DNA of 36,160 nucleotides from assembly GCA_029939895.1 (NCBI GenBank), contig JAOZSB010000009.1:1-36160 (forward strand). The letters run 5' to 3'. Each line of letters begins with the position of its first letter. Position 1 is the stretch's first letter. The notes under the pieces are model-generated. The model was not told the DNA's origin and searched no databases. It saw nothing but the letters and a program-made list of their open reading frames with translations. Positions 1-36,160 of this stretch are shown one piece after another. The translations under genes were made by a program, and so were the position numbers. Origin of the DNA: Desulfobacterales bacterium (lineage in GTDB: Bacteria > Desulfobacterota > Desulfobacteria > Desulfobacterales > JAOZSB01).

Positions 1-309
1 AATTACAGCACGTTGGGTGCTATTCTAAAAAGTTAAACGGGACACTACTGATCTTCGTTATAAAAAAAAGCAAAAAAATTCACAAAAATGCTCTTCCGAA
101 AATCAGTGCCTTCAATTTTTAAATGATTTTTGGTACATCGGCTATTCAGGCAGAGGTATCCAGGCTAAGTTCTCATCAAACTGTTTTTTAAAAAAAATAA
201 TGCACAAAACAGCAGATAGATGCTGAACTTAAATACCGTTAGCATATACAATTGGTTATTACAAGCACGGCAGGGGCGTTTTTTTGTTTTCAGGCAAGCG
301 TCTTTGGTC
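1..309. other. AT-rich non-coding left edge
   Basis: No credible gene is visible. The stretch is AT-rich, has a small 5-bp hairpin at 7-21 (AGCAC/GTGCT), and forms the 3' flank of the HD-GYP gene, whose TGA stop is at 310-312. I could not find a convincing intrinsic terminator. The bases around 30-50 (AAACGGGACACTACTG) look vaguely like the end of an insertion sequence, but no partner repeat or transposase is in view. Confidence 0.4.
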
Positions 310-1380
310 TCAAACCCATTGAGCCTGGGGAATATTTTTTTCCCACCAGTTTTCTACCTGTATCAACTGAACGCAGGCATCAACCACGCCTGAGTCATAA
401 AGCTTGCCTTTGTTTGAAACGATTTCAAACATGGCCTTGTCTATTCCAGGGGTGCGGCGATAGGGTCGGTGGGAAGTCATGGCCTCGACCACATCGGCAA
501 CCATAATTATTTTAGCCTCAAAGAGTATATCTTCATCTTCAAGTTTATTTGGGTAGCCAGATCCATCGATCCTTTCATGTACCTGCAAAATTACTTCTGC
601 AAGGGGCCAGGGTGAATTGATTTCATCCTTCACCAGGTTATACCCTTCCTGTGGATGCTTCTGTATGGTTGAGATTTCCGACTCAAAAAGCTCACCCGGC
701 CTGCCAAGGATAAAAGGGCCGATCCGTGGCTTTCCAATATCATGGAGAAGACCGGCAAAGCGTATTGTGGTCAGCATATCGTTATCTGTAACGCCCATTT
801 TTTCTGCAATTGCAAGGGCAAGGCGCGAGACACTCCTTTGATGCCCGGCTGTGTATGGGTCCATCATCTCAACAAGCCGTGCATTGGTATTAAACAGCCC
901 CTCCAGGGTTTCCTTGAGCTGCTGGGTTCGTTCTTCAACAACCACTTCAAGCAATTCCTTTTGAGTGCTAAGCTCTTTGCTCATCCTGCTGTTTACAAGG
1001 TGCGTACCTGCCCTGGCTTTAACCTCTGCAACATTTATCGGCTTGGTGATGTAATCGACTGCTCCCACTTCAAAGGCACGTGTTATATTTTTTGTCTCTT
1101 CCATGGCAGTAATAAAAATTACAGGGATATCGCAAGTGGCAGGATTACTTTTTAATTTCTGGCAAACCTCATAGCCGTTCATCTCAGGCATTATAATATC
1201 AAGAAGAATTACTTCCGGCAGTTCTGTTTTTTCTGTGAGTTTTTTATCAATTATTTTTAGTGCATCCACACCGCTTTTCAGCATTATCATGCGGTATTCT
1301 GACTTTAACGCCTGATTAAGCACATCCAGGTTTGATGCACTGTCGTCTACGATCATCACAAGGGGTAAAATCTGTTCCAT
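310..1380 (-). CDS. Response regulator with HD-GYP c-di-GMP phosphodiesterase domain
   Basis: This is an RpfG-type two-component response regulator that probably hydrolyses cyclic di-GMP when phosphorylated. The N-terminal receiver domain (about residues 8-130) shows the acidic pair VDD, the phospho-acceptor Asp in ILLDIIMP (D61 from the chosen start) and the KP lysine. A short coiled linker follows. The HD-GYP domain (about 165-345) carries GLLHDIGK and the variant GYP motif HERIDGSGYP. I chose the ATG at 1378-1380 because AGGA lies 8 nt upstream. An in-frame ATG three codons earlier has AGG directly abutting it and is a poor start. The gene begins 14 nt after the hybrid kinase ending at 1395, so it is probably that kinase's co-transcribed partner or another output of the same relay. 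The family assignment is firm. The coupling to the kinase is inferred from gene order. Confidence 0.95.
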   Translation of the reverse strand: MEQILPLVMIVDDSASNLDVLNQALKSEYRMIMLKSGVDALKIIDKKLTEKTELPEVILLDIIMPEMNGYEVCQKLKSNPATCDIPVIFITAMEETKNITRAFEVGAVDYITKPINVAEVKARAGTHLVNSRMSKELSTQKELLEVVVEERTQQLKETLEGLFNTNARLVEMMDPYTAGHQRSVSRLALAIAEKMGVTDNDMLTTIRFAGLLHDIGKPRIGPFILGRPGELFESEISTIQKHPQEGYNLVKDEINSPWPLAEVILQVHERIDGSGYPNKLEDEDILFEAKIIMVADVVEAMTSHRPYRRTPGIDKAMFEIVSNKGKLYDSGVVDACVQLIQVENWWEKNIPQAQWV

Positions 1381-1394
1381 GATTTTCATCCTGA

Positions 1395-4300
1395 TTATGT
1401 TTTTATTATTTCAATCAATATATCAAGGTTTTTCTGTGCATCTGAATAATCAAATGCTTCTATCTGAGCTACCAGTTTTTTCATTTCTGATGCAGGATAA
1501 TGTTGCTTAACAGCGTTCAGACAATCACGAATGTTTCCATATTCAGAACTGTCAAGTGCTGCTTTTAAGTCCCTCAGCACAGCTATCCGGCGTTCAGCGC
1601 TCACATCTGCCAGTATTTTACCTTCAGGTTCAGCAACTTCTGCTGGTGTCATTTTACCAATCGACTCAAACACCTGTGTCAGGGCTGTTTTTACAGCCCC
1701 AATTAAATCATTCATTTTCTCGGCATTGTGCTTGGCAGCAGCAAATTCAAGCCTGCCGGCGACTTCCTGTAGTTCTTTTGCACCAATACTGCCACCGCTT
1801 CCTTTCAAGTTGTGGGCAAGCCTCTGTATAATTTCCCAGTCTTTTATTTCAAATGCTTCCCATAACTGACCTATGGTCTCAATCTTATTTGTCTGAAACC
1901 CGGCAAGAATTCTTTTAAAGGCTGATGCATCAAGCCCCAGTGCCGCCACCGCACCACCAACATCTATACCCGGCATCATGGCCGGGAGTCCAGATGCAAG
2001 CATATCTGATGCAGATTTTTCAGGGGCAGATTCTTCCGGGGCATCACCTGTCAGGGAAGTCTCTCTGGATTTTAAACCAGCCTCAATTTTTTTGGCCAGG
2101 GTATAAAACAAATCATCCTGGTTGATTGGTTTGGAAACATAACCGTTCATGCCGGCATCCAGGCATTTTTCTTCATCACCCTTCATGGCGTTGGCGGTCA
2201 TGGCTATGATAGGAAGCTCCGAAAATTCCGGCTCCTTCCTGATAGTTCGGGTGGCCTCATATCCATCCATTTCCGGCATCTGCATATCCATGAGTACTGC
2301 ATCATAGGTATTGTTATGCACAGCTTCAACAGCCTTTTTCCCATTTTCAACAATTGTTGCGATAATCCCTGCGCCTTCAAGTATGGCAACTGCGATTTCC
2401 TGGTTTGTGATATTATCCTCGGCAACCAGAATTTTCATGCCCTTTAAACTTTTTTTATGAATGCTTGACTTTGTTGTTATTTTCTTCCGGTTGATCTCTA
2501 CCTGTTTTCCCTTACCAAAGATGTCGAGTATTGCATTATAAAGGGTCGGCGGGCTTATCGGCTTGAGAAGAAATCCTTTAAGCCCGGCTTTTTCTGCTTC
2601 TGCTTTTTCTGATGCCTGACCAAAACTTGTCATCATAATAATCGGGATTTCCAGGCCAAGATCCGTCATTATTCTTTTTGAAGTTTCAATGCCGTCGAGT
2701 TCAGGCATTTGCCAATCGGTGATTATCAGATCAAATCCGGTTTTGTCCTTCTCCAGAATGGCCAGCGCCTCCATGCCGGAATTCGCCAGTGTTACCGTGT
2801 AATCAAATGCTTCCAGTATATTCTGCACTATTTTCAGACTGTAGGCAGTATCATCTATTGCCAGCACATTAAGGTTTTCAATGTCCGTTGGAATAACCAG
2901 TATATCTTCCTGCTCACCTGACTGACGTTCAAATTTTGCAGTAAAAGAAAAAGTACTGCCCACGTTGTACTTGCTCTCCACCCAGATTTTTCCGCCCATC
3001 ATTTCCGAAAGCTGTTTGGAAATGCATAACCCCAGCCCGGTTCCGCCAAATTTCCGGGTGGTTGATGCATCAGCCTGGCTAAAGGGCTGAAACATTTTGC
3101 CCAACTGCTCCTCGGTCATGCCCAGGCCCGTGTCTATTACTGAAAATTTTAAATTAGCAAGGGTCTTTGTAATTTCCTCGCCTGTTATCCTCAGGGATAT
3201 AATGCCTCCCTGATCTGTAAATTTTATGGCATTGCCGATCCGGTTGGTAAGAATCTGCTGAACACGCAGGGCATCGCCAATCAATGCCTTTGGGATGCCG
3301 AAATCAATATCAATGAGCAATTCGAGTTTCTTTTCCTGTGCCCTGTGGGAAAAGATGCCCGCCAGATTTTCAAGGACTTCATCGAGCCTGAAGGGCCGCA
3401 ATTCCAGATCCAGCCTGCCTGCTTCTATCTTGGAAAAATCTAAAATATCATTAATAATTCCCAAAAGAGAATAACCTGAACGATGGATCATTTGCAGGTA
3501 TTTTATTACTTTTGGAAATGATTTTTCTGCAAGCGCCAAATCAGCAGAGGCAAGTATGCCGTTCATGGGGGTACGGATTTCATGGCTCATATTAGCCAGA
3601 AACTCGCTCTTTGCCTGGGTTGCGGCATCGGCAAGATCCTTTGCCTCAATCAAATCCTTGTTTGCATTCTGAAGATCTGCCGTACGAGCCTCAACCCTTT
3701 TTTCAAGGTCTTTGAGGGCATTTTTCTGCATTTCCTCGGCTTTCTTGTAATCACTTATATCAACCATCAACCCTTCCAGGCAGATAAGACGACCGTCTTC
3801 ATCCCGCTCTGCATGGGCATTTAAGGATGTCCATATTACTGATTTATCTTTTCGGAAGGCTTGAAATTCAAAATTGATAACAGAGTCATTTGCCTTGATC
3901 AGGGCTATCATTTCTTCCCGTTTTTCATTGTCAACATACACCTGGGTTCTTAGATCAGTAACAGTACTGATAAGGTCTTCCGGGGAGTCATAGCCGAGGA
4001 TACCTGCCATTGCAGGATTAGCATTAATAAACTTGCCTTCTGGTGATGTCTGAAAAATTCCTTCAAGGGCCTTTTCAAATATACTTTTATATTTGTCCTG
4101 GGCCACCAGCAGTTGCCGGCTGTGCCTGTTAAACCAGTAGGCAACCAGGCCAATCTCATCCTTTGATAAATCATTAAGCTGTATATCATGGGCGCCTTCT
4201 ATGTCCACCATATCCGAAAGGCTGCGGGTCATTATCTTTAATGGCTTTATAAGTACAATCTGCAAAAAAAGAAAAACACCGATGATGCCGAATATTAAAA

Positions 4301-5474
4301 ATCCGGTCAGGTAGAGCAGCAGTTCGCCGATGATTTTATCTGCAACTACAACTGCTTTGCTCACGGGGGTGACCATCACGACTTTCCAATAGGTTTTTGG
4401 CATGTGAAGAATAGCTACCTGCACAGGCTCCTTGAGAAGCAGGTCTTTTTGTATCATAAAGCTGTCGAGCAGAAGAGTGTTCCGGGTTTTCTTGCCCAGT
4501 GGGTCCTGTAGAATTGAAGCAATCAGCAGAGATTCTTTCCTGCCTATTTGATAACTTTCAGCATCAAGCCGTGCTGCAAGCCTGGGGTCAAATCCCTGAT
4601 TGTTTATCATTTCCTGGTTAATAGCATCAAGTTTCTTTGCAATTTGCCCAAATAACGGATCCTTTTTTGCCAGATCATTTGCATATATAAAATCCTGTTT
4701 TACATTGCCCTTATCATCCATGGCGAATGTCTTTGCCAATCTTTCTTCGGGAAATGAAAGGAATTTATTGTTCCTGTCGAGCGCAAAGGCATACCCGCCG
4801 GTAATTTTTGCGACTTTTTCGAAAAAATCACGAAGCCCTTCAAGTTTTAAATCTATGGTGGCAACGCCCAGGGTAACATTCTTATTCTTTAGGGGAGCAG
4901 CGCATGTAACCATGGGTTGAAATGAATATGGGTCCATATATGACTTGGACCAAAAGGATTTTCCCGGTGCAATGTATTTTGTGGGTACATACCATTCTTC
5001 GTTATGATAACCAGAGCCTGCGGGGTCGTTATAATCATCATAATATTTAAGCTCACCGCTGTGCTCCCTGCCCCAGAAAAAACTGCGGCGTACTACTTTT
5101 GGATTAAACGCTCTGGGTTCAGGCCATATCCCGCCCCCGGCAATTACAGCCTCATACCCTTCATAATTTACAACATGCGGGATAAGCTGCTTGAACGTGG
5201 AAACTTTTTTTTCTAAATTTTCTCCGACATTAGCCAGGTTGGTGGTCAGGGTTTCAGCCATGGCAATCCGTTGACCAAGATCGGATATCATCCTGTGACC
5301 AGTCTGGATTGCAAGCTTGAAGGAATTCTCAACAAGAAGGGGCTTGCCCACCATCTGCATTATACCAAATACAATGCCTGCAATCATTAGAATGCATGAT
5401 AATAAGCAGACAGTGACCTTAAACTGCAATCCATGCCGCCAGCTTACAGATGACCTTTTTTGCTCTGCTTGCAT
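1395..5474 (-). CDS. Hybrid sensor histidine kinase (dCache-HAMP-PAS-HisKA-HATPase-REC-REC-Hpt)
   Basis: This 1359-aa inner-membrane phosphorelay kinase has a transmembrane helix at about 18-42, a large periplasmic dCache-like sensor (about 45-380), a second membrane helix (about 385-410), HAMP, and a PAS domain (about 465-580). HisKA follows with the phospho-acceptor in [11 protein letters not shown] (H631), then HATPase (about 715-850; GGTGLGL present). Two receivers have acceptors near D920 and D1063, and an Hpt domain has H1221 in [13 protein letters not shown]. About 100 further residues form a helical C-terminal module shared with the neighbouring broken kinase. The N-box reads ILTNRIGNA, with Arg where kinases usually have Leu. 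The start has GAGGA 7 nt upstream. It lies 36 bp after the broken paralogue and 14 nt before the HD-GYP regulator, so it looks like part of one signalling operon. The ligand is unknown. Confidence 0.96.
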
Positions 5475-5510
5475 TTATTATTCCTCAATCAAAGGTATCG
5501 CAAAAAAAAG

Positions 5511-6068
5511 CTATCCCTTTTTTATTTTATTAAGCAACGCTTCAAGCGTTTCCTGGGCTTCGGTGTAGTCGAATGATTCTATCTGATCCTGAAGCGCTTT
5601 GATTTCATCGGCAGTAAAGTTTTCCCTAACAGCATCCAGGCAGCTACGAATTTCTTCATATTCATAACTTTCAAAAGCATCATTAAGTTTTTTCAATACA
5701 AATATCCGCTGCTCAGGATCAATCCGTTTCTGCCGGGTTGCTGCCGGACTGCTGCCAGCAGGCGCAATGAGCTTTTCAATGGAATCCACCACCTGATCAA
5801 GCTTGCCCTTGACCACTTCCACCAGCCCTTCAATCACGGGTATATTCTTTTCTTTGGCTGCGATTTCCAGCTTATCTGCTTCTTTTTGCAGATCCCTGGC
5901 CCCTATGCTGCTGCCGCTTCCTTTCAGGCTGTGTGCCAGTGCCTGTAAAGCTCCCCAGTCTTTTTCCTTAAAAGCATTATCCATCTCATCATTGCTGCTG
6001 GTATTACCTTTATTAAAACCCTTCAGGATTGTCTTAAAGGTTGCCTCATCAAGGCCAAGGGCATCCAT
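5511..6068 (-). CDS. C-terminal fragment: Hpt phosphotransfer domain
   Basis: The 185-aa last piece of the broken kinase contains an Hpt domain with the phospho-acceptor His in AHSLKGSGSSIGA, followed by the same approximately 80-residue helical tail found at the end of the intact kinase. Its internal ATG at 6066-6068 has GGGAG 6 nt upstream (GGGAGAAGCAATG). A free-standing Hpt protein could therefore be made from this frame, and such a protein could shuttle phosphate for the neighbouring hybrid kinases. That is inference. By sequence it is the natural end of the split gene. It ends 36 bp before the intact kinase. Confidence 0.75.
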   Translation of the reverse strand: MDALGLDEATFKTILKGFNKGNTSSNDEMDNAFKEKDWGALQALAHSLKGSGSSIGARDLQKEADKLEIAAKEKNIPVIEGLVEVVKGKLDQVVDSIEKLIAPAGSSPAATRQKRIDPEQRIFVLKKLNDAFESYEYEEIRSCLDAVRENFTADEIKALQDQIESFDYTEAQETLEALLNKIKKG

Positions 6069-6954
6069 TGCTTCTCCCAGGTTTATAACCCGGAACCATC
6101 AGGGGAAACCCGGCATATGATTGCTCTGCAATTGCTTCCTCATCAGATTCATGGCCTTGCATTGCCCCCTGTGACTGGTCAGGTTCATGGGTTTCCTCAG
6201 CTTGAATAATTTTTTTGGATAATGTATAAAACAGGTTGTCCTGGTTAATCGGCTTGCTTACATATCCGTTCATGCCTGCTTCCAGACATTTTTCCTCATC
6301 ACCCTTCATGGCATGGGCGGTCATGGCTATTATTGGTAAATCCCAAAATTTTGAGTTCTTCCTTATTGTCCTGGTTGCTTCGTAACCGTCCATTTCCGGC
6401 ATTTGCATATCCATCAGCACAGCATGATAAAACTCATTCTCCACAGCCACAACAGCCTTTACTCCATTTTCGACAATCGTTACCTTCATTCCTGCACCCT
6501 CAAGTATCGCCAATGCGATTTCCTGATTTGTTACATTATCTTCGGCAACCAGGATTTTCATCCCTTTCAGTCGTTTCTTGTGGAGCGATGCCTTTGTTGT
6601 TATTTTATTTCCGTTTGTCTTTACATGGCTTCCCTTACCAAATATTGCCAGTATTGAGCTGTAAAGGGTGGGCAGGCTAACCGGTTTGGTAAGAAATCCT
6701 TTAATGCCGACCTTTTCTGCTGCTTTTTTTTCTGCTGCCTGTCCAAAGCTGGTCATCATAAGAATCGGTATTTTTTCATTATGATCAGACAATATTCTTT
6801 TCGATGTTTCAATTCCGTCGAGACCCGGCATTTTCCAGTCTGTTATCACAAGGTCTATTTCAGAACTTGAACCAGGCCCGAATTGCTGTAAAGTATCCAG
6901 AGCTTCCATGCCAGAGGCAGCAAGGGTGACACGGTAATTAAAAAATTCCAGCAT
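6049..6954 (-). CDS. Middle fragment: tandem receiver domains of the broken kinase
   Basis: This 301-aa reading frame holds the rest of REC1 (acceptor in LVITDWKMPGLDG) and a complete REC2 ([14 protein letters not shown], acceptor in [13 protein letters not shown]). It is nearly identical in layout to the receivers of the adjacent intact kinase. The ATG at 6952-6954 is internal to REC1 and has no good ribosome binding site, so independent translation is doubtful. REC1 would also lack its N-terminal acidic pair. The frame ends with residues unrelated to the family (after MVPG) because of the single-base shift near 6087. It is best treated as part of the pseudogene. Confidence 0.75.
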   Translation of the reverse strand: MLEFFNYRVTLAASGMEALDTLQQFGPGSSSEIDLVITDWKMPGLDGIETSKRILSDHNEKIPILMMTSFGQAAEKKAAEKVGIKGFLTKPVSLPTLYSSILAIFGKGSHVKTNGNKITTKASLHKKRLKGMKILVAEDNVTNQEIALAILEGAGMKVTIVENGVKAVVAVENEFYHAVLMDMQMPEMDGYEATRTIRKNSKFWDLPIIAMTAHAMKGDEEKCLEAGMNGYVSKPINQDNLFYTLSKKIIQAEETHEPDQSQGAMQGHESDEEAIAEQSYAGFPLMVPGYKPGRSNGCPWP

Positions 6955-6969
6955 TTTTTTAACTATTCT

Positions 6970-9270
6970 TCAGCTGGCGCCAGTATCGTCAACCACCAGA
7001 ACATGCAGGTTTTCCAGATCATGAGGAATCACCAGCTTTTCTTCCTGCTCCTGATCCTGACGTTCAAATTTTGCATTAAAGGAAAATCTACTGCCAACAT
7101 GGAACTCGCTTTCCACCCAGATTTTCCCGCCCATCAGTTCTGTAAGCTGCTTGGAGATGCACAATCCCAATCCAGTGCGACCGAATTTCCTTGTGGTTGA
7201 GGCATCGGCCTGGCTAAAGGGTTGAAACATTTTTGACAGTTGCTCCGGGTTCATTCCAAGACCAGTATCTTTTACTGAAAATTTCAGAAACGCCAGGGTT
7301 TCAGAGACTTCTTCTCCAGTAATTCCCACGGATATTACCCCACCCTGGGGAGTAAACTTTACTGCATTGCCCACCAGGTTTGTCAGAATCTGCTGAACCC
7401 TTAATGCATCGCCTACCAAAGCCTTGGGGATGTTGGAATCAACATCAACAAGCAACTCTATTTTCTTTTCCAGCGCCTTATATGAAAACATTCCAGCCAG
7501 GTTATCAAGCACTTCATCCAGCCTGAAGGGGCGCAACTCAAGGTCGAGTTTGCCTGCTTCAATTTTTGAAAAATCTAATATATCGTTAATAATTCCCAGC
7601 AAAGAATACCCTGACCTGTGGATCATCTGTAGATATTTTTTGACTTTATCAAAGGATTCTTCCGCAAGTGCCAGATCAGCAGAGGCGAGGATACCGTTCA
7701 TGGGTGTATGGATTTCATGGCTCATGTTCGCCAGAAATTCGCTTTTTGCCTCGGTGGCTGCATCAGCCGCAATTTTGGCCTCCACAAGATCCTTATTAGT
7801 TTCCTGAAGTTCGAGGGTGCGTTCTTCTACCCGTTTTTCCAAATCATTGTAAGAATCCTGCAGGGCATCACCGGTTGTTTTCAGCTTGTCGGCCATCTCA
7901 TTAAATGTCCCGGCAAGAAGTCCAAGCTCATCAGAAGAATCAATATGCACCCTGTGGCTCAGGTTGCCCTCGGCTACATGCTGAACACCGAGCAACAGCT
8001 TGTGAAGCGGTTTTTTTATCAATCGTCTTACTGATAAGTAAGTAATAACTCCCGTCAAAAGCATCATGATGGCACTTAAATAAATAATCTGGAGCGACAA
8101 CTTCTGGTTAAGCTCTGCCAGCGTTGATATGGGACTTAACGCAACCGCCTGGATACCGGTGATTACATTATCAGACAAAAAAACCGGCTTTTGTGAGTAG
8201 TAATACATCTTATTGTTTATTGAAACTGTTTCCGGATCTTCAAGGGGTATCCTTTTGTTGACTCCATCTATGCTTGTGACTGTCAGCTCATTGTTATAAG
8301 CCAGGCCAACATCAATACCCAGTTCATGCTTCAGCTCAACAAGCCGCGGTTTATCGAGTTTCTGCTCCGTGACAATCAGCCCTACAGGGGTCTGCCTGTT
8401 CTGGAAGGTATCCGGGTCGGCAACCTGAGCTTTTACAGGATATACCGTCAGGATCATAAGTGAATCCTTTGTTTCTATAAGCTGGGAAAAGGCCTGTGCC
8501 TCAACCTTTACTTTGACCTGCGTAGATGGCGGAACCATCGACTTCCAGCTACCTGTATAAAAGTCATGGCCGAAATTTTTCTCAATGGGCTGAAAGTTGT
8601 TATCCCTATAAAATTTTTCCGGCGGCAGCGAATAAACAGAGCTGATATCAAAGTAGTCAGGAGAAGGCGGCTTGAGTTTCCGGGCTTGCAGATGTTGAAT
8701 GATCCGGTCATCTACTTTCCCCTTTGTAGCAAACTGCGTAGCATAAATAGCCTTTGCATCCAGCCGGACAGCAAGCACCGGCCTGGAATCAGCTATCATG
8801 TCAAATGGAGAAGTAAGGTAAAAACTGATAGCAGAGAGCTTATTGAGAAGCTGCAGGGGTTGGAGAATTTGAATCAGTTCCAGTTGAGACTGGAATGAGT
8901 AAATAATTTCTGAATCCTCTATTGGCTGTCCGATCAGGGATTGATCCGAAGCAAAATATGGTCCCAGGTTCGTCAGTTGCGTAACATGTTTAGTAACAGT
9001 GTCGTTTTTTTCAAAACTTTTTACTATCTGAACTGCATTTTTCTCTAAACCTGAAATGTTTCGCGTTAAAATATTGGACATGCGTTCAAGCTCATCCATT
9101 GTCACCATTGTCAGGTTATTAAAACTGGTCATCCCGATCATGACAGACAGCGCAACTGTAAAGAGAATAAGTATCAGCAATGCCATCGACAATATCTTGT
9201 TGCTGATACCAAATTTTATGTTAAACATGAGACCGTTTCCGGCTGACTTTAACTTCCGCTTTGAATGCAT
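6970..9270 (-). CDS. N-terminal fragment: membrane sensor histidine kinase, ends within REC1
   Basis: The 766-aa first piece of the broken kinase has a membrane helix at about 25-48, a periplasmic region of roughly 350 residues that I do not recognise and that differs from the dCache sensor of the neighbour, a second membrane helix (about 400-420), HAMP (about 420-475), a coiled linker, HisKA and HATPase, then only the first strand of a receiver (HVLVVDDTG) before TGA. The upstream context AAAGGGCGGGT supports the start at 9270. As it stands the product could still be a membrane kinase lacking its receivers, although the G2-box Arg may weaken ATP binding. It follows the solute-binding-protein gene by 169 bp on the same strand. 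Sensing that protein's ligand is possible but not shown. Confidence 0.85.
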   Translation of the reverse strand: MHSKRKLKSAGNGLMFNIKFGISNKILSMALLILILFTVALSVMIGMTSFNNLTMVTMDELERMSNILTRNISGLEKNAVQIVKSFEKNDTVTKHVTQLTNLGPYFASDQSLIGQPIEDSEIIYSFQSQLELIQILQPLQLLNKLSAISFYLTSPFDMIADSRPVLAVRLDAKAIYATQFATKGKVDDRIIQHLQARKLKPPSPDYFDISSVYSLPPEKFYRDNNFQPIEKNFGHDFYTGSWKSMVPPSTQVKVKVEAQAFSQLIETKDSLMILTVYPVKAQVADPDTFQNRQTPVGLIVTEQKLDKPRLVELKHELGIDVGLAYNNELTVTSIDGVNKRIPLEDPETVSINNKMYYYSQKPVFLSDNVITGIQAVALSPISTLAELNQKLSLQIIYLSAIMMLLTGVITYLSVRRLIKKPLHKLLLGVQHVAEGNLSHRVHIDSSDELGLLAGTFNEMADKLKTTGDALQDSYNDLEKRVEERTLELQETNKDLVEAKIAADAATEAKSEFLANMSHEIHTPMNGILASADLALAEESFDKVKKYLQMIHRSGYSLLGIINDILDFSKIEAGKLDLELRPFRLDEVLDNLAGMFSYKALEKKIELLVDVDSNIPKALVGDALRVQQILTNLVGNAVKFTPQGGVISVGITGEEVSETLAFLKFSVKDTGLGMNPEQLSKMFQPFSQADASTTRKFGRTGLGLCISKQLTELMGGKIWVESEFHVGSRFSFNAKFERQDQEQEEKLVIPHDLENLHVLVVDDTGAS

Positions 9271-9439
9271 ACCCGCCCTTTTATTGGAACAAATAGTAAA
9301 CTACTTTAGCTAAAGAGATGGAGATCAATACGCTGTTTATCCATAACACCGGGCATAGCAGTGCCGTGACTGCAACCCAGAACTCATTGATTAGTGCCTG
9401 ACTGTAAACAGTGCAGCAAAGTGCACCAAAAAAATAAAA

Positions 9440-11152
9440 TTACCTCCACTGTTTGATCAGTTTATCATATGAAATCGTAATCGGCTTTGGCCTTGGACGC
9501 TCTGCCTTTGGTGCTCCTGGCTGATTCAGCCAGTACTTCTTACCCTTTGGTTTTGAAAGTCTGGGAGAATATTTCACAAGCTTCATCCTTGCCATCAAGC
9601 CATCCTGGGTTTTTGCAATAGCATCCATTGCCTGCTGCGGGGTGTACTGTCCGCTTATAGCCCTGGAAATATTCGGCCACCATACCGCAGACAAGTCCGG
9701 GTAATGTGGAACATTCGGGCCGGAATCTGTCCATTTGTTTTCAGCAGGGAAACGATAAAAATCTATGATTCCGCCCATTTTATGTTTTATCGGGTCCAGC
9801 GACTTTGCAAATACCGTTGATTTACGGACTGGCGTGCCGCCTTCAAGAAATTTTCCAAGCGAGACTGTCTTGGAAACACAAAATTGCGCCCACAGCCATG
9901 CCATTGCCCTGCGCTGACCCTTTACGTTTTTAGGAATCGTCCAGCTTCCAGCATCCTGGTACCCGACCTTCATGCCCTCGTCCCAATACCTGCCGTGGGG
10001 TGTTGGTGCAACCCGCCACAATGGGCTGCCATCCTTGCCCACAACCGGACTGCCGGCCCTGTGAAAATCATCGTGCGACAGCCATGTAATATATTGAAAA
10101 ATTCTCTGGGCAATATCGCCCCTGGCAGCCTTTGGGCCGGCATCGACCCACCGCCAGCGTTTTGCTTCGGGTGGTGCATATTTGTTGAGCCAGTCAATAT
10201 ATTTTGTTAAAGCATACACAGCAGAGGGAGCGTTCATCGCACCGCCACGTTCAACAGAAGAACCTACAGGAACCTTGTTTTCTACACGAATACCCCATTC
10301 ATCAACGGGCAGACCATTGGGGAGACCTTTATCCCCAACACCTGCGATTGATAACCAGGCATCGGTGAACCTCCAGCCCAGCGAAGGCGATTTCCTGCCG
10401 TAATCCAGATGTCCGTAAACCTTTTTGCCGTCAATTGGAGTATTTGTAAAAAATTCTGCAATATCTTCATAGGCAGCCCAGTTTACCGGAACACCAAGTG
10501 TGTACCCATATTTTTTCTTGAATTTTTTCATGATGTCCGGCCTGGTAAACCAATCGTACCTGAACCAGTACAGGTTTGCAAACTGCTGGTCTGGAAGCTG
10601 CAACTGGTTGCCGTCATAGTCCTGTCCAAATTCCAGATTTAGAAAGTCACCAAGGTCAAGCCTTGGATTTGTATAGGCTTTTCCTGAATTTTTCATATAC
10701 TCAGAAAGATTTACAACACCCTGGCTGCGCAAATGCGTACCCACAAGGTCTGCATCATTAACATAAATATCATATATGTTCCTGCCGGTTTTCAATTGCT
10801 CCATGATGCGCTGTACAACGGAACCTTCGCCTATAATTTCATGCTCGACCTGTATGCCGGTAATTTCCTGAAACGCCTTGGCAAGCACCCTGCTTTCCCA
10901 GAAATGTGTTTTAATATCCTCTGCCGTTGAGCGAATCATCTTGCCCCTGAAGGGTTTTGAAACCTCGGCAAACCACGCAAGCTCCTTTGCCTGTTCTTCC
11001 TGAGAAACAGCAGAGGGCTGAAACTCTTTTACCCATTTTTGAACAACTGCATCGGTTGTTCCAAATGCTGTTTGAAATGGAAGTATAAAAAGAAGGGCCA
11101 AAACTGAAACTAAAAGGAAATTTGCAAAGCAGGTCATTTTACTGGTTTTCAT
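9440..11152 (-). CDS. Periplasmic solute-binding protein, GlpV-like (family 1)
   Basis: This 570-aa extracellular solute-binding protein belongs to the large family typified by the glycerol-transport binding protein GlpV of rhizobia. Family-typical stretches include QLPDQQFANLYWFRYDWF, KYGYTLGVPVNWAAYEDIA, LGWRFTDAWLSIAG and GLPVDEWGIRVE. A Sec signal peptide (about 1-31, ending FQTAFG) directs it to the periplasm. The start is supported by a GGGGGAG ribosome site just upstream. No permease or ATPase gene of the matching transporter is in the window. Instead it lies upstream of sensor kinases on the same strand. It may serve a transporter encoded elsewhere or present ligand to a sensor kinase. 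The ligand (glycerol, another polyol or a sugar) is a family-based guess. Confidence 0.88.
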   Translation of the reverse strand: MKTSKMTCFANFLLVSVLALLFILPFQTAFGTTDAVVQKWVKEFQPSAVSQEEQAKELAWFAEVSKPFRGKMIRSTAEDIKTHFWESRVLAKAFQEITGIQVEHEIIGEGSVVQRIMEQLKTGRNIYDIYVNDADLVGTHLRSQGVVNLSEYMKNSGKAYTNPRLDLGDFLNLEFGQDYDGNQLQLPDQQFANLYWFRYDWFTRPDIMKKFKKKYGYTLGVPVNWAAYEDIAEFFTNTPIDGKKVYGHLDYGRKSPSLGWRFTDAWLSIAGVGDKGLPNGLPVDEWGIRVENKVPVGSSVERGGAMNAPSAVYALTKYIDWLNKYAPPEAKRWRWVDAGPKAARGDIAQRIFQYITWLSHDDFHRAGSPVVGKDGSPLWRVAPTPHGRYWDEGMKVGYQDAGSWTIPKNVKGQRRAMAWLWAQFCVSKTVSLGKFLEGGTPVRKSTVFAKSLDPIKHKMGGIIDFYRFPAENKWTDSGPNVPHYPDLSAVWWPNISRAISGQYTPQQAMDAIAKTQDGLMARMKLVKYSPRLSKPKGKKYWLNQPGAPKAERPRPKPITISYDKLIKQWR

Positions 11153-11665
11153 CGCTCCCCCCGGACACCTTTATTAAAACAGCTATTAACTTTCACATAT
11201 CAAATACTTACAACCCAGTTCCATTGGCAACATTTTATTAATATAGGCAAACACATTTGAACAATAGTATTGTTCAAAGAAAATGTGTTTTTTTTCAGAT
11301 AAAAATCTCTCTTTAGTCTTTTCTTTGAATTAACAAGGTAGCACAAACACGAATGAGTCTCAACCAAATTATTCACATTTAACTATGATTATTCCCTTTT
11401 TTCACAGGCATCCTGCCGGATGAATAGTGTATTCAGGGAACAGTTTTTAGGGGCACAAGGGATAGCGGTACAAAATATACAGGACACAGTATATGCCTTT
11501 TCCAAAATCAGGGCATTAATAATGAGAAGCTGTAAATATGCAAAAAAGAGTAATAATGACTGAAGTATTGGTGAGGTGCCGTGAAAAATGCAGGGTATTA
11601 ACGCGATTAAGCAGAAGTCATATATTGGGATCTATGGCAACTAAAAAAAACCACCATCGTGCTTA
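11153..11665. other. Intergenic region between cobB and the solute-binding-protein gene
   Basis: There is no credible gene. Directly after the cobB stop, read on the minus strand, there is a short CAC/GTG stem and an eight-T run (11643-11650 as A on the plus strand), a weak terminator at best. A small hairpin CATCC-TGCC-GGATG lies at about 11411-11424. The striking element is the long dyad at 11249-11290, listed separately. The solute-binding-protein promoter must lie here, but I could not identify convincing -35/-10 boxes. Confidence 0.5.
11249..11295. promoter_or_regulatory. Long two-part inverted repeat followed by T8
   Basis: The inner dyad TTGAACAATA-G-TATTGTTCAA (11257-11277) is perfect over 10 bp. 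It is enclosed by a second pairing, AAACACAT (11249-11256) with ATGTGTTT (11283-11290), and eight T residues follow on the plus strand (11288-11295). Read on the plus strand it has the form of an intrinsic terminator, yet no plus-strand gene precedes it. Read on the minus strand it lies about 100 bp upstream of the solute-binding-protein start, where an operator or leader structure would sit. Confidence 0.6.
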
Positions 11666-13072
11666 TTACCCTTTCTGGGCATACTCCACAGCCCTTTTAA
11701 CAAAAGATGCTGCCCAGGTGGTTGAGCCAAGTGCGTGGAGGTGAGTATATGATGCAAATACGTTATTAACCAGGATGCCGTCCCGTTTGTTCATAAAGCC
11801 AGTTCCACGGTCCATGCGAAACACAAGCATGTCAGAGGTTCCTTTCCATTCAAGAACGCTTGAATAATGGAACTCGTGGCCCCTTAGTTCTTCGTTCACG
11901 GCAAAATAAGGATTTTCCTTTTCAGCAGTCACCACGGTATAGCCATGCCCCTGCGGCTTTTCTGAAAACCCATAAACCGCCGGTATCACGCCCGCCATTG
12001 GATAGTGAACGCCATCAAGAACAAGCTCTTCACCCAGGTACATCAGACCGCCGCATTCTGCGTAAATCGGCAGGCCCTTTTGGGCAAGCGACTTGATTTG
12101 GGAATTGTATGTTTCATTGCGGGCAATCTGTGCAGCATGTGTCTCTGGAAAACCTCCGCCAATGTACAGGGCATCAACATCCGGCACATTCTCATCTGAA
12201 AACGGGCTTGTGAAAACCAACTCTGCACCGTTTTCTTCCAGAGCAGCAAGATTTTCCGGGTAATAAAACTGAAAGCAGGAATCCCGCATAACTCCTATGC
12301 GAACCCGTTGTGCTGGGCCCTCATGTGTCTGGTCATCGGATACTGTTGCAGGCGTATCATGCAGACAGGCTTCATCAAGCTCTCCTGTGTCCTGTGAAAA
12401 CTCGTACAGAGCATCAAGATCAAGGTATTTCGAAGCAATATCAGCAGCCCGGTCAAGGGATTCCTTTGCCCAGAAATGCTCCACAGTAGGAACCAGCCCC
12501 ATGTGCCTTTCCGGGAATGCAGACTCCTTCATCCGTGGAATTGCTCCGATAACCGGTATATTGGTATGCTTCTCGATCCCCTCACGAATTACGCTCTGGT
12601 GGCGTTTTCCTGCTATACGGTTAAGGATCACGCCCTTTATGTTCACGTCCTTATCAAAATCAGCACACCCGGCAACAAGGGCAGCCACCGTAAGGGTGCA
12701 TTTTGTGCAGTCGATTATCAGTATTACAGGAAGTTTCAGCAGTTTTGCCAGCTCTGCCGTGCTGGTGGTTCCAACGGAATCCATGCCGTCGAACAGGCCA
12801 CGGTTGCCTTCTACTATTGATATGTGGGAGTTTTCAGAGTGGCTTGCAAAAGAGCGCAGAATTGTGTGTGGCTCCATGAGAAAGGGGTCAAGGTTGCTGC
12901 ATGGCCGACCAGCAGCAAGCGCCAGCCAGCCAGCATCAATATAGTCTGGCCCTTTTTTAAAGGGGGCAACAAATTTGCCAGAATTTTTTAAGGCAGCGGT
13001 TACTCCGACAGAAATCATGGTTTTCCCAGAGCCGCCCCTGAGGGCAGCTATGATCAGGCCGGAACGCCGCAT
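11666..13072 (-). CDS. cobB: CobB/CbiA-type amidase (DsrN-like siroheme amidase)
   Basis: This ATP- and glutamine-dependent amidase is homologous to cobyrinic acid a,c-diamide synthase. The N-terminal DTB-synthetase-like domain carries the P-loop GGSGKT (13-18). The C-terminal class I glutamine amidotransferase domain carries the nucleophile in YAECGGLMYL (C340) and the His motif RGHEFHYSS. At 468 aa it has the normal family length. It is the last gene of the dsr cluster, 7 nt after dsrD. In sulfur metabolism the equivalent gene is dsrN, whose product is thought to amidate siroheme to the siroamide bound by DsrAB, and I favour that role over vitamin B12 synthesis because of location. Some B12-related activity cannot be excluded from sequence. 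Confidence 0.95.
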   Translation of the reverse strand: MRRSGLIIAALRGGSGKTMISVGVTAALKNSGKFVAPFKKGPDYIDAGWLALAAGRPCSNLDPFLMEPHTILRSFASHSENSHISIVEGNRGLFDGMDSVGTTSTAELAKLLKLPVILIIDCTKCTLTVAALVAGCADFDKDVNIKGVILNRIAGKRHQSVIREGIEKHTNIPVIGAIPRMKESAFPERHMGLVPTVEHFWAKESLDRAADIASKYLDLDALYEFSQDTGELDEACLHDTPATVSDDQTHEGPAQRVRIGVMRDSCFQFYYPENLAALEENGAELVFTSPFSDENVPDVDALYIGGGFPETHAAQIARNETYNSQIKSLAQKGLPIYAECGGLMYLGEELVLDGVHYPMAGVIPAVYGFSEKPQGHGYTVVTAEKENPYFAVNEELRGHEFHYSSVLEWKGTSDMLVFRMDRGTGFMNKRDGILVNNVFASYTHLHALGSTTWAASFVKRAVEYAQKG

Positions 13073-13079
13073 TTAATGC

Positions 13080-13316
13080 TTATTCGCCTTCTGCGCCAGC
13101 CTGTTTGCCAGCACCTTTGAGTCCGTACATCGAGGTACTTCCACTTGACCAGTATTCCAATACGCCTTCTTCAACCATTTTAGTGACAAGCTTTTTAGCC
13201 AGTCTTGGTTTCATGTCGAGAATCTTGGCAAGATCGTTGAAGTAAAACTTGGTCTTTGTTTTGGCTTTTTTCTCAAGTTTTTCAACTATCATTTTTTTTG
13301 CTTCATCGAATTCCAT
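13080..13316 (-). CDS. dsrD: DsrD, small winged-helix activator of sulfite reductase
   Basis: This 78-aa cytoplasmic protein lies directly downstream of dsrB, its usual place in sulfate reducers. The sequence is lysine-rich and helical (EKLEKKAKTKTKFYFNDLA, then MKPRLAKKLVTKMVEEGVL), consistent with the known winged-helix fold, and ends in a short Gly/Ala-rich tail. DsrD has been described as an allosteric activator of DsrAB rather than a DNA-binding regulator, and it serves as a marker of reductive-type sulfur metabolism. AAGGA lies 9 nt before the ATG. A 143-bp gap with a hairpin separates it from dsrB, which could uncouple its expression from the reductase subunits. Identification is by size, composition and context, and is strong. 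Confidence 0.96.
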   Translation of the reverse strand: MEFDEAKKMIVEKLEKKAKTKTKFYFNDLAKILDMKPRLAKKLVTKMVEEGVLEYWSSGSTSMYGLKGAGKQAGAEGE

Positions 13317-13413
13317 AATAATATTCCTTCATCTTAAGAGCTTTTTGCTTATTTCATAACCAGGCCTTCGGAATAAATTAAGCAATCGGCTTCGGCAAAA
13401 CTTTTTAGTTTAT

Positions 13414-13445
13414 TGAGAGGGAAACATTGATCCGCCTCCCTCTCA
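13414..13445 (-). promoter_or_regulatory. Hairpin between dsrB and dsrD
   Basis: A perfect 9-bp inverted repeat, TGAGAGGGA (13414-13422) and TCCCTCTCA (13437-13445), encloses a 14-nt loop. It begins 15 nt after the dsrB stop in the direction of transcription and is not followed by a strong U run. It is therefore more likely an mRNA-stabilising or processing element, or partial attenuator, than a full terminator. This could set the DsrAB to DsrD/CobB ratio. Confidence 0.6.
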
Positions 13446-13459
13446 GGGTCTTAAATATC

Positions 13460-14605
13460 TTAGAACTTAAACTGGGTCGTTTGACGCCAGGTGTAGTATG
13501 CAGGATCACGGAAGTCATCAATAAGATGATGGGTAAATTCGAGTTCGCATTTGTCGAAGAACCTTTCCCATCCGATTCTCTCGGCCCATTCGCCAACACG
13601 CTCGTACTTATTGGCGTCTGCGGAATATGCCTCAACTATCTTGGAGATAGCTGCTGTTGTTGATGGCCAGCGTGGAGCTTCATTAGGAATAAACGCAACA
13701 ACAACCTTGGAGAACTTAGGTGCGCTGATTCTATTTGAAACCTTTCCACCTACCATAAGTACAATACCGTCACCCTCAGTATCTGCCAGAGGCATTGAGG
13801 GACACATTGTGTAGCAATTACCACAGAACATACATCTTTCGTTCTTGATGGCGATTGAGTTGAGGGTCTTGCCTTCAAATTCCACCTTGGTTGGCTTCAA
13901 AGCTGCTGTTGGGCAGGCAGAGATAGCAAGAGGAATTTCACACATTTTGTCAAGGTACTCATGATCCATCATCGGTGGCTTACGGTGATAGCCAAGGATA
14001 GCGATGTCGGAGCAATGTACAGCACCGCACATATTGAGACAGCAAGCCAGGGAAACCCTGCACTGTGCTGGAAGTCTCATTTGTTTAAAATCGTCAAACA
14101 GTACATCCATGGCAGCCTTTACCGGGCCTGATGCGTCTGTTGCCGGGGTATGACAGTGAATCCAACCCTGGGTATGAACGATGTTTGTGATTCCTGCGCC
14201 GGTTCCGCCAACTGGAAACTTGAAGCTTCCGCCAGCAAACTTGCGTGATTCAAGGTCTTCGATCAGCGGTCTGACTTTGTCTTCGCTGTCTACCATGAAC
14301 TCTATGTTATTTCTTGAGGTAAACCTGAGAAAGCCGTCACAATGTTTGTCTGCGATCTCAGAGATTTCACGAATATGGGTTACCGTCATAAGACGTGCGC
14401 CGCCAACTCTTACCGTATATACCTTGTCTCCGGTCTCAGATACATGAACAAGAACGCCAGGCTGAAGGATTTCATGATACAGCCACTGGCCTTTGTTCTT
14501 TTTGATGACTGGAGGATAAAATTCCTCGAAATGTTTGGGGCCGATGTCTGTAATTCTGTCTTCCATCGGCTTGTCTGGATTATATCCTGAAGATACGAAT
14601 GCCAT
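13460..14605 (-). CDS. dsrB: Dissimilatory sulfite reductase subunit beta
   Basis: This is the beta subunit of the DsrAB siroheme sulfite reductase, which reduces sulfite with electrons from the DsrMK/DsrC pathway, the last step of sulfate respiration in the cytoplasm. It has the normal length (381 aa). The siroheme-coupled [4Fe-4S] ligands are C151, C188, C189 and C193 (region [10 protein letters not shown]), the same numbering as in the Desulfovibrio enzyme. The inserted ferredoxin domain shows CPTAAL (C231) and CMFCGNC (C258, C261, C264). The start has GGGAGG upstream and lies 13 nt after the dsrA stop, so the two are co-translated. No key residue is missing. DsrC and the DsrMKJOP complex are not in this window, as is common in sulfate reducers. 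Confidence 0.99.
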
Positions 14606-14618
14606 TATTGATCCTCCC

Positions 14619-15932
14619 TTATCTCAGATGGTGTTTTCTGAATTCGTTTACATCACGGTCCCAACCGCCTTCAACCTCATCTTCATTCCAGAAGATGTAT
14701 GGATTGTGTCTCGGTTCCTGGACATGCTGAATAACAGGCTCGATGTTACAAGCCTTGAGCATTTTCTGGAAGCCCTGACGTTTGATCAATTCGCCCAAAC
14801 GTTCGCGGTTCTTGGCTTCTTCCATCCACCAATCCCAGATTGCTTCAATAACTTCTTTGATCTCGTCGTAAGGCTCTTCAACTTTAACAAAAGGCACGAG
14901 GAGGGAACCCATCTGGGCACCATCAAGGATAGGAGCTTTGGCGCCAACCAGGATAGAACATCCTCTGTCAAGGCCAATTCTCAATGCACGTGGCATTGCA
15001 TTGATACAATGCATGCAGCGGGTACATTCTCTGTTATTGATTTCGAGCTTGCCGCCTTCATAACGCATACAACCAGTCGGACAAAGGTCGATTATTTCTT
15101 CTTGGATGTCAAATGCACCCCAGTCGCGGGAAGCATGAGCGCCACCATTAGGTACAAGCTCTCCGCCTACATAACCGGCGACAGCTTCCTGGTCGACTCT
15201 GATGTCATCGCGCCAGGTTCCAATGAAGGACATGTCAGAACGTGCGATTGATGCAACACAACCATTGGGGCATCCATCAAATTTAAACTTGAATTTATAT
15301 GGGAAAGCAGGACGGTGAAGCTCATCCTGGTATTCCATTGTAAGGGTATGGCACAGATTCTGTGTGTCGTAGCATGCGTATTCGCAGCGTGATGAGCCAA
15401 TACAGTCAGAAGGGGTTCTCAGGTTTGAGCCTGATCCACCAAGATCCTGTCCCATGTTATGAGTCAACTCATAGAAGATTTCTTCGAGCTGAGGAGTCTG
15501 TGTACCAATCAGAACAACATCACCTGTTGAGCCGTGCATATTTGTGAGTCCACTTCCGCGGAAGTCCCACAGGTCACAAAGCTGATTCAGGAATTTTGTG
15601 TTGTAATATTTACCAGCCGGCTGGCTGATACGGATTGTATGAAAATGTGCGACTCCGGGGAACATCTCTGGCTGGTCACAATAACGGCCAATAACGCCGC
15701 CGCCATAACCGAATACACCAACGATTCCGCCGTGCTTCCAATGGGTTCTGCCGTGTTTGAAGGACAGCTCTAAAACTCCGAGAAGGTCGTCACAGACATC
15801 GACTGGAATCTGATACTCAACGCCTTTCTCGTTTTTGGCCCTTACTTCGGCTTCTTGCTTTATGTCGGACACAAAGCTCGGCCACGGGCCACTCTCAAGC
15901 TGGTCCAACAAGGGAGTTGCATGTTTTGCCAT
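14619..15932 (-). CDS. dsrA: Dissimilatory sulfite reductase subunit alpha
   Basis: This is the alpha subunit of DsrAB (437 aa, full length). The siroheme/[4Fe-4S] ligands are C177 and C183 ([13 protein letters not shown]) with C221 and C225 (DGCPNGC). The ferredoxin domain has C284 (DLCPTGC) and CTRCMHC (C303, C306, C309). The sequence is of the reductive bacterial type, close to Desulfobacterales proteins by my reading. GGAGGTAATACA directly precedes the ATG, a near-ideal ribosome site fitting a very highly expressed enzyme. It is the first gene of dsrA-dsrB-dsrD-cobB. A sigma70-like promoter lies about 250 bp upstream (16184-16213). Substrate and pathway follow from the family. The taxonomic placement is impression rather than a computed tree. 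Confidence 0.99.
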
Positions 15933-16183
15933 TGTATTACCTCCAATTGAAATTAAAAAAAAATTAACCTTCTTTTATTTACATATTACAAAAAATCTTT
16001 TTTGATAAAGTGATCTAAAGCTCCAGCCACCTCCTCTCAAACATCATTTGTATTCTTTTCTTTAATATTCTTAATCGCTGTAGCTAATAATTGTCATTAA
16101 AAACGCGATTTTTATACGTATATGCTTGATTTGCAAAAAAACAAATACCTGGCTCTCGCACTTTGCAAACATTCAAAGAAGCG
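15933..16183 (-). promoter_or_regulatory. dsrA leader region
   Basis: If transcription starts about 7 nt after the -10 box, the dsrA mRNA has an untranslated leader of about 245 nt. It is AT-rich. It contains two copies of the 8-bp palindrome TTTGCAAA (16130-16137 and 16162-16169, 32 bp apart) and a near-perfect Shine-Dalgarno-like sequence GAGAGGAGGTGG (16027-16038) with no sensible start codon after it. No known riboswitch pattern was recognised. Confidence 0.4.
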
Positions 16184-16213
16184 ACTATATTATTATTTGG
16201 ATTTATTTGTCAA
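16184..16213 (-). promoter_or_regulatory. Sigma70-like promoter of the dsr operon
   Basis: On the minus strand TTGACA (16208-16213) is followed after an 18-bp spacer by TATAGT (16184-16189), a full -35 match and five of six at -10. It lies between the 373-aa gene and dsrA, in the right orientation. It is the best housekeeping-type promoter I could find in the window. Confidence 0.65.
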
Positions 16214-16218
16214 TACTT

Positions 16219-16246
16219 AATCAAGCCAAAGCGACCCGCCTTGATT
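16219..16246. promoter_or_regulatory. Dyad directly upstream of the dsr promoter
   Basis: An inverted repeat AATCAAG/CTTGATT (7 bp arms, 16219-16225 and 16240-16246, centres 21 bp apart) ends 5 bp before the -35 box. Its position and two-turn spacing suit a dimeric activator site. It could instead be the hairpin of a terminator for the upstream gene, but no T run follows it. Confidence 0.45.
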
Positions 16247-16288
16247 CTGGCTGTCCAATTTTTCGGTAAATCCTTTAAATACACTGCC

Positions 16289-17410
16289 CTATAAAAATGG
16301 CTCAAGACCTTTATATAGAATTATTTTATGATTTTCAGCATCTTTCATAAAAACATCAATCCATGAAAGGGCAGGGTCATAGGAACCCAAAACCGATTCT
16401 GCGTATTGGTTGAACCTGTTTTTTCCAATTCCTGAAACAAAATGGGAAAAAGCTGTAATAAGATCGTCAGGCATGCCCTCCCTAAAAGCCCTGAAAAATC
16501 CTGCAAGGGTTGCATTTATTGATTCACTGGCTGCCAGAACATAATCCCCGGTGCCGTCAAGCCTGTCTGTCCGATTCTTTATAGAAAGATCCATCAAAAA
16601 TAAAAGCAGCCCCTCCAACACCTCAACAGGCGAGCTGATCCCCGCCTCCAGCATGGGAGAATATTCCCTGACGGTTATCAGCCTGATATCCGGGCCATCA
16701 TCCTCAAATTTTGCAATAAAATCACCGGCTGCGTGGCTCCATCGGCTGACACGCTCCGAGGTCTCAAAATCGTACAGGCTGGTGAGAATGCTGGCTGTTA
16801 ATTCATGAATTTTTAAAACATCCTCTGTCCCGGCCAGAAAATCCTCGCCATCCTCTTTCCAGACAATAACCCTGCTGCCATCGCCTGTGTAATGAAACTC
16901 GGAAAATCCCTCAAACCAGTTGCACAAAAAAATCGGGATCGTACTGCCGGAGCAATCAACTCCATCACCAGCCGCTACAACTTTCGGGGTGTATGGTGAA
17001 TCGTATTTTGCCTCAATTGTCAGGAGTGCGGTAACTTCCTTCTCGATCATCTCTTGCCCGGCACTGGAAAATGCAGGGTTTGCAGCAAATAAAAAATGCT
17101 CGTCACTATAAAAAACATCAATTTTTGCGGGGTGATAAAGCCTGCCGTGTTTTTTTGCGGTAATGTCGATTCCTGATATATTGCCGTCCCTGCTGGAAAT
17201 TTGCTTTACAGCACCCCTGAGGTGGCGGCAATCGTCAATCAGGCAGAAGGATTTTAAGGCGGAGAAGTAATCGCCAAAGGTGTGGGTTGAGGCTTCGTTA
17301 TTCCCGGATTTAGCACCCTGCCCGTAATCGGGCAGGAGTCTGCCTTCCCAGTCTGGAGTGCCGGGCGTTTGAGAATCGTATATATAAAGGCGTGTTTTCG
17401 GTTCCTGCAA
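16289..17410 (-). CDS. Uncharacterised 373-aa protein upstream of dsrA
   Basis: I do not recognise this protein. It has no signal peptide and no clear membrane segment, so it is probably cytoplasmic. The middle part (TALLTIEAKYDSPYTPKVV then IPIFLCNWFEGFSEFHY) faintly recalls the N-lobe and hinge of protein-kinase-like folds, but I see no catalytic HRD or DFG equivalent. The start is TTG at 17408-17410, directly abutting the TAA stop of the TPR gene (TAATTG), with GGAGA about 12 nt upstream, so it is likely translationally coupled to that gene. It lies upstream of the dsr operon on the same strand, separated by the dsr promoter. Function unknown. A link to sulfite reduction is only positional. 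Confidence 0.75.
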   Translation of the reverse strand: MQEPKTRLYIYDSQTPGTPDWEGRLLPDYGQGAKSGNNEASTHTFGDYFSALKSFCLIDDCRHLRGAVKQISSRDGNISGIDITAKKHGRLYHPAKIDVFYSDEHFLFAANPAFSSAGQEMIEKEVTALLTIEAKYDSPYTPKVVAAGDGVDCSGSTIPIFLCNWFEGFSEFHYTGDGSRVIVWKEDGEDFLAGTEDVLKIHELTASILTSLYDFETSERVSRWSHAAGDFIAKFEDDGPDIRLITVREYSPMLEAGISSPVEVLEGLLLFLMDLSIKNRTDRLDGTGDYVLAASESINATLAGFFRAFREGMPDDLITAFSHFVSGIGKNRFNQYAESVLGSYDPALSWIDVFMKDAENHKIILYKGLEPFL

Positions 17411-18040
17411 TTAGTTCATTTTCTCCAGGTCTGCCAGAAGCTCAGGCGCAGTTGCATAGCCCATTTCAGTGGCTTTTGCAAAATGTGTTGTTGCAAGCTC
17501 CTTGTCGCCCTTTTCCATATATGAAATTGCAAGGTTGTTGTGGGCAATTGCAAATCCAGGATCAATTTCAAGCGCTCTGAAATTAAGCTCAATGGACTTG
17601 TCCAGATCATTCTGCATCAAATAAGCATTGGCAAGTGTCGAAACTGCCTGGATAAACTTTGGATTGTACGATATGGCCTTTTCCAGCGCATGGATTGCAT
17701 CATCCACTCTGCCCAGTTGCAAATTCACAAAACCAATATTGCCCCAGCCCTCTGAAAAACCGGCACGGACGTTTATTGCCCTTTTATTAAAGGACAGACA
17801 TCCCTCAAGATCACCCCTTTGAAGAGCAATACCGCCAAGCAGAACATATGCCTCTGCCAGTGTCGGACTGCAATCAATCGCTTCAAGAAGCTCCTTTTCC
17901 GCCTCTTCATAATTCTTCTGCCCCAAAAGCCCAACAGCAAGATTGTAATGGGAAGTCCCGCACTCCGGATTGGATGCAATCGCAGCCCTCTGTACTGCTA
18001 TATATTCTTCTACATTTGGTGGTATCATGGTTTGTTCCAT
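17411..18040 (-). CDS. TPR-repeat protein
   Basis: This 209-aa cytoplasmic protein consists almost entirely of tetratricopeptide repeats. About five are visible between residues 20 and 195 (for example SHYNLAVGLLGQKNYEEAEK, EGWGNIGFVNLQLGRVDDAI, AHNNLAISYMEKGDKELATT), followed by a conserved-looking tail GYATAPELLADLEK. TPR arrays mediate protein-protein contacts, so it is probably a scaffold or assembly factor. The ATG has AGGAG 7 nt upstream. It forms a two-gene unit with the abutting 373-aa gene. A perfect hairpin lies in its leader. Partner proteins cannot be deduced from sequence. Confidence 0.88.
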   Translation of the reverse strand: MEQTMIPPNVEEYIAVQRAAIASNPECGTSHYNLAVGLLGQKNYEEAEKELLEAIDCSPTLAEAYVLLGGIALQRGDLEGCLSFNKRAINVRAGFSEGWGNIGFVNLQLGRVDDAIHALEKAISYNPKFIQAVSTLANAYLMQNDLDKSIELNFRALEIDPGFAIAHNNLAISYMEKGDKELATTHFAKATEMGYATAPELLADLEKMN

Positions 18041-18069
18041 TTTTATTCTCCTGAAAACTTAGATGTTTT

Positions 18070-18090
18070 AACGAAGCTGATTGCTTCGTT
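18070..18090 (-). promoter_or_regulatory. Hairpin in the leader of the TPR gene
   Basis: A perfect 8-bp inverted repeat, AACGAAGC and GCTTCGTT, has a 5-nt loop and ends 29 nt before the TPR start codon on the minus strand. No U run follows, so it is not a terminator for transcription towards the gene. A role in mRNA stability or as a protein-binding site is possible. Confidence 0.45.
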
Positions 18091-18676
18091 TGTGAAATAA
18101 GTAATAATTTCTAATAAAAATTGTGCGAAATCTTTGCCATAGAATAGAGCAACGATGAACTTCAATAAATTACACAGGGGATTCATGTCAAGAAAAAACA
18201 GCCAGTGACTTTTAATTTGGATTGCAACAGTATAACGAAAATTTCAGGTGACATGGAATCTACTGAGTTTCACACTCATGTTGATGTGATATATTTGTTG
18301 TATTCAAGGGTACACCCACTTAGAAAGTCCACGATTTTATTTTTCAGGTGTTTTATATGCTGGCCCTCAAATATCCTCAACCCCGCTCCCTGAGCCTGTG
18401 CTTCGGCAAGCTCAGCAACCGAGTCAATGGGAAAGCTCGATATACCGCTCCCTGAGCTTGTCGAAGGCCGCTCCCTGAGCTTGTCGAAGGGAATGTGGAA
18501 CTGCGGGAACAACGCCTTCGACAAGCTCAGGCTCCGGTGATAGGGGCTTTAAAATATTTACATGCGTTGCCCTTGCGTTGTATTCAATTTATGCTTGAAT
18601 AATTTGCAATAATTTAATACACTTCAAAAAAATCACATTACCCTGTCAATAACAATTTGCAAAGATAAAGAAGACT
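18091..18676. other. Intergenic region between divergent TPR and ATPase genes
   Basis: This region separates the minus-strand TPR/dsr side from the plus-strand ATPase module. Apart from the REP-like repeats at 18385-18531 I see no gene. Open frames across the repeats encode the low-complexity strings typical of these palindromes and are not credible genes. Promoters for both flanking genes should lie here, but no box pair was good enough to call. Confidence 0.5.
18385..18531. repeat. Cluster of REP-like palindromic repeats
   Basis: There are four related units. An imperfect palindrome has CTGAGC and GCTCAG arms at 18390-18415. Two direct copies of GCTCCCTGAGCTTGTCGAAGG lie at 18447-18467 and 18470-18490. 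One inverted copy, CCTTCGACAAGCTCAGG, lies at 18515-18531. The last direct copy and the inverted copy can form a perfect 17-bp stem with a 24-nt loop. This motif is a widely distributed bacterial REP-type element mobilised in some genomes by REP-associated (IS200-like) transposases. No such transposase is in the window. Confidence 0.8.
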
Positions 18677-19843
18677 ATGCTGTTTAAAGAAATAAAACTC
18701 ACAAACATCCTCTCCTTTGGCGATGAAGGCGAAACAATCCCCCTTGGGCCACTTAATGTGTTAATCGGCCCGAATGGTTCCGGCAAATCAAACCTGATTG
18801 AAGTAATTTCCCTTTTGCAGGCTGCGCCCAGGGACATTTTAAAAGCTGTAAGCAAAGGAGGTGGTGTCAGCGACTTGTTGTGGAAGGGAGGCGAGAATAC
18901 GCCTGTTGCAGAAGTTGGGGCTGCTGTTTCCGCTCCAGGAGTTGACGGCGAAAGGTTTCGGCACACGTTGTCTTTTTATGAAACAGGGCAACGATTTTTT
19001 ATTTATGATGAGCATATTGAGCTGGAGAAACCTTCTGGTGGAAACGTTCTTACAGAAAATCTATACAGTTTTCAAAAAGAACTGCAAGCCTCTATAGCTA
19101 ATGAAAACACTTTTAGTCCTGGACAAGAAGGTCTTGACCCCCAGCAATCTATCTTGTCACAGATGAAAGACCCGAATGATTTTTCTGGACCGACTTTGCT
19201 TGGCTACAAACTTGGTAGGATCAAAATTTACAGGGATTGGCAATTTGGGCGCAGAGCAAAGTTACGACAGCCACAGCCTGCTGATGCTCCGGGTGTTTTT
19301 CTTGACGAGGACTGCCTGAACCTTGGGCTGGTTTTGAACCAGCATCGGGGCAAACCAGCGGTTAAAAGGGAAATCCTAAAATATCTGGCGGATTTCTACG
19401 AAGGGCTTGAAGATTTTGATATAAGCGTTATTGGCAATACTGTTCAGATAGTTTTGCAGGAGGGCGACGTTATGATTCCAGCGACCCGCCTTTCAGACGG
19501 CACGCTCCGCTATCTCTGCCTGCTGGCGATCCTTTGCCATCCTGAACCGCCGCCCCTTGTCTGTATTGAAGAGCCGGAACTGGGCCTTCACCCTGATATT
19601 ATTCCCATTCTTGCGGAGCTTCTAAAGAAAGCATCAACACGTTCCCAGCTTATCGTTACGACCCACTCGGAAATATTAATTGACGCACTCAGCGATACGC
19701 CAGAGTCGGTTGTTGTGTGCGAAAAGGAAAACGGGCGCACCTCCATGAAACGCCTTGACGCTGACCAGTTAAAAGACTGGCTTGAAAAGTACACTCTGGG
19801 CGAACTGTGGGTAAAGGGTGAAATTGGGGGAAACCGCTGGTGA
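18677..19843 (+). CDS. ABC-type AAA ATPase (AAA_21/OLD-like), candidate defence ATPase
   Basis: This 388-aa predicted ATPase of the RecF/OLD-like ABC class has Walker A GPNGSGKS (31-38), the signature-like RLSDGTLRY (271-279), Walker B LVCIEEPELGLHP (294-306) and the switch His in LIVTTHSE (H330). The N-terminal start MLFKEIKLTNILSFGD is typical. There are no membrane segments. It overlaps the next gene by 4 bp (GTGA), so the two are co-translated. ATPases of this group are commonly paired with TOPRIM-type proteins in anti-phage or DNA-repair modules. PARIS (AriA ATPase with the DUF4435 TOPRIM AriB) is the best-known analogue, though this is not PARIS itself. The ribosome site is weak (AAGAAG). 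Defence function is inference from the pairing. Confidence 0.92.
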   Translation: MLFKEIKLTNILSFGDEGETIPLGPLNVLIGPNGSGKSNLIEVISLLQAAPRDILKAVSKGGGVSDLLWKGGENTPVAEVGAAVSAPGVDGERFRHTLSFYETGQRFFIYDEHIELEKPSGGNVLTENLYSFQKELQASIANENTFSPGQEGLDPQQSILSQMKDPNDFSGPTLLGYKLGRIKIYRDWQFGRRAKLRQPQPADAPGVFLDEDCLNLGLVLNQHRGKPAVKREILKYLADFYEGLEDFDISVIGNTVQIVLQEGDVMIPATRLSDGTLRYLCLLAILCHPEPPPLVCIEEPELGLHPDIIPILAELLKKASTRSQLIVTTHSEILIDALSDTPESVVVCEKENGRTSMKRLDADQLKDWLEKYTLGELWVKGEIGGNRW

Positions 19844-20478
19844 GCAGTAAAGAAAAAAAAATTAGAATCTACGTTGAGGGCGGGGGAGACCAAAGAATAT
19901 TAAAGCGTGAGTGTCGCCGGGCTTTTTCAAAATTTTTTAAAAAGGCCAAACTTAAAGGCAGAATTCCGGAAATACACTCCAGTGGTTCCCGTCAAAGTGC
20001 TTTTGATGATTTCCGCACAGCAGTAAACAATCCATCCGATGATATACTTCCGCTTTTGCTGGTGGACAGCGAACAGGCGGTTAATGTAGCACACCAGCGT
20101 GAGGGGCAGTTCAGACCCTGGGATCATCTGCATATCAGGGACAAGTCCTGGAAAAAACCCAAAGATACCAATGATAATCAAGTGCATTTCATGGTGCAGT
20201 GCATGGAAGCGTGGTTGATTGCCGACCAGGACAGCATTGAACAATTTTATGGAAATAATTTCAACACAAAAGCTTTGCCAAAAAATCGAAATATTGAATT
20301 GATTGAAAAGGCAGTACTTTTTGATGCATTGAAAAGAGCAACAAAAGACACCCAAAAGGGCAAATACGGCAAGGGCGCTCATTCCTTTAAAATTCTTGAA
20401 CAAGTGAATCCAGACCAGGTTTTTAGCAAGTCAAAATGGGCGAAGAGGCTTAAGGATCAGCTTGATGAAGTTTTATAG
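19840..20478 (+). CDS. DUF4276 family TOPRIM-like protein
   Basis: This 212-aa protein of the DUF4276 family is paired with the preceding ATPase. The TOPRIM-like acidic residues are visible: Glu in YVEGGGDQ (E13) and the Asp/Glu pair in LLLVDSE (D76, E78). The conserved HFMVQCMEAWLIAD motif sits at about 135-148. This suggests a metal-dependent nuclease-type core. The start is GTG at 19840-19842, overlapping the ATPase stop TGA, with GGGGGA upstream. By analogy with ATPase/TOPRIM pairs it may be the effector released or activated by the ATPase. Whether it cuts DNA or RNA is unknown. Confidence 0.88.
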   Translation: MSSKEKKIRIYVEGGGDQRILKRECRRAFSKFFKKAKLKGRIPEIHSSGSRQSAFDDFRTAVNNPSDDILPLLLVDSEQAVNVAHQREGQFRPWDHLHIRDKSWKKPKDTNDNQVHFMVQCMEAWLIADQDSIEQFYGNNFNTKALPKNRNIELIEKAVLFDALKRATKDTQKGKYGKGAHSFKILEQVNPDQVFSKSKWAKRLKDQLDEVL

Positions 20479-20505
20479 ATAGATTTTATGAACAGGAGGT
20501 TTAAT

Positions 20506-21030
20506 TTGAAGAAATTTACTGAAATAGATCGCTCCCTTGAAATAGTTACCAATGATGATCTAAAAGCCTTGCACCTGGGCAGTGTTGAACGCCTGAGTAA
20601 GTTTTTCATATATGGCAAAGGGCGCAAATGGTTAGACCGATATGATATTGAAAACCCTATAGCGGTCGCTCTCTGTCAGGGTGGTGCCATGCACTATGTT
20701 GATAAAAAAACTGGTATAAATGATTTTGACATCTGGTTTTTTTACCCTTTTAATCAAACTCATCTTCCTTACCGAACCATTTGGACATGGGATTATATAA
20801 ACCCAAAATTTGGCAGGCATCCACAATTGCCGAAGTATTCTGGAAGAAGAGTTGATGTAATGGTGAGATCTATAAGAAACTATTTAATAAAAAATCCAAC
20901 TGAAACAATCTATCAATATTTACAATATGAAAAGACCAGCTCATCAAAAGAATTAGCGGATAAAGCAGTTGTTATGCTGTACCCTGAATCATTATCAGGC
21001 AAGGCTGTATGGTATAAAGAAAAAATTTAA
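20506..21030 (+). CDS. Small nucleotidyltransferase-like protein, third gene of the ATPase module
   Basis: This 174-aa protein shows the minimal motif of the Pol-beta/MNT nucleotidyltransferase fold: Gly-Gly in LCQGGAMHY (59-60), an Asp pair in GINDFDIWFF (D73, D75) and a third acidic residue in GRRVDVMVRS (D117). I chose the TTG at 20506-20508 because a perfect AGGAGG lies 6 nt upstream. An in-frame ATG at 20488 has no ribosome site. It follows the DUF4276 gene by 27 nt and is probably in the same operon. Small nucleotidyltransferases often act as toxins, antitoxins or protein/tRNA modifiers in conflict systems. The substrate here is unknown, and it may be an unrelated neighbour. Confidence 0.8.
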   Translation: MKKFTEIDRSLEIVTNDDLKALHLGSVERLSKFFIYGKGRKWLDRYDIENPIAVALCQGGAMHYVDKKTGINDFDIWFFYPFNQTHLPYRTIWTWDYINPKFGRHPQLPKYSGRRVDVMVRSIRNYLIKNPTETIYQYLQYEKTSSSKELADKAVVMLYPESLSGKAVWYKEKI

Positions 21031-21046
21031 CAAAACCTTAAACCCA

Positions 21047-23776
21047 TCAAGCAAGCTTTTCCATTTCATCACAAATACCGGGAAGCCTTTTTAATGAGAT
21101 TTCGATTTGTTCTATGTCAAAGCTTTGGATTAGCATGATCAGGTTTTCCGTGTATTCAAGCAGGGATGCAGCGTTATGGCGTGTTGCCAGGTCGGCGAGT
21201 TTTTTGGCAAATGCTTCTACTTCATCCATTTCCATAACTCCGGTCAGTGCTTCCCATTCAGGCATGATCTGATTTTTCATACTCTTCAATAGTTCGGGAA
21301 TATCCTTAATATTTTCTGCTGTGTCTCCATCGCTGGATGTGGGCCGGGCATTTTCTTCGGCTTCTTTCAGGGTGTGTTTTAAGTATTTGGCTAAATATTC
21401 AAAGAGCCTGCCCATGCTGACCGGCTTGGAAAGATGCTCGTCAAATGCTGACTGTTCAATTTTCCTGGTATGTTCAATGCCTGCGGATGCGGTCAGGGCG
21501 ATTATTGGAATATCCTTTGTTTTGGGGTTGGTTTTTATTTTTTTGGCTGCCTCAAATCCGTCCATTACGGGCATTCGGATATCCATTATTATCATGCCCG
21601 GTGAGACCTCCTTTGCCATCTCTACAGCCTCTTGCCCGTTTACTGCTTCAATTACTTCCAGTCCTGCCAGGCTTAATGATTCTTTTATCAGCCTGCGGTT
21701 TGAATCAATATCATCAACAATCAGAACCTGCGTGGTTTCAAAGGCAATATTACGCAAGTCATAAAATACGGTTGAGGTGTTTGCACTGGGACCAACCCTG
21801 GCAACCTCTACATTTTCCAGGGTTACAACAAAAATACTGCCCTTGTTAATGGCGCTGGTTAGCGTTATATAACCGCTCATCATTTCCACCAGCCGCTTGC
21901 TGATTGTAAGTCCGAGCCCTGTTCCTCCGTACTCCCGTATGCGCTGGCCATCCTGCTGCACAAAAGCTTCAAAAATAATTGCAGATTGCTCCTCGGCAAT
22001 GCCTGTGCCTGTGTCTTCTACAATAAATACCAGGTCAACAAAACTGCTGTCAGTCTTATCTAATTTATAGGCAGACAGTTTTATATGGCCCTGTTTTGTA
22101 AACTTAACTGCATTTCCAATCAGGTTAAACAGAACCGGACGAACCCGGATTTCGTCCAGCATAAGGGCAGGAGGCAGGTCTGGTGCTATATCAATAATGA
22201 ACTCCAGGTCCAGATCAGCGATTTTTGTACCGAATATCTGTTCCATTGCCTTGAAAACAGCAAGGGGGTTAATTGCTTCGTATTGAAGTTCCAGACGGCC
22301 AGCCTCGATTTTGGAAAGATCGAGTATATCGTTGATTAAGGTTAAAAGCCCCTTTCCTGCGGTCTGGATTGAGTCGAGGTAATTTTTTTGTTGCTTATCG
22401 GTAACGATGTTATGCATAAGGTTGCTGAATCCAAGCATGGCGTTCATTGGGGTGCGTATCTCATGGCTCATATTGGCCAGGAATTCGCTTTTTGCACGGT
22501 TGGCTGATTCAGCTTGATCCTTTGCGGTTTTTAATTTTTCCTCAGCCTGTTTGCGGTCGGTAAAATCCATGCGGGTTCCAGCCATGAGAAGCGGCCTGCC
22601 GTCATCTGTCCAGGTTGCGACCCTGCCCTTATCAAGCACCCACACCCAGTCTCCATTTTTATTGCGCACCCGGAACTCGCAAACATAGTAGTCCAGCTCT
22701 CGCTTGAAGTGCTTTTCAAGTATTTCAATTATGTTTGCAAGGTCATCGGGGTGGGTCAGGTTTTCCACAGTGTCAATGGAAAGTGGAGAAATTTCATCGA
22801 GGGTGTAGCCTGCAATCGCTGCCCAGCGGTCATTGACGGAACACTCTCCTGTTGGGATATTCCATTCCCACGTGCCGGCATTGGTGCCTTCTATTATTTC
22901 GGAAAGCCTCCATTTTTCTGTTTGCAGTAATTCTTCCGAAAGAGTACGCTGGTTGATCTCCTCCAGCCCCTGCACAGATATACCCAGCATTGGGATGCAG
23001 TAACTAACGATATTTGCAATGTGGGCTATGTCAAAAAATATATCAAAAAGCTGCTTTGAAAATGACATGTAGATTTGCCCGCCAATGTTAAGCAGAACAC
23101 AGGCAGCCAGCATCCCTGAGAAAATATCCCTGTGCAAAAGATACCGTTTCAACACCAGCACTAGGGCAATCATGAATAAAACAGCCGAAACAAAATCAAC
23201 CGGCCTTGACATGACAGCATCGGGAAAAATAAACTGCGGCAGGGGCAGGGAAAACACAAATGCAGTAGCACCGCCTCCCAGAACTAAAGCAACTAAAGAG
23301 AAGATAAGTGCTTCCCTTTTAATCTGCGATGCTCTTAGCTTTGCCATTCTTGTTTCCAGCAAAGCCGCAATAATAATCGTGATCGCCAGTATTGATCTGC
23401 CGGCAACGTAGGTTCCGGGGATGAACCTGCTGAAATCGACTCCAGTTCCGGCAAACAGCCTGTGAAAGCTGAAGAAGCCATGTATCATATCTTCACTGCC
23501 GCATATGAAAAATCCCAGGCCGATAATAAGGTAGTACCTGCTTTTCAGCCCAAAAAAGTACATCATGCAGGCAACCGCAGCAATTAAGGCGATAAAAGAA
23601 CTCGCAATCTCAATACTGGCGTGGAAGTCACTGGAGCTGACCCAGGTTGACGAGAAAGCCCACGGCCCGATTAACAGGAATATGAGTATGATCCCTGCAT
23701 AAGCAGAAAAAAATATCTTCACCTGGGATGAACTGTCTTTTTTTTCGCCCTTAGATATGCTGCCGCTGGTAACCAT
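21047..23776 (-). CDS. Hybrid histidine kinase with MASE3-like membrane sensor
   Basis: This membrane kinase of 909 aa has about seven hydrophobic segments (residues about 20-265), including ICGSEDMIHGFF, which resembles the MASE3 integral-membrane sensor. A PAS domain follows (about 285-410; GTWEWNIPTGE, THPDD, and a PAC end). HisKA has H438 in [10 protein letters not shown], HATPase covers about 540-655 with GGTGLGL, and a receiver has D732 in IIMDIRMPVMDG. About 110 helical residues with no canonical Hpt His motif close the protein. I chose the ATG at 23774-23776 because GGAGAG sits 7 nt upstream, and rejected a TTG seven codons earlier. It lies 105 nt after the ParA gene on the same strand, possibly in one transcription unit with it and the dynamin gene. 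The signal is unknown. MASE3 assignment is by motif only. Confidence 0.93.
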   Translation of the reverse strand: MVTSGSISKGEKKDSSSQVKIFFSAYAGIILIFLLIGPWAFSSTWVSSSDFHASIEIASSFIALIAAVACMMYFFGLKSRYYLIIGLGFFICGSEDMIHGFFSFHRLFAGTGVDFSRFIPGTYVAGRSILAITIIIAALLETRMAKLRASQIKREALIFSLVALVLGGGATAFVFSLPLPQFIFPDAVMSRPVDFVSAVLFMIALVLVLKRYLLHRDIFSGMLAACVLLNIGGQIYMSFSKQLFDIFFDIAHIANIVSYCIPMLGISVQGLEEINQRTLSEELLQTEKWRLSEIIEGTNAGTWEWNIPTGECSVNDRWAAIAGYTLDEISPLSIDTVENLTHPDDLANIIEILEKHFKRELDYYVCEFRVRNKNGDWVWVLDKGRVATWTDDGRPLLMAGTRMDFTDRKQAEEKLKTAKDQAESANRAKSEFLANMSHEIRTPMNAMLGFSNLMHNIVTDKQQKNYLDSIQTAGKGLLTLINDILDLSKIEAGRLELQYEAINPLAVFKAMEQIFGTKIADLDLEFIIDIAPDLPPALMLDEIRVRPVLFNLIGNAVKFTKQGHIKLSAYKLDKTDSSFVDLVFIVEDTGTGIAEEQSAIIFEAFVQQDGQRIREYGGTGLGLTISKRLVEMMSGYITLTSAINKGSIFVVTLENVEVARVGPSANTSTVFYDLRNIAFETTQVLIVDDIDSNRRLIKESLSLAGLEVIEAVNGQEAVEMAKEVSPGMIIMDIRMPVMDGFEAAKKIKTNPKTKDIPIIALTASAGIEHTRKIEQSAFDEHLSKPVSMGRLFEYLAKYLKHTLKEAEENARPTSSDGDTAENIKDIPELLKSMKNQIMPEWEALTGVMEMDEVEAFAKKLADLATRHNAASLLEYTENLIMLIQSFDIEQIEISLKRLPGICDEMEKLA

Positions 23777-23881
23777 ATGATCTCTCCGAAACGACAAATA
23801 CTACTTTGATACCTGTGATGAAATCCAAAGCTGTGCCTGGCAGTTTTTTCAAGCAGCAAAAAAAAGTACTTTAAAAAAAAA

Positions 23882-24661
23882 TCAGGCAACAATTTCTTCT
23901 GCCAGGCTGTTGTAGTCGATTGCACCAAAGCTGCTCCGCATGTAGAACACTATTGGGCGGCCCACCTCGGAACTTTCTGCGATTTTCGTATTAACCCTTA
24001 TCTTCGTGTCAAACAGCAGCTTGCCGTACACATCGTGCTTTTCGAGCTTTTCAAATGTATTGATACTGACCCTGGTTCTTTTGTCATAAAATGTGGCGAG
24101 TATCCCGGAGACTTTGAGCTTCGGATTTATTTCATCCTGAACAGCTTCTATGGTGTCGAACAGTTCTTCCAGGGCATTATAAGCATAGGGTTGTGTCTGA
24201 CATGGAACCAGAATCTCGTCTGCGCATGCGAACACGTTTACCGTTAAAAGGGACAGGCTTGGCGGCGTGTCTATGATGATGAAATCATAACTGGAAAGTA
24301 TGCTCTTCAGACCCTGCTTGAGCCGATTTTCACGGCCCTGTTCTTCAACAAGTTTTATTTCGCAGCCGGCCAGGTCCACGTGTGCAGGAATAAGGTGCAG
24401 ATCCTCAAATTCAGTCTCTACAATAACATCTTCGGTTGTTATTGAGTCTGTCTGCATCAGGATGTCGTAGGTGCTCAGTGTGTCTTCGGCTGGTGTTATT
24501 CCCAGGCCCGAAGTGGCGTTGAACTGCGGGTCCATATCAACTATTAAAACTTTTTTTTCCTCAAGGGTCAATGCCGCCCCCATATTGACGACTGTAGCTG
24601 TTTTTCCTACTCCTCCCTTTTCATTGGCAATGGCTATTATCCGTGCCCTCTTTGCTGCCAT
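23882..24661 (-). CDS. ParA/Soj-family ATPase
   Basis: This 259-aa P-loop ATPase of the ParA/MinD superfamily has the deviant Walker A KGGVGKT (15-21), the motif LIVDMDPQFNATSGLG, and IIIDTPPSLSLLTVN. Such proteins dimerise on ATP, bind DNA or membrane, and position plasmids, chromosomes or protein complexes. The start has a strong GAGGAGG site. No parB gene or parS-like repeats are in the window, so it is an orphan ParA and more likely positions a cellular structure than a replicon. It sits 86 nt downstream of a dynamin-like GTPase and upstream of a membrane kinase. A joint role in membrane organisation is an inference from gene order. Confidence 0.94.
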   Translation of the reverse strand: MAAKRARIIAIANEKGGVGKTATVVNMGAALTLEEKKVLIVDMDPQFNATSGLGITPAEDTLSTYDILMQTDSITTEDVIVETEFEDLHLIPAHVDLAGCEIKLVEEQGRENRLKQGLKSILSSYDFIIIDTPPSLSLLTVNVFACADEILVPCQTQPYAYNALEELFDTIEAVQDEINPKLKVSGILATFYDKRTRVSINTFEKLEKHDVYGKLLFDTKIRVNTKIAESSEVGRPIVFYMRSSFGAIDYNSLAEEIVA

Positions 24662-24747
24662 GCTTCCTCCTCATCTACCGTTTTAGATTATTTTCTCGGC
24701 TGGTTCTATATCTTCAGCATCATTTTCCGTTTTCAAGTACAAATATA

Positions 24748-27015
24748 TTATGCACCGGAGCGTATTTCATTTTGTACTACCAATAGCCTTTCCTGAATCT
24801 TCCTTGCGGAAATTTCCATTCCCTTTAAAATATCTTCTGCTCTTTCCTTATCAATTTGCCTGCGGTTTATCAAGCCGGCTATTTCAGTCAGGTCGGTTGC
24901 ATATGCCTGAAACCTGTCGAGAAGCGACTCGTACAGGGACTCGGTGCATGCATCAATAAGTCGGTGGAAGTACTGGAACTTGAGGTTTTCCTGGTAGTCC
25001 TTCATGTGATAGAGAACGCTTCCAAGTGTTTCCTTTTTCATCTGCTTCACACCATCATCAAGGGCCATTACTTCATCTTTTCTATCGTTTTGAATCGGCT
25101 GCTTCATCATCTTTCGTACTACTCGCACAAAAGAGTAATACCCAAGTTTAAGCACGGCCTCTGTCTTGATCCTTGCGCTGTAGCGCATAACAGCCGTTGC
25201 CGCAGGCAGCCGGATATCCAGTGCATTTTTCAGCGGCTCAAGATCATTAAGGGATACTGCTTCTTCCGTAGCTTCTGCACCATTTGTGCTTTCGGCTATG
25301 TTTAATGAATTATCAGGATCAACAGCAGAGTAGTAACCAAAAATTGCATCCTTCACCATAACATCAAAGGGTTCTATGTTTGATTCGAGAACCGCCTTGA
25401 TCTTTTTTTCCTTTTCAGACACATGGCGGATAATCCTTGGATTGACGGTTTCTGCCATGTAGTTATCAAGGGCCTGCTTGAACTCCTGATAAACATAGTA
25501 AAGGGTGCTGTAAAAATTTTTAGGATTTACATCGGATTCATATTTTTCCTTTGCAAACCCATAATTGCCGATAAACACCGCCAGATCCCTGATGGTCTCG
25601 CCATCCCTGCGGTCAAAGAACTTGTCTGACTCTCTGGATATTTCCTTTTTCAATTGCATGGCAGTGCCGTCCAGGGCATTTTTAACCATCTGCTTGATCT
25701 GGGTCATCTTGGCCTGGTGGCTCCTGACCCGGTTAAGCAGATCCTCGGACAACCCGCCATTGCCGGACACAAGATCTTTGTTAATCAATATCCACTGGCG
25801 CATCCCCGCAGTTATTACATTTATCCTGCCCAGGCGATCCTTCAGCAAAAGCTCGTACCTGCGGCCCGACAGCTTTTTTAAAAATGATTTTGTAAAAACT
25901 TCTGCACCCTCGTCGGAAAACTCTACAAAATCAAGATCACTGTCCCAGAGTTCGAGTTTTTTTCTATCCTTTGTGGTAAGCTCTGCCCTTGTATCTCTAA
26001 AAAGATTCAGAAGCGCAGAATACGCATAGACCTCCGGGTCGGGCTTAATTATGGCTATCTCTTCGGTTATCCGCGCAATAAGTGCCTTGAGGCTTTCCAC
26101 GGACTCATGCTCGTTTATATCAACATTGACCATAAATATCAGGTTTTCAGACATTCCCATCTTGCGGAGCATGTTCAGAAAACGGATGTCTGCTCTTCGC
26201 AGTCCGGTTCTGGAGCTTACCACATAAATCATGATGTGGGCTGTCACCAGATAGTCCTGTATCAGGGCAAGGTGCAGGGGGTTTGGTGAATCACTTCCCT
26301 GACAGTCGGCAATCTCCACGCCTTCACCGATTGCTCCGGTGTCAAGACGAAGTTCAACATCCTTTAAAAATACAGCAAGGGTCTCATCTCCGACATAGTC
26401 CTTGTGCTTTGCTATCATGTTGCCGTCAAGAATCAGCACCTTCTGGGGAAGCTGGGACTTGATCTGGTCATATCCATTTACATATGAGGAAAGCAGCACG
26501 CTGTTGAGGCTTCGTGCATCCTCTGTTATCAGCTCATCAGCGGTCAGGCCGGCAAGCGATTTTTCCAGCAGATCCCGCAGATAAAAATTGGTAATGTCGA
26601 CCTGGCGGGCATTTTCATTAAGCCTGAATCCAGGCAACAGAACAGTAGCCTGCTCTATATCCGCATTAACTTCATCTAATGACTTAAAGGTCAAAACCGC
26701 CCTGTTTTCGCTTGATTTACCCATCCGGGTAACAAAGGAGGTCACAACACCAGCACCCCTTTTTAAGTGATCCCCCCTGAAAATGGAGTTCACAAAGGTG
26801 CTTTTGCCTGATTTTATTGCCCCTACAGTCGCCACCTTCAGCACATCGGAGGAGACTTTTTTCATGATGCCGGAAAGGGATTTTTCCCAGTCAGTAAAGG
26901 CCTGGCCTGAAAATCCGGGGATGGTGGTCGCAGTAATGAAAAGTGCTGAAAGCTCTTTGCACAGGTCTGACAACTCCGTTCTAAACTCGCTGTACCTGTC
27001 GTTTTCCGTGGTCAT
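24748..27015 (-). CDS. Dynamin-like large GTPase
   Basis: This 755-aa bacterial dynamin-family protein shows G1 GAIKSGKST (65-73), a G2 Thr in GVVTSFVTRM, G3 DCQG (237-240) and a G4-like VNVD (about 296-299). A long alpha-helical stalk-like region follows to the C terminus. I see no clear transmembrane hairpin, so membrane contact would be peripheral. Bacterial dynamins polymerise on membranes and remodel or protect them. Roles in stress survival, vesicle release, cytokinesis and phage defence are known for family members. GAGGA precedes the ATG, and a plausible promoter lies about 115 bp upstream. Unlike many bacterial dynamins it is not paired with a second dynamin gene. Its neighbour is a ParA-type ATPase, which is unusual. 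Confidence 0.9.
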   Translation of the reverse strand: MTTENDRYSEFRTELSDLCKELSALFITATTIPGFSGQAFTDWEKSLSGIMKKVSSDVLKVATVGAIKSGKSTFVNSIFRGDHLKRGAGVVTSFVTRMGKSSENRAVLTFKSLDEVNADIEQATVLLPGFRLNENARQVDITNFYLRDLLEKSLAGLTADELITEDARSLNSVLLSSYVNGYDQIKSQLPQKVLILDGNMIAKHKDYVGDETLAVFLKDVELRLDTGAIGEGVEIADCQGSDSPNPLHLALIQDYLVTAHIMIYVVSSRTGLRRADIRFLNMLRKMGMSENLIFMVNVDINEHESVESLKALIARITEEIAIIKPDPEVYAYSALLNLFRDTRAELTTKDRKKLELWDSDLDFVEFSDEGAEVFTKSFLKKLSGRRYELLLKDRLGRINVITAGMRQWILINKDLVSGNGGLSEDLLNRVRSHQAKMTQIKQMVKNALDGTAMQLKKEISRESDKFFDRRDGETIRDLAVFIGNYGFAKEKYESDVNPKNFYSTLYYVYQEFKQALDNYMAETVNPRIIRHVSEKEKKIKAVLESNIEPFDVMVKDAIFGYYSAVDPDNSLNIAESTNGAEATEEAVSLNDLEPLKNALDIRLPAATAVMRYSARIKTEAVLKLGYYSFVRVVRKMMKQPIQNDRKDEVMALDDGVKQMKKETLGSVLYHMKDYQENLKFQYFHRLIDACTESLYESLLDRFQAYATDLTEIAGLINRRQIDKERAEDILKGMEISARKIQERLLVVQNEIRSGA

Positions 27016-27405
27016 TTGTTCCTCAATATAATTGCATTACTTATTTTTAAAAATCGTCTTACTTTTTTAAAAGAGGCTTTTGCCTGAATTTGTTTCCTTA
27101 AGCATACTAAAAAAATTAGTAAAAGATTCCTAATAGAATTAATACGTCAGATTGTCAAAGCCTATGGATTATTATGAATTATTTTTTTGCAAAATTATAA
27201 GTGTTTGTAAAGTTCAAGGTTTTGTGTTATAAAGAAAAATCTTGGGTAAGATGCGAATTGCACCAACTTTAATTTTTTTCCATATTTTCTGGTGATTCGC
27301 CAGTGCCTTTTTTTTAATAATAATGTTTCAATATATATTTTTATCATAATCATTGTTTAGCAGCACAGCATTGACTATACATGACTTGAAAGGGAAGTCC
27401 GCCAA
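27016..27405. other. AT-rich divergent intergenic region
   Basis: This region lies between the minus-strand dynamin gene and the plus-strand small cysteine protein. It holds the candidate dynamin promoter (27130-27158) and long A/T stretches. I see no other gene, RNA or repeat of note. Confidence 0.5.
27130..27158 (-). promoter_or_regulatory. Candidate promoter of the dynamin-like gene
   Basis: On the minus strand TTGACA (27153-27158) is followed by a 17-bp spacer and TATTAG (27130-27135). The -35 is perfect and the -10 matches four of six positions. The predicted leader is about 108 nt. In DNA this AT-rich, chance matches are common. Confidence 0.4.
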
Positions 27406-27549
27406 ATGTCGGAAAAAAATCCTGAATGCCCTCTATATAATCCCCTGAACTGCAAGGAATACTACAATCCTATGCTTTGCGCCTTTGTTAGAAAGGACGG
27501 CGAATGCATGAAAAAGAAGAAGCCCAAAAAAAAAATTGGAAAAGAGTAA
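27406..27549 (+). CDS. 47-aa four-cysteine small protein
   Basis: This small open frame runs ATG to TAA and encodes 47 aa. It has four evenly spaced cysteines (C8, C16, C25, C34; ECPLYNPLNCKEYYNPMLC, then GECMKKKK) and a strongly basic lysine-rich tail. The 7-8 residue spacing of cysteines suggests a zinc- or iron-binding knuckle, or two disulfides, and the basic tail suggests nucleic-acid contact. It has no signal peptide. Upstream, AAGGGAAG is a plausible though distant ribosome site. It converges with the TPR gene ending at 27575, leaving 25 bp. The non-random Cys pattern is the main reason to believe it. Function unknown. Confidence 0.6.
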   Translation: MSEKNPECPLYNPLNCKEYYNPMLCAFVRKDGECMKKKKPKKKIGKE

Positions 27550-27574
27550 CCGTCACCAGCTTCAAGTCCTGTAA

Positions 27575-28513
27575 TCAGGATTCTTCCATACGTGCCGTTA
27601 TTTCCAGAATTTTGTCCTTTGCAATTTCCACCTGTCTGTCTGCGCCAATTTTCTTAAAGATTTCTTCAGCCCTGCCCAGGTATTTTAAAGCTTTTTCCAT
27701 ATCTCCAAATACAAAATAGACATGGCCTGTTTTGCTTAAAGTGGTTGCCTCGCCCTTGAGGTTATGGGCAATCCTGTAGGCAATCAGCGCCCTGTCAAAG
27801 TACTGCATGGCTTTTTCCATATCTCCAAGAAGATAGTAAATGCTGCCCATGTTGTAGAGTGTATTTCCTTCGGAATAGTTATCGGAAATACCCTGATGAA
27901 CTATTAAGGCCCTTTCATGGTACTTCAGTCCCCTTTGAAGTTCGCCATTTCTTTTGTATACCAGGCCAAGATTGTTCAATGCCGCAGCCTGACAAAAAGT
28001 ATCGCCCCTGTTCAGGGATTCAGCAAGCGCATTCTCGCTATTCTTCACGGCAAGTTGATGCTGGCGCGCCTGATAATAGCTGTTGCCGAGCATTAAATAT
28101 AAAGACTGCGTCTGGTACATTTCAAGTGCTTTTAAAAAATGTTGTGCTGCGGATTCATACATGCCGCTATCATAGGCATCTCTTCCAATTCGATATTGGG
28201 TTGCAGCCTTCTGTGCCAGGCCTTCTTCTTCTGCGGCAGGCACGCTGTCAATCTCCTTAAAAACCTTGCTGTCACTTGGTATTGCAGGCTGCCCGGGAAG
28301 CACTTCTTCAAAGGTAACTTCAAGGGACTGGGGAAAAAAACGGTTGGATATTATTTTTGTAGACATTTCAAAAATGCCAACAATAAGTACGATGCTTATA
28401 ATTGATCCCCAAAATATTCTTGAGTGGTGGTCGCAAAACAAGAGGTTGTGACGAGTTCCCCGACACCTCTTCCCAATACTCCACCTGCATTTATTGCTAG
28501 TTAAAGTAATCAT
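27575..28513 (-). CDS. Membrane-anchored TPR protein
   Basis: This 312-aa protein has a short basic, Cys-containing N terminus, one membrane helix (about residues 34-52, FWGSIISIVLIVGIF), a Pro/Glu-rich linker and then five or so TPR motifs of the Rapsyn/LGN type (for example AAALNNLGLVYKRNGELQRG, GNTLYNMGSIYYLLGDMEKA). The positive-inside pattern puts the repeats in the periplasm. The start has AAGGA 6 nt upstream. It shares its repeat type and the C-terminal pattern IFKKIGA with the TPR protein encoded upstream at 28859-30340, so the two are probably paralogues acting in the same process. Their partners are unknown. Confidence 0.85.
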   Translation of the reverse strand: MITLTSNKCRWSIGKRCRGTRHNLLFCDHHSRIFWGSIISIVLIVGIFEMSTKIISNRFFPQSLEVTFEEVLPGQPAIPSDSKVFKEIDSVPAAEEEGLAQKAATQYRIGRDAYDSGMYESAAQHFLKALEMYQTQSLYLMLGNSYYQARQHQLAVKNSENALAESLNRGDTFCQAAALNNLGLVYKRNGELQRGLKYHERALIVHQGISDNYSEGNTLYNMGSIYYLLGDMEKAMQYFDRALIAYRIAHNLKGEATTLSKTGHVYFVFGDMEKALKYLGRAEEIFKKIGADRQVEIAKDKILEITARMEES

Positions 28514-28858
28514 GATATTCCTTAATATTAAAGATTTTTTTACTTAGTCAAATGCAACTGAATAAAAAAATTTTAGTAATGTTTATTGTAACCCGGGGCA
28601 TAATAATAAAAAAATAAAGCAGAATCAATGCAAAAATCATACTATGTTCAAATAAAAAACAAAGCCACAGATACAGTAACCCTTGAGTATAAAATATAGC
28701 GAGATAAACCATTCTTATCTACATACTTATCTGGCATGGATATTGATGATTTTTTACTGTCAGCCACTTGCGAAGCAGTAATAAAAACAAGTAATAAAAG
28801 CTGCAAGCCCGAAAACCATCCAGGATGGGCCGGAATAACTTACTGCTCCATAAACACT
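28514..28858. other. Intergenic region between the two TPR genes
   Basis: AT-rich, no credible gene on either strand. Read on the minus strand, a short hairpin just after the upstream TPR gene (28812-28828, CCATC/GATGG followed by TTTT) could be a weak terminator. If so, the downstream TPR gene would need its own promoter here, but I could not identify one with confidence. Confidence 0.45.
28812..28828 (-). terminator. Weak candidate terminator after the 493-aa TPR gene
   Basis: On the minus strand CCATC-CTG-GATGG is followed by TTTTC. The stem is only 5 bp and the U run four, so activity is uncertain. Confidence 0.25.
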
Positions 28859-30340
28859 TTACTTCTTCATTTGTGCTTTTGTTGTTTTAATGCTTACATC
28901 AACAAACTCAAGCTCTCTCTTTGCGCCAATCTTTTTAAAAATCGCCTTTGCCATGCTCAGGTGCTTAAGAGATGCTTCATAATCGCCCTTCATTCCATAT
29001 GCATTGCCCATGTTGCCCAGGGCCGAGGCTTCGCTCATTTTGTCACCCGATGACCTGAATATTTCAAGTGCCATTTTGTGATATTTAAGAGCTTTATCCA
29101 AGTCCCCTTTGTATCGGTAAGCAAGACCGATATTATCGAGCGACTCTCCATTTTCTTCTTTGTGGCTGGCCGTGTTTCCGATTTTCAGGGATTCATTATA
29201 GTATTTCAACGCCCCGTCCATATCTCCCCTGGCCATATAAATGCTACCAATGCTGTTTAAAGTAAATGGAAGAACACGCAAATGACCGATCTCTTTTTGA
29301 ACCACCAGTGCTTCCTCAAGATATTGCAGAGCTTTTTTCGGGTCGCCCATATCCCTGTACAGCAAACCAATGTTGCCCAGTGTGATACCCATGCCTGGTT
29401 TGTAGCCCTTTTCCTTATGGATGGCGAAAGACTTTTTGCGGTATTTTAATGCTTTTTCAAGGTCTCCCTGTTTATTGTAAACAGTAGCAATCTTGTCCAG
29501 GGCCTTTCCCATGCCGATTGCATCGCCGATCTCTTCACTTACCGTCAGTACTTTAATATTGAATTCCAGAGCCTTGTCGAGATTACCCATTGCAGCATAG
29601 AGATTACTTATAGTGCCAAGGGTGCCCGTCTCGCCATGCTTGTCGCCAACCTCTCTGTGCAGGGCCAGTGCTGTCATCTGACTTGTAAGGGACTCGGGCA
29701 GATTACCCTTGAGCTGGTGCATTATGCCGATGTTATTATTATCATTTGCCAGGCCGTGCTTGTCGCCAATCTGTCTATGCAATGCCATGAGCTCAGCATA
29801 GACCCTCAGCCCCTTTTCATACTCCCTGGCAACCTGAAAAAACAATCCTGTATTAGCCAGCACAGCCGCGGTTCCATCAATATCTTCTGCCCTTTCAAAC
29901 AAAGAATACGCATTGTCATAGTTTTCCAGCGCTTTTACATACAGCCCTGTTTTAAAGTAGCAGTTGCCTGCCATCACGTTCAATGACGGTGCAGGGGTTG
30001 TCCCTAGAATATTTAAAAAAATTTGCAGTGCTTCTTTATACTTCCTTTTATCATAATACTTTTTTCCGGTTCTGTACTCTTCCAGCGCCTTGTCTTCAAG
30101 TTCTTTACTTACCCGTTTTTCCCTTGGTATTGCCAGTTGACTTGCACCTCTGATTTCAAAGGTTGATGGGGAAGAAACTCGAGACCGGTCAAAGGATTTA
30201 ACAGCAGCCTGTGCAGAGGGAGGAAAAAAAAGACCGCCCACGATCATGCCTGTGATCAAGACGGCAAAGAGTTGGGCCAGCCATGTTGCTGACAAGTAAT
30301 TGTAATATACACGCGGGATAGCGTTTTTCATATAAATCAT
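28859..30340 (-). CDS. Exported TPR-repeat protein
   Basis: This 493-aa protein is built from about nine tetratricopeptide motifs of the Rapsyn/LGN type (for example ANDNNNIGIMHQLKGNLPES, TLGTISNLYAAMGNLDKALE, SLDNIGLAYRYKGDLDKALK). I chose the ATG at 30338-30340 because GGAGG lies 7 nt upstream. It yields a signal-peptide-like N terminus with a hydrophobic stretch ending PPSAQAA, consistent with Sec export and cleavage after AQA. Longer upstream frames lack a ribosome site. It lies 100 bp after the metal-transporter permease on the same strand. Similar repeats and tail link it to the 312-aa TPR protein downstream. It is probably a periplasmic or outer-membrane-associated scaffold. Exact role unknown. 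Confidence 0.85.
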   Translation of the reverse strand: MIYMKNAIPRVYYNYLSATWLAQLFAVLITGMIVGGLFFPPSAQAAVKSFDRSRVSSPSTFEIRGASQLAIPREKRVSKELEDKALEEYRTGKKYYDKRKYKEALQIFLNILGTTPAPSLNVMAGNCYFKTGLYVKALENYDNAYSLFERAEDIDGTAAVLANTGLFFQVAREYEKGLRVYAELMALHRQIGDKHGLANDNNNIGIMHQLKGNLPESLTSQMTALALHREVGDKHGETGTLGTISNLYAAMGNLDKALEFNIKVLTVSEEIGDAIGMGKALDKIATVYNKQGDLEKALKYRKKSFAIHKEKGYKPGMGITLGNIGLLYRDMGDPKKALQYLEEALVVQKEIGHLRVLPFTLNSIGSIYMARGDMDGALKYYNESLKIGNTASHKEENGESLDNIGLAYRYKGDLDKALKYHKMALEIFRSSGDKMSEASALGNMGNAYGMKGDYEASLKHLSMAKAIFKKIGAKRELEFVDVSIKTTKAQMKK

Positions 30341-30440
30341 TACAAATCCTCCGAATATTGCAACAGCCCTGAAGAGTCGAACTATAACAGCCCGGAGCAA
30401 AACCCCGGTACGCTCAATCCATTGAACACAAAAAACAACT

Positions 30441-31280
30441 TTACTTATCGGAAGTTAATTTTTGCTTGCGATGCAACAGCGATGCAGCCTGCTCCAGCAG
30501 AAGCGAAATAAAAAAAACAACGCCTGCAACCATTATTATTGAGGCCCCGGAAGTTAAATCAAAAGTATACGAAAGCCAAAGCCCGGAAACCGTAAAAACT
30601 GCTCCAAGCAGGCTGGAACCAGCCATCACCTGAAACAGCGATTTTGCGTATTTTTCTACAATAAAGGGCGGTATCGTCAAAAGCGCAATTACCAGAATCA
30701 AGCCCACAACCTGTATCACCAGAACTATGGCCACCGACAGCATGGCGATCAGGCCAAAATACAAAACTCCCACAGGAACTCCACGGATGCGGGCGAATTC
30801 CTCATCAAAGGACATTGCCAGCAGTTCCTTATAGTATACAGTGGTCAGGATTGTAAGCAGTCCGCACATTGCCAGCATGATCCAGATATCCGATTCAACA
30901 GCCGAAAGAATACTCCCAAAAAGATAGCTCATCAAATCCACATTATAGCCAGGAGTCAAATCAAGCAGGATAATTCCAAGGGCCATGCCCACTGCCCACA
31001 CAACCCCGATAACTGCATCTGCCTGGTGCTTGACCTTGACCATAATTGCCGCCATAACAAGGGAAATCGCCAGGGAAAAACCAAGGGTTCCCGCCAGAAA
31101 CGGCCATCCAAAGTAGAACGACAACCCAATGCCCCCATATGCTGCATGGGCAATACCCCCTGATAGAAAAACTATTCGGTTCGCAGAAACCAGCGCACCC
31201 ATAATTCCGCACAACAGGCTTGCGAGCAGCCCTGCGGCTAATGCATTTTGCATGAATTCAAAATGTAGCGCATCAATCAT
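30441..31280 (-). CDS. znuB: Zinc/manganese ABC transporter permease (ZnuB/MntB family)
   Basis: This 279-aa ABC-3 family membrane permease has about eight hydrophobic helices. Family-typical segments are FLSGGIAHAAYGGIGLSFYF near the N terminus and LILVIALLTIPPFIVEKYAKS in the middle. It imports a divalent metal, usually zinc, manganese or iron(II), across the inner membrane together with its ATPase. AGGA lies 9 nt before the ATG. It follows the ATPase gene by 18 nt. No periplasmic metal-binding protein (ZnuA) and no zinc-uptake-regulator gene is in the window. Family assignment is firm. The metal is not determined by sequence, so the symbol is tentative. Confidence 0.93.
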   Translation of the reverse strand: MIDALHFEFMQNALAAGLLASLLCGIMGALVSANRIVFLSGGIAHAAYGGIGLSFYFGWPFLAGTLGFSLAISLVMAAIMVKVKHQADAVIGVVWAVGMALGIILLDLTPGYNVDLMSYLFGSILSAVESDIWIMLAMCGLLTILTTVYYKELLAMSFDEEFARIRGVPVGVLYFGLIAMLSVAIVLVIQVVGLILVIALLTIPPFIVEKYAKSLFQVMAGSSLLGAVFTVSGLWLSYTFDLTSGASIIMVAGVVFFISLLLEQAASLLHRKQKLTSDK

Positions 31281-31298
31281 TGTATTTTTCCTGACATA

Positions 31299-32075
31299 TT
31301 ATTTCCCTGAATCTTTCTTTTTCTGGTGCGGCTGGTCGTGTGTCAGCAGTTCCACAAGGCACATCCCGTCTTCTGCATGTGGATACATTGCCGTCAGCAT
31401 ATTGCCGGGAACCTCTGTATTGCTGTGATGGTGCAGCCCCCTGTTAACGCAGACCACAGATTTAGCATATCGGGACACTGCCAGAAGATCGTGGCTGACA
31501 ACCACAATGGCGATTTCCCTGTTAATTTCCTCCAGCATTTTATACAGATCCACCTGCCCCCTTGGATCAATGCTCGCAGTGGGTTCGTCAAGGAGCATCA
31601 GGCTTGGCTTTGTCACCAGCGCCCTTGCAATAAACACCCGCTGCCGCTGCCCCTCGGAAAGCTCTTTAATATTCCTGTCACCAAGGCCTTTTACACCCAT
31701 GTGCTCCAGTGCTGATAATGCTTTTTTTCTATCTGGCACTGGTCTCTTAAACCAGTTTTTACGGGGGGCCAGCATACCCATCAGCACAACATCAATTGCC
31801 GTAACAGGAAAGCTGGCGCTGGCGTTCATGCTCTGGGGAACATACCCGATATTAGGTGCGGCCCTGAGCGCAGACTGCCCCAGCACCTCGATAGAACCTC
31901 TGTCAGGTTTCAACAGGCCGAGTATCAGCTTGAGCAGGGTGGTTTTACCGCCACCGTTGGGACCAGTTACAGCAATAAAATCACCTTTGCCAATGTCAAG
32001 GCTTACATCCTCAAGCACTGCCTCGGCATTATAACTAAACGATACATTCTTTATATCAACTATTTTTTGATCCAT
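31299..32075 (-). CDS. znuC: Metal ABC transporter ATP-binding protein (ZnuC family)
   Basis: This 258-aa ABC ATPase has Walker A GPNGGGKTT (38-46), signature LSEGQRQRV, Walker B LMLLDEPTASID and the switch His in VVVSHD. The C-terminal tail is His-rich (NRGLHHHSNTEV, then ELLTHDQPHQ), a common feature of metal-uptake ATPases that may sense or bind the metal. It energises the ZnuB-type permease encoded 18 nt downstream. A DUF2867 gene lies 47 nt upstream on the same strand. The binding-protein gene is missing here and must be elsewhere if the transporter works. Confidence 0.94.
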   Translation of the reverse strand: MDQKIVDIKNVSFSYNAEAVLEDVSLDIGKGDFIAVTGPNGGGKTTLLKLILGLLKPDRGSIEVLGQSALRAAPNIGYVPQSMNASASFPVTAIDVVLMGMLAPRKNWFKRPVPDRKKALSALEHMGVKGLGDRNIKELSEGQRQRVFIARALVTKPSLMLLDEPTASIDPRGQVDLYKMLEEINREIAIVVVSHDLLAVSRYAKSVVCVNRGLHHHSNTEVPGNMLTAMYPHAEDGMCLVELLTHDQPHQKKKDSGK

Positions 32076-32122
32076 GGGTTATTTCTCTATCAATAATCTG
32101 CAACAAAATCCATCCATAAAAT

Positions 32123-32644
32123 TTAATTCCCGGCAACCCCGGCTAAAGCCATTTTATAAACCACAAGGTGATGAAATGGCCGAATCAGGTTAAAGTAGAT
32201 CGGCCCGCTTATGTGCCTGTATCGAACCATGGTTATGACGTGGAATTGCTGCTGATTATTCTTTATTTTTTCCCTTACAACACACACAAAAGCTTCAAGG
32301 TGCTTGTCTTCCGGTGTTTCTCCAACCCAGTACTCATCTTCCTTTGCAGCTCTTGTGATAAAAAAAGCGACATTTTCACCAGAAGCAAAAGAAATATTAT
32401 CTATGGTGACATGCGGCACATCTTCCAGCTTTTCCTGTTTCTTAAGCCCCAGAATACGCACCACGATTATCCGAAGTTTAAAAAGAAATATGAGCCACAG
32501 CGGTTGATACGACATCATCCCCGCCAGAAACTCCCGCATACTTTTATTGCCGGACACGGTTTTTATATCAATATGGTCATAATCAGAGAGAAATGTCTTA
32601 AGTTCCGGGTGACGAAGCAAAATTTTTTTATATGGATCTTTCAT
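32123..32644 (-). CDS. DUF2867 domain protein
   Basis: This 173-aa protein matches the DUF2867 type by eye. The typical stretch ...DEYWVGETPEDKHLEAFVCV followed by FHVITMVRYRHISGPIYFNL and a closing RPFHHLVV is present. Members have a START/SRPBCC-like fold, some fused to short-chain dehydrogenase-like domains, and the function is not established. A hydrophobic patch (QPLWLIFLFKLRIIVVRILG) at about 47-66 may contact membrane or lipid. It is the first gene before the znuC-znuB pair on the minus strand. A link to metal uptake is only positional. AGG at about 9 nt serves as a weak ribosome site. Confidence 0.78.
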   Translation of the reverse strand: MKDPYKKILLRHPELKTFLSDYDHIDIKTVSGNKSMREFLAGMMSYQPLWLIFLFKLRIIVVRILGLKKQEKLEDVPHVTIDNISFASGENVAFFITRAAKEDEYWVGETPEDKHLEAFVCVVREKIKNNQQQFHVITMVRYRHISGPIYFNLIRPFHHLVVYKMALAGVAGN

Positions 32645-32781
32645 AATATTAAACCTGTTAAAGGCATCCTTTTTTTTTGCATTATATAAGCAAATCTGGG
32701 TTGGGTTGTAATAACTGATTCGATGTCATCAAAAAAACTAATTTAATACGCCTGTCTTTGATAGTCAATCCCAAGTAAGAT

Positions 32782-32828
32782 ATTGCAATTGAATTAGAAA
32801 AATTGCAATGCCTTTTATTGATTGCATT
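32782..32828. promoter_or_regulatory. Three phased ATTGCAAT-type motifs
   Basis: ATTGCAAT occurs at 32782-32789 and 32802-32809, and ATTGCATT at 32821-32828. Spacings are 20 and 19 bp, about two helical turns each, so all lie on one face of the DNA. The first two also form a 9-bp inverted repeat (ATTGCAATT/AATTGCAAT). The third overlaps the promoter spacer of the amidoligase gene. This pattern suits cooperative binding of a dimeric regulator. Confidence 0.5.
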
Positions 32829-32846
32829 TACAAGTTTTTCTATATA
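32818..32846 (+). promoter_or_regulatory. Candidate promoter of the amidoligase operon
   Basis: TTGATT (32818-32823), a 17-bp spacer and TATATA (32841-32846) precede the amidoligase start codon at 32890 by about 43 bp. Orientation and distance are right, and phased repeats surround it. Confidence 0.5.
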
Positions 32847-32889
32847 GTATTAAATTTGCCAAAAGTTAATGATATGGAGGGTTAAAAGG

Positions 32890-33912
32890 ATGGCAAATCC
32901 AGAAAAATTCGAAAATTCAGCCAGTCTGATTCCGCCGATTGAGAAGAATGCAGACGGGGAAACCCGCAAAGCCGGGTTTGAAATTGAATATACAGGGGTT
33001 ACCCTTGAGGATTCTGTAAAGATTCTGATTGACATTTTTGGTGGCGAGCATGTTGCTGAAAGCCGCTTTGATAATAGAATAGTCGGAACCAGGTACGGTG
33101 ATTTCACCGTAATGATTGACACGGCAGTGCTGCAAAATCAGGCCTATGACAAGTATTTAAAAAAAGTTGGCGTTGACCTGGATTTTTTAAGGGTCAGGAA
33201 CACAGCCGAAGAAATAATAGATAATGTTGCTTCTATCATGGTTCCATACGAAGTGGTGACACCCCCGATTCCAATGACTGCCCTGCATGAGCTGGACAGG
33301 ATGTCGGAGGCCCTCAGGGAATCAGGCGCAAAGGGAACGGGCGAATCTATATTCTATGCCTTTGGTTTGCACATAAATGCAGAGATGCCCTCAAGCGACT
33401 CTGCCATGCTGCTTAATTATCTCCGGGCGTTTTCCCTGCTCTACCTGATGATTGTGGAGGAATCCAAGGTTGATATTTCACGAAGCATATCACCATATAT
33501 TGACAAATTTCCAAAAACCTACATCAATAAAATCCTGGCCCAGGACTACAGCCCCACCATTGAAGAGCTTGCTGACGATTATATGGAAGAAAACCCCACC
33601 CGCAACAGGCCCCTTGACATGCTGCCCCTCCTGTTTCATATTCTGGGAGACCCGATCAAGGAAAAGGCAAAGGAGCCGCACCTGCTGTCATCAAGGCCGG
33701 CATTCCACTACCGGCTTCCAAACTGCCGGATAGACGAGGCCGACTGGCACATTTCCGATGAATGGCTGTCGTGGCTGAAGGTTGAAACACTTGCGTCTGA
33801 CCCAGGATTGATTGAAAAAATGACGGAGTCGTATTACAAAACACTGCAAGCACCCTTTGGTGAAATGAAATGGGTTATAGAGGCCAGAAAATGGATGAAT
33901 CAAAGCCAGTAA
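32890..33912 (+). CDS. Amidoligase (glutamine-synthetase-like fold)
   Basis: This 340-aa protein belongs to the putative amidoligase family, relatives of glutamine synthetase and GCS2 predicted to join an amine to a carboxylate using ATP. Visible motifs are the metal-binding glutamates in AGFEIEY, the YGDFTVMID strand, YEVVTPPIP, the His strand FGLHINAEMP, and NRPLDMLPLL and FHYRLPNC further on, which supply conserved Arg/Asn residues. I chose the ATG at 32890 because GGAGG lies 9 nt upstream. An ATG seven codons earlier overlaps that site. The stop overlaps the next gene by 22 nt. Pairing with a GATase-1-type hydrolase is the known context for this family and suggests reversible amide (glutamyl or peptide) formation. 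The substrate is unknown. Confidence 0.9.
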   Translation: MANPEKFENSASLIPPIEKNADGETRKAGFEIEYTGVTLEDSVKILIDIFGGEHVAESRFDNRIVGTRYGDFTVMIDTAVLQNQAYDKYLKKVGVDLDFLRVRNTAEEIIDNVASIMVPYEVVTPPIPMTALHELDRMSEALRESGAKGTGESIFYAFGLHINAEMPSSDSAMLLNYLRAFSLLYLMIVEESKVDISRSISPYIDKFPKTYINKILAQDYSPTIEELADDYMEENPTRNRPLDMLPLLFHILGDPIKEKAKEPHLLSSRPAFHYRLPNCRIDEADWHISDEWLSWLKVETLASDPGLIEKMTESYYKTLQAPFGEMKWVIEARKWMNQSQ

Positions 33913-34712
33913 TCGGAGTTACATGTCCCCAGCATGGTGGTCTTGCTGCGTGGATATTCATATGGCTGGGCGTGCTGATGGCTGGCGGCAGGGCTGTGCG
34001 CCTGCTCCCGAACAGGAAGGTTCCCAAAAATCTGGACGGCATCATCATAAGCGGCGGCTCAGATATTGACCCGGAGGTTCATGGAGATGGAGTTTACGGG
34101 CCGGAACAATATTTACATGATGCAAAGGAAATTCTAAAGGTTGTGGGGGCGGATTTAAAAGAAGGCACCACTGGCGATTCCAGGAGATTTGTACCCATGC
34201 TCCTGTCGCTTTTCTACCCCTTTATCTATTTTTTTCGGATGGTGCTGACCTCCAAGGCGGAAGACCGGGACCAGGCCAGGGACAAGCTTGAACTGAAAGT
34301 ACTCCAGATGGCAGTCATGGCTGAAAAACCAGTGCTTGGAATCTGCCGGGGCGCACAGATATTAAATGTTTTTTTTGGTGGAAATCTCAACATGGACATC
34401 AAGGATTTCTATCATGAGGTTCCATATATCACGACGGTGTTTCCGAAAAAAAAGATAACCATAGACAACAATAGAAAGCTGTATGCAATCCTGAAAACCG
34501 ACACTTGCGATGTTAATTCCCTTCACCACCAGTCAATACGGGAAACCGGACAGGGCCTTGTGACCTCGGCTGTTGAACCCAACGGCATAATACAGGCTGT
34601 GGAACATGCATCCCATCCCTTTATTATCGGTGTCCAGTGGCACCCGGAATACATGCCCCAGGTGAAAATACAGAGAAACATCTTCAAGGCGCTGGTTAGG
34701 GCGGCATCATAA
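33891..34712 (+). CDS. Class I glutamine-amidotransferase-like (PuuD-type) hydrolase
   Basis: This 273-aa protein of the gamma-glutamyl-gamma-aminobutyrate hydrolase type has the nucleophile Cys in LGICRGAQILN (C152) and His/Glu in GVQWHPEYMP (H251, E253), a complete catalytic triad. SGGSDIDPE near residues 54-62 marks the oxyanion loop. I prefer the ATG at 33891, where residues start MDESKPVIGVTC. An in-frame ATG seven codons earlier lies deeper in the amidoligase gene. An inserted hydrophobic segment (about 101-122, FVPMLLSLFYPFIYFFRMVL) is odd for this family and may touch the membrane. It overlaps the amidoligase by 22 nt, so it is translated with it and probably cleaves the amide bond that enzyme makes, or supplies ammonia. 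Confidence 0.9.
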   Translation: MDESKPVIGVTCPQHGGLAAWIFIWLGVLMAGGRAVRLLPNRKVPKNLDGIIISGGSDIDPEVHGDGVYGPEQYLHDAKEILKVVGADLKEGTTGDSRRFVPMLLSLFYPFIYFFRMVLTSKAEDRDQARDKLELKVLQMAVMAEKPVLGICRGAQILNVFFGGNLNMDIKDFYHEVPYITTVFPKKKITIDNNRKLYAILKTDTCDVNSLHHQSIRETGQGLVTSAVEPNGIIQAVEHASHPFIIGVQWHPEYMPQVKIQRNIFKALVRAAS

Positions 34713-34838
34713 CTGCAAATAAATCAAATACCCGACACATGCATTCCCAGTAAATCTTTTGTTGAAATTTAAGCTGTTATGTGCAAAAATTACAAACAAA
34801 ACAATCGGTTTTAAACTACTTCTTTTGGTGATGCTGAA

Positions 34839-36160
34839 TTGAAAAAAAAGTATTTCATACTTCTTTTACTGTTATGGTTTTCAGTCTGTATTCCTGGCTG
34901 CAAAACCAGCAACAAGCTGTCCTTTACGGACATAGAGAAGATAACAGTAACAGACGGCCTGCAATATAAGTGGGGGGACTGCGGGGGCAGCGGTGCAGGG
35001 CTTCCTGACTGGTCATGTATTGAATCACCGGGGTGGCAGGATTATGATGTTTCAAACCACCCGCCAAACCCGGACGGGAATAACTTTATCTGGTTTAGAA
35101 AGCGACTTCCAGAAAAGGGCATTGCCGGCGGCACAATGTTTGTCGGAAAAAAAACCTGCAAAAAAACCTTTGAGGTCTGGCTTGGCTGGAACCCTGTCTA
35201 TAAGGCCGGGAAGTCAGACAGCTCCGTTAGAAACGAATATTTCTTCAACCAGTTCCATATCATAGACCTGCCAGAGGACTTTGCCGGAAAAACCATCTAT
35301 ATAAGGGTGAACTCCAATGATCCCGCAAAGATTGGTCTTTTCAAGGATATTTATCTGCTGCCCGGCAGCAAAATTTTCAAACTGTTGATAGCACACAGCC
35401 TTGTGCATATTTTTCTTGGCATGGCCTTTATTGTAAACGGTCTTGTGGCAATATTGATCTTTTTGTTTTTCAAAGAACGAAACATGAAACAGGTTCTGTT
35501 CTTCGGGATGATGTCCATGCTCGGCGGGCTTCAAATTGTCACCAGCTCAACCTTTGTCCAGCACATGATACCGGATAAGATGCTCCTCTATTATATTGAA
35601 GGGGCTTCGCTGCTTCTATTTCCAGCAGCATTGTGGGCCTTGATAGCCTCTACTGTGGATCGTAACTTCACCATTTTTTTCAAGAGACTCTGCCAGATAC
35701 AGATCGGGCTATTCTTTGGAGCCATGCTGGCGGATCTGCTCCAGATCAAGAGCGTTTTTCTTTTTATGCCGATAATTCACAGCGTCATGGTGGTCGGTGT
35801 TCTCTCACTCCTTTATATTGCCGCTACTCAAATTTCCCGTGATAACATGGAGGCAAGGGTTCATGCCCTTGGCGGCGTGATTTACGGCCTGCTTGGACTT
35901 ACCGACCTGCTTCATTCCATGAAAATCCTGTCATTCACAGAGCAAGCCGTGTCCCACTGGGGGCTTGCAGCATATACTATATCTATTTATGTAATCATTG
36001 TCATGCGTTTTGAAAAAAACAGAAAAACAAGGGTGGAGTACGCAGCACAGCTTAAGGATTACAGCAAAACCCTGGAAATAAAGGTTCACGAGAGGACAAA
36101 AAAGCTGAACAAGTCCCTGGAAACCGAAAAGCTCGCAAATATTAAAGTAATGGACAGTAT
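34839..36160 (+). CDS. 7TMR-DISM sensor lipoprotein, partial (cut by window end)
   Basis: An open frame starts at TTG 34839-34841 and runs without stop to the end of the window (440 codons). The N terminus is lipoprotein-like (MKKKYFILLLLLW, then VCIPGC with candidate lipid Cys C21). A periplasmic beta-rich domain of about 170 residues follows, similar to 7TMR-DISM extracellular jelly-roll domains (FIWFRKRLP, then IYIRVNSND). About seven membrane helices follow (about 190-390), then a coiled coil (YSKTLEIKVHERTKKLNKSL). The output domain lies beyond the window. The end of the coil, ETEKLANIKVMDS, resembles linkers before SpoIIE-type phosphatase domains, but that is a guess. The start is uncertain: only GGTGA lies upstream, while the other nearby ATG (34831) reaches a stop after three codons. 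Confidence 0.8.
   Translation, partial: MKKKYFILLLLLWFSVCIPGCKTSNKLSFTDIEKITVTDGLQYKWGDCGGSGAGLPDWSCIESPGWQDYDVSNHPPNPDGNNFIWFRKRLPEKGIAGGTMFVGKKTCKKTFEVWLGWNPVYKAGKSDSSVRNEYFFNQFHIIDLPEDFAGKTIYIRVNSNDPAKIGLFKDIYLLPGSKIFKLLIAHSLVHIFLGMAFIVNGLVAILIFLFFKERNMKQVLFFGMMSMLGGLQIVTSSTFVQHMIPDKMLLYYIEGASLLLFPAALWALIASTVDRNFTIFFKRLCQIQIGLFFGAMLADLLQIKSVFLFMPIIHSVMVVGVLSLLYIAATQISRDNMEARVHALGGVIYGLLGLTDLLHSMKILSFTEQAVSHWGLAAYTISIYVIIVMRFEKNRKTRVEYAAQLKDYSKTLEIKVHERTKKLNKSLETEKLANIKVMDS

Follow-up and report, generated by a model that had tools for sequence, protein, structure and literature searches.

A predicted amidoligase and C26-like hydrolase gene pair in a Desulfobacterales contig, with relatives in ten phyla

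Enzymes of the glutamine synthetase (GS) fold form a gamma-glutamyl phosphate, which is then attacked by an amine, and C26 enzymes cleave gamma-glutamyl amides via a thioester. PuuA/PuuD, and the Pseudomonas gamma-glutamyl-polyamine synthetases with SpuA, have a GS-fold ligase making gamma-glutamyl amides and a hydrolase of the C26/PuuD family. TdnQ/TdnT (AtdA1/A2) are a gamma-glutamylanilide synthase and hydrolase, the ligase being a PF00120 protein encoded within an operon for aniline dioxygenase, and MurT-GatD amidates lipid II using glutamine-derived ammonia. For PF12224 (Amidoligase_2), the family of interest here, formation of an amide bond is only putative in Pfam's own description. GS-like amidoligases with amide-cleaving partners were reportedly predicted by Iyer et al. 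in 2009, so the general kind of system is already known, as a prediction. The first-pass annotation had held that the substrates of such pairs are not established; this agrees with a search of the open-access literature, which gave no characterised product of any PF12224 enzyme and, on anilide pathways, nothing on topic.

Related cassettes have been described in phages. In the accessible parts of the sources, Phage-ZRK32 has an amidoligase with a glutamine amidotransferase, a glutathione synthase and a gamma-glutamylcyclotransferase (PMC10945688), Clostridium prophages have an amidoligase with a gamma-glutamyl cyclotransferase (PMC11318856), the Pfam family being unnamed in both, and phage UFV-P2 has a PF12224 ligase with a glutamine amidotransferase and an ATP-grasp protein (PMC3890496). 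The combination of an amidoligase with a gamma-glutamyl cyclotransferase is thus already in print for phages (PMC10945688, PMC11318856). These cassettes resemble the locus described below in placing an amidoligase with enzymes of gamma-glutamyl chemistry; they differ from it in that here the partner is a C26 hydrolase, the genes are on chromosomal contigs and a few plasmids, and the ligase has no phage match.

The window (the whole stretch of DNA analysed, 36,160 nt, which is an entire contig) carries two intact, overlapping frames on the forward strand:

32876..32880, + strand: Shine-Dalgarno-like GGAGG of the ligase gene, from the sequence
32890..33912, + strand: amidoligase gene (PF12224, GS/GCS-like fold), 340 aa, from Pfam (E=2.4e-61), the AF2 model and VIA-align
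33880..33883, + strand: Shine-Dalgarno-like GAGG of the hydrolase gene, within the ligase gene, from the sequence
33891..34712, + strand: predicted PuuD/C26-like gamma-glutamyl amide hydrolase gene, 273 aa, from Pfam PF07722 and Foldseek

The ligase frame opens with the ATG at 32890 and the hydrolase frame with that at 33891, the coordinates including the stop codons, and the 22-nt overlap noted in the first-pass annotation is confirmed at 33891-33912. Longer in-frame starts exist for both: an ATG at 32869 for the ligase, without a well-placed Shine-Dalgarno sequence, and one at 33870 for the hydrolase, whose GAGG is 7 nt 5' of the ATG at 33891. The two-gene cassette is probably translationally coupled. 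Scans of the sequence for promoters (7 found, against 4.7, sd 1.7, in shuffles) and terminators (3 against 3.1) brought no clear signal, and Rfam gave no match. In its own genome (4.7 Mb, 94% complete) the ligase is the sole PF12224 match; the hydrolase has one other match, a weak one (3.3e-4), and the 553-aa frame that gives it is what CTP synthase would be expected to show. A single PF00120 glutamine synthetase is encoded, on another contig, and there is no GCS2 match. A single-protein scan of genome contigs gave 8 stretches and no relatives.

How does this pair compare with the described ones? The hydrolase is of the same family as PuuD and SpuA, with the same triad, and these have the nearest fold. 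The ligase belongs to PF12224, whereas PuuA belongs to PF00120; the window pair has no oxidoreductase or dehydrogenase between its genes, and its hydrolase has a hydrophobic insert. The layout of the putrescine pathway, with a PF00120 ligase and with PuuB and PuuC beside the hydrolase, was not found in the window. As with TdnQ/TdnT, a GS-like ligase is beside a class-I glutamine amidotransferase (GATase)-like hydrolase, but no aniline dioxygenase operon is present in the window. MurT-GatD is similar in that the gene of an ATP-dependent ligase is coupled to that of a class-I GATase; its proteins are of the Mur-ligase and GATase_3 families, not PF12224 and C26.

A 7TMR-DISM sensor had been said to follow the pair closely. 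A frame is indeed present at 34839-36158, beginning 126 nt 3' of the hydrolase and, because the window is the entire contig, cut off by its end; the family label is less secure, PF07695 matching at E=0.0018 with 18.7 bits, under the 29-bit cut-off. A link to the pair is not supported: when the other 29 neighbourhoods were compared, blastp at E 1e-5 gave no relative of this frame among theirs, and the gene is therefore not counted as part of the module. A phage origin of the window's pair was also rejected, the ligase having no match in phage records, PHROGs included, and no viral-contig match being confirmed; the hydrolase does have a PHROGs match, phrog_7218 (glutamine amidotransferase, 2.5e-18). 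A known defence system was likewise dismissed, PADLOC having no match for either protein.

The ligase covers nearly the whole PF12224 profile (1-244 of 245; 208 bits against a cut-off of 22). NCBIfam gave no match, and a sequence search of the PDB gave none at E <= 10. Its AF2 model, built from 77 rows (the window and similarity-ranked loci), has a pLDDT of 90.9. Foldseek found nothing in the PDB at E <= 0.001, the best candidates being YbdK (0.02), plant glutamate-cysteine ligase (0.09) and PafA (0.13), with Dop at 3.9; in a second look at the Foldseek candidates with VIA-align, every one of the top 50 rows was a glutamine synthetase entry (194-229 residues aligned at an rmsd of 3.1-4.7, Z 11.8-13.1), and the model has the GS catalytic fold by this comparison. 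Profile alignments by hhalign were not significant, either with GS (11 rows, E 0.47) or with GCS2 (3 rows, E 0.061). Placement of the ligase in the glutamine synthetase/GCS superfamily is therefore based on the fold of the model, as seen in that second look. Among the residues invariant in the alignment of 77 rows (L112, L142 and L152 left out) are E31, E33, D77, E121, N163, R198, R238, D243, R269, H273 and R275, and the following candidate sites can be listed:

32980..32988, + strand: E31-x-E33, candidate metal-binding acids, E in 77/77 at both; opposite E22/E24 of GCS2 in the hhalign alignment at E=0.061
33118..33120, + strand: D77, candidate metal ligand by presumed role, 77/77
33250..33252, + strand: E121, candidate metal ligand by presumed role, 77/77
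33370..33378, + strand: H161-I-N163 (LHIN motif), N163 in 77/77, position 161 being H in 52 and Q in 25 of 77
33694..33714, + strand: R269-P-A-F-H273-Y-R275, candidate substrate- or phosphate-binding motif by presumed role, R269, H273 and R275 in 77/77

The earlier description of a GS-like amidoligase with intact motifs is upheld by the fold and by these invariant candidate acids; loss of the candidate metal-binding acids was looked for in the alignment, and none was seen at E31, E33, D77 or E121.

The hydrolase matches PF07722 (Peptidase C26; E=4e-42, 145 bits against a cut-off of 20.5, profile 80-219 of 219) and also PF00117 (E=9e-16). Its model (pLDDT 84.4) is nearest in Foldseek to PuuD (6vtv, 2.4e-19), Lin1909 (3fij, 9.2e-19) and SpuA (7d50, 1.1e-17); synthetase-linked GATases are further off, at about 1e-11. 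The nearest solved relatives thus include the gamma-glutamyl hydrolases PuuD and SpuA, one SpuA entry being a glutamyl thioester. A PuuD-like hydrolase with a complete triad, C152 included, had been proposed, and the Cys-His-Glu triad C152/H251/E253 is intact in the alignment of 71 rows (L113, L136 and L152 left out):

34083..34268, + strand: lineage-specific insert, residues 65-126, long (41-65 aa) in 52/71 rows and 11-14 aa in 19
34188..34247, + strand: predicted hydrophobic helix 100-119 in the insert, block pLDDT 78 and 73 over residues 101-120, KD19 maximum of the insert 1.68
34344..34346, + strand: predicted nucleophile C152, 71/71 rows
34641..34649, + strand: H251-P-E253 of the triad, H and E in 70/70 rows that have a letter at these positions (the remaining row is cut short)

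The C26-type GICRG-x-Q motif is present in 71/71 rows, and of the VN-x-LH-x-Q motif the N and H are kept in 70/70 and the Q in 69/70. The protein is not named PuuD here because it scores 63.2 bits on the PuuD equivalog NF008471, against a cut-off of 266. Its second best NCBIfam match is NF045546, gamma-glutamyl-CDP-amidate hydrolase, which is alike in C26-like glutamyl release and different in that the window's protein reaches 56 bits, far under the 250-bit cut-off.

That the two genes are functionally paired, as first suggested from the window by itself, is strengthened by their wider distribution. A scan of named genomes gave at least 575 stretches encoding a relative. The best 80 loci were used; one, L086, was dropped, its contig and match being the same as those of L085, and the remaining 79, with the window and 17 loci from further genomes, make up a similarity-ranked sample of 97. 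At 90 of these the hydrolase gene directly follows that of the ligase in the same orientation. The loci cover ten phyla: Pseudomonadota, Balneolota, Bacteroidota, Campylobacterota, Bdellovibrionota, Acidobacteriota, Nitrospinota, Thermodesulfobacteriota, Myxococcota and Thermomicrobiota. The hydrolase frame begins before the ligase frame ends in 78 of these 90 pairs, judged from longest frames and not from confirmed starts. L097 ends 49 nt past the ligase. The hydrolase is absent next to the ligase at 6 of the 96 assessable loci: L053, which has a GGACT-like gene instead, and L074, L109, L134, L139 and L142, which have neither (the frame of L142 looks interrupted).

Within the class, the ligase was found in 14 of 291 genomes, with the hydrolase directly downstream in all 14, one of them contig-cut. 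The 13 strongest hydrolase matches in the 291 genomes (E <= 2.7e-29) are all in ligase-bearing genomes, the hydrolase of the fourteenth being the contig-cut one, and the weaker matches elsewhere (E 1e-11 to 6e-27) resemble PuuD-like proteins of the ordinary kind. Among 58 relatives, a protein search found the ligase in two, its own genome and G043. Tree distances of ligase and hydrolase have a correlation of 0.82 over the first 60 pairs (maximum of 500 permutations 0.147); shared host phylogeny contributes to this and would by itself also produce a correlation. The hydrolase tree excludes L022 and L088, whose hydrolases are cut by contig ends. Among frames of at least 60 aa, no third gene beside the pair is conserved across lineages.

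An even sample of the phylum, 297 genomes, gave 17 PF12224 loci. Four (the window, L051, L054 and L055) have the C26 hydrolase, L053 has the GGACT-like gene, and none of the 12 more distant ligases has a C26 hydrolase nearby. The C26 pairing is therefore a trait of this ligase subfamily, not of PF12224 overall.

The GGACT-like gene at L053 encodes a 153-aa protein directly after the ligase (PF06094, E=7.3e-12); ahead of this domain the N-terminus is basic, and a hydrophobic stretch there resembles, by eye, a membrane anchor. All four genomes searched of this genus (g257) have the ligase with such a gene in the hydrolase's place, the proteins of the other three being 58-96% identical to that of L053. 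The family as a whole has the ligase in 5 of 44 genomes, and in the one of these from another genus, G584, the C26 hydrolase occupies that place (1/1). The swap is seen in one genus and so counts as one event. At L054 and L055, which have the C26 hydrolase, a GGACT-like protein (Pfam-tested for L054) is also encoded 3-4 genes off on the other strand. Class-II GATase-like neighbours were found at 8 of the 12 distant loci: six (L047-L050, L052 and L056) have both class-II GATase-like and GGACT-like frames downstream, L047-L050 being nearly identical there and counting as one, and L059 and L062 have tandem class-II GATases and no GGACT match. L057, L058, L060 and L061 gave no match to any partner query. 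Plasmids searched with the GGACT-like protein gave none.

GGACT-type enzymes convert gamma-glutamyl amines to 5-oxoproline. Different folds acting on the gamma-glutamyl bond thus appear to alternate as the ligase's partner, and the swap points to a gamma-glutamyl amide as the product to seek. This alternation, read from sequence, is the strongest argument that the ligase may make a gamma-glutamyl amide and the partner remove it, and it narrows the question of what PF12224 enzymes produce.

Taken together, we put at slightly better than even the chance that the pair carries out ATP-dependent gamma-glutamylation of an amine, reversed by the partner hydrolase. The ligase, presumably with Mg-ATP and with glutamate as acyl donor, would phosphorylate the glutamate side-chain carboxylate and join the activated glutamate to a primary amine, which might belong to a small molecule, a polyamine, a lipid or a protein. 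Cys152 of the hydrolase would attack the resulting gamma-glutamyl amide to give a gamma-glutamyl thioester, resolution of which would release glutamate and amine. We infer both the order of these steps and that the two enzymes act on the same bond. Counting against this reading, a ligase whose product is hydrolysed by its own partner would run a futile cycle unless the two were regulated or kept apart, and no regulator of the pair was found.

The main other possibility is a glutamine-dependent amidation complex of the MurT-GatD kind, in which the class-I GATase-like partner would hydrolyse glutamine and the ammonia would be channelled to the GS-like ligase for amidation of a carboxylate. Ammonia is usually donated by a GATase of class I or class II, and the class-II GATase-like neighbours of 8 of the 12 distant ligases fit such a complex, as do the class-I GATase fold of the hydrolase with its PF00117 match, the tight coupling of the genes, and the native use of ammonia by GS-fold enzymes. 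This is nevertheless rather unlikely: the hydrolase is nearer PuuD/SpuA (E 1e-17 to 1e-19) than the synthetase-linked GATases and keeps its C26 motifs, some ligases have no such partner alongside, and a gamma-glutamyl cyclotransferase-like substitute, from a family that releases 5-oxoproline, would be an odd ammonia donor in the genus that has it. Precedents for it are MurT-GatD itself (PMC3267633, PMC5871853) and, in the accessible parts of the source, the UFV-P2 genes for amidoligase, glutamine amidotransferase and ATP-grasp protein (PMC3890496).

The closeness of the hydrolase to PuuD and SpuA could also speak for a catabolic or detoxifying role in the style of PuuA/PuuD or TdnQ/TdnT, the amine being glutamylated, altered by oxidases encoded elsewhere, and then freed of glutamate. 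Plasmid carriage would suit this: 11 plasmid records, all alphaproteobacterial, have the ligase, with the hydrolase next to it in 3 of 3 regions examined, and at one plasmid locus the pair's neighbours include an aldehyde dehydrogenase as well as a binding protein of an amino-acid ABC transporter. We nonetheless consider such a role improbable, given that no third gene is kept beside the pair across lineages and that no PuuB/PuuC-like Pfam domain was seen among the window proteins scanned. Less probable still, and very unlikely, is protein or peptide tagging, in which a protein would receive glutamate or a peptide from the ligase and lose it again to the hydrolase, like PafA/Dop or RimK/RimB: PafA and Dop are among the weak Foldseek matches of the ligase, and reversible pairs such as RimK/RimB are described (PMC12239564), but no tag-like protein of at least 60 aa is conserved in the neighbourhood, and small gamma-glutamyl amides are the substrates of those relatives of the hydrolase that have solved structures.

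The insert of the hydrolase follows the GG-x-D loop and precedes the RD-x-x-E helix, the window's being the longest in the 71-row alignment, and its helix is predicted with moderate confidence. It is present in 57 of 83 scored pairs, window included (8 of the 83 states assigned by hand), and absent in 6 of 6 ordinary PuuD-like proteins of the same order (loci L065-L072, 6 of 8 with a usable frame). The 82 module hydrolases and these six are on separate sides of one branch (SH-aLRT 99). The ligase tree requires a minimum of 3 changes of insert state; the hydrolase tree, which kept the insert columns and thus leans towards few changes, shows one. A tie between the insert and ligase loop 77-121 was considered and is unproven: the loops are 42-50 aa with the insert (57 rows) and 34-51 aa without (26 rows), and 2-3 independent events are too few for any significance.

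The mean hydrophobicity <H> of the best 18-mer is 0.57 in the insert, against 0.53 for the best elsewhere, and in 32 of 52 rows the insert's 18-mer is the top-scoring one of the protein; the window is not among them, its residues 16-33 scoring higher. Because this hydrophobicity is weak, membrane docking by the insert is put forward only as a hypothesis, with a ligase-docking or dimer helix equally open. One speculative scheme, which we regard as improbable, is a widespread gamma-glutamylation switch at the membrane surface: a soluble PF12224 ligase would glutamylate an amine carried by a lipid of the membrane or by an envelope precursor, and the glutamyl group would be taken off again by an eraser docked on the membrane, either the insert-bearing C26 hydrolase or, in g257, the cyclotransferase-like protein with its anchor-like N-terminus. 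We know of no such lipid or envelope modification cycle. Were the insert to dock the hydrolase on the membrane, the substrate might be a membrane amine, which, if true, would be a new modification.

New here are the counts of pairing across phyla, the C26 insert and the C26-to-GGACT swap. Neither the swap nor a hydrophobic insert in C26 proteins was found reported in the open-access literature, in searches not aimed at the insert itself. Dinoroseobacter shibae is among the carriers of the pair, on a sequenced plasmid (DSHI_RS19780/DSHI_RS19775). Salt-loving or marine hosts are frequent, by their titles, among the best 80 loci, a similarity-ranked list rich in soda-lake genomes.

The following genes lie in the window and at PF12224 ligase loci of other genomes (L-numbers, local coordinates):

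Window 11669-15932: two sulfite/nitrite-reductase-domain genes, CbiA/GATase_3 gene downstream (domain matches)
Window 18677-20475: AAA_21 ATPase and DUF4276 pair (PADLOC match to HEC-01)
Window 24748-27015 and 23882-24661: dynamin-family GTPase and adjoining ParA-like ATPase
L047 8125-10899 (also L048, L049, L050): distant amidoligase, then DUF5049 protein, class-II GATase-like and GGACT-like frames
L055 2536-6028: GCS2 ligase, RimK-like ATP-grasp with RLAN domain, N-formylglutamate amidohydrolase-like gene
L142 5001-5966: ligase frame, apparently interrupted (Marinobacter halophilus)

In L047-L050, the distant amidoligase is followed by the DUF5049 protein (Pfam match in L047) and, downstream, by both the GATase-like and GGACT-like frames; the region looks like a mobile element. 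Also near this ligase are a 1182-aa gene in L048-L050 and, in L047, a frame judged by eye to be recombinase-like.

The L055 genes are predicted to form a second peptide or amide system, close to that genome's own amidoligase pair. In Marinobacter halophilus, the ligase frame seems interrupted, because the match extends beyond the 270-aa open frame on both sides.

Within the window, the ATPase-DUF4276 pair has matches to HEC-01, a candidate defence system in PADLOC (E-values: HEC-01A, 1.8e-160; HEC-01B, 3e-76), and is followed by a 180-aa frame that has no assignment. The sulfite/nitrite-reductase-domain genes and the CbiA/GATase_3 gene have the arrangement of dsrAB-dsrN in sulfur-cycle bacteria.
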